Positions 1 to 64,000 of a stretch of 64,000 nucleotides of DNA are shown piece by piece. The translations under genes and the position numbers were made by a program. The number at the start of each line of letters is the position of its first letter. Position 1 is the stretch's first letter. This DNA is from Pelagicoccus sp. SDUM812003 (GTDB taxonomy: Bacteria; Verrucomicrobiota; Verrucomicrobiia; Opitutales; Opitutaceae). Under the pieces are notes generated by a model. It did not search any database and was not told the origin of the DNA. It saw only the letters and a program-made list of their open reading frames with translations. The stretch spans positions 62,001 to 126,000 of the forward strand of contig NZ_JARXHY010000016.1 in the NCBI RefSeq assembly GCF_031127815.1. Reading direction: 5' to 3'.

Positions 1-104
1 TCCGGCTCGGCGGAGGGAAACGCGGCTCTCGACAGCGTTGCCAGGATTGAAACGAAACAGCCAGCTAAGCTGGCGCGAAAGAGGGATCGACGCGTCTTTG
101 TCAT
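1..104 (-). CDS. 5' end of an exported protein (partial, cut by window start)
   Basis: Reading leftwards from an ATG at 104 gives about 34 codons without a stop before the window ends. They encode a typical export signal: a basic start with twin arginine (TRRSLFR), a hydrophobic stretch (about residues 12-24) and a small-residue cleavage region (SRA or PSA). The TRRSLF string resembles a Tat motif, which is common on sulfatases and other cofactor-containing glycan enzymes, but a Sec signal is equally possible. The gene is divergent from the GH105 gene, and the shared intergenic region holds a 21-bp palindrome, so co-regulation with glycan use is plausible. The mature protein is not visible, so no function is assigned. 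No clear ribosome binding site is seen. Confidence 0.5.
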   Translation of the reverse strand, partial: MTKTRRSLFRASLAGCFVSILATLSRAAFPSAEP

Positions 105-236
105 TTTCAGAAAAAATTCTTGATAGGGTTTGGATCACTGGCACAGCCCTGTCGGCACACTGGCCTGCCGTTGACTGGGCAGGGCAGCAAGATGGCAATT
201 AGGGACGGATCGCATCAAGCTGTTACGGTTCCGTAA

Positions 237-257
237 TTAATCAAACAGTTTGATTAA
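237..257. promoter_or_regulatory. 21-bp perfect palindrome, candidate operator
   Basis: TTAATCAAAC-A-GTTTGATTAA is a perfect inverted repeat with 10-bp arms around one base. It lies about 90 bp before the GH105 start and 130 bp before the divergent exported gene. Length, symmetry and AT-richness suit a dimeric helix-turn-helix repressor such as a TetR or GntR protein. No regulator gene lies beside it within the window, so the cognate protein is unknown. Confidence 0.5.
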
Positions 258-348
258 CTTCCAAAATTTTGCTGACTCCCTTTCCTTCAGGTTCATCGTA
301 ACTGTAGCTCATCGAGCCCACCCCGGTCACATCACCCTTTTAAACCCT

Positions 349-2757
349 ATGCGAAGTTCACTGTTGTTCACACTCACCCTCGGCCTCGCCGCCTTCGGTT
401 CCGCCGAGCCTATCAATACCGCTCAGCAAATCCTCACCCGTCCCGACTCGGTCAAGGAGATCATGCTCCGCGTCGCCGACTACCAGGAGCGCGACTTCGG
501 CGGTCAAATTCGCACCGACTGGAAAGCGGGCACCTACTACTCCGGCCTCTACGCCGCGTATCAGGCCACGGGTGACGAAGACTTTCGCCGCCAAGCCATC
601 GCCTGGTGCGAAAACGCGGACTGGGAGCTCTCGGAAAACCACTTCTTCGCCGACGACATCTGCGCTGCCCAAACTTTCCTCGACGTCTACCTCGACGAGA
701 AGGATCCCGAAATGATCGCCGACACCGTGGCGGCGCTCGAGCCCTACTTCACCCAGGAGACCATTCGCCGCGAGCAGCTCGGCCACGCTGTCTGGCGCGA
801 CGAAAGCCGCCCCTTCACCGGTCGAAACGTCTGGTGGTGGTGCGACTCCCTCTACATGGCCCCGCCAGTGCTCACCCGTCTGTATTCAGCGACCGGAGAC
901 CAGCGCTACCTCGACCTGCTGAACGATTTCTATTGGGATACGGTCGACTTCCTCTACAAGGAAGACGACGGCCTCTTCGCTCGCGACGAAACCTACTTCG
1001 ATAAGAAGACGCCCAACGGCAATCCCGTCTACTGGTCCCGCGGAAACGGTTGGGTCTACGCGGGCTTGATCCGCCTTCTCGACCACTTGCCCGAAGACGA
1101 TCCCCACCGCCAGGACTACATCGACCTCTTCGTCGAAATGACCCGCGCCCTCGTCGACCTGCAGCAGGAAGACGGCCTCTGGCGCCCTGCCCTCAACGAT
1201 CCGGACTGGAAACCGTCGAAGGAAAGCAGCGGCACCTCCTTCTTCACCTACGGCCTGCTCGGCGGCATCAACCGCGGCTTCCTCGACAAGCAAGCCTACC
1301 TGCCCGTAGCGCTCAAAGCCTGGGAAGGCCTCGTCGGTTGCATCAACACCGACGGCCGCCTCGGCTACGCCCAGCTCGTCGCCGGGGGCCCTGCCCACGT
1401 TCGCCCCAGCGATTCCATCGACTACGCCCACGGCGCCTTCCTGCTGGCCGCTAGCGAACTCTACAAGATGGACCTGGACAACCAAGACTTCGCGGCGCTG
1501 GAAGATCCCTACGAAATCAAGACGCTCGCCCGCGACGGCGTCTGGACCTGGTTCAACGACGAACGCGTGCTCTACGACGGAGCCGGCCTCTACATCGGTT
1601 CCATCGACTCGGAAGGCGTCAGCCGAATCGACTACTACAGCACCATTCTCACCCAAAGCCCCTTCGCCTACCAGCCCATGCCCCTGAGTAGCTGGAAGAG
1701 CAAGGACGACCACAACAACCCCGCCATCATCGAGCTCGAAACCGGCGACCTGCTCGCCGCCTACTCCAAGCACCACCTCGAGCCCGTGTGGTACACCCGC
1801 CACGGCAAAAAGAAAGGGCCCGACAATTGGCGCACCGTGGAATGGTCCGAGGAACAAGCCATCGAAGCCCCCGCCTACACGACCTACAACAACCTCGTGC
1901 AGCTCTCGGAAGAGAACGGACGCGTCTTCAACTTCATGCGGGTAATCGGCTGGAACCCGACCCTAGTGCTTTCCGAAGACAACGGAAAAACGTGGAGCGA
2001 ACCTATCGAGCTCGTGCGCTCGGGCAACGACCGGACCCGCCCCTACGTCAAGTACAGCAACAACGGCCAAGACCGCATCGACCTCATCTTCACCGACGCC
2101 CACCCGCGCAAGGACCACGAAAACAACGTCTACCACATGTACTACCAGGACGGCGCCTTCCACAAGAGCGACGGCAGCCTCATCCGCACCTTGGAAGACA
2201 TAAAAGAGCAGCCGCTGGTCCCCTCCGAAGCCACCCTCATCTACGACGGCACCGAAGCCGGTCGCGGCTGGGTATGGGATCTTGAATACGACGAGAATGG
2301 ACACCCAGTCGTCGCCTTCATAAACTCCGTGGATAACGAAATCGGCAACGACCTGCGCTACCGCATCGCCCGCTGGGACGACGCATCCAAAAAGTGGACA
2401 CAACGCCAAATCGCCTACGCCGGCACCCACCTCTACGACCGCGAGGAACACTACGCCGGCGGCATCGCCATCGACCCGCAGAACACCGACCAAATCTATC
2501 TCTCCACCGACGTCGACCCCGCCACCGGAAAGCCCAACGCCACCGGCCGCTACCAGATGTTCCGGGGAACCTACCAAGACGGCTCTTGGACCTTCCAGCA
2601 GCTCACTCACGACGCCCAGGTCGATAACATCCGTCCCATCGTCCCGCGCGATCACGACTTCGACAAAATCGCCCTCTGGGTGCGCGGGCGCTACACCACC
2701 TACGAAGACTACGACACCGCCATCGTCGGCATCCTCGAAAAGTCCGACAGCGACTAG
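349..2757 (+). CDS. Exported GH105-type unsaturated glycuronyl hydrolase fused to a BNR-type propeller
   Basis: An 802-residue protein. The start at 349 is chosen because it places a clean signal peptide (MRSSLLFTLTLGLAAFGSA) at the N terminus; the frame is open further upstream without a signal. Residues about 20-395 form a GH105/GH88-type alpha/alpha barrel with the WCDSLYM segment (likely catalytic Asp166) and the family motif WSRGNGW near 229. These enzymes remove the unsaturated uronic acid left by pectin or ulvan lyases. From about residue 450 a second domain begins with DDHNNPAII and resembles BNR_4 propellers, seen in ulvan/rhamnogalacturonan lyases and sialidase-like proteins. A hydrolase and a possible lyase or binding domain in one chain suggest coupled processing. 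Substrate choice (rhamnogalacturonan or ulvan) is inferred. Confidence 0.82.
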   Translation: MRSSLLFTLTLGLAAFGSAEPINTAQQILTRPDSVKEIMLRVADYQERDFGGQIRTDWKAGTYYSGLYAAYQATGDEDFRRQAIAWCENADWELSENHFFADDICAAQTFLDVYLDEKDPEMIADTVAALEPYFTQETIRREQLGHAVWRDESRPFTGRNVWWWCDSLYMAPPVLTRLYSATGDQRYLDLLNDFYWDTVDFLYKEDDGLFARDETYFDKKTPNGNPVYWSRGNGWVYAGLIRLLDHLPEDDPHRQDYIDLFVEMTRALVDLQQEDGLWRPALNDPDWKPSKESSGTSFFTYGLLGGINRGFLDKQAYLPVALKAWEGLVGCINTDGRLGYAQLVAGGPAHVRPSDSIDYAHGAFLLAASELYKMDLDNQDFAALEDPYEIKTLARDGVWTWFNDERVLYDGAGLYIGSIDSEGVSRIDYYSTILTQSPFAYQPMPLSSWKSKDDHNNPAIIELETGDLLAAYSKHHLEPVWYTRHGKKKGPDNWRTVEWSEEQAIEAPAYTTYNNLVQLSEENGRVFNFMRVIGWNPTLVLSEDNGKTWSEPIELVRSGNDRTRPYVKYSNNGQDRIDLIFTDAHPRKDHENNVYHMYYQDGAFHKSDGSLIRTLEDIKEQPLVPSEATLIYDGTEAGRGWVWDLEYDENGHPVVAFINSVDNEIGNDLRYRIARWDDASKKWTQRQIAYAGTHLYDREEHYAGGIAIDPQNTDQIYLSTDVDPATGKPNATGRYQMFRGTYQDGSWTFQQLTHDAQVDNIRPIVPRDHDFDKIALWVRGRYTTYEDYDTAIVGILEKSDSD

Positions 2758-2846
2758 GAACCTATCCACCACAGGAGGCCGCAACGACCCAGCCGCAAGC
2801 GGCAGGTTATCGGCCTCGAAACGAACAATCCAAGCGTTGCTTCCTC

Positions 2847-3584
2847 CTACTGGGAGAAGCGCGCTTGGAAAAAACGCGCCTTCCCGGACCACTTTGGAAA
2901 CTCGAATTCGTAGACATTGCTCTCCGAGGCCACGTATTGCACGAACTCCCACCGCCTAAGATCGGAGCTGCCCCAAACCTCGAAGACAAGAGGAGTCACC
3001 CCCGCCCAAACCATGCGATCAACGGCGGTTTCTATGACATCGATGGTATCGATGACAACGCCAGTGCGAAACCATAGATCCGATGCCTGCGACTCCCTTC
3101 CGCCCAAAAACAAGCTGCCTCTTTCGTAGGGAGAAAAAAGTTCGCCGTAGTTCCGGGCCGCTGCGGGCTCGCCTTCCAGATGAATCAGCTCGACCAAATA
3201 GCGCTGGTCCAATTCAGTCTGAATCCGTTTTCTGAATACGAATCGCAAAACGCCGTCGTAGCCGCTAGGGACGCGGACGGGAGCGCTCTCGCCCAAAATC
3301 TCGCCCTGTAGATCGTCAAACCGCAGGACCACTTTGACAAGACTCCCCTCTTCGCTTTCCCAGTTCCCGATGTCCAGCAACCAAAGGTCCACGAAATCCA
3401 CCGCTCCGAAGCCGGGCCGAAAGCTTTGTCCAAACGGTTCGTAGATCTCGATGTTGTGAAACAGCTCGTACACGTCCGAATCCGCGTGCAGCTGATCGTA
3501 GACGACCGGCGCGATCGGTTCCGCTGAAACGGAAGACGTCGCGACGATCGTGAAAACGTAGATGCCCCAGAACCGCGCTTTCAT
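2847..3584 (-). CDS. Exported hypothetical protein with SSDLxxW motif
   Basis: About 245 residues. The ATG at 3584 is preferred over an upstream GTG because it directly starts a signal peptide (MKARFWGIYVFTIVATSSVSA). The mature part is rich in beta-strand-like sequence and has no recognisable catalytic motif. The last 40 residues carry SSDLRRWEFV followed by ARFFQARFS. A related pattern is found near the N terminus of the secreted protein at 42658-45807 and is a motif I associate with exported verrucomicrobial proteins. It converges with the GH105 gene. Function unknown. Confidence 0.6.
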   Translation of the reverse strand: MKARFWGIYVFTIVATSSVSAEPIAPVVYDQLHADSDVYELFHNIEIYEPFGQSFRPGFGAVDFVDLWLLDIGNWESEEGSLVKVVLRFDDLQGEILGESAPVRVPSGYDGVLRFVFRKRIQTELDQRYLVELIHLEGEPAAARNYGELFSPYERGSLFLGGRESQASDLWFRTGVVIDTIDVIETAVDRMVWAGVTPLVFEVWGSSDLRRWEFVQYVASESNVYEFEFPKWSGKARFFQARFSQ

Positions 3585-3602
3585 CGCCAAGAGCACGAGT
3601 GG

Positions 3603-4043
3603 CTACGCGAGGGCGATACCATTGGATCTGCACAGAGAACCAACTGCGTCCGGATCCATTTTTCCACTACGAAACGTCGCATCCGCTTCCCTGAAGAATC
3701 GGGCATGGGCGGCGGGCGACGATATCGTCAAGAATCTGACCGTTTCCTCAGTATCGTTGCGAAAGCCATGCACCCGTCCAGCCGGAACCTTTACGGCGTC
3801 CCCCTGCGACGCCGAGAGCCAATCCACTCCATCGAAAAAGGATACCGTCCCTTCGATCACGTAGAAAAGCTCGATCTGATCGTGGGTGTGCGGAGGAGCA
3901 CCCTCGCCCGGTTCGCACACGCACAAGCCGACCACTCCTTGCCCATCGGTATCCCTTTCATCGAGGAGAACCTGGACCCCAACTCCAAGCACGTTCAACA
4001 AAGGGACTTCGTCCCTGCGCGTAACCAAAATTGCGTCTTTCAT
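3603..4043 (-). CDS. Small cupin-domain protein
   Basis: 146 residues forming a single cupin barrel. Motif 1 is PPHTHDQIELFYVIEG with metal ligands H52, H54 and E58; motif 2 is GDAVKVPAGRVHGF with H92. All four canonical ligands are present, so a mononuclear metal site is likely. Single-domain cupins include dioxygenases, isomerases and sensors, so the reaction cannot be named. It is divergent from a MarR-family gene with a perfect palindrome between them, suggesting it is the regulator's target. It ends 19 bp before the exported gene on the same strand. Confidence 0.75.
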   Translation of the reverse strand: MKDAILVTRRDEVPLLNVLGVGVQVLLDERDTDGQGVVGLCVCEPGEGAPPHTHDQIELFYVIEGTVSFFDGVDWLSASQGDAVKVPAGRVHGFRNDTEETVRFLTISSPAAHARFFREADATFRSGKMDPDAVGSLCRSNGIALA

Positions 4044-4111
4044 AAGCCGATCGATTTCATCGCCCGCTCCACGCGAGCAGGCCCATTTAGTAAGTTTTCC
4101 TGTCTTTTATC

Positions 4112-4126
4112 GACAGAACTTCTGTC
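4112..4126. promoter_or_regulatory. Palindrome between cupin and MarR genes, candidate MarR operator
   Basis: GACAGAA-C-TTCTGTC is a perfect 7-bp inverted repeat with a one-base centre, located 20 bp before the MarR start and about 70 bp before the cupin start. MarR proteins usually bind 15-20 bp palindromes in the divergent promoter they control, so autoregulation plus control of the cupin is the simplest reading. Confidence 0.5.
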
Positions 4127-4146
4127 TATGTCAAGACTGCTCGCTC

Positions 4147-4608
4147 ATGTCCGAAAAAGAAACCTACACCAAGCGATCGAGCTCTTTGGGCTACAGTCTA
4201 AGATCTCCGTATCAAAAGCTCTCCAAGGCGATTTACGGGTCCTTGGCCGATCGCGGTTTCGGGGACATTCGCCCCTCGCACAGCGCCGTATTCCGCAATA
4301 TCGGTCCTGAGGGCAACCGAGTCACAGAGATGGCGGAAATGGCCGATATGACCAAGCAGAGCATGGGCTATCTGGTCGACACGCTCCAGAAGGCGGGGTA
4401 CGTGCGTTTGAAGCCTGACCCGGAAGATGGGCGAGCGAAGCTGGTACTGCTGACCGCCAAGGGTAACCGTGTGCTCAATGCCTTGTTGGATTCGTCCAAC
4501 TCCTTCGAAGCCGCCCTAAGCAAGACGCATGGCCCGGAATTCGTTCGCGACCTCCGGCAGAAACTGCGCCTGCTCGACGAGTTTCTGGCACAAAGCTCCG
4601 AGGAATGA
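4147..4608 (+). CDS. MarR-family transcriptional regulator
   Basis: 153 residues with the MarR winged-helix layout: an N-terminal dimerisation helix, a recognition region (VTEMAEMADMTKQSMGYLVDTL, about 59-80) and a wing with DPEDGRAK. The ATG at 4147 gives the normal family length; the same frame stays open further upstream but across the palindrome. The protein has no cysteine, which argues against direct thiol, persulfide or peroxide sensing of the OhrR type; a small ligand is more likely. It probably controls the divergent cupin gene, and perhaps the neighbouring sulfur genes. Confidence 0.82.
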   Translation: MSEKETYTKRSSSLGYSLRSPYQKLSKAIYGSLADRGFGDIRPSHSAVFRNIGPEGNRVTEMAEMADMTKQSMGYLVDTLQKAGYVRLKPDPEDGRAKLVLLTAKGNRVLNALLDSSNSFEAALSKTHGPEFVRDLRQKLRLLDEFLAQSSEE

Positions 4609-4619
4609 CCGCCGCGGCG

Positions 4620-5357
4620 CTACAGCGTTTTCGCCAGCATCCAAATCGCCATGGCCATCATCAGCAGGTTTTCGCTGAGCGATATGAAGCCCAGCGGCAC
4701 GCTGCTTCCCCCGCCCACGCAGGCGCAATTCAGATCGCGCTTCTTCACGTAGACAGCGTTGATGATGGAGACTGCCCCGATGGAGCTTGCGATCAAGACA
4801 ATGGGCGCGACCACCAAAGTGGCGATAGAAGCGATCATGAGCGCCCCTCCTGCGGCCTCGATAAACGCGTAGACGTAGGCGTAGGGCACGTAGTGGCGAG
4901 CTACTAGATCGTACTGCACGAAACCGGTCGCGTACGACTTCAAATCCTGCAGCTTCAAAATACCGAGCACGCACATGCTGAACGCGATGAAGAGCTCTGC
5001 CACTCGGATCAAGGACAACTCGCCTAAGCTTGCCCAAGTGGTGGTCACCGCCATGGCGGCTGCCACTCCAAAAACCGCAATCACCGGCTGATAGGTCTTG
5101 CCCTCCTTGGGATCCGGCCCCTTGCCGAGTTCCTCGCGCAAATCGTCATAGGTTCCTAGTCGCTCCCCGTCCACGAAGATTTGAGGCGTCTCGTCGAAGC
5201 CGTTCTCTTTCTTGTAGGTCTCGTTCTCCTCCATCGTTTCGAGGTGGCGATCTTCCACTTCGTAACCGTTTCGATTGAGCAGGTCCTTGGCTTTGATGCC
5301 CCAGGGGCACAGATGATCCTCCGTCACCATTCGGTAGATTGTCGCATGCTTGCTCAT
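4620..5357 (-). CDS. Glutaredoxin-MauE/DoxX-like membrane fusion protein
   Basis: 245 residues from the ATG at 5357, which has a strong ribosome binding site (GGAGAAGG) just before it. Residues 1-85 are a glutaredoxin fold with a single active-site cysteine, HLC17PWG, and the cis-proline glutathione-binding segment TPQIFVDGE. The rest holds about four membrane segments of the MauE/DoxX redox-associated type, ending in LNCACVGGGSSVPLG, where the Cys-x-Cys pair is typical of that family. The likely role is electron or thiol transfer between a monothiol glutaredoxin head and membrane cysteines. It sits between MarR and a persulfide dioxygenase, so a part in persulfide or glutathione chemistry is inferred. 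It is convergent with the MarR gene. Confidence 0.75.
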   Translation of the reverse strand: MSKHATIYRMVTEDHLCPWGIKAKDLLNRNGYEVEDRHLETMEENETYKKENGFDETPQIFVDGERLGTYDDLREELGKGPDPKEGKTYQPVIAVFGVAAAMAVTTTWASLGELSLIRVAELFIAFSMCVLGILKLQDLKSYATGFVQYDLVARHYVPYAYVYAFIEAAGGALMIASIATLVVAPIVLIASSIGAVSIINAVYVKKRDLNCACVGGGSSVPLGFISLSENLLMMAMAIWMLAKTL

Positions 5358-5511
5358 ATTTCCTTCTCCTTCTATTCCAATTTTCGTAGTGGGTTTCCCA
5401 ATACTTGTCGTTTCCTGTACGAAACGCCTGCGGCGACCCGTCGACATTTTCGATTAGATGACATGGTGCATGAGCAGCGCCACAACCATCCAGGCGGAAT
5501 AAGCGCTGAAT

Positions 5512-5527
5512 TGGCATGCAATGCGCA
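5512..5527 (+). promoter_or_regulatory. Possible sigma-54 type promoter before the persulfide dioxygenase gene
   Basis: TGGCATGCAATGCGCA matches the -24/-12 sigma-54 pattern (TGGCAcG-N4-ttGCA) at the invariant GG and GC with correct spacing. It is about 115 bp before the start at 5644. No enhancer-binding activator gene is nearby. The match is short and part of it recurs at 9155-9167, so it may instead be another type of site. Confidence 0.25.
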
Positions 5528-5643
5528 AGCTTCTCCTTTCATTGCGTTTCAATCTGCACTGCACGTCGGTCGAAATCTCACCTGCGATATGATGGCGCAA
5601 TCGATGCGACCTATTCGGAAGAACGAGAAAGGAGTGCAAATCG

Positions 5644-7062
5644 ATGGCTTTGATAGTAGAACCGATCTATGCGGAAGGAATCGCTCAACTGTCCTATCTG
5701 GTAGGCGACGACACCGAGGGCGTAGCGGCGGTGATCGATCCGAGACCGGATTGCGACGCGTACCTTCGAGTCGCTAAGGATCGCGGGCTGAAGATCGCCG
5801 CGATCTACGAAACGCATATTCACGCCGATTTCATGAGCGGCTCGCTGGCCCTGCAGCAGCGCCTCGGAGGCAAGACGCCCATTCGCGTCAGTTCGGAGGG
5901 CGATGCGGACTACGACTTCAAGCACGAAAAAGTGTCGGATGGCAGCGAAGACCGCTTCGGCGAACTGCGGTTGGTGGCTCGCCACACGCCAGGACACACT
6001 CCCGAGCACTTGACCTATCTTGCGTATCATGGATCCAATGACACCGCGTTCGCCCTTTTCTCAGGGGACACCCTTTTCGTAAACTCGGTGGGCCGCCCTG
6101 ATCTGCTCGGAGATGACGAAACGCAAAAACTTGCGGGACAGCTTTTCGAAAGCATCCATGGATTCTACGCCGACTTGGATGACGGAATCATGGTCTATCC
6201 CGGTCATGGAGCGGGTTCGGCCTGCGGTCCGGACATTGGCGATCGCATGTTCTCCACCGTCGGCTACGAGCGAAAAAACAACCCGTATTTCGCTGTCGCT
6301 GACAAAGACGCATTCATCGAGAAAACGTTGAAAGCCGCTCCCGAGGAGCCAAGTCACTACCGACCGCTCAAGATGCTCAACCGTAGCGTCAAGAATTCAC
6401 GAACGTACACCAACACTCCGCAAGCGATGGACGCATCCACTCTAGAAAACTGGATACGTGAGAAGGAGGCGACTGTCCTCGATACGCGATCGTCCATATC
6501 CTTTTCCAGCGCCCACATTCCCGACTCGCTAAACATCGAAGCGAAAGGCGAGCTTTCCGTCTGGTCCGGCTGGACACTGAATTTCGACGAGCCGTTGATT
6601 CTGGTCTTGGAAAAGGATTCGGACCTGGAAAAGGTCCGCGCGCTGCTCTGGAGAACCGGGCACCACAACGTGGTGGGCTACCTTGTAGGCGGCATCATGA
6701 ATTGGATAATGGAAGGCAAGCCGATCAGCTCTATCAAGACCTACAGCGTCGAGCAGCTCCATCGGGAACGCGACGCCCTGCAAGTCCTCGATGTGCGCTC
6801 CGCCAGCGAGCGAGAAAACGGCTTCATCCCCGGGTCGAAGCACCTCTTCCTTCCGGAGATCGCTGAAAACGCCTTGGACCGTCTCGATCCCAATCGCCCC
6901 GTCGTCACCTACTGCGCCAGCGGTTTTCGGGCTAGCATCGCGGCCAGCGTTCTGAAACGCGTCGGCGTCACACGGGTCGGTACGCTCCCCGGAAGCTGGA
7001 TCGCTTGGAAACAGGCCGACATGCCCATTGAAACGGACGAAGAGGAACTGCAGCCGGCATGA
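5644..7062 (+). CDS. Persulfide-dioxygenase-like metallo-beta-lactamase protein with two rhodanese domains
   Basis: 472 residues. The N-terminal 250 residues are an ETHE1/Blh-type metallo-hydrolase with iron ligands in ETH58IH60AD62, H118 (TPGHTPEH), D142 (GDTLF) and H188 (YPGHG). These enzymes oxidise glutathione persulfide to sulfite. Two rhodanese domains follow. The first (about 262-360) has no catalytic cysteine; the second (about 365-462) has YC424ASGFRA and should be active. Such MBL-rhodanese fusions couple sulfur transfer and oxidation. GGAG lies before the start. The neighbouring glutaredoxin fusion and anion transporter support a sulfide/persulfide detoxification role. Confidence 0.85.
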   Translation: MALIVEPIYAEGIAQLSYLVGDDTEGVAAVIDPRPDCDAYLRVAKDRGLKIAAIYETHIHADFMSGSLALQQRLGGKTPIRVSSEGDADYDFKHEKVSDGSEDRFGELRLVARHTPGHTPEHLTYLAYHGSNDTAFALFSGDTLFVNSVGRPDLLGDDETQKLAGQLFESIHGFYADLDDGIMVYPGHGAGSACGPDIGDRMFSTVGYERKNNPYFAVADKDAFIEKTLKAAPEEPSHYRPLKMLNRSVKNSRTYTNTPQAMDASTLENWIREKEATVLDTRSSISFSSAHIPDSLNIEAKGELSVWSGWTLNFDEPLILVLEKDSDLEKVRALLWRTGHHNVVGYLVGGIMNWIMEGKPISSIKTYSVEQLHRERDALQVLDVRSASERENGFIPGSKHLFLPEIAENALDRLDPNRPVVTYCASGFRASIAASVLKRVGVTRVGTLPGSWIAWKQADMPIETDEEELQPA

Positions 7063-7104
7063 TTCGGGGGCGTTCGCGTTCGCTGCCATTTATCTGATAT
7101 CGAC

Positions 7105-8901
7105 CTAGAATTCCCACACCATCGGTATCACGATCATCGATACAACGAAACCGATCACGTTGATCCAGATACCGATTCTAAAGAAATCGACAAAGCGATA
7201 CCCGCCTACGCTGTAAACGTAGGTGTTTGTCTGATACCCGATCGGCGTGGCGAAGCTCGCCGAGGCGGCGATAGAGATCGCGACCAGAAAAGGTTTGGCG
7301 TCCACGCCTATGGACTCGGTCAAGCCCAGGGATAAGGAAACGAGCAGAACGGCGGCGGCGTTGTTAGACAGGATCTCGGTCAACAACGTCGTCATGAGAT
7401 ACACTGCGACCAGAAGAGCAAAAGGTTGCCAGCTTTCCGATACGAGGCCTGAGACCACGGAAACCATGCCATCCGCCAAAAGCTGACTGGTTCCGGTGCT
7501 CTCCATCGCCGCCCCTACGCCCAGCATGGAAAAGATGAGAAACAGTATCGGCCAGTGAATGGAGTCGTAGGCTCCCTTCAGGGTGATGCAGCCAGTGAGG
7601 AAGAGAACGACGCAACCGATGATTCCGGCGGGCGCGATCGGCATCAGCCCCATCGAAGAGGAAGCGATGACTCCTGCAATGACCGCGATGATGATCGGCA
7701 GCTTCCTTCTCCGAGCGGGCATCACCACGGACGGTTTGTCCAGGACGATGATGTCATCGAGTTCGCCGAGTTCGTCGATGGCCTCCGCCGTTCCCAGCAA
7801 TAGCAAGGTATCGCCCTGTTCCAAGGTCACGCTTTCCAAGTCGCTGCGAATGCTGCGCTCGCGCCGATTCAGCCCCAGCGGCACAAGTCCCAGCCGCTCC
7901 AGCGATTCCACCCGGTCGAGCGTCTTGCCGATCATTTTCGAGTCCGGACTGATGATTCCTTCCACGATCACCCCCTGCGATTGCGTGATCCCTTCCAGAC
8001 CATCGCCCAACGAACCACGCAAGTCGATGCCCTCCTCCTCTTGGGTCGAGGGAACGTCCTGCGGGGACACCGCGAGCAGGAGACGGTCGCCCGACTTGAG
8101 CTCGACCTGAGACAGGGCTCGTCTCATGGGAACGCCATGTCGGTGAATTTCCAATACACGCCCGTGCTCCATTTCCGCCAAGGTCGACTCTGATACCTTC
8201 ACCCCGACCAGCGGAGAGCCCGATTGAACGAAAGCTTCGACGATGTACTCGCGGGGATTCTCGTCCGCGTAGGAATCGGTCAGCAGGTCGTGATCCGGCA
8301 GGAGTTTCGGGGCGGCCAGCGCGAGATAGAGCATGCCCGCCATCAATAGCGGCAGGCCGACCCAGGCGAGTTCGAACATGCCAAACGGCTCCCTGCCCGC
8401 TTCCCTGGCCATGGAGCTGACCAGCAAATTGGTGCTGGTGCCCACCAAGGTGCACGTGCCGCCGAAGATCGATGCGTAGGAAAGCGGAATAAGCAGCTTG
8501 GAGGCGCTTAACTCCATGCGGCGGGCCAGGCTGATCACGATCGGGAGGAAGACGACTACCACCGCGGTGTTGTTGATGAAGGCGGAGATCGCCGCCACAC
8601 TGATGGTCAGTATCGGTAGCAGCGCTACAATAGGCAATTTGGGCAGGCGTTGCAACGAGGACGCCGCCATCCGAATCGCCCCGCATTTCTCCAAAGTGGC
8701 GCTGATGATGAACATTGCCGCGATGGCGATCGGCCCCTGATTGGAAAAGACCGCCAAAGCATCCTGCGGCGAAAGCATTCCCAGCAAAAGGACCAAGGCG
8801 AAACCCGTCATGCCGGTCAACTCGGTTGGAATCCGCTCGCTCACGAACGACACCGTCATGGCCACGAGCAGCGCTAGCATCACTATGATTTCCCAACTCA
8901 T
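7105..8901 (-). CDS. SLC13/DASS-type anion transporter with two TrkA-C domains
   Basis: 598 residues. Two blocks of membrane helices (about 1-200 and 400-598) flank two cytoplasmic TrkA-C/RCK-C domains (about 205-375). The loop signatures NNTAVVVVFLPI and GGTCTLVGTSTNLL in the first half, and the SNNAAAVLL and ATPIGYQTNTYVY segments in the second, are typical of SLC13/ArsB-like permeases such as the algal SAC1-related sulfate transporters. Sulfate, sulfite or another small anion is the likely cargo. It converges with the persulfide dioxygenase gene, so uptake or disposal of the oxidised product is a reasonable inference. Confidence 0.82.
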   Translation of the reverse strand: MSWEIIVMLALLVAMTVSFVSERIPTELTGMTGFALVLLLGMLSPQDALAVFSNQGPIAIAAMFIISATLEKCGAIRMAASSLQRLPKLPIVALLPILTISVAAISAFINNTAVVVVFLPIVISLARRMELSASKLLIPLSYASIFGGTCTLVGTSTNLLVSSMAREAGREPFGMFELAWVGLPLLMAGMLYLALAAPKLLPDHDLLTDSYADENPREYIVEAFVQSGSPLVGVKVSESTLAEMEHGRVLEIHRHGVPMRRALSQVELKSGDRLLLAVSPQDVPSTQEEEGIDLRGSLGDGLEGITQSQGVIVEGIISPDSKMIGKTLDRVESLERLGLVPLGLNRRERSIRSDLESVTLEQGDTLLLLGTAEAIDELGELDDIIVLDKPSVVMPARRRKLPIIIAVIAGVIASSSMGLMPIAPAGIIGCVVLFLTGCITLKGAYDSIHWPILFLIFSMLGVGAAMESTGTSQLLADGMVSVVSGLVSESWQPFALLVAVYLMTTLLTEILSNNAAAVLLVSLSLGLTESIGVDAKPFLVAISIAASASFATPIGYQTNTYVYSVGGYRFVDFFRIGIWINVIGFVVSMIVIPMVWEF

Positions 8902-9382
8902 TCAGTTTCAGTTCTCACGCTTCCGCCCACCACATTCCGGCTGACGACATCGAACCTCCACGCATGCCTTCCAGCTTGAACAGTCCATCAGCTGGCGCTG
9001 CCCGCGGGGCCGCGCCTGACGCGATCCGCGGAGGAACGAACCACGAGATGCTCCCCACTCCCGCACGATACGCGCCATCGAGCATGGCGCAAACGCCCTC
9101 TCGATTCAGTGCAAGCAGCTGAGAAACCCGCCATCCGAGACCGACCGTCGGGCTATGCAATGCGCAAAGGTCCCTCTGCGAAATACAACGAAGCGACTAC
9201 CCATAGACCCTGTATCAGAATCGGAATGACAAGCTTCGGACCCGACTGACTGCGGGGACACGGAAAAAAGGTCGGCTCTCAGCGCTCGAAGGCGCGGGCT
9301 ATGCAAAACCAATTCCCAAACGACGATCAGCCGCTTTGGCTGTTCGAAAGACGAACGAAACTAACCCGCAAACAACCCGCAT
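8902..9382. other. Intergenic region upstream of the stress island, with a 12-bp direct repeat
   Basis: No convincing gene. CGGGCTATGCAA occurs twice in the same direction at 9149-9160 and 9295-9306, and the first copy runs into ATGCAATGCGCAA, which recurs at 5516-5528. These may be regulator sites for the DUF892 gene. Short open frames exist on both strands but lack start signals and protein-like composition. Confidence 0.4.
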
Positions 9383-9877
9383 ATGGACACCGATTTACAC
9401 AAGCTATTCATCGACCAACTACAGGACATCTACGACGCTGAGCACCGCATCGCGGAAGCGATCCCCCAAAAGATCGACGCTGCCCAGTCCCCTGACTTGA
9501 AGCTCAGCCTCGAGGGGCATCTGCAGGAAACGAAGGACCACATCGCTCGTCTCGAGCGCGTCTTCGAGGAACTGGGCGAAACCCCGGAGCGCAGCACCTG
9601 CCAAGCGACCAAAGGCCTGCTGACTGAGGCCAACGAACTGCTCGAAACCTTCCGTGGCACCAAAGCGATCGACGCGGCCATCGTCTGCGCCGGACAGAAG
9701 GTGGAGCACTACGAAATCGCCACCTACGGCTGCCTTTTCACTTGGGCCAAGCAAATGGGCCACTCCCATATCGCAGCCATCCTGAAGGATTCGCTCAGCG
9801 AGGAGAAGGAGGCCGACAGCAAGCTGACCGCCGAGGCGAAAACCGAATCGAACCTCGTCGCGGAGGCCATCCGCTAA
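9383..9877 (+). CDS. DUF892 ferritin-like protein (YciE/YciF family)
   Basis: 164 residues, all helical, with the family opening LHKLFIDQLQDIYDAEHRIAEAIP and the paired segments LQETKDHIARLERVFEELG and AGQKVEHYEIATYGCL. The Glu and His residues in these segments form the ferritin-like diiron site. Members are induced by osmotic, oxidative or stationary-phase stress; the molecular role is not settled. An intrinsic terminator follows, so it is probably transcribed alone. The next genes (PRC-barrel, transaldolase) are typical stress companions. Confidence 0.88.
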   Translation: MDTDLHKLFIDQLQDIYDAEHRIAEAIPQKIDAAQSPDLKLSLEGHLQETKDHIARLERVFEELGETPERSTCQATKGLLTEANELLETFRGTKAIDAAIVCAGQKVEHYEIATYGCLFTWAKQMGHSHIAAILKDSLSEEKEADSKLTAEAKTESNLVAEAIR

Positions 9878-9941
9878 GATTCATCGCCCCATTCGGCGCC
9901 ATCCCCGGGTGAAACCCGTAGGCGCTCGGAATCGCCCTCGA

Positions 9942-9969
9942 CGCCCTTTCCTCAGAGAGGGCGTTTTTT
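9942..9969 (+). terminator. Intrinsic terminator after the DUF892 gene
   Basis: CGCCCT and AGGGCG form a stem around a short loop and are followed directly by six T residues. Confidence 0.7.
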
Positions 9970-10069
9970 CGCGTCCGCCTGGCGGCCGGATTTGGCGCGA
10001 GCTGTGCGACGAAAAACCTGAAGCATTCTCAAAAAAACACCAACCACAACCCCCGACCCCCTAACTACG

Positions 10070-10873
10070 ATGCTACGAAGCACAAAAGACATTTTCGGCT
10101 ACCCGATCGAAGCCCTCGATGGGTCGATCGGCAAAGTGAAGGACTGCTTGTTTGACGATCGCCATTGGCGCCTGCGCTACGTGGTGGTGGATACCGGAAA
10201 ATGGCTGCCGGGACGCAAGGTTATCATCAGTCCGCTGCACGCCAAGCAACCCGGACTCGGCTGGCACGGACGCGATTTCCCTATCAGTCTCACCAAGAAA
10301 GAGATAGAGGAATCGCCCCGATTGGAGGAGGACGAGCCGGTCTCCGCTCAGTACGAGGAGGAGTACGCCAAGCACTTCACGCAGATCCATCCCTACTGGG
10401 CCGGTCCCTACGCTTGGGGCCTTGGTCCGACACCGACCTATCCCTCCGCGGACGCCATGGGCTCACAGATGCCGCCCGAAGTCGAAAAACAGCACCGGAC
10501 CGAGCTCAAAAAGATCGAGCACAGTCACCTGCGCTCCGCCCACGAAATCATAAACTACACCATCGACGCTCGCGACGACTCCTTCGGGCATGTGGAGGAT
10601 TTCATACTCGACGACGAGGACTGGCGTCTCGCCTACTTGGTGGTCGCGACTCGCAACTGGTTGCCTGGCAAAAAGTTCCTCGTGGATATCGATTGGATCG
10701 AAACCTTTGACTGGGCCAGCAAGAGCGCCCAGATCTCCCTTTCGCGGAGCCAGATCGAATCGGCCCCGCAGTACGATCCCAAGACGCCAATCAACCGCGA
10801 CTACGAAAACGAGATTTACGACTACTACGGACGCCCGGCGCCTTGGTCGCAAACCGATGCCTACATCCACTGA
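10070..10873 (+). CDS. Protein with two PRC-barrel domains
   Basis: 267 residues with two copies of a PRC-barrel: residues about 4-75 (IFGYPIEALDGSIGKVKDCLFDD, then WRLRYVVVDTGKWLPG) and about 160-230 (EIINYTIDARDDSFGHVEDFILDD, then WRLAYLVVATRNWLPG). The shared WRLxYxVVxTxxWLPGxK segment shows an internal duplication. PRC-barrels appear in RimM, photosynthetic reaction centre H subunit and many small stress proteins. The linker is rich in Pro, Tyr and Trp. No catalytic residues are visible. Its place between DUF892 and a flavin reductase suggests a general stress or adaptation role. Confidence 0.85.
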   Translation: MLRSTKDIFGYPIEALDGSIGKVKDCLFDDRHWRLRYVVVDTGKWLPGRKVIISPLHAKQPGLGWHGRDFPISLTKKEIEESPRLEEDEPVSAQYEEEYAKHFTQIHPYWAGPYAWGLGPTPTYPSADAMGSQMPPEVEKQHRTELKKIEHSHLRSAHEIINYTIDARDDSFGHVEDFILDDEDWRLAYLVVATRNWLPGKKFLVDIDWIETFDWASKSAQISLSRSQIESAPQYDPKTPINRDYENEIYDYYGRPAPWSQTDAYIH

Positions 10874-11072
10874 GCGGCGGCGGCCGCTGCAACTTGCACA
10901 CCGCGAAACCGCTTCGCGCGGCAATCTGCAGGACGCTCGACACTCGCCCTTGCTCACCCACGGAGAAAAAACGACCGCTTTGCAGCTGGGGTGAACGCCA
11001 GCTGCGCGTTCGACGGGTTCTCGCCGCCAAGCCGCGACAGCGCTGGCGCGGCCCATGCAACCCTCTTGAAGC

Positions 11073-11576
11073 ATGAACCAAACAGACGTAAAAACCAACG
11101 ATCCTAAGGCCCTGCACGAAACGTTGCGGCAGATCCCCTACAACCTTTTCGCTATCGGCGTAGGCAGCTCGGGAGGCGAGGAAAACGCTTTCATTGGCAG
11201 CTGGGTCACCCAGTGCTCCTTCGATCCTCCCATGCTAGCGATCGCCGTGCAGAAGGATTCCAAAAGCTACCAGCTGATCGAGTCCGACGGCGTCTTTTCC
11301 GTGAACCTGCTGAGCAAGGATCAAGAGGAAATCGCTCGCAAGCTGGTGAGACCGCAGCATCGGGTGGACGACAAGCTGGAGGGCGTCAGCCATCGAAGCG
11401 GCGTCACCGGAGCCCCCATTCTAAACCTTTGCCTGAGCTACATCGAATGCAGAGTGGTCGACACCCTGCAAACCGGCGGACACGTGTTGGTGGTAGGAGA
11501 AGCGGTCAACGCTGAACAGAACAGCGACGAAGAGCCACTCACCTGCGCCGACATCGGCTGGCATTACGCGGGCTAG
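11073..11576 (+). CDS. Flavin reductase-like FMN-binding protein
   Basis: 167 residues with a split-barrel flavin-binding fold: N-terminal YNLFAIGVGS, then AFIGSWVTQCSFDPPMLAIAVQ, which matches the FMN phosphate and isoalloxazine contact region of flavin reductase-like proteins, then SDGVFSVNLLSKDQ and the late segment THVLVVGEA-like GGHVLVVGEAV. Family members use NAD(P)H to reduce FMN or act as diflavin stress proteins. No partner monooxygenase is adjacent. An inverted repeat at 11704-11736 ends transcription. Confidence 0.82.
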   Translation: MNQTDVKTNDPKALHETLRQIPYNLFAIGVGSSGGEENAFIGSWVTQCSFDPPMLAIAVQKDSKSYQLIESDGVFSVNLLSKDQEEIARKLVRPQHRVDDKLEGVSHRSGVTGAPILNLCLSYIECRVVDTLQTGGHVLVVGEAVNAEQNSDEEPLTCADIGWHYAG

Positions 11577-11703
11577 GCTCCAGCCGTCCCCGACCGCTCT
11601 TTTTGATAGGCCAGAAGGCGCCGTCGCCACGACACGCCTCAGTACCATGTAACCGTCTATCAGATACCGGGTCTTTCTAACCAGGCAATCGTATTACGAA
11701 AAC

Positions 11704-11736
11704 AAAGCCCCCATCCTGCAAAGGGATGGGGCTTTT
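11704..11736. terminator. Bidirectional intrinsic terminator
   Basis: AAAGCCCC and GGGGCTTTT form a long GC stem (extended by the ATCC/GGAT pair) around TGCAAA. T runs occur on both strands, so it can serve the flavin reductase gene and the convergent gene starting at 12284. Confidence 0.75.
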
Positions 11737-11834
11737 CGTTTTCACGTGAATCGTTGCGAAAAAGCGAAATCCCCCCGCCTGCGGCGCCTGCTTTTCCTGC
11801 GTCTTTTTTTACTTCCTTGGGCTGATCGCCCGCA

Positions 11835-12284
11835 TTAGCCATCCGCCGCTGCGGCGCTGGCGGTTTGATCTCTAGAAACAAGACGGGCGTAGGCCTGCAA
11901 ATCCTCGAACGCGGTCGCGCGACGCGTTTCCCAGTTTTCTGCCTCCGCCGAGCTCAGACGCTCGATGCTGTCAGACAAGCGTTTGGCCGCCTCTCGCGCC
12001 GCAGCTACCTCTTGAGAGCTCAACAGCTCGCTGCTCAATTCCAGCGATCGATCAAGTTTCGCCTTCGAATGCCGCAGATTCTCCACCACCCTCTCCTGCT
12101 TTTCGTACGGAGCAGACATCGAATCCATGCCTTCCGTCACTCCCGGAGCGGGCATGGACGATGAGGGGGCGACATTCCTCTGCACGAACTCGCGCTGCAT
12201 GCTCAATCGCACTACGATCGTGCACGCCACCACGATCGCTGCCGGAATGAAGATGCGGTAGATGTACCGTTTGAAATGATTCAT
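11835..12284 (-). CDS. Membrane-anchored hypothetical protein with coiled-coil region
   Basis: 149 residues from the ATG at 12284, chosen because it puts a membrane segment (YIYRIFIPAAIVVACTIVV) at residues 6-24. The remainder is a Ser/Pro-rich linker, then a charged, alanine- and glutamate-rich helix (about 65-135) likely to form a coiled coil. No conserved domain is recognised. It lies directly downstream of the transaldolase gene on the same strand, about 100 bp after its stop. Confidence 0.6.
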   Translation of the reverse strand: MNHFKRYIYRIFIPAAIVVACTIVVRLSMQREFVQRNVAPSSSMPAPGVTEGMDSMSAPYEKQERVVENLRHSKAKLDRSLELSSELLSSQEVAAAREAAKRLSDSIERLSSAEAENWETRRATAFEDLQAYARLVSRDQTASAAAADG

Positions 12285-12387
12285 AAACTGAATTCCGGAA
12301 GCCCTTTCCGACCTAGGCCTAAGCCACAACGCGGCGAAAGGGCATCATATAGCCGCGTACCTTTTCTGTGGATACGCCTCCTGTTTT

Positions 12388-13548
12388 CTAGGCCTTCTTT
12401 TTCGACCTAGCCTTCTTGGCCTGTTTCGACACCGCTGCTAAGCCGTCTTCGAACGGTTGTATGAATTTTTGGATACCCTCATCTTCCAGCCGCTGAGCGA
12501 CGTAAGCCATATCCACCCCCATCGCTTCGAGCTGCTCCATGATGAGATCCGCTTGCTCGGAGGGCTTTCGAATGGAATCCGCTTCGAGCGCCCCATGATC
12601 GGTGAAGGCATCGATGGTCTTTTCAGGCATGGTATTGACCGTATCGCGAGCGATGAGCGAGTCCACGTAAAGCGTATCGGGATAGTCATCCGACTTCACG
12701 CTCGTGCTCGCCCACAGAGGACGCTGGATCTGAGCTCCACGCTCTTCCATGGCTTCCCACGCTCTGCCGCTGAAGGCTTCTCGGAAACTCCGGTAGGCGA
12801 GGCAGGCCTGAGCGATGGCTGAATGTCCCTTCAGGGCCTTCGCCATGTGCTCGTGATCGTGGCACGCGGGCAACGCGCGCTGTTCCAGCAGCTCGTCCAC
12901 CAAACTGTCGATACGGCTGAGAAAGAAGCTGGCTACCGAGGCAATGCCGTCGACTGGGAGACCATGCTTGAGGCGACGCTCCATGGCCCAAAGGTAGCGA
13001 GCGACCACGCGTCGATAACGCTCGTTTGAGAAAAGCAACGTGATGTTCACGTTGATGCCTCGAAACAACGCTTCCTCGATGGCGTCCAACCCTTCCTCAG
13101 TGCCGGGAATCTTGATCATGACATTCGGACGATCCACACGCTCCCACAGCGAGCATGCGGCCGCTAGGGTCGCTTCCGATTGTCGAGCCAGCCTAGGATC
13201 GACCTCGATGCTCACGAAGCCATCGCCGCCTCTCGTTTCCTCATAGACCGGCATCAAAGCGTCGCAACCGTTCCTCACGTCCTCGATCATCAGCGACTCG
13301 TAGATTTCCACGTCGGACTTCCCGCTAGTGGCGAGCCTTTCGATATCCTGGTCGTAGCGATCGCCGGACTTCACCGAGTCCGCGAAGGTCTTGGGATTGC
13401 TGGTGATACCCAGCAGCCCCTCTTCGTTCACCCGGCGTTCAAGCTCTCCCGTCTCGATCATCTCTCGAGTCAGGTTATCCAGCCAATAGCTTTGGCCGTA
13501 GTCGCGAAGCTCACGCAGCTTCGATTCCTTTTCTGCAACAGCGCTCAT
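12388..13548 (-). CDS. tal: Transaldolase
   Basis: 386 residues of the longer bacterial transaldolase class. It transfers a dihydroxyacetone unit from sedoheptulose 7-phosphate to glyceraldehyde 3-phosphate in the pentose phosphate pathway. Seen: YWLDNLTREMI near the start, GITSNPKTF at 47-55, and the Schiff-base segment NVMIK146IPGT. SVASFFLSRIDSLVD and the ASTSVKSDDYPDTLYVDSLI segment are also typical. The C terminus is lysine-rich. GGAG-like sequence precedes the ATG. Stress islands of this type often carry a transaldolase for NADPH supply; that role is inferred. Confidence 0.9.
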   Translation of the reverse strand: MSAVAEKESKLRELRDYGQSYWLDNLTREMIETGELERRVNEEGLLGITSNPKTFADSVKSGDRYDQDIERLATSGKSDVEIYESLMIEDVRNGCDALMPVYEETRGGDGFVSIEVDPRLARQSEATLAAACSLWERVDRPNVMIKIPGTEEGLDAIEEALFRGINVNITLLFSNERYRRVVARYLWAMERRLKHGLPVDGIASVASFFLSRIDSLVDELLEQRALPACHDHEHMAKALKGHSAIAQACLAYRSFREAFSGRAWEAMEERGAQIQRPLWASTSVKSDDYPDTLYVDSLIARDTVNTMPEKTIDAFTDHGALEADSIRKPSEQADLIMEQLEAMGVDMAYVAQRLEDEGIQKFIQPFEDGLAAVSKQAKKARSKKKA

Positions 13549-13586
13549 CGTTCGTCTCCTTTCTCCTTCTGGATTTCTCTCTTTCG

Positions 13587-13976
13587 CTACCGCAGGGTTC
13601 GGGCAGCGTCTCTCTGGTCGCTCTCGGCGTCCTCCACTCCTTCGCGGGCCAACTGCTCCGATTGGTTGGCCTCATCGGTCGTCTCCGTTTCGGGCACCCT
13701 TCCAGCGCCCTGGATCTCGCGGGGATCTCGCGCTTCCGGAGCCTCGATCGCGTCCATGTCCCCTCGCTCCATCAGCTTGGCGTCGGAACTGTACTCCCGG
13801 GCCGCCCGTTCGTAGTCGAGACGGTTGGCGGCGTTGGGGCGATTGTCCTCGGCAGCTAGCTCCAAGGCTCTTCTCACAATCTGGGTCTTTTCCGGTTCGC
13901 CCAGCTCAGTGCCCACGATGCGAACCCACTGGCCGTCTTCCACTTCAAATTCGATTTCTCTTGGTTCTTTTTTCAT
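13587..13976 (-). CDS. Acidic hypothetical protein
   Basis: 129 residues from the ATG at 13976; a TTG two codons earlier is less likely. The first 40 residues (EIEFEVEDGQWVRIVGTELGEPEKTQIVRRALEL) look folded; the rest is highly charged, Glu/Asp/Arg-rich and probably disordered. No known domain. It precedes the transaldolase on the same strand with a 38-bp gap and is probably in the same transcript. Confidence 0.55.
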   Translation of the reverse strand: MKKEPREIEFEVEDGQWVRIVGTELGEPEKTQIVRRALELAAEDNRPNAANRLDYERAAREYSSDAKLMERGDMDAIEAPEARDPREIQGAGRVPETETTDEANQSEQLAREGVEDAESDQRDAARTLR

Positions 13977-14192
13977 AATCAAATCCTACCTTCTGCCCAA
14001 TCCGCGCCAAACGAGCAGCAGGGATCGATCCGGCTCCGCTCCGCCACAGGCCCGTTTGGGAAAGCCTCCGACCCGTGCGGCATGCAAGAACGGACAGTGC
14101 AGAACGCAGCAAATCATGTGGGCGCTCGGCTCCGACGAGACGTCCGTTGGACGCTCCCTCTCGCCCACCTGACGAGTATCGCCAGCCGCCTC

Positions 14193-14208
14193 TTGCCCTT
14201 GCGGGCAA
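14193..14208. promoter_or_regulatory. Inverted repeat before the large hybrid kinase gene
   Basis: TTGCCC-TTGC-GGGCAA is a perfect 6-bp inverted repeat 34 bp before the ATG at 14242. TTGCCC followed 16 bp later by TAGGGT could also be read as a weak -35/-10 pair. Operator and promoter readings are both tentative. Confidence 0.25.
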
Positions 14209-14241
14209 ATACGCTAGGGTGGCTATCTTTCGGATCCGTTC

Positions 14242-17200
14242 ATGCGTATACTCCCCCAACTCCTCAGGCCTCGGACGGTCAAGGTCTTCCTGATCGGACT
14301 CCTCCTCCCGATCGCCCTGCAAGCATCGGATTTCCTGGAGCTGGCGAACCTGCGGTTCGAAACGTTCGACTCATCCGACGGACTCTCCACCAGCTCCATC
14401 ACGCAAATCCTTCAGGACGACCAAGGCTTCCTTTGGATCGGCACCAACAACGGCTTGAATCGTTTCGACGGTCGAGACTTCCCGACCTTCTTCCGTCGGG
14501 ACAACGATCCGGCATCCATCGTTTCCGACGCCGTGGTCTCCTTGTTCAAAGACTCCAAGTCTCGCCTATGGATCGGCACCAGCGAAGGCATTTCTCGCTA
14601 CCTCCCTGCCAGTCGCTCCTTCAAAAACTACGTTCCAAATCCCACGGTAGATCCCAATCCGGTATCCAACCGCGTCACCGCCTTCTGCGAGTTCCCCAAC
14701 GGCGGCCTTATCGCCGCAACCCAACAGGGCACCCTGCATCGCTACGACCCGCTCGGCGATTCCTTCGAGCAGCTCGTAGGTATTCAAATACCGGATATCC
14801 GCAGTTTGCTGGGGCTTCCGGACGGCCGATTGCTGGTCGGGGCCAACGGCCAGATCGCGCTGCTCGATCTCGAAACCGGTCGTACGGCGAACTTTCCCCT
14901 CCCTCGAATCCAAGATGATCGTTCGGCCTATCAATACGCGGAAGACTTCGAGCCGATCGGAACCAAGGTCATCCTCATCGCCACCAGCCACGCTGGGATC
15001 CTGAGCTTCGATCGCGAGTCGGAAACGTTTTCCCAGTATCCGTTCGCTCCGGACGAGCTTTGGGTAAACGACCTCACGCTCACCGAGCAAGGCGCCATCA
15101 TCGCGACCTCCACTCAGGGGCTGTTCGTTTCGCACCCCGAGACCGGAGCGATCGCCGAATACCAATTCGATCTGTCAAATCCCTACAGCATCGCTTCCCG
15201 AGCGACCCGTTGCTCCACCATCGACCGACAAAGCAATCTCTGGGTCGGCACCGAACGCGGCCTCTGCAAAGCGACCGCTCACAAAGCCTTCAGCCACTAC
15301 GGACCCAAGCCAAGCCCCACCACCTCGATCAGCGACACCTCCGCTTCGGCCCTCTTCACCGATTCCCAGGACAGGCTCTGGATCGGCTATTTCAGCGGTC
15401 AGCTGGATATTCTGGACCGGGCAAATGGCGAACGCCTGCTCTCGTTTCCCTATCAGACCGACAATCCCAGAGGGCCGGGCCAGGGCACCATCCATTTCAT
15501 CAAGGCGACTCGCGACGGAACCATCTGGACTGGCTCCTTCGAGGGCGGCTTGCGGCGCTACGATCCGCTTCGCAACGAATTCGAAAACGTGCTCCCGTCA
15601 CCATACTCCGACATTCGCGACATCGCGGAAGACGGCTCCGGTCAGCTCTGGGCCATCGCTCACGGTCAAGGTCTGATCCGCTACGATCGGGCGAATGGCA
15701 GCCTGAAGCTGTACCAAAACGATCCGAGCAAAGGCGACAACACCCTGATCGACAATTGGGCTACTTGCATCGTGCGGGATCACGCAGGCGTCCTTTGGAT
15801 GGGCTCGGGCACCGGTTTGTGCCGATTCGACCCGATACAGGAGCGCTTTCGCAACTATCGGCCAAGAAGCCGGGACCCATCCAGCCTCAGTCGAGTGCCA
15901 GTGTACGACCTGCACGTGGACGAAGATGGAACCCTATGGGTTGGAACGCTCGACGGTATCAACAAATACGATACAAGAACCGACTCGTTTCGCGCCTACA
16001 AGACCGCCAACGATCCCGCCTTGTCCATTGGCGATTCCACATCGGTACGATCGATAGAACATGCCGCCACAGGAGAAATCTGGTTCTCTACGGATCGCGG
16101 TCTGATGCGCTTGGATACGGATACCTGGACCGGCAAGAGCTACGGCGCTCACGACGGCCTCCGTTCCAGCGACTTCCTGACCAGAAGCTCCCATCGAGAC
16201 AAAGCGGGACGCCTCTACTTCGGCGGTATCAATGGCGTAACTACCTTTTTCCCGAATCAGATCATCGACAGCGCCTTCTCTCCCGCCCCTATCATCACCA
16301 AGCTTTCGAACCTGAAAGAGCCGGACTGGCAGCTACCAACGCCTCCCCATCTGGTCGATACACCAGTATCCTTTCCGCATCAAACGGACTCCTTCGCCTT
16401 CGAATTCGTCACGCTCAATTTCAATCGTCCCGATAGCCTGAGCTACAGCTATCAGCTTGCCGGCTTCGACCCCGATTGGTCGCGTCCCTCGGCTAACGCG
16501 AGCGCCACCTACACCAACCTGCCACCTGGGGACTACACCTTCAAAGTCAAGGCAGCGAACAGCGACGGGATCTGGAGCGAGGGGCACGCCGCCTTTTCCT
16601 TCACCATCACTCCCCCCTTCTGGTCGACGGCATGGTTTCGCTTTTCATCGATTCTGCTCGCGGCTTCACTCCTCTCCGCAATCCATCGGCTTCGTGTAAG
16701 AAACATCCGAATACAAAATGAGAAACTGGAAAAAACGGTGGCCGCCCGCACCAACCAGCTCGCCAGAGCCAACGAGGAGCTCGCCGCCCAACGCGAAGAG
16801 ATCCAGTGCCAAAACGAAGAGCTTATAGCCAACAAAGCGGATCTCGAGCTTCGAGTCGACCAACGCACCCGCGATCTCAAGGTCGCTCTGGCGGAGGCAC
16901 GACGTGCCGACCAGCTCAAGTCATCGTTTCTGGAAAACATGTCGCATGAGATCCGCACTCCGATGAACGCGATCATAGGATTTCTAAGCATCCTGCAGGA
17001 GCGCGAGCACTCCGAAGAAGAGAAGCAGGCCTTCTTCAAGATCATCAACAGCAGCAGCGACTCGCTGCTAACGCTCATCGACGACATCCTAGATCTCTCC
17101 ACCCTGGAAAGCGGAACCGCCACCATCAGGCCCGAGTCCGTACCGCTCGACGCGCTGTTCGCGGAGCTGGAATCGGCCCATCGGACCATCCTGCGCAGCT

Positions 17201-18087
17201 CCGGAAAGATCGACCTTCAGATCGACTACGAAAAACCTTCTAGCCCCTTCGAGCAAGACGCGGTCGCCCAGCTCGATCCCACCAGAATCAGGCAAATCCT
17301 CAACAACCTGCTCTCCAACGCGACAAAGTTCACCGACAAAGGCGTCATACGATTTGGATACGGAATCGCTACTAGTCCGAACGGCGACTCGATGATCCAC
17401 GCCTACGTTTCCGATACCGGCATCGGCATTTCGCAGGAAGATCAGGCCAACATCTTCGAGCGCTTCAGAAAGGTCGAGTCGGACAAGTCGCGCTTGTACC
17501 GCGGCACCGGTCTAGGGCTGGCCATCACGCGCAACTTGGTCGAACTGATGAATGGCGAGATCCGAGTCAGCTCGACCCTGGGACAGGGCTCGAGCTTTTC
17601 CTTCACTTTGCCCTACCTCCCCAGCGGCTCTTCGATGGAGAAAGCTGCGGAACGGACAAACGCGAACCGGCGAGATCAAGCCGACCTGAAAATCCTAGTC
17701 GCCGAGGATGAGGATCCAAATTTCGAATACATTTCGGAAGCCTTGTCATCTTGCGCCAGCGTGGTGGACAGAGCCTCCAATGGAGCGGAAGCGGTCGACT
17801 TCGCGCAATCCCGCTCCTACGACCTCATTCTCATGGACCTGAACATGCCAGAAATGGACGGGCTCCAGGCCACTCGGGAGATTCGAAGAAATGGGGTCCA
17901 GAGCCCCATTCTTGTCCAAACCGCCCACATCCAGCCCAGCGCCCGGCGAGACTGCATCGACGCCGGGGCGGATCTCGTTCTCCGCAAGCCCTTCAGCCCT
18001 CTCGAGCTGCGCGAGGCGATCGGAAACGCCTTGAAGAAGGCCACCCTAGCTCGAAATCCGCCGAGATCGTCGGACAGCCCGTCTTAG
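14242..18087 (+). CDS. Hybrid two-component sensor with periplasmic propeller (HTCS-like, no DNA-binding output)
   Basis: 1281 residues. A signal/anchor (about 10-25) is followed by two-component-propeller repeats (about 35-690) with recurring LWIGTNNGLNRFD-type units, then a Y_Y_Y domain (about 700-785), a membrane helix (about 795-812), a coiled coil, HisKA with MSH902EIRTPMN, a HATPase domain (NNLLSNATKF, GIGI, GTGLGL) and a receiver with phospho-acceptor D1199 (LILMDLNMP). Bacteroidetes relatives sense oligosaccharides and end in an AraC HTH; this one ends after the receiver, so output must pass to another protein. Nearby glycan genes fit a carbohydrate signal, which is inferred. Confidence 0.9.
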   Translation: MRILPQLLRPRTVKVFLIGLLLPIALQASDFLELANLRFETFDSSDGLSTSSITQILQDDQGFLWIGTNNGLNRFDGRDFPTFFRRDNDPASIVSDAVVSLFKDSKSRLWIGTSEGISRYLPASRSFKNYVPNPTVDPNPVSNRVTAFCEFPNGGLIAATQQGTLHRYDPLGDSFEQLVGIQIPDIRSLLGLPDGRLLVGANGQIALLDLETGRTANFPLPRIQDDRSAYQYAEDFEPIGTKVILIATSHAGILSFDRESETFSQYPFAPDELWVNDLTLTEQGAIIATSTQGLFVSHPETGAIAEYQFDLSNPYSIASRATRCSTIDRQSNLWVGTERGLCKATAHKAFSHYGPKPSPTTSISDTSASALFTDSQDRLWIGYFSGQLDILDRANGERLLSFPYQTDNPRGPGQGTIHFIKATRDGTIWTGSFEGGLRRYDPLRNEFENVLPSPYSDIRDIAEDGSGQLWAIAHGQGLIRYDRANGSLKLYQNDPSKGDNTLIDNWATCIVRDHAGVLWMGSGTGLCRFDPIQERFRNYRPRSRDPSSLSRVPVYDLHVDEDGTLWVGTLDGINKYDTRTDSFRAYKTANDPALSIGDSTSVRSIEHAATGEIWFSTDRGLMRLDTDTWTGKSYGAHDGLRSSDFLTRSSHRDKAGRLYFGGINGVTTFFPNQIIDSAFSPAPIITKLSNLKEPDWQLPTPPHLVDTPVSFPHQTDSFAFEFVTLNFNRPDSLSYSYQLAGFDPDWSRPSANASATYTNLPPGDYTFKVKAANSDGIWSEGHAAFSFTITPPFWSTAWFRFSSILLAASLLSAIHRLRVRNIRIQNEKLEKTVAARTNQLARANEELAAQREEIQCQNEELIANKADLELRVDQRTRDLKVALAEARRADQLKSSFLENMSHEIRTPMNAIIGFLSILQEREHSEEEKQAFFKIINSSSDSLLTLIDDILDLSTLESGTATIRPESVPLDALFAELESAHRTILRSSGKIDLQIDYEKPSSPFEQDAVAQLDPTRIRQILNNLLSNATKFTDKGVIRFGYGIATSPNGDSMIHAYVSDTGIGISQEDQANIFERFRKVESDKSRLYRGTGLGLAITRNLVELMNGEIRVSSTLGQGSSFSFTLPYLPSGSSMEKAAERTNANRRDQADLKILVAEDEDPNFEYISEALSSCASVVDRASNGAEAVDFAQSRSYDLILMDLNMPEMDGLQATREIRRNGVQSPILVQTAHIQPSARRDCIDAGADLVLRKPFSPLELREAIGNALKKATLARNPPRSSDSPS

Positions 18088-18207
18088 ATAGAGAGCGCTT
18101 GCGTCGGTAGAAATGCCCCCGAGCGAATGGGAAACAGGGCGTCCCGCGAAATCCGCTTTCACGAAACCGTCGACAAGAGAACCCGTTTTTCTCCATTCTA
18201 GAGCGGT

Positions 18208-18990
18208 ATGATCAAACCCTTTATGCGAGGCCTCGGCGCCTACAAGCACGCCCATCATCTGGTCTGGAAGGAAGGCATGTGGAAGCACCTCATCATCCCG
18301 GGACTTCTCAGCATGCTGTATTTTCCTTTGGTCATCGGCGGACTGTTCGGAGGCACCTTCTTTGGGGTTCAAGAGCTCAGCGAGCTCATCAGCGAGAAGT
18401 GGCTGCCCGCCGAGGTGGCGGAATGGGCGGCCTGGGGGCTGAGCATCATCGTGGGGCTGCTGGCGATCTACCTGGCCTTTCTGCTCTATCGCAGCGTGGT
18501 GATGATCATCTACGCCCCGTTCATCGGATTCATCTCAGAGACCGCGGAAGAGAAGTTTCACGGCAGCAAAGGTCCTGGCTTCACTGTCGGAGGACTGGTC
18601 TACGACATCTATCGCGGCACCATGGTGAGCCTCATGACCCTCGCCATTTCGCTGTTTCTCACCGTGGTCTGCTGGCTTCTTTGGCTCCTGCCGGTCGCAG
18701 GCGCCGCCATCTATTTCGTCGGCATGCTGATCATCCAAGCCTACTTCGCGGGAGCCGGCTTCATGGACCCGGTACTCGAACGTCGCCGCGTCGGCATCCG
18801 GTCCAGTCTCGCCCATTCCTATCGACATAAGTGGCATGCCATGGGCAATGGCGCCGGATTCATGATCATGATGCTCGTGCCCATCGTCGGCTGGTTTCTG
18901 GCCCCTTCCTACGGAATCATCGCCGCAGCGGTCAGCGGGGTGGACACCATGTACGACGACGAACTGAGTCGAAAGCGTTCGCGTAGTTGA
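18208..18990 (+). CDS. EI24-domain membrane protein (CysZ-like)
   Basis: 260 residues with about five membrane segments and the EI24/CysZ layout: an amphipathic start (FMRGLGAYKHAHHLVWK), IIYAPFIGFISETAEEKF after the third segment, and GAGFMDPVLERRR later. CysZ proteins are linked to sulfate uptake; the wider EI24 family is functionally mixed. No cys genes adjoin it, so a sulfate role is only a possibility. The gene stands alone between the hybrid kinase and the convergent DUF302-like gene. Confidence 0.75.
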   Translation: MIKPFMRGLGAYKHAHHLVWKEGMWKHLIIPGLLSMLYFPLVIGGLFGGTFFGVQELSELISEKWLPAEVAEWAAWGLSIIVGLLAIYLAFLLYRSVVMIIYAPFIGFISETAEEKFHGSKGPGFTVGGLVYDIYRGTMVSLMTLAISLFLTVVCWLLWLLPVAGAAIYFVGMLIIQAYFAGAGFMDPVLERRRVGIRSSLAHSYRHKWHAMGNGAGFMIMMLVPIVGWFLAPSYGIIAAAVSGVDTMYDDELSRKRSRS

Positions 18991-19044
18991 TTCGCGCCTA
19001 CACCTGATATCGGCTCAAGGCTGAAAACGAGAGCCTGCCAGTCG

Positions 19045-19554
19045 TCACTCGCCGAGCGCGTCGGCATTCACCACCGACAGGCCGCTAGGACTGGCGGGCG
19101 GGCCGGGGGTTCTGACGGTCGGCTGCGGACTCCGGCCTATGTTTTCCACCAAAGCAGACAGATCCGTCGAAGCGCTTCGAGAAACTGATTCGGTATCCCC
19201 TGCAGCGTCTGATGGTTGACCCGGTTCAAACGAAAGCTTCGTTTCCCCTTCCTCCGTCTCCCAGACCACTATCGCGTACGGCGAATCCATCACCAGCCAA
19301 CCCTCTTCATCCACGCGATCGGGTAGGCCGAAAACGAAGAGCAGGCTCTTGCTTGAGGAGTCGGGTGGGGCCTGATCGAGCTTTGCCATGATGGTGAACC
19401 CTCTCCGGTCGAGGCGCGTCTCCAACTCCTGCACCGTCGCGGCAAACCCTGCTCCACTGGCCACGGTGACCATGTTTGGGCGATCGTCGGCGCTGTTCAG
19501 GAAAACGACCCCAAACAGACAGGTTGATAAGAAAATAGCCCGTGACACCCCCAT
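19045..19554 (-). CDS. Exported or membrane-anchored DUF302-like protein
   Basis: 169 residues from the ATG at 19554, which begins a hydrophobic signal or anchor (GVSRAIFLSTCLFGVVFL). Residues about 30-105 resemble DUF302: VTVASGAGFAATVQELETRL, then GFTIMAKLDQAP, LLFVFGLP and PYAIVVWETEEGETKLSFEP. The C-terminal 60 residues are Ser/Pro-rich and probably disordered. DUF302 proteins are small and of unknown role. It is divergent from the acetyltransferase gene with 190 bp between. Confidence 0.55.
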   Translation of the reverse strand: MGVSRAIFLSTCLFGVVFLNSADDRPNMVTVASGAGFAATVQELETRLDRRGFTIMAKLDQAPPDSSSKSLLFVFGLPDRVDEEGWLVMDSPYAIVVWETEEGETKLSFEPGQPSDAAGDTESVSRSASTDLSALVENIGRSPQPTVRTPGPPASPSGLSVVNADALGE

Positions 19555-19744
19555 GCCGAAACCCGATCGCACAAAACATGCCACGCTGGCCTGCGCCCAT
19601 CGGTACGCTTGGCCCAGCTCGTTTCTCGATGCCTCCCGCAACTGCCAAGCTGCAAGCTGCATCGTTTCGAGGCGTCGACCCTCGACCGATTCTCTGCAAT
19701 TCGCGCTTTGCTATGGGATCCGAGCGGTTCACACTTCCCGGCTG

Positions 19745-20305
19745 ATGGAAAGGCGCAGCGAGAAAGAAAAAATGCTAGCGGGGGAGTTCTACCAGGCCAT
19801 GGATCCGCAGCTTAGCGGCGAACGTCTTCGCTGCCGAGAGCTCATCCACGCCTACAACGCCACTCCTCCAAACGCCTTCGCGCAGCGAGCCCAGCTCCTC
19901 AGGGAGCTTTTCGGAGGCACCCACAAGACCGCGTACATCGAGCCGCCGTTTCGCTGCGACTACGGCTACAACGTTTTTGTCGGCAAAGCCTTCTACGCCA
20001 ATTTCGACTGCGTCTTTCTCGACGTGAATCGCATCGAGATCGGGGAGCATGTGAAGCTGGGCCCCGGGGTTCATCTTTACACGGCTGCCCATCCCACCGA
20101 TCCCGAAGACCGCAAAGCCTATAAGGAGTTTGGAAAACCGATTCGCATCGGCGCAAACGTATGGATCGGCGGAGGCGCCATCGTTTGCCCCGGCGTCACC
20201 ATCGGAGAAAACGCCGTGATCGGAGCTGGCAGCGTAGTGACAAAAGACATACCCGCGAACGTTATGGCCGCGGGCAATCCTTGTCGCGTGATTCGCGAAC
20301 TTTAG
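19745..20305 (+). CDS. Maltose/galactoside O-acetyltransferase-type enzyme
   Basis: 186 residues of the Maa/LacA/NodL left-handed beta-helix family, which move acetyl from acetyl-CoA to sugars. Seen: KEKMLAGEFYQAMDPQL at the start, the PPFRCDYGYNVFVG and FYANFDCVFLDV segments, catalytic-type YTAAHPTDPEDR, and hexapeptide repeats ending GAGSVVTKDIPANVMAAGNP. The ATG at 19745 gives the normal N terminus; a second ATG at 19772 is an alternative. The acceptor sugar cannot be fixed from sequence. Confidence 0.88.
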   Translation: MERRSEKEKMLAGEFYQAMDPQLSGERLRCRELIHAYNATPPNAFAQRAQLLRELFGGTHKTAYIEPPFRCDYGYNVFVGKAFYANFDCVFLDVNRIEIGEHVKLGPGVHLYTAAHPTDPEDRKAYKEFGKPIRIGANVWIGGGAIVCPGVTIGENAVIGAGSVVTKDIPANVMAAGNPCRVIREL

Positions 20306-20358
20306 CAGAGCAAGGGCTCGCGCGCCGAATCGGCGAGCTCTCCCCGGCTCGCCCACTG

Positions 20359-21555
20359 CTACAGCATGATCTCCTCAGCGTCGCACTTGCAGTCGTCATC
20401 GTCCTCAGATTCGATGGGACCGTAGGTCTTAAGCGGATACCGATAGAGCTTGCCTTCGAAGTTTTTGAAATGGATCGCTTCGTCGTCGATCTTGGTGATG
20501 TACTGCGGATTGATGGGCACCTTGCCTCCCCCACCTGGCGCATCGATCACGAACTGCGGCACCGCATAGCCAGTGGTATGGCCACGTAGCTGCTTCATGA
20601 TTTCGATGCCTTTGCACACGTTGGCTCTGAGGTGAGCGCTGCCGGTGATGAGATCGCACTGGTAGATGTAGTACGGCCGCACGCGCATGCGCACGAGGCG
20701 ATGCACGAGAGCCTTCATCACCTCCGCGTCGTCGTTCACGTCCTTGAGCAGCACGGATTGATTTCCCAGCGGAACCCCGGCGTAGGAAAGGCGTTCGCAG
20801 GCGTCTTTCAGGGTCTGCGTGCATTCCTTCGGATGATTGGCATGGATGCTCATCCAAATGGGACCGTGCTTCTTGAAGATCTCGCACAGCTCCGGCGTGA
20901 TGCGCTGCGGCAGGAATACCGGTATGCGCGAGCCGATGCGGATGAACTCCACGTGCTCGATCTGACGCAGGCGCCCGAGCAAGTAATCGATTTTCCGATC
21001 GGACAACAGCAGCGGATCGCCGCCGCTGAGCAGCACGTCGCGCACTTCGGGATGCTCCTCGATGTACTTGAGTCCCTGCTCGAACTCCGGGTGGAAATTG
21101 TAATCCTGAGCGTTGCTGACCAGACGGCTGCGCGTGCAGTAGCGGCAGTACGCGGCGCAGCGATCGGTCACGAGAAACAGCACGCGGTCCGGGTAGCGGT
21201 GCACCAGACCCGGCACCGGCGAATGCCCGTCCTCTCCGACCGGATCGAGCATTTCCTCCGCCCCGACCTTCATCTCGCCGTCACGCGGGATGACCTGACG
21301 GCGGATCGGGCAGTTCGGGTCCTCGCGATCGATGAGGTTGAAGAAGTACGGGGTGATGGCCATGGCCAACTTGGTATTGGCGTGCTTGGCCCCCGCTCTC
21401 TCCTCGTCGGTGAGCTCGATCAGCTCTTCCAGCTGCTCGAGCGTGGTGATGCGGTTCTTGAGCTGCCAGGTCCAGTTGTTCCATTTTTCCTCCGGGACGT
21501 CATCCCAAAGGCCTTGTCCGGCAAACCAATGCGTTCGGTCGTCAGTATACGGCAT
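20359..21555 (-). CDS. kamA: Lysine 2,3-aminomutase
   Basis: 398 residues. A radical SAM and PLP enzyme that converts L-lysine to L-beta-lysine. The cluster motif is C133xxxC137xxC140 (TDRCAAYCRYC). The PLP lysine is K345 in APGGGGK. Both aspartates that hold the substrate's side-chain amino group are kept (YQCD301 and VID338AP), which favours lysine over glutamate as substrate. The C terminus is acidic with a CKC. Neither the beta-lysine acetyltransferase (AblB) nor lysine fermentation genes are adjacent. It is divergent from carA. Confidence 0.88.
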   Translation of the reverse strand: MPYTDDRTHWFAGQGLWDDVPEEKWNNWTWQLKNRITTLEQLEELIELTDEERAGAKHANTKLAMAITPYFFNLIDREDPNCPIRRQVIPRDGEMKVGAEEMLDPVGEDGHSPVPGLVHRYPDRVLFLVTDRCAAYCRYCTRSRLVSNAQDYNFHPEFEQGLKYIEEHPEVRDVLLSGGDPLLLSDRKIDYLLGRLRQIEHVEFIRIGSRIPVFLPQRITPELCEIFKKHGPIWMSIHANHPKECTQTLKDACERLSYAGVPLGNQSVLLKDVNDDAEVMKALVHRLVRMRVRPYYIYQCDLITGSAHLRANVCKGIEIMKQLRGHTTGYAVPQFVIDAPGGGGKVPINPQYITKIDDEAIHFKNFEGKLYRYPLKTYGPIESEDDDDCKCDAEEIML

Positions 21556-21684
21556 AAAGCGTTGTCAATAAAGGTCTCTCGTAGCGGGACGCACCCTCGC
21601 TTCCGAGATAAGTTGGGTAAATTACGTTTAAGTCACAAAAAGGGATTGTAGCCCAACCGCAAAACAACTTTTGTCCCAAACCTA

Positions 21685-22848
21685 ATGAATGACTCCCAGA
21701 TAGGTGTTCTCGCATTAGAAGACGGATCAGTTTTCCGTGGAATCGCCTTCGGCGCCAAGAAGACAGTTGTCGGTGAAGCGGTTTTCAATACTAGCATGAC
21801 TGGTTATCAGGAGATCCTTACCGATCCTTCCTACTACGGCCAAATTGTGACCATGACTGCGCCCATGATCGGCAACTACGGCGTCAACGAGGAGGACCTC
21901 GAGGCGGAAAAGCCGATGTGCTCCGGATTCGTGGTCCGCGAACTCAGCCCGATCTCCAGCAACTGGCGCTCGACGTCAACCCTGCCGGACTACCTGGAAA
22001 AGCATGGCATTCCCGGACTGGAAGGCATCGACACACGGGCCCTGACCAAAAAGCTGCGCGAGGTGGGCGCCATGAAGTGCTGCCTCAGCACGGAAGACAT
22101 TTCCGACGAGGAAGCGGTGCAGAAAGCCAAGGACTGGGAAGGCATCGTCGGCGCCGACTACGTGAAGGAGGTCACCTGCTCCGCTCCCTTCGTCTACTCG
22201 CCCACCGATTTGAACTGGCCCTACAATCCGGTCCAGTCCGTCATCCGCAAGCCTGCTCGCAAGCGCGAGATCTTCAAGATCGCCGCTCTCGACCTCGGAG
22301 CCAAGAAATCCATTTTCCGCGAGCTCGCCTTCCACGGCTTCGAAGTGCACGTCTTCCCCGCCACCGCGACCGCGGCGGAAATCGAAGCCATCAACCCGGA
22401 CGGCATTTTCCTCTCCAACGGTCCCGGCGACCCGGAACCGGTCAAGTACGTGCACGAAACGGTGCGTGCCCTCATCGACAAGCACCCGATCTTCGGCATC
22501 TGCCTCGGTCACCAGATCATCACCCACGCCATCGGAGCCAAGACCTTCAAGCTGAAGTTCGGCCACCGCGGCGGCAACCAGCCGGTGAAGAACCTGGAGA
22601 ACGACTTCGTCGCCATCACCGCCCACAACCACGGCTTCGCCACCTCCGCCGAGGGACTGGAAGCCTGCGGCGCCGTCATCACCGAGGTGAATCTCAACGA
22701 CAACACCATTTCCGGCATCCGCCTGAAGGACAAGCCGGTGTTCTCGGTGCAGTACCACCCGGAAGCTGGCCCTGGGCCCAGCGACGCCAACCCGAACTTC
22801 GAAAAGTTCTACCAGCTCATCGCCCAGCAGAAGCGGGCCGCGAGCTGA
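21685..22848 (+). CDS. carA: Carbamoyl-phosphate synthase small subunit
   Basis: 387 residues. This glutaminase subunit supplies ammonia to CarB for pyrimidine and arginine synthesis. The N-terminal domain has LEDGSVFRGIAFGA and GYQEILTDPSYYGQIV; the class I amidotransferase domain has FLSNGPGDPEP, nucleophile C273 (GIC273LGHQ) and the catalytic histidine in VQYHPEAGPGP. carB is not adjacent. It is followed by a strong hairpin terminator shared with the convergent kdsB. Confidence 0.95.
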   Translation: MNDSQIGVLALEDGSVFRGIAFGAKKTVVGEAVFNTSMTGYQEILTDPSYYGQIVTMTAPMIGNYGVNEEDLEAEKPMCSGFVVRELSPISSNWRSTSTLPDYLEKHGIPGLEGIDTRALTKKLREVGAMKCCLSTEDISDEEAVQKAKDWEGIVGADYVKEVTCSAPFVYSPTDLNWPYNPVQSVIRKPARKREIFKIAALDLGAKKSIFRELAFHGFEVHVFPATATAAEIEAINPDGIFLSNGPGDPEPVKYVHETVRALIDKHPIFGICLGHQIITHAIGAKTFKLKFGHRGGNQPVKNLENDFVAITAHNHGFATSAEGLEACGAVITEVNLNDNTISGIRLKDKPVFSVQYHPEAGPGPSDANPNFEKFYQLIAQQKRAAS

Positions 22849-22865
22849 AACAAGTTTCCAAGTCA

Positions 22866-22891
22866 AAGGCGGGTCGACGACCCGCCTTTTT
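22866..22891. terminator. Terminator between carA and kdsB
   Basis: AAGGCGGGTC-GAC... pairs with GACCCGCCTT; a T run follows on the plus strand and a shorter one on the minus strand, so both convergent genes can use it. Confidence 0.8.
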
Positions 22892-22907
22892 CATGTCCGC
22901 GAAAACG

Positions 22908-23648
22908 TTACTTCGAAAGGTAGGCCGCGAAGTTTTTCGCATCCTCCGCCGTATCGATTCCGATGGATGGCTCGTCGGTCAGGCCGACCTTGATGGAAAC
23001 TCCGTTTTCCAAGGCTCGCAGCTGCTCCAGTTTTTCGATCGCCTCCAGCTTTCCCTGCGGCAGCTGGCAGAACCGTTTCAAAAACTCCGCTCGATAGGCG
23101 TAGAGCCCTAGATGGCGATAGACCGGCGAATTAGCCACCCATTGGTCGTCGAAGGTCGCGAAGCCATCTCGATAGTGAGGAATGGCGGAACGGGAAAAGT
23201 ACAGGGCGTCGCCCTGATCGCCCATCACCACCTTCACCTGATTGGGATCAAGGAAGTCCTTTCTCGTCTTGAAGGGCGTGGCGAGCGTCGCCATCTCCGC
23301 TCTCTCTTCGATGAAGCGACGCAAGGCTTGGATCTGCGAGGCCGCCACCAGCGGCTCGTCCGCTTGCACGTTGACCACGATGTCGGCGCCGATCTGTTCG
23401 TTGGCCTCTGCCAGCCGATCCGTGCCGCTCTGGTGGTCCTTGCTGGTCATGATGGCCCGAAAGCCCGCCTTCTCGACCACGGAGCGCAGTCGCTCGTCGT
23501 CCACCGCGAAAAAGGCTTCCGCCTCCGGAACCTGTTGCTTGATTCTTTCCGCCACCCAGAGGATGAGCGGCTTGCCCAAAATCGGGTGAAGCAGCTTTTC
23601 CGGAAAGCGAGTTGAGGCGAGACGCGCAGGAGCGATGATGGCAAACAT
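22908..23648 (-). CDS. kdsB: 3-deoxy-manno-octulosonate cytidylyltransferase
   Basis: 246 residues. Activates KDO as CMP-KDO for lipid A core assembly, so the cell makes LPS. Seen: IAPARLASTRFPEKLLHPILGKPLI at the start (the nucleotide-binding RxxSxRxPxK region), QSGTDRLAEA, NVQADEPLV and YRHLGLYAYRAEFLKRF. The length matches the family. It is divergent from the HPr gene. Confidence 0.95.
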   Translation of the reverse strand: MFAIIAPARLASTRFPEKLLHPILGKPLILWVAERIKQQVPEAEAFFAVDDERLRSVVEKAGFRAIMTSKDHQSGTDRLAEANEQIGADIVVNVQADEPLVAASQIQALRRFIEERAEMATLATPFKTRKDFLDPNQVKVVMGDQGDALYFSRSAIPHYRDGFATFDDQWVANSPVYRHLGLYAYRAEFLKRFCQLPQGKLEAIEKLEQLRALENGVSIKVGLTDEPSIGIDTAEDAKNFAAYLSK

Positions 23649-23744
23649 TTAAGATATAGGTTATAAGATCCGAACTTGTACTCGAAGCAGTCTTGTTAAA
23701 TATTCTATCGCTTCACCTAAAAAATTCCTTTTCTAAGCGAAACT

Positions 23745-24044
23745 ATGGACTCCGCAAATCTCAGATCCGACGGCAACGCCACTGAAAAAGTACTCACCGT
23801 ACAGAATCAGATGGGTATCCACGCCCGGCCGGCCGCAATGATCGTGCGTGTGACCAATCGCTTCACTTCGGAAGTGTTTTTCGAAAAGGACGACGAACAG
23901 GTGAACGGCAAATCAATCATGGGACTCATGATGCTGGCCGCCGGCAAGGGCTCCAAGATCAAGGCCATCGCCAATGGACCGGACGCCACCGACGTGCTCA
24001 CCGAGCTGGAAAACCTCTTCGCCAGCAAGTTCGACGAAAAGTAG
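23745..24044 (+). CDS. ptsH: HPr-family phosphocarrier protein
   Basis: 99 residues with the phospho-acceptor histidine in GIH26ARPAA and a regulatory-type serine in NGKS57IMGLMML. There is a roughly 11-residue N-terminal extension relative to common HPr. The serine context suggests HPr kinase control, as in the reduced, regulatory PTS of many Gram-negative bacteria. No PTS permease or EI gene is in the window, so it may serve regulation rather than sugar import. Confidence 0.88.
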   Translation: MDSANLRSDGNATEKVLTVQNQMGIHARPAAMIVRVTNRFTSEVFFEKDDEQVNGKSIMGLMMLAAGKGSKIKAIANGPDATDVLTELENLFASKFDEK

Positions 24045-24453
24045 GCTCCACGGAAGCCCACTTCTCCCACTCATCTTCACCCACCAAAAGGAGATGCGCC
24101 TCATGAGCGCCAACGCCTTCCGGTGGACGCCCTAATACCCCGCCAACACGGTCACTTCGTTCCGGGAGGCTTCGTTTTACGGATCCGGTCCGAGTCCGGA
24201 CTTCGAGGCAGAAATCGCCGCTGAGATTGAACATATTCTTATCCGGCGCTAGAATACGAAAGCCCGCGAGAACCCCACCGCAGTACCCCACGTTAGGTTT
24301 CGCCGCTTCCCACTAGGGGTTCGCTCTAACGAGCCGTGACTCTGGTGTTAATAAAACGCAAAACATTAGCATACCTGATGCTTTTGTTTGTTTTGCATTA
24401 GCTTTTCTTAAACTTCGATGGTATAAATCTCCTGCAATCCGAAGTACCCCAAA
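24045..24453. other. Long leader region before the electron-transfer cluster
   Basis: No supported gene. The right half is AT-rich and holds a nested inverted repeat (24358-24396, listed separately) and a -10-like TATAAAT at 24422-24428, 26 bp before the cytochrome start. The left half shows no clear structure. Confidence 0.5.
24358..24396. promoter_or_regulatory. Nested inverted repeat before the cytochrome cluster
   Basis: GCAAAACA...TGTTTTGC encloses a second inverted repeat AGCAT-ACCTG-ATGCT. It ends about 25 bp before a -10-like TATAAAT, the right position for an activator or repressor site. The inner part followed by TTTTGTTTGTTTT could alternatively act as a weak terminator or attenuator. 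Confidence 0.4.
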
Positions 24454-25245
24454 ATGAAAGAGCCAATCGCTTCTCCCCAAAGCGGCTCGCGAAGAACCAG
24501 AGTCGCCGTTATCGGCGGCATCGCCTCCATCATGGTGTTTGCCGCTTGTAGCATCAGCTACGAAAGCTATTTCCGTCCCCCTCAAATCCCCGGAGCGAGT
24601 TTCGAAGGCATAGGGAGCTGCGAAGAGTGTCACGAGGAGATCGTGAAGGAATTCGATTCCGCCACCCATTCCAAGCTCATGGCCGACGGGAACCACGCAG
24701 TCGGAGTCGGCTGCGAGGCCTGCCACGGACCGGGCAGCATTCACAACGAATCCGGCGGCGAACTCGGCACCATCCACAATCCAAAGGCCGACCCCGAAAC
24801 CTGCTACCAGTGCCACTTGGACGTGAAAGGCTCCTTCAACCTCGCCCACGCCCACCCCATCGGAGACAACATCACCTGCAACGATTGTCACGATCCGCAC
24901 AAGGGCAACGCGGTCCAGGGTGGCGGCGTCGCCATGATGGGAGAGGCGGAAACCTGCCTCCAGTGCCACCAGGCGCAGGCCGGGCCTTTCGTCTTCGAGC
25001 ACGAGGCTACGCGGGATGGCTGCACGGTCTGCCATTCGCCGCACGGCTCGCCGAGCGAGAAGCTGCTCAAGACCAACAACCAGATGCTCTGCCTGCAGTG
25101 CCACTTCCAAACGCAGACGGCTCCTGACGAGATCCTGATCGGAGGGCGCAATCACGCCTCCTTTGTTAGCCGCGGCACCTGTTGGACCGCTGGCTGCCAC
25201 GAATCGGTACACGGCTCGCACGTGAACTCCTCACTCAGGTACTAA
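24454..25245 (+). CDS. DmsE/MtrA-like periplasmic multiheme cytochrome c (octaheme)
   Basis: 263 residues. A basic start, hydrophobic segment and cysteine (VFAAC32) suggest a lipoprotein or anchored signal. Seven CXXCH motifs begin at residues 56, 87, 117, 142, 168, 190 and 213, and an eighth heme-type motif has wider spacing, C243WTAGCH. The tail VHGSHVNSSLRY and the GPFVFEHE and CHSPHGSP segments match DmsE/MtrA/PioA decaheme proteins, but this one is shorter by two hemes. Family members pass electrons through an outer-membrane barrel. The next gene, 23 bp on with its own AAGGAG site, encodes such a barrel. Confidence 0.88.
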   Translation: MKEPIASPQSGSRRTRVAVIGGIASIMVFAACSISYESYFRPPQIPGASFEGIGSCEECHEEIVKEFDSATHSKLMADGNHAVGVGCEACHGPGSIHNESGGELGTIHNPKADPETCYQCHLDVKGSFNLAHAHPIGDNITCNDCHDPHKGNAVQGGGVAMMGEAETCLQCHQAQAGPFVFEHEATRDGCTVCHSPHGSPSEKLLKTNNQMLCLQCHFQTQTAPDEILIGGRNHASFVSRGTCWTAGCHESVHGSHVNSSLRY

Positions 25246-25268
25246 GCTCATCAGCACAAGGAGTCATC

Positions 25269-27356
25269 ATGAAATTCCCAATCGACCGCGACTTCCCTCG
25301 AAAGTCGGCCTGCGTGGGCGCCCTCGTCGCCCTCCCCTTCGCTCTCTCCAGCCTCCACGCCCAAGAGGAGGATCGCCTGCCTGACTCGGGCAACTATATC
25401 GATATCACCCTCGGCCATGCTTCCCACGACGGGAACGAAGCGGCCTACCTCGCTCGACACCCCATCAAAAAGCACGCCTTCGGCGGCATCGAACGCTTCC
25501 AGTACTCCGGGTACATCGGACGCTACACCGAGTTTAAAACGGAAGGCCGGGCCATGTTCGACAACAACGACTACCTTTTCGGAGTCGAGTTTTTGAACGA
25601 GGACGTCGGCTACTTCAAATTCCGCTGGGAAGAGTATCGGATCTTCTACGACGGCAGCGGAAAGTACTTCCCGGGCAGCGACACCTGGATCGACATCTAC
25701 GACGACGAGCTCGCTCTCGATCGAGGAAAACTGCAGATCGAAGGCGGACTCTTCCTCGATGGCGGGCTCGACCTCGACTTCTCCTACACTCGCCTCACCC
25801 GAGAAGGGCTGAAGTCCTCATCGGCGCTCGCCGACACCACCCTCACCGGCGAATACGGCACCCGAAACATCGTGCCCACCTTTCTCGACATCGACGAGAG
25901 CCGAGACATCTTCGAAGTGGGCGCCAGCAAGAAGATCGACAAAACCAAACTCGCTCTCTCGCTGCGCGCCGAGCAGAGCGACGTGGACGACGCACGCAAG
26001 ATCACACGTCGACCTGGAGAGTCCAGCTTCCGGCGAATCACCCACCGCGAAATCTACGATACGGATCTCTTCAGCGCTCGCTTCTCCACCATCACCGAAG
26101 TGGACGAGAAGAACACCTTCACCACCGGCATCGCCTACACCGAGATCGACGTGAATACCACCGGATCGCGCATCTACGGCGACGATTTCGATGTGCCGTT
26201 CGACGTCGACTACCAAGGGCAGCGCCGCGACCACGGCTGGATCGACCTCATGGCGGAAAGCCAGATCGACCAATGGCTGCTCAACGCCAACTGGGTCAAC
26301 CGCCCCGCCGAACACTGGAAGGCGATATACGCTATCCGTCTCGAAGAAATGAATACCGGCATCGTCAGCGACTTCACCGAAACGGAGTTTTCAACCTCGA
26401 GCAATACCTTCGAAGTCCACGACATGGAGCTGCAAGCCGAGCGGGACTGGAAGGACGCCGCGGCCTCCGCCGAGCTTATCTACACGGGCGTCGAGAATGT
26501 GGTCTACAATGGCTCCATCCTCTACACTAGCGGCGATGGAGATTTCCTCGAAGAGGAGTTCGATGCGGAAAGCGGCAGCCAACTGCTCGAACGCTTGTCA
26601 AACACCGAAAGGGACGTGCTCAAGCTCGCCGTCGGAGCGAAAATCTACTCCGCCGCGGCCGGGCGATGGTACATCCAGTACTACCACAAGGATCGAGACA
26701 ACAAATACAACCACATCATCGATCCGACCGAACCCGATGGCGGAGACCGATTTCCCGCCTACACCGACGGGCAGGACTTCACCACCGATGATATAAACGT
26801 CTCCGTGCGCTACAAAGGCCCTGGCGGCTTGAGCGGAATGACGCGGGTCGACTATCAAAAGTCCACCATCGACTCGCATGGACAAGGGCTGGAATGGGCT
26901 CACTCCTACGATCGAAAAGCGCTGGTCCTCAGCCAGTCCTTAACCTACGCCTTCGAAAACCTCTACCTGCAAGCCACAGCCGTCTACGCGGACGACAGCC
27001 GAGAGTCTCCCGTCAGCACCATCGGCGGCGGTGTGGCGGATACGGTGATCGTGCTCGATGGCGATTTCTTCAACGCCAACCTCGGCGCCCACTGGGGTAT
27101 CGACGAGGACTCGAACGCCGGCGTCACCCTCTTCTACAACCGCACCGACAACTACGTCGACAATAGCGCATTCGCCCAGCCCTACGGAGACGATCTGCGC
27201 GAGATCGGTCTGACCGCCACCTATACCCGAAAGCTGACCGACAACGCCCAGCTCACCCTTCGCTACGCCTACTACGACAGCGAAGACATGGCCTCCGGCG
27301 GCTTCAACGACTACGACGCCCAGATTCTCTACAGCTCGATTCGCTACCGCTTTTAG
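25269..27356 (+). CDS. MtrB/PioB-like outer-membrane beta-barrel
   Basis: 695 residues from the ATG at 25269, which follows AAGGAG and begins a signal peptide cleaved near LHA31-Q. The mature protein is an alternating aromatic/charged beta-strand pattern rich in Asp, Tyr and Thr, ending in the barrel C-terminal signature YSSIRYRF. This fits the MtrB/PioB decaheme-associated family, whose barrels hold an MtrA-type cytochrome and let electrons cross the outer membrane. The mature chain has no cysteine, so the CxxC of Shewanella MtrB is absent, as in PioB-like members. The octaheme gene upstream is the expected partner. Confidence 0.85.
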   Translation: MKFPIDRDFPRKSACVGALVALPFALSSLHAQEEDRLPDSGNYIDITLGHASHDGNEAAYLARHPIKKHAFGGIERFQYSGYIGRYTEFKTEGRAMFDNNDYLFGVEFLNEDVGYFKFRWEEYRIFYDGSGKYFPGSDTWIDIYDDELALDRGKLQIEGGLFLDGGLDLDFSYTRLTREGLKSSSALADTTLTGEYGTRNIVPTFLDIDESRDIFEVGASKKIDKTKLALSLRAEQSDVDDARKITRRPGESSFRRITHREIYDTDLFSARFSTITEVDEKNTFTTGIAYTEIDVNTTGSRIYGDDFDVPFDVDYQGQRRDHGWIDLMAESQIDQWLLNANWVNRPAEHWKAIYAIRLEEMNTGIVSDFTETEFSTSSNTFEVHDMELQAERDWKDAAASAELIYTGVENVVYNGSILYTSGDGDFLEEEFDAESGSQLLERLSNTERDVLKLAVGAKIYSAAAGRWYIQYYHKDRDNKYNHIIDPTEPDGGDRFPAYTDGQDFTTDDINVSVRYKGPGGLSGMTRVDYQKSTIDSHGQGLEWAHSYDRKALVLSQSLTYAFENLYLQATAVYADDSRESPVSTIGGGVADTVIVLDGDFFNANLGAHWGIDEDSNAGVTLFYNRTDNYVDNSAFAQPYGDDLREIGLTATYTRKLTDNAQLTLRYAYYDSEDMASGGFNDYDAQILYSSIRYRF

Positions 27357-27486
27357 CGCCATGACAAATCGAAGCCCTCGCCGCAAGCAACGGAGTATTC
27401 AATTCCTCATACAAAACAAGCCAGCGCCCCTCTGTTGAGCGGGGCGTTGACCCGCCACTCTCGCTTAAAACGAACTAAAATTCCTT

Positions 27487-27822
27487 ATGAAACGAACACC
27501 TTACTTCATGCTTTCGCTCGCCGCCATGATCGGCAGTTCCCTCGTAGCTGACGAATTCGACGTCGTCGCCGCTTGGGAAAAGGACTGCCAAAAATGCCAC
27601 GCCGAAGACGGAAGCGGCCTCACCAAAAAAGGCCGCAAGCTCCGGCTGAAGGACTACCGGGATCCGGAAGTCCAGGCCAAGATGAGCGACGAGGAAATCG
27701 TCAAAGCCATCAACGAAGGCGTCAAAGAGGATGGCGAATTCACTATGAACGCCTACGGAGAAGACTACACCGAAGAGGAAATCAACGCCTTCCTCGCCTA
27801 CGTGCGCTCCTTAGCGAAGTAG
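27487..27822 (+). CDS. Small monoheme cytochrome c
   Basis: 111 residues with a signal peptide (cleavage near VA-DEF) and one heme site, C34QKCH. M87 in EFTMNAYG is the likely second axial ligand. The helix pattern MSDEEIVKAINEGV and TEEEINAFLAYVRSL is typical of class I cytochromes c. It lies between the barrel gene and the NapC-like gene, so a periplasmic shuttle between inner-membrane and outer-membrane parts is likely. Confidence 0.88.
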   Translation: MKRTPYFMLSLAAMIGSSLVADEFDVVAAWEKDCQKCHAEDGSGLTKKGRKLRLKDYRDPEVQAKMSDEEIVKAINEGVKEDGEFTMNAYGEDYTEEEINAFLAYVRSLAK

Positions 27823-28006
27823 CGTCACGCCGCCCGACTTCTGCCGCTGGTCTGCCGCTGAGAAAGGCGGCAGCCCCCCCCTTCGCGACATTGCCCCACG
27901 GCCGTCCCGAAATCCATTTCAACAACAAGAGTTATCATACCCCAACCCACATCGCCTCGCGCTCTCCAACGAAGAGTCTTAAGCGAACCGTATCCAAAGA
28001 TCGAAT

Positions 28007-29506
28007 ATGCCTCGCGAACCGAACGACGAAAAAGAGCACGGACTTCTCCTGCACTTCCGCAATTGGCTCAGTCTCGCAGGCCTCATCGTCGTCGGAGGCA
28101 GCTTCTTCGCCTTCCTACTGCTGATCGGCTTCGATCTCGTCACCGGTGGATCGAATCCCTACGTCGGCATTCTCAGCTACATCGTCGCCCCGCTGTTCTT
28201 CGGCTTCGGCTCCCTGCTCGCCTTTGTGGGCTGGCTCTGGAGCTGGCGAAAACGTCGCGACCGCGGCGTCACGCTCACCTTCGATCTCTCGCGGCTCAAG
28301 GACCGACGGATCTTCGGAGCATTCATCGGCGCAGCCATGGTCTTCATGTTCGCCACCAGCATGGGCAGCTACCAGACCTACACCTACACCAGCTCCAACC
28401 AATTCTGCGGCGTGCTCTGCCACTCCGTCATGGAGCCGCAATACGACGCCTATCCCGACGATGTACACGCCATGCTCAATTGCGTGGACTGCCACGTCGG
28501 CGAAGGAGCGAAGGGAGCCTTCAAAGCGAAGTGGCACGGCATCTATAAGCTGTATTCACTCGTCTTCGACAAATACCCAAAACCGCTTCGAGCCGACCCT
28601 CACTACCTGCCGACCACCCAAGAGAGCTGCAACAAGTGCCACGAAGACGGGCCCGATTTCAAGGACGTCGCCAAAACCTACCACCACTACCTCAGCGACG
28701 ACGAGAACACGCCTTTCTCCGTCACGCTCCGACTTAAGCTGGGACCGGAGAGATCAGGAAACTACGAAACGAACGGCATCCATTGGCACGCCAAGGACGA
28801 CAACCAGATCGAGTTCACCACTGCCTTGGAAAATCCCGATGTCATCCCTTGGATCAAAGTCACCAAGTCCGACGGCAGCGTGACCGAATACACCTTCACC
28901 CCGGACGAGGACGCGGAAAACGTGCCCGACCTCAACCACGTCAGCGATCCTAAAACCATGGATTGCATCGACTGCCACAGCCGCCCCGCCCACGGCTTCA
29001 AAAAGCCAAACGACCTCGTCGAGCGAGCCCTCCATCGCGGCCAGCTTTCCAACCGGATTCCCGAGATCAAATACATCGTCGCTCGCGCCCTCGATCCCGA
29101 CTACGAAACAAGCGAAGAAGCCCACGCGTCGATTACGAAGATGCTGCGCGACGAGCTGGAAGGCCCCGCTCCCGCAGTCGAGCAAGCCATCGATACCGTG
29201 AATGACTTCTACGCCAACAACGTCTTCCCGCATATGAACGCCGACTGGCGGGCCTATCCGGACTACATCGGACACAAGGACACGCTCGGCTGCTTCCGAT
29301 GCCACGACGACAAGCACAGCACCTTCGACGGCTCCAAGACCCTTTCCGCGAAAAACTGCCACACCTGCCACGATGTCATTTCTCAAGGCGAACCGGGCAA
29401 CATGACCTTCGCCAATTCGCCCGAAACCGAATTCGACCACCCAGACGGCTCCTACCTCGGCTTCACCTGCGCCGAATGCCACACCGGCGGACTGCAGCTC
29501 GAGTAG
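28007..29506 (+). CDS. NapC/NirT-type membrane-anchored heptaheme cytochrome c
   Basis: 499 residues. About three membrane segments (roughly 18-44, 53-80, 101-122) precede the heme part. Heme motifs: C134GVLCH (three residues between cysteines), then CXXCH at 159, 208, 320, 429, 451 and 488. FCGVLCHSVMEPQYDAY and CVDCHVGEGAKG are typical of the NapC/NrfH/NirT fold that takes electrons from quinol; the C-terminal heme region is an extension. It is the inner-membrane candidate for the conduit formed with the three preceding genes. Direction of electron flow (out or in) cannot be told from sequence. Confidence 0.87.
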   Translation: MPREPNDEKEHGLLLHFRNWLSLAGLIVVGGSFFAFLLLIGFDLVTGGSNPYVGILSYIVAPLFFGFGSLLAFVGWLWSWRKRRDRGVTLTFDLSRLKDRRIFGAFIGAAMVFMFATSMGSYQTYTYTSSNQFCGVLCHSVMEPQYDAYPDDVHAMLNCVDCHVGEGAKGAFKAKWHGIYKLYSLVFDKYPKPLRADPHYLPTTQESCNKCHEDGPDFKDVAKTYHHYLSDDENTPFSVTLRLKLGPERSGNYETNGIHWHAKDDNQIEFTTALENPDVIPWIKVTKSDGSVTEYTFTPDEDAENVPDLNHVSDPKTMDCIDCHSRPAHGFKKPNDLVERALHRGQLSNRIPEIKYIVARALDPDYETSEEAHASITKMLRDELEGPAPAVEQAIDTVNDFYANNVFPHMNADWRAYPDYIGHKDTLGCFRCHDDKHSTFDGSKTLSAKNCHTCHDVISQGEPGNMTFANSPETEFDHPDGSYLGFTCAECHTGGLQLE

Positions 29507-29524
29507 GCAGAGTCGACTCTTCCA

Positions 29525-29552
29525 GAGCGTGCCCGGAGGTCACGCTCCACCC
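29525..29552 (-). repeat. REP-like hairpin, copy A
   Basis: GAGCGTG and CACGCTC flank the 9-base loop ACCTCCGGG (read on the minus strand). The flank GGTGG precedes the stem, as in the other copies. It lies 19 bp after the NapC-like gene and faces copy B in inverted orientation. Confidence 0.7.
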
Positions 29553-29567
29553 TCATGATGCTCCACA

Positions 29568-29596
29568 AAGGTGGAACGCGACCTCCGGACGCGTTT
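29568..29596 (+). repeat. REP-like hairpin, copy B
   Basis: AAGGTGG, then AACGCG and CGCGTT flank the loop ACCTCCGGA. The stem differs from copy A on both sides in a compensating way. With copy A it forms an inverted pair like an E. coli BIME. Confidence 0.7.
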
Positions 29597-29638
29597 AGAT
29601 ATCCCCAAGTTCTTTGGGTAAACAACTTGCGGACACCA

Positions 29639-30436
29639 TCAGGCGAGACCGTAAAACGCCTTCGCAACGGTGCTCGTCTTTTCCGCCAGCTCTTCTCCCG
29701 TCACCCCAAACAGCTCCGCGCAATACGCCGCGGTATGCGCCAGGAACGCGGGCTCGTTGGGTTTGCCACGATGCGGCATGGGAGCGAGGTACGGAGCGTC
29801 GGTTTCGATCATCAGCCGATCCAGGCCCTGCAGTTTGGCGGCGTCGCGAACGGCTTCCGCATTCTTGAAAGTGATGATGCCGGTGAAGCTCCCGAAGCCG
29901 CCGCGATCAAGCAGCTGCTTCATCTCGCCCGGACCTTCGGAAAAGCAGTGAAAAACCACCTTGGTCCAGTCCACCCCGCTGCGGTCGATCACCTCCACGC
30001 TCTCCGCGAACGCTCCGCGCGAGTGGATGACCACCGGGCAGTCGAGACGTCTGGCGATCTCGAGTTGAGCCTCGAAAGCGGCGACTTGGGCAGCGAAAAC
30101 CGTTTTCGCTGCAGCCTCGTCCTTGGGAAGGTGAAAGCGATCGAGACCGATTTCGCCTAGCGCGACCGGCTTTAGCTCCCGCCCCCAGAACGGCTCGATT
30201 TGCGGGATCGATTTCTCCCAGCCCGCATCCACCGAGCAGGGATGGATCCCCACCGTGTAGTCGACCTGGGAATGAGTTTCCGCCATCTCGGCGTAGAGCG
30301 TCCAGTCGTCCGTATCCGTGCCCACCGTCACCAGACGCGACAAGCCGGCCTCCGCCGCAGCGCTCAGAGCCTCCTCCAATCGACCCTTGCGAGCGAAACT
30401 TTCCAGATGGGTGTGCGTATCGATGATGCCCGACAT
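29639..30436 (-). CDS. TatD-family metal-dependent hydrolase
   Basis: 265 residues of the TatD DNase family. Metal ligands appear in IIDTH8TH10LE, GEIGLD, VVIHSRG, FHCFSEG and ETDAPYLAP, all in the expected order. E. coli TatD has 3'-5' exonuclease activity; many paralogues (YcfH, YjjV) are less well defined. The PHRGKPNEPAFL segment is also characteristic. It is divergent from trxB. Confidence 0.93.
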   Translation of the reverse strand: MSGIIDTHTHLESFARKGRLEEALSAAAEAGLSRLVTVGTDTDDWTLYAEMAETHSQVDYTVGIHPCSVDAGWEKSIPQIEPFWGRELKPVALGEIGLDRFHLPKDEAAAKTVFAAQVAAFEAQLEIARRLDCPVVIHSRGAFAESVEVIDRSGVDWTKVVFHCFSEGPGEMKQLLDRGGFGSFTGIITFKNAEAVRDAAKLQGLDRLMIETDAPYLAPMPHRGKPNEPAFLAHTAAYCAELFGVTGEELAEKTSTVAKAFYGLA

Positions 30437-30610
30437 GGCCTAGCTTCCAACCCATCTCGCTTCCGCCTTCAACCCTTTTTGCCGTCCCCGTAAATCCCCG
30501 CGCTGGCTCCTCTATTTCGAAACGCCAATTCTCCCATTGCCAAAGCGGTCGCGATCGCTTTGCTGCATTTCTTCCCCCTCACTCCTCGTTGCAGTATTTC
30601 ATATCTAACC

Positions 30611-31549
30611 ATGTCTTCAGAAATCGAAAACGTCATCATTATCGGAACTGGCTGCTCCGGCCTCACCGCCGCCATCTACACCGCCAGAGCGAATTTGGAG
30701 CCCCTGGTGCTGGAGGGCAGCCTTCCAGGCGGACAGCTCACCCAGACCAGCGAAGTGGAAAACTTCCCTGGCTTTCCCGAGGGCGTGGACGGTTTCATGC
30801 TGATGGACAATCTGCGCAAGCAGGCCAGCAAGTTCGGCACGCGTTTCGCCCAGGCGATCATTGACAGCGTCGATTTCTCCTCCTCGCCCTACACTCTGAA
30901 AGCGGGCGACAAAGAGTACAAAGCCAAGTCGGTGATCATTTCCACCGGGGCCTCGCCGCGCCTGCTCGACGTGCCGGGCGAAAAGGAAATGTACGGCGGC
31001 AAGGGCGTCACCACCTGCGCCACCTGCGACGGGGCTTTCTACCGCAACATGGACGTGGTGGTCGTGGGCGGCGGCGACACCGCCTGCGAAGAAGCGCTCT
31101 TTCTGACGCGTTTCGCCTCCAAGGTCTACCTCATCCACCGCCGCGACGAGCTGCGCGCCTCCAAGGTCATGGCCGACCGCACCATCGAGCACGAGAAGAT
31201 CGAAATGGTCTGGGACACGGTGGTCGATGAAGTGGTAGCCGACGAGCAAGGCTACGCCACCGCGGTTAAGGTCACCAACCGCAAGACGGGGGCATCCTCG
31301 TCCATCGACGCCAAGGGGGTGTTCATCGCCATCGGTCACATCCCCAACACCGAGCCTTTCGCCAACGCCATCGACACGGATGAAAACGGGTACTTCGTCC
31401 CGGCGGCCGGCAGCCAGGTGAAGACCAAGCTTCCCGGAGTCTACGTGGCCGGCGACTGCGCGGACCACGTGTACCGCCAGGCCATCACCGCCGCCGGCAT
31501 GGGATGCCAAGCCGCCATCGAAGCGGAACGCTGGCTGGCTGAGCAATAG
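30611..31549 (+). CDS. trxB: Thioredoxin reductase
   Basis: 312 residues. FAD-binding [20 protein letters not shown] at the N terminus, redox centre C136ATC139D, NADPH-binding [16 protein letters not shown] with [12 protein letters not shown], and the second FAD segment [21 protein letters not shown]. It reduces thioredoxin using NADPH in the cytoplasm. The ATG at 30611 fits the family N terminus. A hairpin terminator follows. Confidence 0.95.
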
Positions 31550-31580
31550 GCGGCCAGAAACTCCCACAGCATAATTCCTC

Positions 31581-31612
31581 AGCCGCGCCTCTCCACGGGA
31601 CGCGGCTTTTTT
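31581..31612 (+). terminator. Intrinsic terminator after trxB
   Basis: AGCCGCG and CGCGGCT form a 7-bp stem followed by six T residues. Confidence 0.8.
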
Positions 31613-31706
31613 CAAACCCGCGATCCTTCCCAGGGCGATTTTTCATCCTCACGTCTGATTTGGTTGAGAAGAGAGCCCACCTGGGTCACAAGGGTTTTGG
31701 AATCCT

Positions 31707-32612
31707 ATGCGAGCACTTCTTCAAACCACTCTGATCGCTGCAATGTGCAGCCTAGCGTTGAGCCCGCACGCCTACGCGAAAAAGCGTGTCGCAGTGAAAG
31801 CCGACGCGTCGCCCGCTTTCGAAGCCTTCAGAGGAGAAGCTGGCGATCGCCCGCTCTCCTACATTTTCGCCGAAGGTGAATTCTTCGGCGACTCCACCCG
31901 TGGCACCCAAATCAAGGAGGTCAGCCTCCGCAGCATCCTCGAAACCCTAGCGGAGGACTTCGCGGTGCAGAACTTCTACCCCACGACCGACACGAAGTCG
32001 GCCGACATGCTGATCGTGGTCCACTGGGGCGGCATCGAGCGGCTTGAGGACCCCACCAAATTCATGGCACTCGAGCGGGCTTTCGAAGGACTTCGCGAGC
32101 AGGCCCAACTCAGCATCTCCGGCGATGGCGCGGCGGCCAATTCGCCCTACAACACCTTCGATCCTTCGGACACGCGTTTCGAATTGCTTCAGCACAACAC
32201 GGACATGATGGCGGAGCAAATGAGCGACGCCCGCATCGCGCGAATTCTCGGCTTCGACGAAGATCTCGCTCGTGAGCGCGAAAAGGCGTTCCCCTCCACC
32301 CTCGAAGAGACCCTGCTCCATCAGATGCAAGATGAGCGCTATCTGGTCATCGTAATGGCTTGGGACAATCGAGCCCTCAGCGAAAAGGGGGAGAAAAACC
32401 TCCTTTGGTCCACCCGCATCAGCATGCGAGCTCTCGGATCAAGCTTCGATGAAGCGGTCGCTCTGATGAGCGGCGCCGCCGCGCCCTACTTTGGCCAAGA
32501 AAGCGGAGGCCTGCAAAACCACGTGTATCGGAGACAGGAATACAAAGTCGAGATGGGCGAAGTCGAGGTGGTCGAAAGCGGCAAGAGCGCGGAAGACGAA
32601 ATCGAGGAATAG
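31707..32612 (+). CDS. Exported hypothetical protein
   Basis: 301 residues with a signal peptide (cleavage near AYA-KKR). The mature part contains a mixed alpha/beta segment (ADMLIVVHWGG, ERYLVIVMAWD-like DERYLVIVMAWDN, and LLWSTRISMRALGSSFDEA) and an acidic C terminus. No known domain is recognised. The ADMLIVVHWG and LWSTRIS strands resemble periplasmic proteins of unknown role. It stands alone between trxB and the convergent peptidase gene. Confidence 0.65.
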   Translation: MRALLQTTLIAAMCSLALSPHAYAKKRVAVKADASPAFEAFRGEAGDRPLSYIFAEGEFFGDSTRGTQIKEVSLRSILETLAEDFAVQNFYPTTDTKSADMLIVVHWGGIERLEDPTKFMALERAFEGLREQAQLSISGDGAAANSPYNTFDPSDTRFELLQHNTDMMAEQMSDARIARILGFDEDLAREREKAFPSTLEETLLHQMQDERYLVIVMAWDNRALSEKGEKNLLWSTRISMRALGSSFDEAVALMSGAAAPYFGQESGGLQNHVYRRQEYKVEMGEVEVVESGKSAEDEIEE

Positions 32613-32640
32613 CTAAACGCAAACGTCGCTCCGACCTTCA

Positions 32641-34014
32641 TCAGACGCCAGCGACTTCCTTCAAAATCTCCTTCGACGCCTGTATCCCTTTCTTCAACAC
32701 ATCCAGGTTCATGCTTTCGTTCGGGGCATGCAGATTGTCTTCCGGCAGAAACAGGCCGATCATCACCGAGTCCAGCCCCGTCACTCGCTTCACATCCGCG
32801 ATGATGGGGATGCTTCCGCCCTCGCGAAGAAACAATGGTCGCTTGCCGAAGCTCTTCTCGATCGCCTTCTCGGTAGCTCTGAACGCCTTGGCAAGCAACT
32901 CCGGCTGATCGCTCGGCGTATTGGGTCGATCCGGCGGCACCACCTGATAGGGCACACCTGCATGGCCCATGCGAAACTTGAGCTGAAAGCCTTTAGGAGC
33001 GCGCTGCTTGATCGCCTCCGCCACCAGCTTGCCAACGACGTCGGGCTTCTGGTTGCCCACAAGGCGACAAGTGATTTTGCACGAGGCCTTAGAAGGCACG
33101 ATGGTTTTGCTGCCTTCTCCCTGGTAGCCACCCCAGAGACCATTGAATTCGAGCGTCGGCAAATAGCGGATCGCTTCCTGGGCAGTGTATCCGTCTAGCG
33201 GATGCAAGCTATCGACCTTAAGGGTCCGCTTGTACTGCTCCTCGTCGAAACCAAGCGCCGCCAGCTCGTCGCGTTCCCACTGCTCCACCTCAGTCACATC
33301 GTCGTAGAACCCATCGATGTTCACACGATTCTCCGCGGTGTGCAGCGACGCGCATAGCTCCGAAATAGCTTGCAACGGATTGTAGACCGCCCCGCCGTGC
33401 AAGCCCGAGTGCAGGTCCGATTTCGGCCCGGTCAATTCGAACTCCAACTCCACGATTCCTCGCAAACCCACGGTGACCGCGATCTGCTCGGGACTCGGGC
33501 TCAAGGTATCGGAAAGCAGCACGAAATCCGCCTCGCTGAAAATCTCCTTTCGCTCCACCAGCAGGGGCAGCAAGCTGGGGCTTCCGATCTCCTCCTCGCC
33601 CTCGATCAGAAAAGTAATCCGCAGCGGCAAATCGGGATGCTCCTCCAGCAGTTGCCCGACGGCCGCGACGTGAGCCATCTGCGGTCCCTTGTTGTCCGCC
33701 GCTCCGCGACCATAGATACGGTCGCCTTTGACGATCGCTTCGAAGGGCTGGGTCTCCCAAAGCTCGATCGGATCGACCGGCTGAACATCGTAGTGGCCAT
33801 AGATCACCACATGCGGCCACTCGGGGTCGCCCTCGCGCTTGGCGAGTACCACCGGGTGCTTGTTCGTATTCACAATCTCAACACTCAGTCCCATTCCGCT
33901 GAACATGTCCGCCACGAAGTCTCGCGTTTTCAACATGTCTTCCTTGAACGCGGAGTCCGCGGATACGCTTCGGCAGGCAATGTATTCCTTAAGCTTCTCA
34001 ACTGGATCGAACAT
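32641..34014 (-). CDS. M20-family dipeptidase
   Basis: 457 residues from the ATG at 34014, which matches the family N terminus (FDPVEKLKEYIACRSVS). Zinc-site motifs: VIYGHYDVQPVDP, GRGAADNKGPQ, and the catalytic glutamates in IEGEEEIGSP; the bridging aspartate lies in VLLSDTLSP and a histidine in LPEDNLHAPNE. It has the lid domain with LHSGLHGGAVYNP. It belongs to the carnosinase/PepV-like dipeptidase branch. It is cytoplasmic, with no signal peptide. Confidence 0.92.
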   Translation of the reverse strand: MFDPVEKLKEYIACRSVSADSAFKEDMLKTRDFVADMFSGMGLSVEIVNTNKHPVVLAKREGDPEWPHVVIYGHYDVQPVDPIELWETQPFEAIVKGDRIYGRGAADNKGPQMAHVAAVGQLLEEHPDLPLRITFLIEGEEEIGSPSLLPLLVERKEIFSEADFVLLSDTLSPSPEQIAVTVGLRGIVELEFELTGPKSDLHSGLHGGAVYNPLQAISELCASLHTAENRVNIDGFYDDVTEVEQWERDELAALGFDEEQYKRTLKVDSLHPLDGYTAQEAIRYLPTLEFNGLWGGYQGEGSKTIVPSKASCKITCRLVGNQKPDVVGKLVAEAIKQRAPKGFQLKFRMGHAGVPYQVVPPDRPNTPSDQPELLAKAFRATEKAIEKSFGKRPLFLREGGSIPIIADVKRVTGLDSVMIGLFLPEDNLHAPNESMNLDVLKKGIQASKEILKEVAGV

Positions 34015-34074
34015 GGGGGCATTCCAAGCAGACGAGGGTTGAAAAGCAATCCGGAAGCCGTTTTGTATTCCAGC

Positions 34075-34764
34075 ATGCTTTCGCCCCACTTGACTGACCT
34101 GCGCCTCTACGAAAGATTCTGCCTCCTGGCCCTTCGAGACGAAGAAGGCACCATCGCGGTCTCCTTCTTCAATCACGCCCTCGCGGGAGCCTTGATCGCG
34201 GAGCTCATCCTTCGAGGCCGTGTCCGCGTCAGCTCAGACAAGAAACGCCTAGTGGACCTGGCAAGCTCAGCGCCCCTCGAAAACCACCTCCTTGACGAGT
34301 GCATGGGGCTCATCGCGGAGGACAAGAAAGCGAGAAACCTCAAAACCTGGATCGGACGCTTCGCTAGCATCAAGGACTTGCAGGAGAAGGCCACACGCGG
34401 CCTCTGCCAGCGAGGGATCCTAAATAAGGAGCACGCCAAAGTCTTGTTCGTCTTTTCCCGAACCGTTTATCCCGAAATCGATCCCGCGCCAGAACAGGCC
34501 CTTTTGAAGCGCCTGGAAACGATCATTTTCTCCGATGCCCCCGAGGTGGAGCCGGAGGATGCCGTCATCGTCTCACTGGCGAACGCAAATCGGATTCTGG
34601 AGCTCGCCTTCGGTCGCAAACGCATCAAGCAGCGCCGGCAGCGCATCAAGCAAATCGTCGAGGGCGACCTTGTCGGAAACGCCACTCGCGAAGTCATCGA
34701 GTCCATCCAAGCCGCCGTCGTGGTGGGGGCGGTGGTCGCAAGCGCCGTGGTCACCGCCACCTAG
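34075..34764 (+). CDS. GPP34 (GOLPH3/Vps74-like) family protein
   Basis: 229 residues from the ATG at 34075; the frame is open upstream but overlaps the divergent peptidase gene. Residues 5-60 (LTDLRLYERFCLLALRDEEGTI, then NHALAGALIAELILRGRVRV) match the opening of GPP34 proteins, which bind phosphatidylinositol 4-phosphate in the eukaryotic Golgi. Bacterial members exist in actinobacteria and a few other phyla with unclear function. The C terminus ends in a Val/Ala-rich stretch that could insert in a membrane. It precedes the BNR lipoprotein gene by 21 bp. Confidence 0.75.
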   Translation: MLSPHLTDLRLYERFCLLALRDEEGTIAVSFFNHALAGALIAELILRGRVRVSSDKKRLVDLASSAPLENHLLDECMGLIAEDKKARNLKTWIGRFASIKDLQEKATRGLCQRGILNKEHAKVLFVFSRTVYPEIDPAPEQALLKRLETIIFSDAPEVEPEDAVIVSLANANRILELAFGRKRIKQRRQRIKQIVEGDLVGNATREVIESIQAAVVVGAVVASAVVTAT

Positions 34765-34785
34765 TCGCCTCCGCCCTTCTCTTCG

Positions 34786-36093
34786 ATGAAACTCGCTCGA
34801 CTCCTCGCGATCCTTATCGTCTCAACCGGCGCCTTGGCCTTCCAAGCCTGCTCGCCCAAGCTCTCCCCAGTCGGACCTGGCTGGGCGAACAATTCGGTCA
34901 ACGCCGTCATCTTTCGCAAGAACTCGATCGCTTCGCATCAAGGCATCCAATACACCGCCTACTACGACGCGGAGGGCTATGTCGTGCTGGCGAAGCGCCA
35001 GCTGCCAAGCGGCGACTGGACCGTACGGAAAACCGGATACACCGGAAACGTTCGGGACGCTCACAATTCAATCAGCATCATAGTGGACGGAAACGGCATC
35101 CTGCACATGTCCTGGGACCACCATGGCGACCAGCTGAACTACTGCCGCAGCATCGCTCCCGGTTCGCTCGAGCTGACAGCGAAGCAAACGATGATTGGAG
35201 CGAACGAGAGCGACGTCACCTACCCTGAGTTCTACAACATCGCAAACGGCGACCTCATGTTCTTCTACCGCGATGGCGAATCCGGTCGTGGAAACCTGAT
35301 CATCAACCGCTACGACCACCGCGCCCAGACCTGGTCTCGAGTGCAGAACAAACTGATCGACGGCGAGGATCAGCGAAACGCCTACATTCAGGCCAGCGTC
35401 GATCCCAACTCCGAGACCATACACCTATCCTGGGTCTGGAGAGAGACTTGGGACGTATCCACAAATCATGACCTTTCCTACGCCGTGTCGCGCGACGGCG
35501 GCAAGAGCTGGCAGACTTCCGCAGGCGTTTCCTACCAGCTCCCCATCACCATCGAAAACGCGGAAATCGCCTGGGAAATCCCGCAAAACAGCGAGCTCAT
35601 CAACCAAACCTCCATGTGCGCGGACCTGAACGGCCACCCTTACATCGCCTCCTATTGGACTCCAAAGGGAGAGACCGTCCCCCAGTACCACATCGTCTTC
35701 CACGACGGCGAATCTTGGCGAGCTTCCCAAGTCAGCGACCGGAAAACGCCGTTCTCCCTCAGCGGGGGCGGCACCAAGCGCATCCCCATCTCGCGCCCTC
35801 AGATCCTCGCCGACTCCAGCGGCCAGAACAACAAGGCGTATTTGATTTTTAGGGACGAGGAACGAAGCAAGCGCCCTTCGATCGCGATCTGCGACGACCT
35901 GTCCAGTCCCAGCTGGGTCGTGGAAGACCTGGCCGACATCGATCTAGGACAATGGGAACCCTCCTACGATATCGGCCTTTGGCATCGAGAGAAAGTCCTG
36001 CACCTCTTCGTGCAGCGCGTCGACCAAGGGGATGGGGAAACCTCCGGAGAGATCCCGCCTCAGATGGTCTCGGTGCTGCGATGGAGCGACTGA
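34786..36093 (+). CDS. Exported BNR_4-type propeller protein, possible polysaccharide lyase
   Basis: 435 residues. A signal peptide ends at a possible lipobox (FQAC22). The mature part is a beta-propeller with the family segment RDAHNSISIIVDGNGILHMSWDHHG, repeated-sheet pieces such as HDLSYAVSRDGGKSW, and SRPQILADSSGQ. The His-rich NSISI/WDHHG block is shared with ulvan lyases (PL24/PL25) and related propellers, where histidine and tyrosine catalyse elimination. It is followed by the GH112 gene. Lyase activity is inferred; a sugar-binding role remains possible. Confidence 0.75.
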   Translation: MKLARLLAILIVSTGALAFQACSPKLSPVGPGWANNSVNAVIFRKNSIASHQGIQYTAYYDAEGYVVLAKRQLPSGDWTVRKTGYTGNVRDAHNSISIIVDGNGILHMSWDHHGDQLNYCRSIAPGSLELTAKQTMIGANESDVTYPEFYNIANGDLMFFYRDGESGRGNLIINRYDHRAQTWSRVQNKLIDGEDQRNAYIQASVDPNSETIHLSWVWRETWDVSTNHDLSYAVSRDGGKSWQTSAGVSYQLPITIENAEIAWEIPQNSELINQTSMCADLNGHPYIASYWTPKGETVPQYHIVFHDGESWRASQVSDRKTPFSLSGGGTKRIPISRPQILADSSGQNNKAYLIFRDEERSKRPSIAICDDLSSPSWVVEDLADIDLGQWEPSYDIGLWHREKVLHLFVQRVDQGDGETSGEIPPQMVSVLRWSD

Positions 36094-36284
36094 ACGAACC
36101 GTTTCCATCACAGCATTCGCTCCCGCTCTGGAACCCACTCATTCTGACGGTCTGATTTCGAGACCTCAGTATTTGTTTCTCATCCTCGGACCCACTGGCG
36201 AGACTTATCCCTACCTGCTCGGCAGCATAGCAGTCGCCTCGCAGCCCACCCCTTTCTAGAAGAAACTCTCACTCCCCTATTCGT

Positions 36285-38465
36285 ATGGACAACAAATCCC
36301 TCTCAACTGGCGGCTTCACCCTTCCCGGCGAGGCCGGCTACGAAACGCTCACCCTGGAGCTCGCGAAAAAATGGGGCGCCGACGTGATCCGCGATTCCGA
36401 CGGTACCCAGCTTTCGGACGAGATCATCGAGTCGGACTACGACATCTACAGCACGCTCTGTCTGGTGCGGGCCGACAACGAATGGGCCAAGGCCAATCCG
36501 ACGAAGCTCCAACAGTGCTGCGTGATGAGCAAACCGGTCACCGCCGCCACGGCTACGGTCGAGATCGACCTTCTCGAGGGGTATTTTAAGGAGCAGCTGG
36601 TCATCAACTCAGACGACGCCCCCAAGGAGTGGTGGCAAGTCTTCGATCGCACCAGCGGCGAGGAAGTGCCAGCGGACAAGTGGTCCTTCGACAAGGACAG
36701 CGGCACTGTCACCATCGATGGCACCACCAAGTGGCACCGCTACACGGTCAACTTCTTCTGCTACCGCATCTGGGAGGAGATCTCCATGTACAACCACGTC
36801 ACCAACGACTGGGGAGACAAGGAGCACCTCATGCCGATCGATCCCATCCACCCGGAAGCGCGCGACCAGATTCGCGACTACCTGACCAAGTGGCTCGACT
36901 CCCATCCCCACACCAAAGTCGTTCGCCTCACCTCCATGTTCTACAACTTCTGGTGGTTCTGGGGCGACCCAGCTCAGCAGAAGTTCATCGTAAACGACTG
37001 GGGGTCCTACGAGTTTTCAGTATCCACCGAGTCCATACGCCAGTTCGAAGCGAAATTCGGCTATCGCCCTAGCAGCGAGGACTTCGTCAACGCCGGGCTC
37101 TACAACAACTCCTACAAGGTGCCATCCAAGTTCTATCGCGACTGGATGGACTTCATCAACGCGTTCGTCGTGGAATTCGGCAAGGAATGCATCGAGATGA
37201 TCCATCAGCGCGACAAGCTGGCATTCGTTTTCTACAACGACCACTGGATCGGTATCGAGCCCTACAACGAACGCTTCAAGGATTTCGGTTTCGATGGCAT
37301 CATCGACGGGATCTTCAGCGGCTTCGAAGCTCGCAAGGTAGCGGAGTGCCCTGCTGTATCCGTGCGTGAACTACGCATGCACCCCTATCTCTTCCCCACC
37401 GGGGTGAACGGGGCTCCCTCCTTCCTGCCGGGCGGCACGCCAACCTTGGAATGCAAGAGCTACTGGGTCGACATTCGCAGAGCCATCTTGCGCAAGGGCG
37501 TGGACCGCATCGGCTTCGGCGGCTACCTCCACCTGGTGGAGAACCATCCCGACTTCGTCGACTACATCGAGGAGCTCGGCAAGGAGTTTCGCCAGCTGCG
37601 CAACCTGCACCACGACGGAGCCCCGCGAGAAATGCCTGTCAAGGTGGCGCTCCTGACCGCCTGGGGCAACACTCGGGCTTGGGCCTGCTGCGGCCACTAC
37701 AACCATGGCAACTACTACAATGAAGTCATGGAAGCGGTTTCCGGTCTGCCCATCGAAACCGTTTTCATCTCCTTCGAGGACATTCTAGACGGCGGCATCG
37801 ACCCGAGCATCGACGTGATCGTCAACGCCGGTTTGGTCGACGACTCATGGTCCGGCGGCGAGTATTGGAAAAACGCAAAGATCATCGAAGCCGTGAGCGA
37901 ATTCGTGGCCCAAGGCGGCGGACTGATCGGCGTGGGCGAACCCAGCGCTCAGCGCCATAGCACCCAGTATTTTCAGCTTTCCGACGCTCTAGGCGTGGAT
38001 CGCGAGCTCGGACTCACCTCTGCCTTCAATCGCTACCCATTCGAAGCGAAATCCGAACACTTCATTCTGGAAGACGCTTCGGGACCGCTTGAGCTGGGCA
38101 AGACCATCGACCGCGTCTACATCACCAATCCCGACACCATGGTGCTCGCCGCCAACGCGGCGACGCCGACCCTCGCCGTCAAGGAGTTCCAGAAAGGGCG
38201 CAGCGTCTATTTGGCTGGATACAAATACTCCCCAGCCAATGTGAGACTGCTGCTTCGGGCCATCCTTTGGGCGTCCAAAAACGAAGCCCAACTCCAAAGC
38301 TGGATCTGCTCCAATGCCAACACCGAATGCGCCTACTACCCAGCGTCGAAAACGCTGGTGGTAGTCAACAACACGGAAGAGAAGCAATCAACGAGCGTAT
38401 CCACCGATCAAGGACAAAAGAGCTTCGAACTCGAGCCATTCGCCACCTTGATCGAAAAGCTGTAG
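36285..38465 (+). CDS. GH112 beta-galactoside phosphorylase
   Basis: 726 residues, the normal length for GH112. These enzymes phosphorolyse galacto-N-biose/lacto-N-biose or galactosyl-1,4-L-rhamnose to galactose 1-phosphate. FVFYND319HWIGIEPY contains the catalytic aspartate; SMFYNFWWFWGD and LPGGTPTLECKSYWVDIRRA are also family segments. No signal peptide, so it acts in the cytoplasm. With GH105- and BNR-type proteins in the window, the galactosyl-rhamnose substrate is more likely than a host glycan, but this is inference. No sugar transporter is adjacent. A terminator follows. Confidence 0.88.
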   Translation: MDNKSLSTGGFTLPGEAGYETLTLELAKKWGADVIRDSDGTQLSDEIIESDYDIYSTLCLVRADNEWAKANPTKLQQCCVMSKPVTAATATVEIDLLEGYFKEQLVINSDDAPKEWWQVFDRTSGEEVPADKWSFDKDSGTVTIDGTTKWHRYTVNFFCYRIWEEISMYNHVTNDWGDKEHLMPIDPIHPEARDQIRDYLTKWLDSHPHTKVVRLTSMFYNFWWFWGDPAQQKFIVNDWGSYEFSVSTESIRQFEAKFGYRPSSEDFVNAGLYNNSYKVPSKFYRDWMDFINAFVVEFGKECIEMIHQRDKLAFVFYNDHWIGIEPYNERFKDFGFDGIIDGIFSGFEARKVAECPAVSVRELRMHPYLFPTGVNGAPSFLPGGTPTLECKSYWVDIRRAILRKGVDRIGFGGYLHLVENHPDFVDYIEELGKEFRQLRNLHHDGAPREMPVKVALLTAWGNTRAWACCGHYNHGNYYNEVMEAVSGLPIETVFISFEDILDGGIDPSIDVIVNAGLVDDSWSGGEYWKNAKIIEAVSEFVAQGGGLIGVGEPSAQRHSTQYFQLSDALGVDRELGLTSAFNRYPFEAKSEHFILEDASGPLELGKTIDRVYITNPDTMVLAANAATPTLAVKEFQKGRSVYLAGYKYSPANVRLLLRAILWASKNEAQLQSWICSNANTECAYYPASKTLVVVNNTEEKQSTSVSTDQGQKSFELEPFATLIEKL

Positions 38466-38494
38466 ACCGCTCGCTCAGCGAACGACCTTTCAAG

Positions 38495-38523
38495 ACGTCC
38501 GGGCCTCCACCCGGACGTTTTTT
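38495..38523 (+). terminator. Intrinsic terminator after the GH112 gene
   Basis: ACGTCCGGG and CCCGGACGT form a 9-bp stem around CCTCCA and are followed by six T residues. Confidence 0.85.
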
Positions 38524-38676
38524 CGCTCCGCCAAGTCATTCGTTCCTCCCCCGCAGAAACTCTGGGCATCTCGAACGCTCTTCTTTTCGCAAGGCGACAC
38601 AGGGCAAGGCCAAGGAGCCGCCTCGGACCTAAGGCGCCTTCCCAGGGAGCCGGACCGCCTCACGCGCCGTCGCTTA

Positions 38677-38720
38677 GCTTGCAACTCCTTTTTGCAACGT
38701 TGCAAAAAGGAGTTGCAAGC
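38677..38720. repeat. 44-bp perfect palindrome with four TTGCAA words
   Basis: Two 22-bp arms meet without a spacer at 38698/38699. TTGCAA (itself palindromic) occurs at 38679, 38692, 38700 and 38713. Each arm also carries CTCCTTT or AAAGGAG. It lies between the convergent GH112 and PurH-like genes, after the GH112 terminator. It could be a cruciform or transcription stop, a protein-binding site, or a mobile extragenic element. Confidence 0.75.
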
Positions 38721-38755
38721 CTTCGGTCCTGTGGGGCTAGGCCCTCGGAGGCGAG

Positions 38756-40210
38756 CTACCAGCGTTTCAGCGACTTGCTCATCGAAAGCAGCACCAGACC
38801 GGCCTCGTTAGCGGCAGAAAGGTGCTCCGCTTCCTTGCCGCCCACTGGCTTGATCACGGCCCGAATCCCGCGCTGCTTCATCTCGGTCAGGATAGCCGGA
38901 GCGATCTCCTCCGTGTCCACCACCGCCACCGCGTCCTTCATTTCCAGGTCGCGACGGCGCAAAGCGTCCCAGGCTCGGCGGGTCGAGTAGTGGCCCGATT
39001 CGAAGCCGACCAAGCCCTCTGCGTTGGCGACTACCAGAGCGATGGAGTCCACGTGCCGAGCCACTTTGGCAGCGAATAGCAGAATTTCCCAGTCCTCGAC
39101 TAGCGGCTGAGCGAGGCTGCCAACCGTCCACTCCATGGGATTGATGGCGGAGCGGTCCTTGTCTTGCACCAAGGCCCCGCCAATCACGGTTCTCGCCTCG
39201 TGCAAAGCGTCGTATCCCAGTCCCGAGGTCGAAACCACCGCTTTCACCGCCGGGGAGGCCTCCTTCAGGACGGCGCGTTCCGGCTCGGTGAAATCCGGGG
39301 CGAGGATGCCGAAAACCCCATGCTTCAGGGCAAATTCCAGTCCCTGCTCGCCAAGGTTGCCATTGACCACCAGCCAGCTTCCTGACGCGTCCGGAGACGA
39401 CAAGCCACGCTGCAAGGCCTCCGCGTGATCCGCCCCAAAAGCCGCATGAACCACCTTGCCGTGGCGCAGCAGCGCGGTTGCCGGTCGTTCGAACTCGCCG
39501 ATCAGGTAGGCGGCCCGGGAAAGCGTCAGCGTCGACTCGAAATCCAGATCTCCACCGGCGACCAGTTCGAAATGATCGAAGAAGTTTCCGTACAAGGCGG
39601 CTTTCTGGTGGCGGTTTTCCCCCTGTTTGAACAGCTGGGCTCGCGGCCAGGCGAAGCGCATGGCTTTTGAGTAGCCGCTCAACGCCCCCATGTCCGGAGC
39701 GTCGGCCCCCTGCACCTCGAGGTATTGGGCCACCGCGAAATCGAACTCGCTGGCCGCTCTGAGCGCCGCCACCGCTCGATCCACGCGAAACGCCTGACTG
39801 AACCGCCCGCCACGTTCCTGCATGTCCTCCAAGGCAGCGCCGTAGTCGCCCGCGTTTCCCAGCACCGCGATGTGGTCCGCCAACCAAGCGGCGGCCCGGA
39901 TCGCGTCCACGATCTCACGGTCGAAAGCCCTCATGGCGGACTTCCACGACAGCAAGGACCTCCCCGCCGACTCGACATCCAGAAAATTCGCCACCAGCAA
40001 GCTGACGCCGTTCGAGCGATCCGAGAAAAACGCCGGAGCATCGGCCGGATCCAGCGCCTGACAGGCGATCTCTTTCGCGTCGAATACCTCCTTCGCGGCT
40101 TCGTTGCCATGGAGCTGGTACCCGTACCGCTCCACCAGCTTCTCTCCGAATTCGGCGATTCCGGAAACGTCTTTCACCGCGAAAATTGCCCTCTTATCCA
40201 TGCCCTCCAT
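38756..40210 (-). CDS. PurH-like protein lacking catalytic motifs
   Basis: 484 residues from the ATG at 40210, preceded by GGAGGGG. It follows the AICAR transformylase/IMP cyclohydrolase (PurH) layout: [20 protein letters not shown] at the start, [15 protein letters not shown] near 195, [20 protein letters not shown] late, and a PurH-like end ([22 protein letters not shown]). But the cyclohydrolase STGGT and LDGRVKTLHP motifs are missing, and the transformylase KHxNPCG block is replaced by [11 protein letters not shown] (249-259). It is probably not an ordinary PurH. It may be a paralogue with a changed or lost reaction. It is divergent from thiG. Confidence 0.7.
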
Positions 40211-40343
40211 CACGAAGCCCCTCCCCACTCATTCAAGCATAAAGCGAAATCCGCCGGCTCTCTTCCCTCCCGGAACCGATTTCGCACCCGTTTTCCTATT
40301 GAACTCGTCCAGCCCTCGTCTGATATGTCGGGTTTCCACAAGC

Positions 40344-41141
40344 ATGACCCAGCAAAGCACAACGCCACTTAAGATCGGAGACCGAGAGTTCAGCTCTCGC
40401 CTGTTTGTCGGCACCGGCAAATTCAGCAACAACGAGGCCATGCGCGACGCGGCCCGGGCATCGGGCACCAAACTGGTGACCGTCGCCCTCAAGCGGGCAA
40501 ACCTGTCCGGCGGGTCCGACCCCTTCGCCAACATTCTCGATTTCCTGGAGCCAGAGCGCTACCTGATTCTGCCCAACACCTCCGGCGCCATGAATGCCGA
40601 GGAAGCCGTGCGCATCGCTCGCCTCGCTGTGGCTGCCGGACTGCCAAAGTGGGTGAAACTGGAGATTCATCCGGATCCCAACTACCTGCTGCCCGATCCC
40701 ATCGAAACCCTCGCCGCAGCGGAAATCCTGGTGAAGGAAGGCTTCACCGTCATGCCCTACATCAACGCCGATCCCGTCCTCGCCCAGCGGCTGCAGGACG
40801 TCGGCTGCGCCACGGTGATGCCTCTGGGCTCGCCCATCGGCTCGAACCGCGGGCTCGATACGCGCTCGCAAATCGAAATCATCATCGAGCAGGCCCGCGT
40901 GCCGGTAGTGGTCGACGCCGGCATCGGCGCCCCATCCCACGCCGCGGCCGCCATGGAAATGGGAGCCGACGCGGTCCTGGTGAATACCGCCATCGCCATC
41001 GCTCCGGACCCGGCAGCCATGGCTCGAGCGTTCGCCAAAGCGGTCGAATGCGGGCGCGAAGCCTTCGAGATCGGTCTCGGCAGCTCGTCCGCAAAAGCGG
41101 AACCCACCAGCCCGCTCACCGCCTTTCTGAATGCGGAATGA
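40344..41141 (+). CDS. thiG: Thiazole synthase
   Basis: 265 residues. Builds the thiamine thiazole from deoxyxylulose 5-phosphate, dehydroglycine and ThiS-thiocarboxylate. The Schiff-base lysine is K105 (WVK105LEIHPD); [14 protein letters not shown] and [31 protein letters not shown] are the phosphate-binding segments. Start at 40344 fits the family N terminus. First gene of a thiG-thiH-thiS run. No TPP riboswitch signature is visible in the leader. Confidence 0.95.
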
Positions 41142-41205
41142 AAAAGCAAGGATTCAGAAGCATCCCACTCCTGCATTCCTCATCCTCACTTCTTAAATAA
41201 GCTCA

Positions 41206-42354
41206 ATGCCAACCTTTTCCGAAACGTTTAAGCAGCTCGACTTCGACCGTCCGCTGGACATCGCCGCCACCGCTTCGGCCGGCGCCATCGAGCGGATTCT
41301 GAAACAAGGACGCGCCCGCACGCTCAACGACTTCGCCGCCCTGCTTTCGCCTGCCGCGGAAGCCTACCTGGAGCCGCTCTGCAAGCTCTCCCAGCAGATC
41401 ACGCAGCGACATTTCGGCAAGACCATGCGCATGTTCGCTCCGCTGTACCTGTCGAACGAGTGCGTGAACGTGTGCAAGTACTGCGGCTTCTCACGCCACA
41501 ACGACATCCCGCGCATCACTCTGTCGCTGGACAAGATGGAGCACGAAGCCCGCATCCTGCACCGGCAAGGATTTCGCTCCATCCTCCTCGTCGCTGGCGA
41601 GCACCCGAAGTATGTTTCAAATGGATACGTGGAAGAGTGCGTGCGACGTCTCTCTCGATTTTTCCCCAGCATAGCCCTGGAGCTAGGTCCGCTGGAGTCG
41701 GAACGCTACAAGCCGCTGGTCGACGCTGGCTGCGAGGCCCTAATCGTGTATCAGGAAACCTATGACGAAGACACCTACAAGTGGCTCCATACGGCGGGTC
41801 CGAAGAAGCATTTCCACTGGCGCATGGACACCGCGGATCGCGCCTACGCAGCGGGCTTCCGTCGCCTCGGCATTGGAGCGCTTTTCGGACTTCACGACTG
41901 GCACAAGGAAGCCTTGGCAGTGGCAGCGCACGCCGACCACCTGCTTAAGACCTGCTGGAAGGCCCAGCTCAACGTATCCATGCCTCGGATGCGTCCTGCA
42001 GCTGGCGAATTCGAACAAGTGGAATTCCTCAGGGACCACCACTTCGTGCAGGTCATCACCGCCATGCGCATCTTCCTGCCGCACGTGGGCATCACCCTAT
42101 CCACGCGCGAGCCGGCCAGCTTGCGCGACGGCCTCATCCCGCTGGGCATCACCAGCATGTCAGCCGGATCCAGCACCGAACCAGGCGGCTACAGCAGCTT
42201 CGACGAGACCACCTTTCAGCAAACCCGCGAGCAGGAGGGCGAGCAGTTTCACATCGCCGACGAGCGCTCGCCCAAAGAAGTGGCAGCGGTGCTCAATCGG
42301 CTCGGCTACGAAGCCGTTTGGAAAGACTTCGACCAATCGCTCATCCAAGCCTAA
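41206..42354 (+). CDS. thiH: Tyrosine lyase, thiazole pathway
   Basis: 382 residues. A radical SAM enzyme that cleaves tyrosine to dehydroglycine for ThiG. The cluster motif is C86VNVC90KYC93GF; YLSNECVN and SILLVAGEHP are also typical. Use of ThiH rather than ThiO implies an oxygen-independent route to the glycine imine. It lies 64 bp after thiG. Confidence 0.94.
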   Translation: MPTFSETFKQLDFDRPLDIAATASAGAIERILKQGRARTLNDFAALLSPAAEAYLEPLCKLSQQITQRHFGKTMRMFAPLYLSNECVNVCKYCGFSRHNDIPRITLSLDKMEHEARILHRQGFRSILLVAGEHPKYVSNGYVEECVRRLSRFFPSIALELGPLESERYKPLVDAGCEALIVYQETYDEDTYKWLHTAGPKKHFHWRMDTADRAYAAGFRRLGIGALFGLHDWHKEALAVAAHADHLLKTCWKAQLNVSMPRMRPAAGEFEQVEFLRDHHFVQVITAMRIFLPHVGITLSTREPASLRDGLIPLGITSMSAGSSTEPGGYSSFDETTFQQTREQEGEQFHIADERSPKEVAAVLNRLGYEAVWKDFDQSLIQA

Positions 42355-42415
42355 CGCTCTAAGACTTCTTCCTTCTTAGATCGTTCTTCTTCCTTTTCAC
42401 TTCTTCCTTTCACCC

Positions 42416-42616
42416 ATGACCATCACCGCCAACGGCAATTCCTTCGACCTCGAGTCCGGCACCACGCTGCCCGCTTTCCTAGAGTCGATCGGCCATCAAG
42501 TCGGCCTTGTCATCGTCGAGCGCAACAAACAGGCCCTCTCGCCCAGCGAAGCCAAGGATGTCATTTTGGAAGACGGCGACACCCTGGAGATCGTAAAGAT
42601 CGTAGCCGGCGGCTAA
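42416..42616 (+). CDS. thiS: Sulfur carrier protein ThiS
   Basis: 66 residues with the ubiquitin-like fold (GNSFDLESGTTLPAFLES, ILEDGDTLEIVKIVAGG) and the C-terminal Gly-Gly that ThiF adenylates and converts to thiocarboxylate. It follows thiH by 61 bp. thiF is not in the window. A REP-like element lies right after the stop. Confidence 0.92.
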   Translation: MTITANGNSFDLESGTTLPAFLESIGHQVGLVIVERNKQALSPSEAKDVILEDGDTLEIVKIVAGG

Positions 42617-42623
42617 TCGATCC

Positions 42624-42652
42624 AAGGTGGAGCAGGACCTCCGGGCACGCTC
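42624..42652 (+). repeat. REP-like hairpin, copy C (imperfect)
   Basis: AAGGTGGAGCAGG - loop ACCTCCGGG - CACGCTC. Outer GAGC/GCTC pairs hold; two inner pairs are mismatched compared with copy A. It lies between thiS and the convergent secreted gene. Confidence 0.6.
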
Positions 42653-42657
42653 TTTCC

Positions 42658-45600
42658 TCAAAGCTCCTCCCGAAAACTTCCGTCCAAGCCGACGTAGCCT
42701 ATCAACCCCGTGTGTCCGCTCAGAATCAGCCGGACATCGATGGCCTCCAACTCTTCGAGACTATCCTGGGAAACGGATGGCTCCAACCACGGATCGAACA
42801 CGAACGTCGCCCAGAAGTTGTGGTGACCTTGCGATTGGGTTCGCGAAAAATCGGTGGTAAACTCGATTGGATCAGCGAGCAATCCACGTACCTCGGTCTT
42901 GTTCCAGCGCAGCAGATGTCCCGTTTTTATAATGAAGTCGGCCGTGTATTGAGACTCTCGCCAATAGTCGATTAACACCGAAACACTCTCTTCGTCAGAA
43001 ACCTCGAACCGATCCCGCACAGCATAGTCCCAGAGAACCTGAGGGCTCGGTTCCCTTCCATAGGATGAAAACTCGTCTCGATACATCGGCGCGAGCTCTC
43101 CGTTGATTCTTTCATGTCCAGCGAAACGCGGCTGCTCGAAGGTCACGCTGAGAAAATAGCTCGACCAAGACCGAGGGATGAGACCGCCTTGATCGCTGGT
43201 CCCTGCAGCATTACTCAGATGTGTCAGTGTGTAGACGTTGGTCTCTCCATCGCTTTCCTCGCTCCACCGATAGATTCCGTTCCCTTCTTCGTAGATGAAA
43301 CTGGCGTTCGGAAGATCCAACGGGTCTCCTTCGTAGGTCACCACTTCACCATCTTTGACGCGCGTCCAACGCATCGACTCGATCAAAGGCGTCTGCTTCG
43401 CATCCAAAGTATCGATACGAGCGCTTCTTTCCTGAAACTCAAAGGCGCTCTTGATGTAGTGAAATCCCAGCGCCGTATCCAAAGACCCTTCGTTGGTGAT
43501 GAAGTTCACTTCCCGATCTCCACCAATGTAAGCGACCTTTTCCGTGCTCGCATTGTAGGTTGGCACCCGGCGCACCTGCTTGATTTCGAGGACACCGGGA
43601 CTGACCAGCTTGTACTCCAAATCGAGGGCGATTTCTTCGTTTTCTGGAATATCGTCGTGAAACGCTCGATACGCCGACACTACTTTCCGCACCAGTTCCG
43701 CCAGCTCCAAATAGCGCTCTTGGTTTCCCAGCACCCAGTCATCCTGGTTATCTACCAAGCCGGAAGACTGATCGCGATCCACTGAATCACCCCATGCATA
43801 AACCACCTCTGGGGCCGATCCCGGTTCAGGGTTCGCTACCGATTCCGCACCGACCTGCGAGACGATCTTCAATCGCTCCCAGGGCCATTCCGATTCATCG
43901 TAGACCAATACCCCGTTCGCCATCTCGCTTTCGTCCGGATATGAATAGTGGGCGAGAACCCCCATCCCCACCTTCGATTCGTCGACCCCCAACCGCAGGC
44001 GCTCCATAAACGCGTTTTCATTGTAGAAACTCGCGTAGACCTTGCGCATGGCCCGAAAGACGCCGCGCTCCTTTTCCTCATCCGGCTCGCAGATTGACGG
44101 CCCGCTGTCGTCTCCATCGAGCTCATCAGCCAGACAACCGCTTTTGCTATCGTAGAGACCAGCGCCCGAATAATTCTCCGCGTCCTCCACATTGGTCGAA
44201 CTACGAAAACGGATACGCCTCATCTCATCGAATTCATCCAGCGCAGCTAGCACCTCAGCTCGCTGGGAAGGGGAAAAATCCGCCACATCTTCGATCGTGT
44301 CTCGCACCTTTTTCAAGTCAGCATTGAGCGAGGGCAAATCCAAGTTCGCCCAAGTGTATCCCGATAACGTATCCTCGATCCAACTACCCAGATCCAGGCC
44401 AGCTTCGATTTCCTGAGCCATGTAGTCATCCCAGAGGTCCATCGAGAATGCCACCGCATAGGGCCGTGTGTTCTCAGGAATCTCCCGCAGCAGGAATCCG
44501 AAGTTCGCCGCCTTTCCCCCAAAGCTCGCGATGTCGTCAGGCGTGAGTCCAATCACGTTTTCCGAGTAGCTTCCGTAGCTTCGTTTTTTCTCGAAATCCA
44601 ACGGGGCGGCAGTTTTGAGCCCTTTGAAATAGGCCAGCGTTTCCGCATCCATATTCAGATCGTCCACCCTGTGGACTTCCCATTCACAAAACTTGCCTGT
44701 CCAGACGAGCACCTCCTGATCGATCAATGAGAGAAGCCGATTCTCAAACTCGACGTCTCCCGCATAGAGGAACGGGATGTCGTACGCCCGAGCGAGAATG
44801 GCCACATGACTATTCGGCGTCGCTGGCTCCAGGGTAACGATCCCGGAAACGTAGGGCACCTCGCCGGGCACTGTATCCGTAATCAGGATATCGGTCGACA
44901 GAAGCTCGCCATTTTCGTACGCCGCCAGGACGTCTTCCGACCTTACGAAATTCAGACGCCCTAGGGTCCAGCCTTTGACATAGCAAACGTTATCCTCAGC
45001 TCCCCAAGCGTCGTTACTAGAAAACGCAATCCCCTCTCCGTCCAGATACTCCAAATCCACGGCCGAGAAATACAGGTTTCCACCTTGATTCAAAAAGCCG
45101 ACAAAGGTTCCCGGCGCCTCCAGGCTTGTATCCACCAAATGGTACAGCAGTGCCACAAATCGAGGTGACTCGAACCCACTTCCTTCAAACTCAATATAGT
45201 AATGCCCGTTTTCCTCGTCCAAGATGACCGATCCCAGCACCGCTTGGCGTCGGTCCCGCTCGTCCTTTCGAAGCGCCAGGGTTACCTCATCGAACTCGGA
45301 TCGCGTCATACCGGCAAACATGGGAATCTTGTCCACTGCGAACTCGTAGTGAAACGCGTACTCTTTCGTGTCCTGAAAGTACACCGTCGTCAGATCGTCC
45401 ATCAAGATGGTGAACTTGGCGAAGGTCACCGTGCGATCCCCCTGCTCGAAGGGTTCGGAGAAAAGAGCATCGCCGGGCAGCGTCAGCCGCGTATCCAACG
45501 AATCATCCGCAGGCACGACCGGAGGCATGGCGCTTCTCGCCCGAAAGAAGACCGGACTTCTCGGAAACGCATCCGTATCCTCCCGAAATCGCCACTGGAC

Positions 45601-45807
45601 ATTATCCGTTGCCCAATCTGGCGACCATAGGACTAGATCGCCGCTTGACTCTAGCACCGTGACCTCATCCGGAGGTGTTTTCCCATCGATCTCTAAACCC
45701 GTCCGGACTCGCTCGATCGAGATTTCAGGGACCTGCGAGTAGCCGATCGCGAAGAAAAGCGAAATCGAAGCTAGCAAAGCGCAACGCAACACGACTAAAC
45801 GAACCAT
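42658..45807 (-). CDS. Exported PEP-synthase/dikinase-like protein with permuted domain order
   Basis: 1049 residues with a signal peptide (cleavage near GYS24-Q). Residues 30-95 carry the SSGDLVLW...FFRAR motif of exported verrucomicrobial proteins. Residues about 305-375 resemble the swivelling phosphohistidine domain of PEP-utilising enzymes, with TPNSH334VAILARAYDIP. Residues about 418-760 resemble the PPDK/PEP synthase ATP-grasp domain, with GGKAANFG (430-437) and RFRSSTNVED (533-542). In PPDK and PpsA the ATP-grasp comes first; here the histidine domain does. Export to a compartment without ATP makes dikinase activity doubtful; binding or another chemistry is possible. The last 290 residues match nothing known to me. 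Confidence 0.72.
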   Translation of the reverse strand: MVRLVVLRCALLASISLFFAIGYSQVPEISIERVRTGLEIDGKTPPDEVTVLESSGDLVLWSPDWATDNVQWRFREDTDAFPRSPVFFRARSAMPPVVPADDSLDTRLTLPGDALFSEPFEQGDRTVTFAKFTILMDDLTTVYFQDTKEYAFHYEFAVDKIPMFAGMTRSEFDEVTLALRKDERDRRQAVLGSVILDEENGHYYIEFEGSGFESPRFVALLYHLVDTSLEAPGTFVGFLNQGGNLYFSAVDLEYLDGEGIAFSSNDAWGAEDNVCYVKGWTLGRLNFVRSEDVLAAYENGELLSTDILITDTVPGEVPYVSGIVTLEPATPNSHVAILARAYDIPFLYAGDVEFENRLLSLIDQEVLVWTGKFCEWEVHRVDDLNMDAETLAYFKGLKTAAPLDFEKKRSYGSYSENVIGLTPDDIASFGGKAANFGFLLREIPENTRPYAVAFSMDLWDDYMAQEIEAGLDLGSWIEDTLSGYTWANLDLPSLNADLKKVRDTIEDVADFSPSQRAEVLAALDEFDEMRRIRFRSSTNVEDAENYSGAGLYDSKSGCLADELDGDDSGPSICEPDEEKERGVFRAMRKVYASFYNENAFMERLRLGVDESKVGMGVLAHYSYPDESEMANGVLVYDESEWPWERLKIVSQVGAESVANPEPGSAPEVVYAWGDSVDRDQSSGLVDNQDDWVLGNQERYLELAELVRKVVSAYRAFHDDIPENEEIALDLEYKLVSPGVLEIKQVRRVPTYNASTEKVAYIGGDREVNFITNEGSLDTALGFHYIKSAFEFQERSARIDTLDAKQTPLIESMRWTRVKDGEVVTYEGDPLDLPNASFIYEEGNGIYRWSEESDGETNVYTLTHLSNAAGTSDQGGLIPRSWSSYFLSVTFEQPRFAGHERINGELAPMYRDEFSSYGREPSPQVLWDYAVRDRFEVSDEESVSVLIDYWRESQYTADFIIKTGHLLRWNKTEVRGLLADPIEFTTDFSRTQSQGHHNFWATFVFDPWLEPSVSQDSLEELEAIDVRLILSGHTGLIGYVGLDGSFREEL

Positions 45808-45910
45808 AGCACTACCTTCTCGTACAAGACCTGAATAGATACTTACTAACGCTGCGACAATTACGTAGCCAGCAAGTACAAGGATTCAACTATTTCACCT
45901 TCGATTCTTC

Positions 45911-46297
45911 ATGCCCAATTCTTCACAGCAGCTTCCCGGATTGTTAGTCCAGCTCGACGACCTTCGCTACCAGTACGGCGGACCGGGCGTGCCGGCGCGC
46001 ACGCCGCACGTGTTCATCTATTTTCTGACCATCACCAACCTTTCCGACCGAGCGGTGCACCTGCTCGGCCGGAAGTGGATCATCCAGGAGGAAGGCGGGG
46101 AAACCATCGTGGTCGAAGGCGACAAGATCGTGGGCGAGGAGCCGAAACTGCTACCGGGCGAGCATTTCTCCTACAACAGCTTTCACGTCGGCTCCTGCAG
46201 CGCCACGGCCCGCGGCAGCTTCCATGGCGTCGATCAATTCGGCGAAAAGATCCACTGCCTCATCCCGGAATTCGAGATGCGAATCCCCGGGGAATGA
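45911..46297 (+). CDS. apaG: ApaG-domain protein
   Basis: 128 residues, full length for ApaG, a fibronectin-III-like fold. Seen: FIYFLTITNLSDRAVHLLGRKWII, the conserved block GDKIVGEEPKLLPGEHFSYNSF, then ARGSFHGVD. The biochemical role of ApaG is unclear; it appears in F-box proteins and near rRNA methylation or Ap4A genes elsewhere. It converges with the sensor kinase gene after 38 bp. Confidence 0.9.
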   Translation: MPNSSQQLPGLLVQLDDLRYQYGGPGVPARTPHVFIYFLTITNLSDRAVHLLGRKWIIQEEGGETIVVEGDKIVGEEPKLLPGEHFSYNSFHVGSCSATARGSFHGVDQFGEKIHCLIPEFEMRIPGE

Positions 46298-46335
46298 TTC
46301 TTTGGCGAGCTCGGTGATAGGAAGACAACGGCTGC

Positions 46336-48123
46336 CTAGCCGTCGTTCGCCTTGCCATTGGGAAGGTCGACGGTGAAGCAGGAACCTTGAGGGCTGCTCT
46401 CGAGGCTGATCTGCCCCCCGAGGGCGATAACGTGCTTTTTGACCAAGTAGGTGCCAAGCCCGCTACCGTACTGGGAGCTGTTTCCCACGCGATAGAACAT
46501 GTCGAACACCCGCTCTTTCGCTTCATCCGGAATACCGATTCCGTTGTCCTCCACCTCGATGCGAACCCAGCCGTAGCGAAGCTCCGAAATCCGCACTTCG
46601 ACGAATTTCTCCTCTCGCTCCGGATGGGAGTACTTAACCGAATTGGAAACCAGGTTCTCCAGGATCTGCTGAATTCGGACCTCCTGGGAGTAAAACGCTC
46701 CGGTGAGCCTACAGCTAAGGCGAGTCCGCACGCCTTCCTCCTCGATGATCGCACGCAGGGATTCGAAGACCGTGCTCACCATCTTCTCGCAATCGATGGG
46801 CGCCAGCTGCGTATCGAAGCGGTCCACGCGACACAGATCCAGCAGGTCCTTGACCAGTTTCTCCAAACGCTCGGTCTGCTGGCGGATGCGCTGCGCCAGG
46901 TCCTTCACGGCATCGGTATCGCCACTCGCCAGCTCCATGCCCACCAACTCGCAAAGGCCCCGGATCGTCTTCAGTGGCGAAACCAGATCGTGCGAGGCGC
47001 GGTAGTTGAACTGCGATAGCTCGTCGTTGGCCCGAGCGAGCTGCTTCTGGGCCTGTCGCAACTCCTTCGCTTGCTGGCGAGCGTCGCGATTGGCCCGAGT
47101 GATTTGAACAAAAAGCATCAGCAGCAGGGTGTCGACCAAACCGCCAGCCAGCAGGATGAAATACGGCTGCGAGGAGGAAACGTCGTGCCGAAACTGCAAA
47201 TCGCTCTCGAATTCGAACCGCCAGGAGCGACCGTAGATGGGAAGAGAGGCCTCGGACTGGAAAAGCGGGTCCGGGTCGGTCTTGAGCTCCCCGTTGTTCT
47301 GATCCGAAAAAATCAGTTGTTCGTCGTCGAAGATCTTCACCCGCACGTGGCGATTCTCACGAGCAAGAACCCCTTCGAGCAGCTTTTTCATGATAAACGG
47401 GGCGTAGACGAGCCCCTCGAACTCCATTGAACTTTCGGTTTCGCGATAGAAGGGAACGAAAAAGAGAAATCCGGGCGTTTGCTGAGCGTCCTGCACCAGC
47501 ACAATGGGGCCAGTGATGTGGGCCCGCCCCGTCTCTCGAGTCAGTCGAGCTGCTCTGAAACGGTTGGTCTCGTGGGCCATATCCAGGCCGACCGCCTTCT
47601 GGTTGCCCCTCAACGGCTGGATGTAGCTGATAGGCCAGTAGCCGATCTCGGAACTGTTCTCCACAGGCGGATGCACCTCATAGTCGGGACGCAGCCTCCG
47701 CTGCTCGGCCAGGTAGCCTTCGAACTCTTCCGCAGGCACGTAGTGAATCAGGCCCATGCCATTGATCCCTGGATACTTGCGCACGATGCCAATGCGCTCG
47801 GCATAGTCCTTCCACTCCTCGACACTCACCCCTCCGCCCATGCTTTCGACATGGGCCGCCCCGGCCCACAGAGCGTCCTCATAGCGCTGCAAGCGCTCCA
47901 CGACTAGATTGAGGAACCGGCTAGTGGAACGCTCGTAGCGCAGTCGGCCTTTTTCCTCGATCTGCTCCGTCGTGAGGTACCAGCCGTACAAGGTGACCAT
48001 CAGAGACCCGACGATGATCATCCAGTGCATCCAGTGCAGGCTACTGTACCAGGTTCGCTCCGCCGAGCGGGGTCTAGCAGGCTCGCTAGATTCAGCTGCG
48101 GTGTCGTTGTCCGAGGAAATCAT
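46336..48123 (-). CDS. CHASE-domain sensor histidine kinase
   Basis: 595 residues. Membrane segments at about 33-51 and 320-340 enclose an extracytoplasmic CHASE domain (about 60-310) with YPGINGMGLIHYVPAEE. A coiled coil (345-370) leads to HisKA with the phospho-acceptor H378 (NYRASH378DLVSPLKTI) and a HATPase domain (NLVSNSVKYSHP, DNGIGIP, YGSGLGTYLVKK). No response regulator gene is adjacent, so its partner lies elsewhere. CHASE domains bind small ligands such as cytokinin-like or peptide signals. Confidence 0.88.
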   Translation of the reverse strand: MISSDNDTAAESSEPARPRSAERTWYSSLHWMHWMIIVGSLMVTLYGWYLTTEQIEEKGRLRYERSTSRFLNLVVERLQRYEDALWAGAAHVESMGGGVSVEEWKDYAERIGIVRKYPGINGMGLIHYVPAEEFEGYLAEQRRLRPDYEVHPPVENSSEIGYWPISYIQPLRGNQKAVGLDMAHETNRFRAARLTRETGRAHITGPIVLVQDAQQTPGFLFFVPFYRETESSMEFEGLVYAPFIMKKLLEGVLARENRHVRVKIFDDEQLIFSDQNNGELKTDPDPLFQSEASLPIYGRSWRFEFESDLQFRHDVSSSQPYFILLAGGLVDTLLLMLFVQITRANRDARQQAKELRQAQKQLARANDELSQFNYRASHDLVSPLKTIRGLCELVGMELASGDTDAVKDLAQRIRQQTERLEKLVKDLLDLCRVDRFDTQLAPIDCEKMVSTVFESLRAIIEEEGVRTRLSCRLTGAFYSQEVRIQQILENLVSNSVKYSHPEREEKFVEVRISELRYGWVRIEVEDNGIGIPDEAKERVFDMFYRVGNSSQYGSGLGTYLVKKHVIALGGQISLESSPQGSCFTVDLPNGKANDG

Positions 48124-48404
48124 AGATCATCTTGCCAGGCGAAAAAACGGAGACCGCCCTCCCTGACTCCGCTTTCGGCAGCGCGGTCGAGCAGGATCTC
48201 GACGCCAAGCTACCGGAGAAGAGCGTTCACGCAAGTCACCTCGACAAGGAATGATTCAGAAATGGTTCACGCGCCACAGCCCGAGCCCGAGCGATAGGAT
48301 CCGCTTGACCTCCCTGCGCGGCGCGGGAATAACACAGGTTTTTAAGGGGTAACACCCGCTCGCCGAACAACGAACCGAACGCTCAACCCTGACTTTCCAA
48401 GCAC

Positions 48405-49307
48405 GTGGTCACCATCGCAGACGTCGCCTCACAATCGCCCTCCCTATTCGGTCTCGCTGACCGGCAATGGATCTGGCTCGCCACGGTGGTCTTCGCTTCG
48501 AGCTTCGTGCTGGGAACCTACTCCGCCCTCAAGCTTCGCCGAAAGACCGGGCGCCCCTACATCCTCAGCCTCGTCTCCTTCGGCTGGATCCTGCAAACCA
48601 TCGGGCTCTACGCTCGAGGCCTGCAATACGGCGGCTGCCCGCTGGCCAACCAGTTCGAGCTGGTCCAGTTCATGGTGTGGTCCGCGATCGCGATCTACAT
48701 CTTTGTCGGCCCCGCCTTTCGGGTGAGTTTGCTCGGCGTTTTCACCTCCGGTTTCGCCTGCCTCTTTTCCATCCTCTCTCTGGTGTTCACCCACTGGGAC
48801 TCGCCAAGCCGCGAGCCCATCTTCGGCGATTCGCCATGGATCGAGACTCACGCCGCCCTGGCGCTCTTCAGCTACGGCGTGTTTGGAGTGCTGACCTTGA
48901 CCTCGGCCATGTACCTGCTGCAAAGCCGCAGTCTGAAAAAGAAAAAGGTGGTGGGCGGCCTGTTTCCGTTTCTTCCCTCCATCGTGGAGCTCAACTCAAT
49001 CAATCAGCGCCTGCTCAGCATGGGGGTAATCATCCTCACCGTGTCCTTGGGAATCGGATACCAGTACTTCGCCCAAGACCATAGCTCGGTCATCGCTATA
49101 AAGCTCACCTCCACCCTGCTGGTTTGGGTAGCCTACGGCATAACGCTCTTCCTGCGCCTGCGCCACATCCTTAGTTCGAAACGCTTCTCATGGGTATGCA
49201 TCGTCATCTTCCTCGCCGCACTGCTGTCTCTCGCCGCGGTCAATCGTAACCAATCCGAGGCCCAGAGCGCCTCATGGCCTGACCGCTACGATTCGATTGC
49301 CTCATGA
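48405..49307 (+). CDS. CcsA/HemX-like cytochrome assembly membrane protein
   Basis: 300 residues with about eight membrane segments, starting at a GTG. Typical segments: NQFELVQFMVWSAI, the histidine-bearing WIETH-AALALFSYG, and the late FPFLPSIVELNSINQRLLSMG. This is the family of CcsA (System II heme delivery) and HemX. It overlaps hemA by 4 bp, the arrangement seen for HemX in Bacillus, where HemX limits GluTR level. The many c-type cytochromes in the window also make heme export relevant. The exact role is not settled by sequence. Confidence 0.8.
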   Translation: MVTIADVASQSPSLFGLADRQWIWLATVVFASSFVLGTYSALKLRRKTGRPYILSLVSFGWILQTIGLYARGLQYGGCPLANQFELVQFMVWSAIAIYIFVGPAFRVSLLGVFTSGFACLFSILSLVFTHWDSPSREPIFGDSPWIETHAALALFSYGVFGVLTLTSAMYLLQSRSLKKKKVVGGLFPFLPSIVELNSINQRLLSMGVIILTVSLGIGYQYFAQDHSSVIAIKLTSTLLVWVAYGITLFLRLRHILSSKRFSWVCIVIFLAALLSLAAVNRNQSEAQSASWPDRYDSIAS

Positions 49308-50341
49308 GCCAAGGAAACGACGCTTTCATCGTACTGAGCATCAACCACGAAAAGGCCTCCTTGGAAGTGAGGGAGCGCTACTCCGTGGACGAGCGGCGAG
49401 TGGACGAACTCTATCAAAAACTCCACCAGAGAATCGCGGACGAATCCCTGGTGCTCAACACCTGCAACCGCTTCGAGCTCTACGCGAAGCTGGGCGACGG
49501 CGTCGAGACCAACGACGTGGTTCGCCTGATATCCGCCTTCTACGGGCACGGCGAAGACGATCTCAAGAAGCACCTGCACCTGCGCCAAGGACGCGAAGCG
49601 GTGCAGCACCTGATCGAAGTGTCGGCGGGTCTGCGTTCCCAAATAACCGGCGAGGCGGAGATCTTCGGCCAAGTGAAAAGCGCCTACGCTCTGTCTCAGA
49701 AATCCGGATACGCAGGGAAAGTCATCAATCGCGTTTTCCAGAAGGGCTTCCAGGCGGCCAAGTTCATTCGAAACTCGACCTCAGTCGGACAAGGCCAGAT
49801 CAACATCTCCAACGTCGCGGTCGAACTGGCGTCCAAGATCTTCGGCTCCTTGAGCAAGGCGGCGGTGCTTTCGCTGGGCACCGGCGAGATCGGAGAAAAA
49901 ACCGTCAAAGCTTTGCGAAGCCGCGGGGCCAAACGATTCGGCGTCGCCAGTCGTTCCCTCGAGAGGGCCCAAAGCGTCGCCAGCGAATGGGGCGGCACGC
50001 CGCATACGGTGGCGGACCTGCAGAACTATCTCCCTCAATACGACATCGTGATCGCTTCGGTCGGCAGCGACGATCCGATCATCACCGAGGGATTGCTCAA
50101 CCGTTGCGCCAGCAAGCGAAACGACCGCCCGCTCTTCCTCATCGACCTCGGACTGCCCCGCAACGTCGAGAAACGCTGCGAGGACTTGGACAACGTTTTC
50201 CTCTACAACCTCGACGACTTGGCGGCCATCGCTGAGGAAAACCTCAACCAGCGCAAACAGGCCATGCAGGAATGCGTCGTGATCGCGAAAACCAAGTCCG
50301 GCTACATCTGGGACGCCCTGATGAAGCGCGGCCTTGGCTGA
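49304..50341 (+). CDS. hemA: Glutamyl-tRNA reductase, short form
   Basis: 345 residues. Reduces Glu-tRNA to glutamate semialdehyde, the first step of C5 heme synthesis. The nucleophile is C54 in NTC54NRFELYA; SAGLRSQITGEAEIFGQVKSAY and the NADPH-binding LSLGTGEIGEKTVKALRSRG segments follow, then SRSLERAQSVA. Family proteins usually continue about 80-100 residues with a C-terminal dimerisation domain; this chain stops just after the linker helix (NLNQRKQAMQECVVIAKTK). No continuation is seen in other frames, so a natural short form is more likely than a frameshift. Confidence 0.9.
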   Translation: MSQGNDAFIVLSINHEKASLEVRERYSVDERRVDELYQKLHQRIADESLVLNTCNRFELYAKLGDGVETNDVVRLISAFYGHGEDDLKKHLHLRQGREAVQHLIEVSAGLRSQITGEAEIFGQVKSAYALSQKSGYAGKVINRVFQKGFQAAKFIRNSTSVGQGQINISNVAVELASKIFGSLSKAAVLSLGTGEIGEKTVKALRSRGAKRFGVASRSLERAQSVASEWGGTPHTVADLQNYLPQYDIVIASVGSDDPIITEGLLNRCASKRNDRPLFLIDLGLPRNVEKRCEDLDNVFLYNLDDLAAIAEENLNQRKQAMQECVVIAKTKSGYIWDALMKRGLG

Positions 50342-50485
50342 ATCCAGTTTTCAACTACCGCAGCTTCCACGAAGCCATGCGCCTCGACGGCGAACCGAAA
50401 CTCCAGGCTCGACCGTCGTGCAAGCAGGCAGAACGGTCCAACGCTAGACTTTGACCCGAGCGGAATTCGCCTTCGGATCCGCGCT

Positions 50486-51589
50486 CTAGTTGCCAAGGAT
50501 GCGATTCGAATCGCTGAGGAAGATGCCCTTCAGATTCATTTCCAGAGCCTGCTGATTGGGCGAGTTCTTCATGGCGACCTTCTTGCTGATCTTGCCTGCC
50601 TTGATGAGGCGCAACAGCTCCCTGTTGAAGGAACGCGAGCCATTGTCCGATGAAACGTCGAGGATGGCCCCGATCTTGTCGAACTTGCCGTCGCGTATCA
50701 TGGTTCTGGCGACGCTGTCACCGATGAGAATCTCCTGCGCCGGCACGCGTCCATCCCCTTCCAGATTGGGAAGGAGCTTCTGCACGATGACCCCGCGCAG
50801 GGTTTCGGACAATTTGCGCTGCACCAACGGATGCTGCTCGGCGGGATAGTATTCGAAAAGTCGCGTTATAGCCTGCTGAGCGCTGGCCGCGTGCAGCGTG
50901 GTGAACACGAGGTGACCGGTTTCCGCCGCCGAAAGGGCCGTCTCGAAGGTTTCCTTGTCGCGCATTTCGCCGATCAGAATGATGTCGGGATTCTGACGCA
51001 GCACCGCCTTGAGAGCCTTGCCGAAACTAGGCGCGTCGATACCGACCTCGCGCTGCTGGAAGACGGACTGGGCATCGATGAAATTGAACTCGATCGGATC
51101 CTCCAGCGTCACCACATGCTTATCCATGTTGTGGTTGATCCAGTTCAGCAAGCAGGCCAGCGTGGTGGACTTGCCCGACCCCGTCGCTCCGCACAGAAAG
51201 ACGATGCCATCCTTCTTCTGAGCCAGGTTCAGCAATACGTCCTGGTCGAGCGAAAGATCCTCGAAGTTCGGGATCTTGCTCTTGATGTGACGGAAAACGA
51301 TGCTGACCGTCCCGCGCTGCAAAAAGGCGTTCACACGAAATCGGCCCGCCCGCTCCAGAAAGTAGGCGAAGTCGACCTGTCCTTCCATTTCCCAAGTCTC
51401 CCGATAGTTGCCTGGCACGTTCTCGTCCACGAACCCCAAGACCGTTTCGCCGTCGATTGGCGGCATTTCCACCGGTTCGAGGGCTCCATGCAAGCGCAGG
51501 TAGCCGGGCTTGTCGGACTTCACCACAATGTCCGAGGCGCCATTGTCCACTGCGAGGTAAAGTAGTTCGTCGAAAATTTCGTATGCCAT
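50486..51589 (-). CDS. PilT/PilU-type pilus retraction ATPase
   Basis: 367 residues. Secretion-type ATPase with Walker A GATGSGKSTT (134-143), the Asp box VTLEDPIEF, Walker B IILIGEMRDKET, and the His box TGHLVFTTLHA. These mark the retraction ATPases of type IV pili rather than PilB, which has zinc-binding cysteines. PilT and PilU are hard to separate by eye; the extended C terminus (MNLKGIFLSDSNRIL) is closer to PilU. No other pilus gene is adjacent. It is divergent from dapA. Confidence 0.9.
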   Translation of the reverse strand: MAYEIFDELLYLAVDNGASDIVVKSDKPGYLRLHGALEPVEMPPIDGETVLGFVDENVPGNYRETWEMEGQVDFAYFLERAGRFRVNAFLQRGTVSIVFRHIKSKIPNFEDLSLDQDVLLNLAQKKDGIVFLCGATGSGKSTTLACLLNWINHNMDKHVVTLEDPIEFNFIDAQSVFQQREVGIDAPSFGKALKAVLRQNPDIILIGEMRDKETFETALSAAETGHLVFTTLHAASAQQAITRLFEYYPAEQHPLVQRKLSETLRGVIVQKLLPNLEGDGRVPAQEILIGDSVARTMIRDGKFDKIGAILDVSSDNGSRSFNRELLRLIKAGKISKKVAMKNSPNQQALEMNLKGIFLSDSNRILGN

Positions 51590-51690
51590 TTGCGTAGGTG
51601 GGAGGGTTAGCAGAAAAGCGGATTCCCCCTTCTAAAAGGTTGACCGCCCTTATAAATCGGCTTGGAACACGATTCCTTCACTTTCGAATT

Positions 51691-52599
51691 ATGAGCGTAA
51701 CAAAGTACACCGGATCGATCACTGCCATGGCGACTCCGTTCCTCGCGAACGGGTCCTTAGCCGAAGCCGATCTCAAAAAACTGGTCGACGCTCAGATCCA
51801 GGCGGGCATCGACGCCCTCGTGCCGGTCGGCACCACTGGAGAATGCCCGACACTCAATCACGACGAGCATCAGCGGGTGGTCGAGCTGACCATCGAAACC
51901 GCCGCAGGACGCGTCCCCGTCATCGCCGGAGCTGGATCCAACTCGACCCGGGAAGCGGTCTCGTTGACCAAGTTCGCCCACAAGGCCGGCGCCGCCGCGG
52001 TGCTCCAGGTCGCTCCCTACTACAACAAGCCAAGTCAGGAAGGCCTGTTTCGCCACTTTTCCGCCATCGCGGAGGCCACCGACCGTCCTGTCGTTCTCTA
52101 CTCCATCCCAGGCCGTTGCGGCATTCAGATCGAAGTGGAAACGGTGGAGCGATTGCTCTCCAAGTACCCGCACGTCAACCACATCAAGGAAGCCGGCGGC
52201 AGCGTGGAGCGCGTCGACGAGCTCAAAAAGGCCATGGGGGACGATCTTGTGGTGCTCAGCGGCGACGACAGCCTGACCCTTCCCTTCATCTGCTCCGGCG
52301 CCGAAGGCGTGATTTCGGTGGCCTCCAACGTGATCCCCGAACAGGTGGTCGCTCTGGTCAAGGCCGCCCGCTCGGGAGATCTCACCACCGCCAGCAAGCT
52401 GCACCAGAAGCTCTACCCGCTCTTCAAGAATCTTTTCATCGAGCCCAATCCAGTCCCGGTGAAGGCATGCATGAAGCAGGTCGGCCTGCTGGAAAGCAGC
52501 CGCGTACGCCTGCCGCTCTGCGAAATGACCCCAGAAAACAAGCAGCAGGTTCTTTCCATTTTCGAATCCTTGCAGTCGGAGCTTTCCGCTCAAGCGTAG
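51691..52599 (+). CDS. dapA: 4-hydroxy-tetrahydrodipicolinate synthase
   Basis: 302 residues, TIM barrel. Condenses pyruvate and aspartate semialdehyde in the lysine/diaminopimelate pathway. Catalytic K166 (NHIK166EAGGS) and Y137 (LY137SIPGR) are present, as is the VGTTGECPTL substrate loop. First gene of dapA-dapB-ruvA; dapB starts 10 bp after it. Confidence 0.95.
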   Translation: MSVTKYTGSITAMATPFLANGSLAEADLKKLVDAQIQAGIDALVPVGTTGECPTLNHDEHQRVVELTIETAAGRVPVIAGAGSNSTREAVSLTKFAHKAGAAAVLQVAPYYNKPSQEGLFRHFSAIAEATDRPVVLYSIPGRCGIQIEVETVERLLSKYPHVNHIKEAGGSVERVDELKKAMGDDLVVLSGDDSLTLPFICSGAEGVISVASNVIPEQVVALVKAARSGDLTTASKLHQKLYPLFKNLFIEPNPVPVKACMKQVGLLESSRVRLPLCEMTPENKQQVLSIFESLQSELSAQA

Positions 52600-52608
52600 C
52601 CTAAAGCC

Positions 52609-53340
52609 ATGTCACTCAAGATTTGCATCGTCGGCTCCAAGGGCCGCATGGGTCAAGCCATCGCCGAAGCGGCGATCGAAGCCGGACACCAGGTCTCCAG
52701 CAAGGTGGATGTAGGCGACGACCTCGCCGCTGGCATCGCAGCTGCGGACGTGGTGATCGATTTCTCCTTCCACACTGTGACCAAGTCCGTATTTCGGGCC
52801 GCCGTCGAATTCGGCAAACCGGTCATCTGCGGCACTACCGGACACTCGCAGGAGGAAAAGGCCGAGCTGCTCAAGATCGCGGAAAAAACCGCCACGGTCT
52901 GGGCGGGCAACTTCTCCATCGGCGTCAATCTGCTTTGCTACCTGGTGGAAAAAGCGGCTGCCGCCCTGCCCGCCGACTACAACGCGGAAATCGTGGAAAT
53001 GCACCACCGCCTGAAGAAGGACGCGCCCAGCGGCACCGCCCTCATGCTAGCCGACGCCGTGCTGGAACCGCGCGGACTGAGCTACGACGATCTGCGACAC
53101 GGTCGGGAGGGCATCACCGGCGAGCGCACCCAGCGCGAAGTGGGCATGCACTCGCTGCGCGGTGGCGACGTGGTCGGAGACCATACGGTGATCTTTTCCG
53201 AAATCGGGGAACGCGTAGAGCTCACTCACAAGGCCTCCAGTCGAGCCATTTTCGCTCGCGGCGCCGTCAAGGCCGCCGAGTGGGCCGTGGGCAAGAAGCC
53301 TGGCATCTACAGCATTCGCGAAGTCCTCGGACTGGCCTGA
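52609..53340 (+). CDS. dapB: 4-hydroxy-tetrahydrodipicolinate reductase
   Basis: 243 residues. Uses NAD(P)H for the step after DapA. Seen: nucleotide-binding VGSKGRMGQAIAEAA, CGTTGHSQEEKAELL, and the catalytic HHRLKKDAPSGTA block. Its stop overlaps the ruvA start (TGATG), pointing to translational coupling. Confidence 0.95.
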   Translation: MSLKICIVGSKGRMGQAIAEAAIEAGHQVSSKVDVGDDLAAGIAAADVVIDFSFHTVTKSVFRAAVEFGKPVICGTTGHSQEEKAELLKIAEKTATVWAGNFSIGVNLLCYLVEKAAAALPADYNAEIVEMHHRLKKDAPSGTALMLADAVLEPRGLSYDDLRHGREGITGERTQREVGMHSLRGGDVVGDHTVIFSEIGERVELTHKASSRAIFARGAVKAAEWAVGKKPGIYSIREVLGLA

Positions 53341-53960
53341 TGATCGTCACCATCGAGGGCATCCTAGAACGAGCCACGCCGCTGACCGCTATCATCAGCG
53401 CCGGCGGACTGGGCTACCTGGTCAACATCCCGGTGACCACCGCCGCAAAGCTTCCCTCGGTGGGGAAATCGGTGAAACTGCACACCCACGCCGTCTACCG
53501 CGAGGACTCGCAGTCCTTGTACGGATTCGCCAGCGAAGCGGAGCGCGATTTCTTCGCCCTTCTCATCGACAAGGTTTCCGGCGTCGGCCCTAAAGTCGGT
53601 ATCAGCATGATGAGCAAGCTGGAGCTTGGCTCGCTCATTTCCGCCATCTCCAGCGGTGACGCGGTCCTGCTCGCCAAAACTCCAGGCATCGGAAAGAAAA
53701 CGGCGGAACGGGTCATCATCGAGCTGAAAGACAAGCTGCTCGTCTTCGCCAAGCCCTCCGATACGGAAACCGCCTTCGAGCTCCAGTCTGGCCCCAATTC
53801 CGTCACCCTTCCTGCTCCCAAGGCGGAAGACGACGCGGTCGCCGCTCTGGTGGCCCTTGGCTACAAGCAGACCGAAGCCAGCAAATCGATCGGAAAGGCA
53901 GTACAGGCTCTCGGCCCATCCGCCACAACCGAGCAGCTCATCAAGGCTGCCCTCAGCTGA
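53340..53960 (+). CDS. ruvA: Holliday junction DNA helicase subunit RuvA
   Basis: 206 residues. Binds four-way junctions and directs RuvB. N-terminal OB fold (MIVTIEGILERATPLTAII), then two helix-hairpin-helix units (VSGVGPKVGISMM and TPGIGKKTAERVIIELKDKL), and the C-terminal RuvB-binding domain (DDAVAALVALGYKQTEASKSI). ruvB and ruvC are not in the window. Co-transcription with dapAB is unusual but supported by the 1-base overlap. Confidence 0.94.
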   Translation: MIVTIEGILERATPLTAIISAGGLGYLVNIPVTTAAKLPSVGKSVKLHTHAVYREDSQSLYGFASEAERDFFALLIDKVSGVGPKVGISMMSKLELGSLISAISSGDAVLLAKTPGIGKKTAERVIIELKDKLLVFAKPSDTETAFELQSGPNSVTLPAPKAEDDAVAALVALGYKQTEASKSIGKAVQALGPSATTEQLIKAALS

Positions 53961-54045
53961 CGAAGCGCTCGCGACTCGCCAACGTTGCCAAGGCCTTGCT
54001 TGGCATCAAAAAAATCGCGAAGCGAATCGAGATTGCGAGCCTCCC

Positions 54046-54798
54046 CTAGGGGCGACTCCGTTCCCGCAAGGTCGCCGCAGCTCGCTCGAGATCGAAACGC
54101 ACGCTGCTATCCGCAACGATGCCATCTTCGCGAGCGTCGACCGCCTGCAGACCGTAGTCGTTGGCCGCTCGCTCCTGAGAGCTCACCGCCTCGTGCTCGA
54201 AGGTAGATGCCTGCACCGGCTCGCCGAACGCGAAATTCTGCTGCCACTTGTGCTCCGGCTTGCTCTTGGAGCCCACTTCGAAACGAGCGAACTCCACTCC
54301 GAGAGGTGGAGCGAAGGAGGTCGCGGTCTTTGCCTCCTGGAAGATGGATTCCAAATCGAAGGAAACCACTTCGAAGGAATCCTCCAAACGATAGCTTTTC
54401 CCATCGATCTCTTCGACCTTCATCACCTGCAGCGGTTCGGCCTGCGCCACGTTCACGCTGGTCTTGGCAGGCGGCGTTTCCGCAATCAGCGGCTCCGCCA
54501 AGGCCGGCCTTGAGACGAAGGGAGAGAGATTCTGGGCGGCCAAAGCGAGCAGTCCCACCGCCGCCGCCATCCCCCCCAGGGCGTACACTTTCTGACGCCA
54601 AGCAGGGGCTGCCTTTTCAGGATTGGAATACGCGTCACCGAGCTGAGCGCAGGCCTGATGGATCTGGCGATATTGCAGATAGATTCGATGATACTCGGGG
54701 TTGCGGCGAACCGCAGCGATCAGTTTCTCCGATTCTTCCGACGACAGTTCATCATCAAGGTAGAGATTCAGCTTTTCGATGAAGCGCTCTTTATTCAT
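54046..54798 (-). CDS. Putative anti-sigma factor (membrane-spanning)
   Basis: 250 residues. The start (NKERFIEKLNLYLDDELSSEESEKLIAAV) resembles the N-terminal helices of anti-sigma factors, without the zinc HxxxC set. One membrane helix lies at about 71-92. The C-terminal 150 residues should be periplasmic and have no known domain. Its ATG overlaps the stop of the ECF sigma gene by 4 bp, the classic arrangement of a sigma/anti-sigma pair. Confidence 0.75.
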   Translation of the reverse strand: MNKERFIEKLNLYLDDELSSEESEKLIAAVRRNPEYHRIYLQYRQIHQACAQLGDAYSNPEKAAPAWRQKVYALGGMAAAVGLLALAAQNLSPFVSRPALAEPLIAETPPAKTSVNVAQAEPLQVMKVEEIDGKSYRLEDSFEVVSFDLESIFQEAKTATSFAPPLGVEFARFEVGSKSKPEHKWQQNFAFGEPVQASTFEHEAVSSQERAANDYGLQAVDAREDGIVADSSVRFDLERAAATLRERSRP

Positions 54799-55445
54799 AG
54801 AAGCTCGTGACCCATCTTTTCGCGCAGGCTTTCCCGCGCTCGGGCGATCCTGCTTTTGACCGTGCCGATGCTGATTTGCAACTCGTCGGCGATTTCCTCA
54901 TAGGAAAGATTCTTAACGTTTCGCAAAACCAGGGCCTCGCGATGCTTTTCGTTCAGCTCCTGCATGGCGGCAGCCACCCGGTCCTTGAACTCGTTCGTCA
55001 CCGCGATGTCCTCCGGCGACTCCACTTCGGCCGGAAACACTTCAGCCAAGGTCGTGCTCGACTCGGCTGCGATCGGCTGATCGAACGAGACCGACTTGTC
55101 GCGCTTGCGGCGCCACCAATACCAGTAGCGATTCCGGGCTAAATTGGTCGCGATCTGGTAGAGCCAGGTCGAGAAGCTGGAATCGCCACGGAACTTGTCC
55201 AAGCCCCGGTGGGCGCGGATGAAAGCGTCCTGCGTGACCTCCTCTGCGTCCTGCGTATTGCGCAGGAGCTTGTGCACCATCGCGTAAATGCGATCCCAAT
55301 AGCGAGAAACCATCTCTTCGAAGGCCGAATCGTCTCCGGCCTTGAAGCGCGCGATGAGCGCTTTGTCTAAGGCGACTTCTTGAGCTTTAGATGACATAGC
55401 AGTTGTTGTCGCTTTGGGACGTCCCTTTTCGACTAGAGTTCCCAT
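54795..55445 (-). CDS. ECF-type RNA polymerase sigma factor
   Basis: 216 residues. Region 2 (EMVSRYWDRIYAMVHKLL, then DAEEVTQDAFIRAHRGLDKFRG and FSTWLYQIATNLARNRY) and region 4 (LSYEEIADELQISIGTVKSRIARARESL) are clear. The start at 55445 has a good GGAGG site; an internal ATG at 55397 (MSSKAQ) is an alternative. It belongs to the SigW/RpoE-like group and should be held by the downstream membrane protein until an envelope signal releases it. Confidence 0.92.
   Translation of the reverse strand: MGTLVEKGRPKATTTAMSSKAQEVALDKALIARFKAGDDSAFEEMVSRYWDRIYAMVHKLLRNTQDAEEVTQDAFIRAHRGLDKFRGDSSFSTWLYQIATNLARNRYWYWWRRKRDKSVSFDQPIAAESSTTLAEVFPAEVESPEDIAVTNEFKDRVAAAMQELNEKHREALVLRNVKNLSYEEIADELQISIGTVKSRIARARESLREKMGHELL
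55395..55408. repeat. 14-bp direct repeat, copy 1
   Basis: CATAGCAGTTGTTG; on the minus strand CAACAACTGCTATG, ending in the alternative ATG of the sigma gene. The second copy is 145 bp upstream of it (relative to the gene). Confidence 0.6.
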
Positions 55446-55539
55446 TTTTCCTCCTTTTTACACACCCAGGATAAAGCCCTGTTCTCCAGCGCATTACGCC
55501 GTCAAACCTCCGCCCCTCAGCAGTCTTTTCGAGCTTATC

Positions 55540-55553
55540 CATAGCAGTTGTTG
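55540..55553. repeat. 14-bp direct repeat, copy 2
   Basis: Exact copy of 55395-55408 in the same orientation. On the minus strand it again ends in ATG, opening a short frame that runs into the sigma gene region; a leader peptide or a duplicated regulator site is possible. Confidence 0.6.
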
Positions 55554-55746
55554 CGGTTTTGATCCAATTGACCCGCCTTTCGTTCAAAATAAAGTCGGGT
55601 CGCTCTCCTAATGATCTATACGCGCCGTGACCGATCTCGGTTGCTCAGATTCCAGCGTTTTAGCTGATCGCCCCTCACTACGAAGCCCGATTCTCAGGGC
55701 GGTTTCGGCTGAATCAAGCCCGAAAAGCGCGCGGAAAAATTAGGAC

Positions 55747-55775
55747 TTGCCAATCCCCGACCGAAGGCCTGTATT
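55747..55775 (+). promoter_or_regulatory. Likely sigma-70 promoter of tRNA-Lys
   Basis: TTGCCA, 17 bp, TGTATT. The implied start is about 25 bp before the mature tRNA. Confidence 0.5.
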
Positions 55776-55806
55776 CCCCCACTTTCGAAACGCCCTCCGG
55801 GCAGAT

Positions 55807-55882
55807 GGGTCGATAGCTCAATCGGTAGAGCAGTTGCCTTTTAAGCAATTGGTTCTGGGTTCGAGTCCCAGTCGGCCTACCA
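55807..55882 (+). tRNA. tRNA-Lys (UUU)
   Basis: A 76-nt cloverleaf with encoded CCA. The acceptor GGGTCGA pairs with TCGGCCT (with a terminal G-U pair); the D arm has AGCTCAATCGGTAGAGC; the anticodon loop CTTTTAA gives TTT; the T arm is CTGGGTTCGAGTCCCAG. Discriminator base A is normal for lysine. A terminator follows immediately. Confidence 0.97.
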
Positions 55883-55885
55883 AAT

Positions 55886-55912
55886 AAACCGCTGATTATC
55901 AGCGGTTTTTTT
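55886..55912 (+). terminator. Intrinsic terminator after tRNA-Lys
   Basis: AACCGCTGA and TCAGCGGTT form a 9-bp stem with a TTA loop and a seven-base T run. Confidence 0.9.
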
Positions 55913-56213
55913 GTATCTTTCGGTTCTCGGCCGCGAACGAGTCGGCTCTAAACTTCTGCGTCCCCCAGCTCAGTTGCACCCCTAAAACAGCCAACTCCCT
56001 GCGGACAACGAGCAATTCGGAATCGATCGTCAGTCGTGAGCCCCGTGACAAGACTGCAGGGCACGCCACGATAGCTCTTCCTGCATCTCGTTCCTGTATC
56101 GGCGAAACGCGGCAGGCTGGTTCCTTGCAAGAAGACCTAGGGTCTCCAAGCGCCAAAAGCGCGAAGCGATGCAAGGCGATTGACATAACTTGCTGAGCTT
56201 CTAACGTTTGCCC
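55913..56213. other. Leader region of the hybrid kinase gene
   Basis: No supported gene. TTGACA at 56180-56185 followed 16 bp later by TAACGT at 56202-56207 could be a promoter placing the transcript start at or next to the ATG at 56214; no ribosome binding site is present. Confidence 0.35.
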
Positions 56214-58937
56214 ATGCATCTCTTCTCGAATGCGTCCAAGGCCCTGCTGTCTTTGCTCTCCTTGGCCTGCCTCCTCGCCACTCCCCTGGCCAGCCACGCT
56301 ACAGAAGCGACGCAGACCGGTCCACACCGCGTGCTTTTCCTCAGCTCGTACAACCACGATTTTCCCGTGGTGAGCCACCAGCTCGAGGGAGTGCTGCAAC
56401 TGACTCACTTCGACTATCGGGGCCGAGGCGTCTCGCTCGAGGTGCACATGATGGACACCAAGCGCTACGCGCCTGCCGGACAATTCCCTATCGCTCGGGA
56501 GCAGCTGAAAGGTCTCGTCGCGAATCACGGAGCCTACGACCTGATTATCTCCGCGGACGACAACGCCCTGCATTTCCTCAGGAAGGAAAAGGACGCCTTG
56601 TTTGGCGAAAGCACGCCCGTTGTTTTCTTCGGCGTAAACGACAAAGCCTTCGCTCGCGAAAGCGTCTTGGAGCCGGAGTACACCGGCATCATCGAAAAGG
56701 AGCCAATCCGAGAAACCGTCGAGTCCGCGTTTTCGCTGCTGCCACAGCTGCGCACGCTCTGGGTTCTGGTCGATACCACCACCACGGCTCTCGGCGAAAA
56801 GGCCGCTTTTCTGGAGGAAGTGCCAGCAGGGCTTCTTGATCGCTGCACGCTTCTCGATCTCGGGCGACTATCCTACGAAGAGGCGGCGAAATCGCTCATC
56901 GCTTTGGGCGAGAGCGATGCGGTCTACTTGATTTCCGCATACCAGGACAAGGAGGCTAGCAGGCTTAGCTTCTGGCAGTCGCTCAACTGGATAAAGACCC
57001 ATACCTCAAGACCGATCTTTCTGAGCGTCGGCGGATGGGGAATCGGAGAAGGCGTCGCTGGAGGAAAAGTGACCTCCCATAGCGACATGGCGAGGCTGGC
57101 GGTTGACTACGCGCAACGCATTCTCTCGGGCGAGCCGGTATCCTCGCTTCCTCTGATCGAAAATCCCGCCAGCTACCACATGTTCGACTATCTGGAGCTC
57201 GCGAACGCCAACGCCGATCTTTCGAAGATCCCTGAAGGAGCTAGGCTGCTGAACCCGCCGAACACGTTCTGGCACCGACACTGGAGACTGATCCTTCTTT
57301 GCGCCGCCATCGTGGTCAGCCTAGCCGTATTCGCTGCAGTCATCACCCTGCTTTACTTGAACCAGAAAAAGACGCTTCGACGCCTCAAGGAGAGCGAGGA
57401 GCGCATGTCCAGCTTGTTCGCCAACAGCTACGCCCCAATGCTGATAGTGGAGACGGAAAACAAGAACATCGTCGACGCAAATCCCGCCGCGTCCGCGTTC
57501 TACGGATACAGTCGCGACGCGCTGCTCTCCAAGAACTGGTTAGATATCAGCGATACCGATTCGAACGTCTTCGACGATAACATCAGAAAGCTCCAAGAGG
57601 GCTCGAAATTCGTGATCCAGACCAAACACACCCGATCGAGCGGGGAGCGTCTGGAAGTCGAAGTCATCCTCACCCTCATCTATCGAGGTTCCCTTCCCTA
57701 CCTCTTTGCGATCGTGCAGGACGTGACCAGCCGGAATCAAGCCCAGCGCGACCTGCTGAACTCCAAGGAAGCGTTGGAGGAGGCCAATCGAGCCAAGGAG
57801 CAGTTTCTTGCAGTCATGAGCCATGAGCTGAGAACACCCCTGAACCCTATCATGGGCTTCGCTTCCCTGCTGCTCAGCGACAATCCGGATCCCGAAGCGA
57901 GGGAAAGCCTGGAAACGATCATCCACTCCGCGGAGCGCATGCTCAAGCTCATCGACAACATTCTCAGCTTCACCAACCTGCGATCGAAGAGCGCCCGCCC
58001 CAAACCCACGCCCATCTGCATGAAAGCGCTTCTGGACGAAGCGATGCACGAATACCGGACCTACCCGAACGAAAACGCCATCCAGCTCGCGATAGAGAGT
58101 TCCGGAAACCTCGACGACTCGCTCCAGGTCTGGTCGGACCCGACGATGCTCCGGCAAATCCTCGACAATCTGGTCTCAAACGCCTGCAAATTCACGAAAA
58201 AGGGCTCCGTGCGAATCGCCTGCGCCCTCGACCAAAGTCCTGACTCCGATCGCGAGATCATCTGCGTACTCAGCGTGGAGGACAGCGGCATTGGAATCCC
58301 CAAGGATCTGCAGACCAAGATCTTCAATCCCTTCACGCAGGTCGAGCGCTGCTATACCCGAAAATTCGAGGGTGCGGGACTCGGGCTGTCCATCGCCAGC
58401 GAACTGGTCAAGAAACTGCGAGGAACCGTCACCGTGCAAAGCGAGCTGGGCAAGGGTTCGAAGTTTCAGGTCATTCTGCCCTTGGCCAAAGCGAACCAGG
58501 AAGGCAAAAACGACACCGCGAACACGCTGCCCGAGCCCCCTCGCTCCCAAGCTGTCCGATACGCGGTTCTGCTGGTGGAAGACAACGAAGACAACGCGCA
58601 CTACATCAAGCGATGCCTTGAACGGGCCGGCACCCATGTCGAACATGCCGCAGACGGCGTGGATGGCTGCGCCCGAGCTCAAGAGAAACGATTCGATGCC
58701 ATACTCATGGATCTCAGCATGCCGCGCATGGACGGCCTAACCGCCATGCGAAAAATCAAAAGCGAATCGCAGCAAAACAGGGATACGCCTATCTTCGTGA
58801 TCACGGCCCACGCCGACAATCAGACTAAAGAGCGATGCCTCGAAAACGGAGCGGTCGAGGTGATGACCAAACCGATCGTTCCGGAACGCATCTACCAGCG
58901 GCTGGAGAATCTGTCAGAAGCAGAGCGCTTTGCCTGA
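56214..58937 (+). CDS. Hybrid sensor kinase with ABC-binding-protein-like sensor, PAS and receiver
   Basis: 907 residues from the ATG at 56214. Signal peptide (cleavage near SHA-TEA), then an extracytoplasmic region (about 35-335) resembling ABC_sub_bind proteins (HRVLFLSSYNHDFPV, then YDLIISADDNALHFL). A membrane helix (about 362-384) is followed by PAS (about 395-515), HisKA with MSH537ELRTPLNP, HATPase (NLVSNACKFT, GIGIP, GAGLGLSIA) and a receiver with D833 (ILMDLSMPRMDG). There is no DNA-binding output. No partner regulator is adjacent. Confidence 0.9.
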   Translation: MHLFSNASKALLSLLSLACLLATPLASHATEATQTGPHRVLFLSSYNHDFPVVSHQLEGVLQLTHFDYRGRGVSLEVHMMDTKRYAPAGQFPIAREQLKGLVANHGAYDLIISADDNALHFLRKEKDALFGESTPVVFFGVNDKAFARESVLEPEYTGIIEKEPIRETVESAFSLLPQLRTLWVLVDTTTTALGEKAAFLEEVPAGLLDRCTLLDLGRLSYEEAAKSLIALGESDAVYLISAYQDKEASRLSFWQSLNWIKTHTSRPIFLSVGGWGIGEGVAGGKVTSHSDMARLAVDYAQRILSGEPVSSLPLIENPASYHMFDYLELANANADLSKIPEGARLLNPPNTFWHRHWRLILLCAAIVVSLAVFAAVITLLYLNQKKTLRRLKESEERMSSLFANSYAPMLIVETENKNIVDANPAASAFYGYSRDALLSKNWLDISDTDSNVFDDNIRKLQEGSKFVIQTKHTRSSGERLEVEVILTLIYRGSLPYLFAIVQDVTSRNQAQRDLLNSKEALEEANRAKEQFLAVMSHELRTPLNPIMGFASLLLSDNPDPEARESLETIIHSAERMLKLIDNILSFTNLRSKSARPKPTPICMKALLDEAMHEYRTYPNENAIQLAIESSGNLDDSLQVWSDPTMLRQILDNLVSNACKFTKKGSVRIACALDQSPDSDREIICVLSVEDSGIGIPKDLQTKIFNPFTQVERCYTRKFEGAGLGLSIASELVKKLRGTVTVQSELGKGSKFQVILPLAKANQEGKNDTANTLPEPPRSQAVRYAVLLVEDNEDNAHYIKRCLERAGTHVEHAADGVDGCARAQEKRFDAILMDLSMPRMDGLTAMRKIKSESQQNRDTPIFVITAHADNQTKERCLENGAVEVMTKPIVPERIYQRLENLSEAERFA

Positions 58938-59385
58938 TCGCCTAATCGGCGTCAGCACGCTGATGACGGGCTGAGCGCTAGGGAGTGAAAACAATCGGCA
59001 TTCTGACCCGACACGCCACAGGACGCCCCTCGTGCCGCGCTGGCTGCCATACCGTTTGTTGGACACATACCAAAGCCGGCGTCACGAACGCTTCGTGAGT
59101 ATAGTCTATCGCCTTCTCCGCGATCGCCCATCATTCCGCTTCCAATTCATCCACAGGCTTTGGCAACAAAGGAAGCCCGTTGTCATCCTGCATCACGTGC
59201 ATTCATGGGTGACGTTCTCCATATACCTCCTGAAACCCCTTAGAACACTCAATTGGAACTCTGCGTGAGCAACGGCTGGGTTTCGTCCACCTCTGACAAG
59301 CGAGCCACCAACAAAAACGACGCCCCCGTCCGAGTCCGAGGGGGGCGACGTTCGCAAGTGTTTATTTCACGTATCCGACCGTCAA
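58938..59385. other. Gap between hybrid kinase and asd
   Basis: No convincing gene; a 78-codon frame at 59032-59268 has no start signal and a shadow-like composition. The right end holds the asd terminator. Confidence 0.4.
59311..59347 (-). terminator. Intrinsic terminator of asd
   Basis: Read on the minus strand, CGCCCCC and GGGGGCG form a stem and are followed by GTCGTTTTTG. Confidence 0.7.
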
Positions 59386-60384
59386 CTACTTAATCAAGTG
59401 CTCCGCGATCTGGATCGCATTGAGAGCCGCCCCTTTCCAGAGCTGATCGCCCACTACCCAGAACGCCAAGCCATTCTCGAACGCGCTGTCCTTGCGAATA
59501 CGACCTACGCCACAGTTCACCTTGCCAGCGTAGTCCAGCGGCATCGGATAGACCTTGTTTGCCGGGTCGTCCACCACGTCCACGCCTGGGAAGGCTGCGA
59601 TGGCCTTGCGAGCCTCTTCCACCGATACCGGGCGCTCGAATTCCGCGTTGATGGAAATGGAGTGCGAACGCATCACAGGGACGCGAACGCAGGTGCAAGA
59701 GACCTTCAACTCGGGCAGACTCATGATCTTTCGCCCCTCGTTGAGCATCTTCATCTCTTCCTTGGTGTATCCATCTTCCAAGAACGCGTCGACGTGCGGG
59801 AGAGCGTTGAAGGCGATCTGATAAGGATAAACGCTGTGCGTCACTTCCTCGCCCTTAGCCCACGCCTTGAGCTGGTCTTCGAGTTCCTGCATCGCCTCCG
59901 CGCCGGTGCCGCTCACCGCTTGATAGGTGGAGGCGAACATACGCTTCAAGCCGAACGCCTTGTGCAGCGGGTAAGCGCCCATCAAAGAGATCGCAGTCGA
60001 GCAATTCGGATTGGCGATGATGCCTTTATGCGACTTGGCAGCCTCGCCATTGATTTCGGGCACCACTAGAGGAACGTCCGGATCCATACGGAACGCCGAG
60101 CTGTTGTCGATCGCTACCGCGCCCGCCTTGGCGGCCGCAGGGCAAAGGGCCTTCGAGACCGTGCCGCTGGCGCTGAAAAGCACGAAGTCGAGTCCTTCGA
60201 AACAGGTTTCCGTGGCTTCTTCGATGGTAATGGTTTGCCCAAGCGCCTCGACCTGCTTTCCTGCAGATCTGGCAGAGGCAAATAGCTTCAGCTCCGACAG
60301 AGGAAATTCCCTGTCGCCCAGAAGCTTGATAAATTCCTGCCCGACCGCTCCGGTCGCGCCTACGATGCCAACTTTGTAACCCAT
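59386..60384 (-). CDS. asd: Aspartate-semialdehyde dehydrogenase
   Basis: 332 residues. Makes aspartate semialdehyde for lysine, threonine and methionine, feeding DapA. NADP-binding VGATGAVGQEF, catalytic C128 (NPNC128STA), SGTGAEAMQELEDQ and the KVSCTCVRVPVMRSHS segment with catalytic-type histidine. The length fits the Gram-positive-like/short branch. It is divergent from the L,D-transpeptidase gene with only 6 bp between the start codons, so the promoters must overlap the coding starts. Confidence 0.95.
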   Translation of the reverse strand: MGYKVGIVGATGAVGQEFIKLLGDREFPLSELKLFASARSAGKQVEALGQTITIEEATETCFEGLDFVLFSASGTVSKALCPAAAKAGAVAIDNSSAFRMDPDVPLVVPEINGEAAKSHKGIIANPNCSTAISLMGAYPLHKAFGLKRMFASTYQAVSGTGAEAMQELEDQLKAWAKGEEVTHSVYPYQIAFNALPHVDAFLEDGYTKEEMKMLNEGRKIMSLPELKVSCTCVRVPVMRSHSISINAEFERPVSVEEARKAIAAFPGVDVVDDPANKVYPMPLDYAGKVNCGVGRIRKDSAFENGLAFWVVGDQLWKGAALNAIQIAEHLIK

Positions 60385-60390
60385 TTTCTG

Positions 60391-60927
60391 ATGTCCTCGG
60401 ATTTACTGAAACCGGTCACCCATAAACTTCAAGAGCTCAATATCAAGCAAACACCGCGTCTATTGCTGGTATCGATCGAAAAGCAGCGACTATCAGTCCT
60501 GGAAAACGATCAAACCGCCCGCGAGTACGCGGTCTCCACCAGCAGGAACCCTCCTTCCTGCATCGAAAACTCCTTCGGCACTCCGACCGGTCTGCATCGC
60601 ATCGCCCGCAAGATCGGCGACGGTTCGCCCATCGGCACTGTTTTCAAAGGCCGCATCGATATCGGAAAACGCTACTGGGAACTCGACGCTGAGGAACAAC
60701 GGAAAAACCTCATCACCAGCCGCATCCTCTGGCTGGAAGGCCTGGAACCGGGACACAACCAAGGCCCTGGCCGCGACACCTTTCAGCGCTACGTCTATTT
60801 CCACGGCACCAACCACGAAGACAAGATCGGCCAACCCGCCAGCGCTGGCTGCGTGCAATTGCGCAACGAAGAGATGATCGAGCTCTTCGACTCCGTTTCC
60901 GAAGGCGATCTCGTCTACATCCAGTAG
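60391..60927 (+). CDS. L,D-transpeptidase (YkuD domain), no signal peptide
   Basis: 178 residues. The YkuD motif is YFH138GTNHEDKIG followed by PASAGC154VQL, giving the catalytic His and Cys. The opening strand RLLLVSIEKQRLSVLEND is typical. These enzymes make 3-3 peptidoglycan crosslinks or attach proteins to it, outside the membrane. No signal peptide is visible from this start, which leaves export unexplained. A class D beta-lactamase gene follows, which fits a cell-wall setting. Confidence 0.88.
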   Translation: MSSDLLKPVTHKLQELNIKQTPRLLLVSIEKQRLSVLENDQTAREYAVSTSRNPPSCIENSFGTPTGLHRIARKIGDGSPIGTVFKGRIDIGKRYWELDAEEQRKNLITSRILWLEGLEPGHNQGPGRDTFQRYVYFHGTNHEDKIGQPASAGCVQLRNEEMIELFDSVSEGDLVYIQ

Positions 60928-60929
60928 CC

Positions 60930-60957
60930 AAGGTGGGGCTCGACCTCCGGGCGAGCC
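60930..60957 (+). repeat. REP-like hairpin, copy D
   Basis: AAGGTGG, then GGCTCG and CGAGCC flank the loop ACCTCCGGG. The stem is different from copies A and B but again perfectly paired. It lies directly after the L,D-transpeptidase stop. Confidence 0.7.
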
Positions 60958-61033
60958 GATGGGTCGCTATAAAAAAAGCAACTCACGCAAACAGCGAATT
61001 GCCTCCATCCGATCGCTCTCCAGCCTTTTCGCC

Positions 61034-61840
61034 ATGAAGCCTCTATTTATGGTCCGACTGCTTTCCTGCCTCCTCGTCCTCGCCTGCGCGATCTGTAACA
61101 CAAAAGCCGATACAGACATCGAAGTCTTCGCCCCAGCCGCTCAAGCCGTACAAGCGTCGAGCTATCCGGGAGTCGTTTTCATATTCGACGAAGCCAACCA
61201 ACGTAGCCTCGCCAGCAACCCGCTGCTTATCGACGACGCTCGCCTTCCAGCCTCCACCTTCAAGATCTTCAGTTCGCTCGCCGCTCTGCAGACCGGAGTC
61301 ATCGAAGGACCGGACTCCATCATCGAATGGGATGGCGTCCCCCGCGAGCGTACCGAGCTCAATCGCGATCTCACCTTCCGCGAGGCCTTCGCCCTCTCAG
61401 CCGTTCCCCATTTTCAACAGCTCGTGCGCCAGATCGGAACCAAACCCATGCAGTCTCTCATCGACGCCGCCCAGTACGGAAACCAAACCATCAGCGGACG
61501 TCCCGACCACTTTTGGCTCAGCGGCGATCTCCGTATCAGTCCGCGCCAGCAAATCGATTTCCTCACCCGTCTCTACCACGACCAGCTTCCCTCCAAACCC
61601 GCCCACATGGCAATGGTCAGAGACATGATGCTCACCGAGTCCGGCGACGGTTTTCAAATCCACGCCAAGACCGGCCTCACCAAAAGCGACGACGAGCTCT
61701 ACGTCGGCTGGTGGGTTGGCTGGAAACAAGCCGACAGCGGCCCGATCTTCTTCGCCACCATGCTCTTCTCGCCAGAAGCCAATAGCGCCTTCTTCGAAGC
61801 TCGTAAAACCGTTACCCGCCGAACCCTCGACGCCCTCTAA
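61034..61840 (+). CDS. Class D (OXA-like) beta-lactamase
   Basis: 268 residues from the ATG at 61034, which gives a signal peptide; an upstream ATG abuts a REP element and is unlikely. All class D motifs are in order: S74TFK77, S122AV, Y148GN, W161 in FWLSG, and K212TG. The catalytic serine hydrolyses penicillins through an acyl-enzyme, with a carbamylated K77 as base. It follows the L,D-transpeptidase gene. Chromosomal OXA-like proteins may also act as penicillin sensors, but no regulator domain is attached. Confidence 0.88.
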   Translation: MKPLFMVRLLSCLLVLACAICNTKADTDIEVFAPAAQAVQASSYPGVVFIFDEANQRSLASNPLLIDDARLPASTFKIFSSLAALQTGVIEGPDSIIEWDGVPRERTELNRDLTFREAFALSAVPHFQQLVRQIGTKPMQSLIDAAQYGNQTISGRPDHFWLSGDLRISPRQQIDFLTRLYHDQLPSKPAHMAMVRDMMLTESGDGFQIHAKTGLTKSDDELYVGWWVGWKQADSGPIFFATMLFSPEANSAFFEARKTVTRRTLDAL

Positions 61841-62100
61841 GCAGCTGCGTCACCTCCACCGAGGCAATCGGAGCCTTGGAACAATAGAACGCCCCCAAAC
61901 ACGGGCTTCCCGTCCCCGCGTGCGCCCAACGGCAGATCGCTCCCCGCGGCCCGAATTTACCATCGACCTATTCGATTAAGTTTCCTTATAAAACTCATAA
62001 GCATCAGAATCCAACAGGGTTCTCGCTACGTAAAAACTAAGAGAACTCACCTACCTTATCTAACATGCAGCTAGAAGCGACCTGCATCCCGCATCGTTCG

Positions 62101-63237
62101 ATGCTATCTCGGGCCCTCTTGTTGGGGCTCACCCTCCAGCTCGCCTCGCCTCGCTCGGCCCGCGCGGAGGACAGGCTGGAGTACAAGTGGCAGGACTACG
62201 CGGAAGACGACGGCCGCATCCGCGTCAAATCCCACTACCTCTTCGCTCAGAAGGAGATAAACACTTTCACCACTGCTCGCTTTCAAGGCGTGGTGGACGC
62301 CATTGCGGGAGCGACGCCCACTGGCGTTCCTGCCGACGAAGACTCGGGAGAGCTTCCGCTCTCCGACCTGGTGGAGGAACGCGAGGCTGGCGCCTTCAGT
62401 CTCGAGTACCGGCCCGGCGAAACGATTCTCGGCTTCGAGTACGCTCGCAGCGACGAGGACGACTACCTCTCGAACAGCTACACGATTCGCTATTCGCGGT
62501 ACCTAAACAAACGAAACACCACCCTGCGCACCGCGTATTCGTTTATCGACGACGACATCACCCCTCCCGCAATCGATCCGCAGAAGAAGGAGTCCCACGA
62601 GTTTCTCTTCGGAATCGCCCAGCTGCTCGATCCGAAAACCACTCTCAGCATCGATCTAACCTACAGCGACATCGACGGGTATCTCACCGACCCATACAAG
62701 CAGGTTCTCAAGGACATCGAGATCGTGAACGGGCTCACGCTTCCGCTCATCTTCGCTGAGCGAAGGCCCGAAAAACGCGAGCGATACATTTTTCAGACCA
62801 ATGCCAAGCGGTATTTCGACACTCTCGATGCCAGCCTCGACGCGACGTATCGATTCTTTGACGACAACTGGGACATAGAAAGCCACACCCTCGACCTCGC
62901 CTGGTACCAGAAGCTTGGGGAGAAATGGACCCTACGGCCGCATTTGCGATACTACCGCCAATCCGCCGCCGAATTTTACAGTCCCGACCTGAACCAGACC
63001 GACATCATTCCGGAAAGCTCCCCCGGCCCTGACACGCCCTTCTACTCTTCCGACTATCGGCTCTCGTCGCTCTCCTCTCTCACCTACGGCCTCAAGGCCA
63101 TCTACCAGCTAAGCGAATGGGCGACGCTCGACCTCAACTTCGAGCGTTACGACATGTCAGGCGAAGACGAACTGACCTCGCCCCAAGCCTACCCCGACGC
63201 TTCGATCTTCACCGTTGGCGTATCCATATCGAAATGA
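62101..63237 (+). CDS. DUF3570 outer-membrane beta-barrel
   Basis: 378 residues from the ATG at 62101, chosen because it begins the signal peptide (LSRALLLGLTLQLASPRSARA); an in-frame ATG at 62065 adds 12 residues. The mature chain is a barrel pattern: EYKWQDYAEDDGRIRVKSHY, the interspersed Tyr/Asp strands, and a C-terminal FTVGVSISK. DUF3570 genes are usually found with a small DUF4266 lipoprotein, a thioredoxin and ApbE. Here ApbE follows with a 4-bp overlap but no DUF4266 gene is seen. The role is probably in extracytoplasmic flavin-linked electron transfer. Confidence 0.82.
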   Translation: MLSRALLLGLTLQLASPRSARAEDRLEYKWQDYAEDDGRIRVKSHYLFAQKEINTFTTARFQGVVDAIAGATPTGVPADEDSGELPLSDLVEEREAGAFSLEYRPGETILGFEYARSDEDDYLSNSYTIRYSRYLNKRNTTLRTAYSFIDDDITPPAIDPQKKESHEFLFGIAQLLDPKTTLSIDLTYSDIDGYLTDPYKQVLKDIEIVNGLTLPLIFAERRPEKRERYIFQTNAKRYFDTLDASLDATYRFFDDNWDIESHTLDLAWYQKLGEKWTLRPHLRYYRQSAAEFYSPDLNQTDIIPESSPGPDTPFYSSDYRLSSLSSLTYGLKAIYQLSEWATLDLNFERYDMSGEDELTSPQAYPDASIFTVGVSISK

Positions 63238-64000
63238 CAACGACCAGCCAATCCCCCAAGCTGGCGACAGCCCGACTTCGCTACACCCCCGAGACGCAGC
63301 TCTATGACCTGTCGTTCAAGGCCATGGGCACTCTGTGCCGAATCCTCTTCCAAGCCTCCGACAACGAACACGCCAGCGTTTTCGCGCAATCCGCCTACCA
63401 GTGGGTTTCACACTTCGAGTCCAAGTATTCGCGCTTCCTTCCCCACAGTCTCATCTCTCAAATCAACGCTTCCGCTGGCCGCTCAGCCGTCGCGCTCGAT
63501 CGCGAGGCAAGCCAGCTGCTCGACCTGGCAGGGGCCATCGCCAGCTCAACGAACGGATTGATCGACGCCACCAGCCTTCCGCTGATACGGCTATGGGACT
63601 ATCACCTCAAAGACCGGAAACCGCCGACCGAAAGCCAGATCGAGCAAGCTCGGGAGCTGGTCGGATGGGACAAGGTAAACAAGTGGAGCGACGCCATCGA
63701 GCTCACCGTTCCCGGGATGGCCCTCGACCTTGGCGGATTCGGCAAGGAATGGGCTGTGGACCGAGTCGCCGAACTGGCGGTGGCCCATGGGATACGAAAC
63801 GGCCTCGTCGATTTCGGTCGTGATATCCGCGTTTTGGGTACGCCGCCAAACCGGCCTGCCTGGCACGTGGCTATCGAAGACCCCAATACGCCACAAATTC
63901 CCTACGCTTCCCTCGCGGCCACGGACATGGCCATCGCGACTTCGAACAATTCGATTCGAAAATTCACGTATCAAGGAAAACAGTACGGCCACATCATCGA
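63234..64000 (+). CDS. apbE: ApbE FMN transferase (partial, cut by window end)
   Basis: About 255 residues without a stop before the window ends. Attaches FMN to threonine residues of exported proteins. Seen: SFKAMGTLCRI, FESKYSRFLP, DLGGFGKEWAVDRVAE, the LVDFGRDIRVLG segment in place of the usual LVNFGGDI, and the start of the GHIID end block. The family usually has a signal or lipobox; none is obvious here, so it may act on the cytoplasmic side or the start may differ. It overlaps the DUF3570 stop by 4 bp (ATGA). Confidence 0.88.
   Translation, partial: MTTTSQSPKLATARLRYTPETQLYDLSFKAMGTLCRILFQASDNEHASVFAQSAYQWVSHFESKYSRFLPHSLISQINASAGRSAVALDREASQLLDLAGAIASSTNGLIDATSLPLIRLWDYHLKDRKPPTESQIEQARELVGWDKVNKWSDAIELTVPGMALDLGGFGKEWAVDRVAELAVAHGIRNGLVDFGRDIRVLGTPPNRPAWHVAIEDPNTPQIPYASLAATDMAIATSNNSIRKFTYQGKQYGHII

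Follow-up and report, generated by a model that had tools for sequence, protein, structure and literature searches.

How might a member of the Verrucomicrobiota pass electrons from its quinone pool to an acceptor outside the cell, and can a single gene cluster encode the whole route? The question is raised by a stretch of 64,000 nucleotides from the genome of Pelagicoccus sp. SDUM812003 (the window), in which an initial annotation, made from the sequence itself, had reported four neighbouring plus-strand genes at 24454-29506. All four are present at these positions. They are listed here with the two genes that flank the site; the names of the latter are our own reading and both lie outside the system.

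23745..24044, plus strand: HPr-like gene, left flank of the variable site
24454..25245, plus strand: gene A, octaheme c-type cytochrome related to MtrA; 263 aa, seven CXXCH motifs and a terminal CX4CH (CWTAGCH)
25269..27356, plus strand: gene B, outer-membrane beta-barrel with an MtrB-like fold; 695 aa from ATG, no Pfam family
27487..27822, plus strand: gene C, small class-I cytochrome c with a single heme; 111 aa, one CXXCH
28007..29506, plus strand: gene D, ImcH-type quinol dehydrogenase; 499 aa, CGVLCH and six CXXCH
29639..30436, minus strand: TatD-like gene, right flank of the variable site

In our judgement, the cassette is likely to be a self-contained conduit that carries electrons outward for respiration to extracellular acceptors; its direction, the order of transfer, the complex, the lipid anchor and the acceptor are those that we infer below.

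The three cytochromes

The cytochrome domains of A, C and D score well over their profile cut-offs. The nearest solved chain to A by sequence is MtrA (6r2q_A; phmmer E 3.6e-27, in two stretches), and on this match the two proteins share descent. The protein had been called a DmsE/MtrA-like octaheme cytochrome, which agrees with this relation and with its eight motifs. Membership of the decaheme DmsE/MtrA family (TIGR03508) failed, with eight motifs instead of ten, a number taken from the family name, and with a score under the cut-off (E 1.1e-41; 143.1 versus 192.2 bits). The match to the GSU2203 profile (E 3.5e-46) lies below its cut-off as well. The suggestion of a distinct type with fewer hemes is upheld, in that the octaheme type stands apart from decaheme MtrA.

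In an alignment of 20 of 21 octaheme sequences, the window's included and L054 omitted, the eight heme motifs and eight more histidines are invariant in all 20, the latter being enough for bis-His ligation. Equally invariant is C32, a lipobox-type cysteine behind a hydrophobic leader. A loose lipobox pattern is found in 50 of 58 octaheme proteins (57 different sequences, as L057 and L082 are identical), yet also in 22 of 46 decaheme-like proteins. From these counts, as from the tree, a contig-end fragment with five motifs (L105) and a protein with 22 motifs (L111) were excluded. A lipid anchor probably holds A to the outer membrane on its inner face, and the protein is predicted to sit in barrel B. 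The mean pLDDT of its own predicted structure, 40.5, is too low for use.

For C, the reading as a monoheme cytochrome was confirmed by its single CXXCH motif and a class-I domain over the cut-off. All 20 aligned sequences, among them the one from the window, have M87, which is likely the distal heme ligand. The protein is predicted to be a periplasmic shuttle; its leader was recognised by eye, no stretch exceeding the hydropathy threshold.

D had been described as a NapC-type heptaheme quinol dehydrogenase. The seven heme motifs are there, whereas the NapC type gives way to another. ImcH is defined by three N-terminal membrane helices, an adjoining CX3CH and six CX2CH motifs (described in PMC6295460), and D has hydropathy peaks at 23-41, 59-77 and 102-120, a CX3CH motif (CGVLCH at 134) beside these helices and then six CXXCH. 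Over 507 columns, which cover D in full length, it is 30% identical to a protein from a Geobacter metagenome-assembled genome, apparently the ImcH of that strain, judged by its layout. By layout and Geobacter homology D is of the ImcH type, and it is predicted to oxidise menaquinol. In Geobacter, ImcH is used for acceptors above about -0.1 V (according to PMC12307469). One ImcH is already counted for Verrucomicrobia in a table of PMC6295460, so its occurrence in the phylum is not new. The same account places no mtrAB or mtoAB beside imcH; here, the imcH-type gene adjoins an outer-membrane conduit.

The genome also encodes NrfA and NrfH, both over their profile cut-offs, which fits an anaerobically respiring organism. 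A promoter and terminator scan gave signals at chance level, and a tRNA was the sole match of an Rfam scan.

The barrel and its likeness to MtrB

The barrel of MtrB has 26 strands. The single-chain model of B (mean pLDDT 85.5) has 26 strands by our own count, and a Foldseek search against the PDB ranks MtrB first (6r2q_B; TM 0.66/0.70); of 820 matches, 49 more were listed, none with a TM-score above 0.47. The two barrels share 11% identity. At the sequence level, B has no match in Pfam, NCBIfam or the PDB. A longer reading frame for B starts from TTG at 25182.

The MtrB/PioB profile, PF11854, matches neither B nor any other protein of the genome. In the same scan, proteobacterial barrels were found at 310 (L115), 376 (L144) and 40 bits (L129), and two barrels whose partners carry 9-10 hemes (L099 and L131) were missed too. 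Plain MtrB/PioB membership is rejected on this profile. The initial term 'MtrB/PioB-like' is therefore kept in a restricted sense, for fold and gene context, and dropped as a statement of family.

Profile-profile comparison was considered as proof of descent from MtrB and rejected: a global-type run was persuasive, but in local hhalign runs a TonB-receptor control equalled the proteobacterial group. Against five groups of barrels adjoining 9-10-heme proteins, B gave 93.2, 97.0 (the proteobacterial MtrB group), 97.9, 98.4 and 98.4%, and the control likewise gave 97.0%. Since the control scores the same, the likeness of B to MtrB rests on fold and context.

Proposed direction and terminal acceptor

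According to the proposed mechanism, D would take electrons from menaquinol in the inner membrane and pass them along its seven hemes, after which C would ferry them over the periplasm. A, threaded in the barrel and probably anchored by a lipid, would conduct them through the outer membrane. As the cluster lacks a surface cytochrome, the terminal hemes of A may directly reduce a soluble or diffusible acceptor, such as humic quinones, chelated Fe(III) or flavin-like shuttles.

The outer half of this route is not new. A 'novel porin' whose gene adjoins that of a periplasmic eight-heme cytochrome was published for Verrucomicrobia in 2017, with homologues in Opitutus terrae PB90-1 and others and with humic substances as the proposed acceptor (He et al., 2017; PMC5615132). 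The complex was recognised there as a porin of at least 20 strands clustered with an eight-heme cytochrome; here there are 26 strands, eight motifs and adjacent genes. By the authors' own search, it had no homology to Geobacter or Shewanella conduits. In the description given, on which the comparison is based, the inner-membrane partner (legend 'ET in IM') and a monoheme linker are unnamed, and several clusters include an extracellular multiheme gene without a counterpart in the present cluster (PMC5615132). With gene D, the 2017 proposal gains its likely inner half, of a type best studied in Geobacter. If such bacteria respire humic substances or iron by this route, carbon in anoxic soils and in humic waters would flow less to fermentation and methane and more to respiration, an argument made in PMC5615132.

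Other known conduits resemble the cassette in part. The Shewanella MtrCAB complex (6r2q) is matched by sequence in A and by fold in B; it differs by ten hemes instead of eight, by the low identity of the barrels and by MtrC, which is absent from the cluster here. Geobacter OmbB-OmaB-OmcB, likened by its description, also combines an eight-heme periplasmic cytochrome with a porin-like protein, but adds a 12-heme outer-membrane cytochrome (PMC4245776). A four-gene conduit of Methylobacter, of similarly scattered distribution, is described with a porin, an MtrA-family cytochrome, a periplasmic monoheme protein and an inner-membrane cytochrome; there, the MtrA-family protein is decaheme, the porin is of the MtrB/PioB family and a monoheme inner-membrane protein takes the place of ImcH (PMC13322032).

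A parallel in all four roles comes from Sideroxydans lithotrophicus ES-1 and bears on the direction of flow. Its Mto cluster likewise unites a multiheme insert, a porin, a soluble monoheme cytochrome and an inner-membrane quinol oxidoreductase, and an inward direction is proposed for it (described in PMC4412085 and PMC13390432). In the style of Mto and Pio, Fe(II) or another outside donor could feed electrons through A-B and C to D and the quinone pool, and PioAB and MtoAB, as presented in PMC6344600, also lack an extracellular cytochrome. The Mto cluster differs, however, in its decaheme MtoA, its second monoheme protein PmcA and its tetraheme CymA/ImoA, where the inner-membrane partner here is ImcH. 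ImcH is reported from Fe(III)-reducing bacteria alone, with quinol oxidation as the inferred activity (PMC6295460). Moreover, C keeps its invariant methionine, whereas MtoD is bis-His (PMC4412085). An inward conduit is for these reasons considered quite unlikely.

The stated absence of a surface cytochrome holds for the cluster. In the whole genome, searched with PF22113, PF14522 and TIGR03507, no protein exceeds the cut-off of the OmcA/MtrC family (TIGR03507; best 20.2 versus 209.3 bits). A 741 aa eight-heme protein encoded elsewhere passes the cut-off of the MtrC/MtrF domain (39.6 versus 30 bits) and has a lipobox by eye, so that a surface partner may exist; TPR repeats are matched as well, in its last part. 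Most other matches to the surface-cytochrome profiles come from proteins that are Nrf-, NapB- or, by our own reading, ActA-like, or that have no assigned role. The 13-heme proteins, about 750 aa long, that adjoin the conduit in L046 and L055 were rejected as surface cytochromes, since their C-terminal part is a cytochrome b561 domain, the layout of CbcL/MtrH.

The four genes might, then, be an incomplete route, in which A-B feeds a surface enzyme or cytochrome encoded elsewhere. Shewanella offers a precedent, as DmsEF feeds DmsAB. Five relatives (L078, L079, L081, L085 and L088) have a gene for a 7-9-heme protein of 566-624 aa directly upstream of A, and another, L043, has a 792 aa nine-heme protein with an MtrC/MtrF domain at 56.8 bits. 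Against this stand the negative OmcA/MtrC search, the TPR repeats and three loci of the same genus (L040-L042, 20 kb each) that hold no further protein with at least three heme motifs. We give this reading a small but real chance.

Co-occurrence and gain or loss of the cassette

With no conserved stretch in the barrel alignment, the genome collection was searched with the octaheme alignment, and the best 80 of 287 relatives were taken. B directly follows A in 54 of the 58 octaheme genes. Two of the remaining four lie near contig ends (L091, L095), in one the barrel is spread over three frames (L089) and in one a barrel-like ORF lies outside the model (L097). The full order A-B-C-D on one strand occurs in 15 of 58, and a D gene lies within the fetched stretch, sometimes a short one, in 21 of 58.

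Matches to B were found in 30 of 95 related genomes, its own included, and wide loci were taken for 20 of the 29 others. Among the 90 genomes searched for both proteins (barrel E <= 1e-3, ImcH E <= 1e-50), 25 have both, four the barrel only (G015, G036, G039 and G044), none ImcH only and 61 neither (Fisher p 2e-18, uncorrected for kinship). A-B thus also exists without a linked D, as seen from the loci with no D gene in the fetched stretch (21 of 58 have one) and from the four of 29 barrel-bearing genomes in which ImcH was not found.

These patterns also bear on the view that there is no conduit at all, and that periplasmic cytochromes, used for instance in detoxification or electron storage, happen to lie beside an ordinary barrel. 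The barrel indeed has no named family. The adjacency of A and B, a 26-strand model closest to MtrB and the shared presence and absence with ImcH all argue against such an arrangement, which is highly improbable.

More tentatively, and with more doubt than confidence about the combination as a whole, we suggest a fuller picture of an outward conduit: a complete quinol-to-outside cassette of about 5 kb in Verrucomicrobiota, in which ImcH is connected by a His/Met monoheme protein to an octaheme protein that sits, anchored by a lipid, inside a barrel of 26 strands. Its outermost CX4CH heme might be the terminal reductase, making a surface cytochrome unnecessary, and the cassette might be gained or lost whole at a single place in the chromosome. 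Another branch would have a barrel with an N-terminal cytochrome domain (PSCyt1) of its own, the shuttle having merged into the porin. As one cluster of 5 kb, the cassette is conveniently small for heterologous expression in the laboratory.

The proposed quinone-to-outside gene set is borne out as four co-conserved genes, which form one unit within the genus. New here are the co-occurrence of ImcH with the barrel and the presence or absence of the four genes as a single unit at one site. Homologues of all four are also present in L050. In four of eight genomes of the genus, all four genes lie between the same two flanking genes; in the other four, the HPr-like and TatD-like genes are adjacent, with 31-93 bases between the match ends. 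On a tree of the flanking genes, the cassette trait needs four changes, or at least three by starred branches, so the four genes were gained or lost together. The eight genomes of this one genus, evenly divided between those that carry the complete cassette at this position and those that lack it, amount to a natural experiment.

Gene set and proposed route

The stretch 24454-29506 of the plus strand contains four genes, with gaps, taken from the coordinates, of 23 (A-B), 130 (B-C) and 184 bases (C-D):

24454-25245, plus strand: gene A, octaheme cytochrome
25269-27356, plus strand: gene B, barrel
27487-27822, plus strand: gene C, monoheme cytochrome
28007-29506, plus strand: gene D, membrane heptaheme cytochrome

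The cluster is a real, well-conserved electron conduit. The initial annotation gave its coordinates exactly and its anatomy correctly, and the proposed function mostly stands; this kind of conduit has already been proposed for Verrucomicrobia, and the claim of novelty is weaker than was thought. In six Verrucomicrobia MAGs, He et al. (2017) described a novel porin gene adjoining genes for periplasmic cytochromes with eight hemes, named Opitutus terrae PB90-1 among the organisms with homologues, and suggested humic substances as the electron acceptor (PMC5615132). The verrucomicrobial conduit is mentioned anew in He et al. (2019; PMC6344600). A term search did not find Verrucomicrobia named in the main text of two later surveys (PMC11475568, PMC7399161), and a literature search combining Opitutaceae and extracellular electron transfer returned nothing. 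The present analysis shows the parts, their families, the predicted fold of B and their joint inheritance; what it adds is the ImcH identity of D, a 26-strand model of B and an all-or-none cassette pattern.

Gene A has seven CXXCH motifs followed by a final CX4CH (CWTAGCH). Of 58 octaheme proteins, 56 share this ending; those of loci L086 and L097 have eight CXXCH instead. In 2013, the Opitutus 'MtrA' was reported to have no more than 7-8 canonical sites, with TxxCH taken as the eighth (PMC3669403), whereas it is CX4CH in the octaheme alignment here. Among 20 aligned sequences, the window's included, all of the heme motifs are invariant, as are another eight histidines and a cysteine at which the leader ends. 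Among solved structures, A is closest in sequence to chain A of the Mtr complex 6r2q (E 3.6e-27), a chain that the file names as another molecule. The decaheme profiles score strongly, yet below their cut-offs (DmsE 143.1 of 192.2 bits; GSU2203 157.9 of 325 bits). A quick-method tree of 104 proteins requires 2 changes of the 7+1 octaheme label against 34.7 in shuffles, which makes this type nearly one group, separate from the decahemes.

Gene C is a class-I cytochrome c according to its domain matches. Its Met87 is invariant (20/20 aligned sequences), in contrast to the bis-His MtoD (PMC4412085). In gene D, three hydrophobic helices precede a CX3CH motif (CGVLCH) and six CXXCH, which is the layout published for ImcH (PMC6295460); a full-length alignment of D with a Geobacter MAG protein shows 30% identity. 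PMC6295460 counts a single verrucomicrobial ImcH and reports no mtrAB or mtoAB beside imcH, whereas gene D adjoins the conduit. An ImcH-linked verrucomicrobial cassette was not found described in the literature searched, mostly outside subscription journals.

We infer that menaquinol would reduce D, that D would pass electrons to C and C to A, seated inside B, and that A would deliver them to an acceptor outside the cell. An inward-running conduit is improbable, but is kept as a rival because the Mto cluster of Sideroxydans, which shares the same four roles, has a proposed inward direction (PMC4412085, PMC13390432). For the outward route, Fe(III) and higher-potential humic quinones would suit the range of ImcH, which operates above about -0.1 V in Geobacter (PMC12307469).

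Similar links between ImcH and a conduit occur in two loci of other groups. An Omnitrophota MAG (L109:7806-15781) has A, B, a 9-heme gene and ImcH on the same strand, and in an Acidimicrobiia MAG (L126:6469-10982) an ImcH-like gene directly precedes a decaheme gene and a barrel-like ORF. In a Luteolibacter MAG (L097:7941-14190), the same roles are filled by other parts: an eight-CXXCH octaheme and a barrel-like gene that the barrel model does not match, followed by genes for a monoheme cytochrome, ImcH, another monoheme and a tetraheme.

The barrel

Gene B had been called MtrB/PioB-like. The MtrB/PioB profile PF11854 does not match it, nor did any other entry in Pfam, NCBIfam and PDB sequence searches; in a control scan PF11854 matches three barrels beside decahemes and misses two beside 9-10-heme proteins. 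The AlphaFold2 model of B (alignment of 21 sequences, window included; pLDDT 85.5) has 26 strands by our count. The top Foldseek match is MtrB of 6r2q (E 1.3e-14, TM 0.66/0.70), and the remaining 49 among the matches listed, TonB-dependent receptors by our reading, have TM of at most 0.47. In a profile-profile comparison TonB receptors score equal to proteobacterial MtrB, so that this comparison cannot decide the descent of B.

One CXXCH lies near the barrel N-terminus in eight loci (L086, L087, L090, L092, L093, L094, L096 and L098; all titled as verrucomicrobial but L090, whose title is 'bacterium'). By sequence, these barrels are probably a monoheme cytochrome fused to a porin, the PSCyt1 domain passing its cut-off in both that were tested against Pfam (L086, L098). 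He et al. (2017) was the sole literature match for PSCyt1 with a porin.

Conservation and distribution

Gene A adjoins B in 20/20 wide loci, drawn from 29 other barrel-bearing genomes and chosen via the barrel; counting all octaheme genes, the two are adjacent in 54 of 58. Of these 58, 15 have A-B-C-D in this order on one strand, and 21 have D anywhere in the fetched stretch. Locus L050 has the order C-D-A-B and L055 carries C-D on the opposite strand, which suggests a division into two modules, A-B and C-D. Tandem A-B pairs, two each, occur in L068 and L083.

Across 90 genomes, 25 have ImcH and the barrel, 4 the barrel only, none ImcH only and 61 neither (Fisher p 2e-18, uncorrected for kinship). 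Four genomes of the window's genus carry the whole set A-D between an HPr-like and a TatD-like gene; in the other four, 31, 90, 91 and 93 bases separate these flanks, measured from one match end to the next. In a tree of six flanking proteins cassette presence is scattered and needs four changes, or at least three when judged by starred branches. The simplest reading is loss or exchange of the whole cassette.

The genome scan kept the best 80 of 287 relatives as loci. Octaheme genes occur in 35 of these 80, titled verrucomicrobial (33), 'bacterium' (L090) and Omnitrophota (L109). Of the remaining 45, 43 carry 9-10-motif proteins (46 genes), and the B model matches a neighbour in 0/46; the two left over are L105, which is cut off, and L111, with 22 motifs.

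Surface cytochromes and other multihemes

The four-gene cluster contains no surface cytochrome. The absence proposed initially thus holds within the cluster; genome-wide it holds within the reach of TIGR03507 (best 20.2 of 209.3 bits) and PF22113, the MtrC/MtrF domain, which passes its cut-off once. Multiheme proteins of the own genome and of relatives are:

L060:8609-10834, own genome: 741 aa, 8 hemes, PF22113 at 39.6 of 30 bits (whole protein), TPR repeats, lipobox by eye
L078:6253-7953, L079:5947-7821, L081:6085-7842, L085:6104-7822, L088:6142-7842: 566-624 aa, 7-9 hemes, directly upstream of A
L046:13610-15862, L055:11863-14103, L049:5049-7283: about 750 aa, 13 hemes, beside the conduit

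The upstream 7-9-heme proteins may be the extracellular cytochrome described by He et al. (2017); the only one of the five scanned, that of L088, scores 40.1 bits against the MtrC/MtrF domain. The 13-heme proteins of L046 and L055, the two tested, end in a cytochrome b561 domain and have the layout of CbcL/MtrH/MtoC quinol oxidases.

The own genome also encodes a protein of 445 aa that contains 10 CXXCH and one CX4CH (L062:6609-7946), as well as NrfA and NrfH (L063 and L064). These latter loci hold a second NrfA-like protein of 711 aa with five CXXCH, its best cytochrome c552 stretch covering residues 405-688. The single Rfam match of the window at gathering scores is a tRNA gene at 55807-55879.
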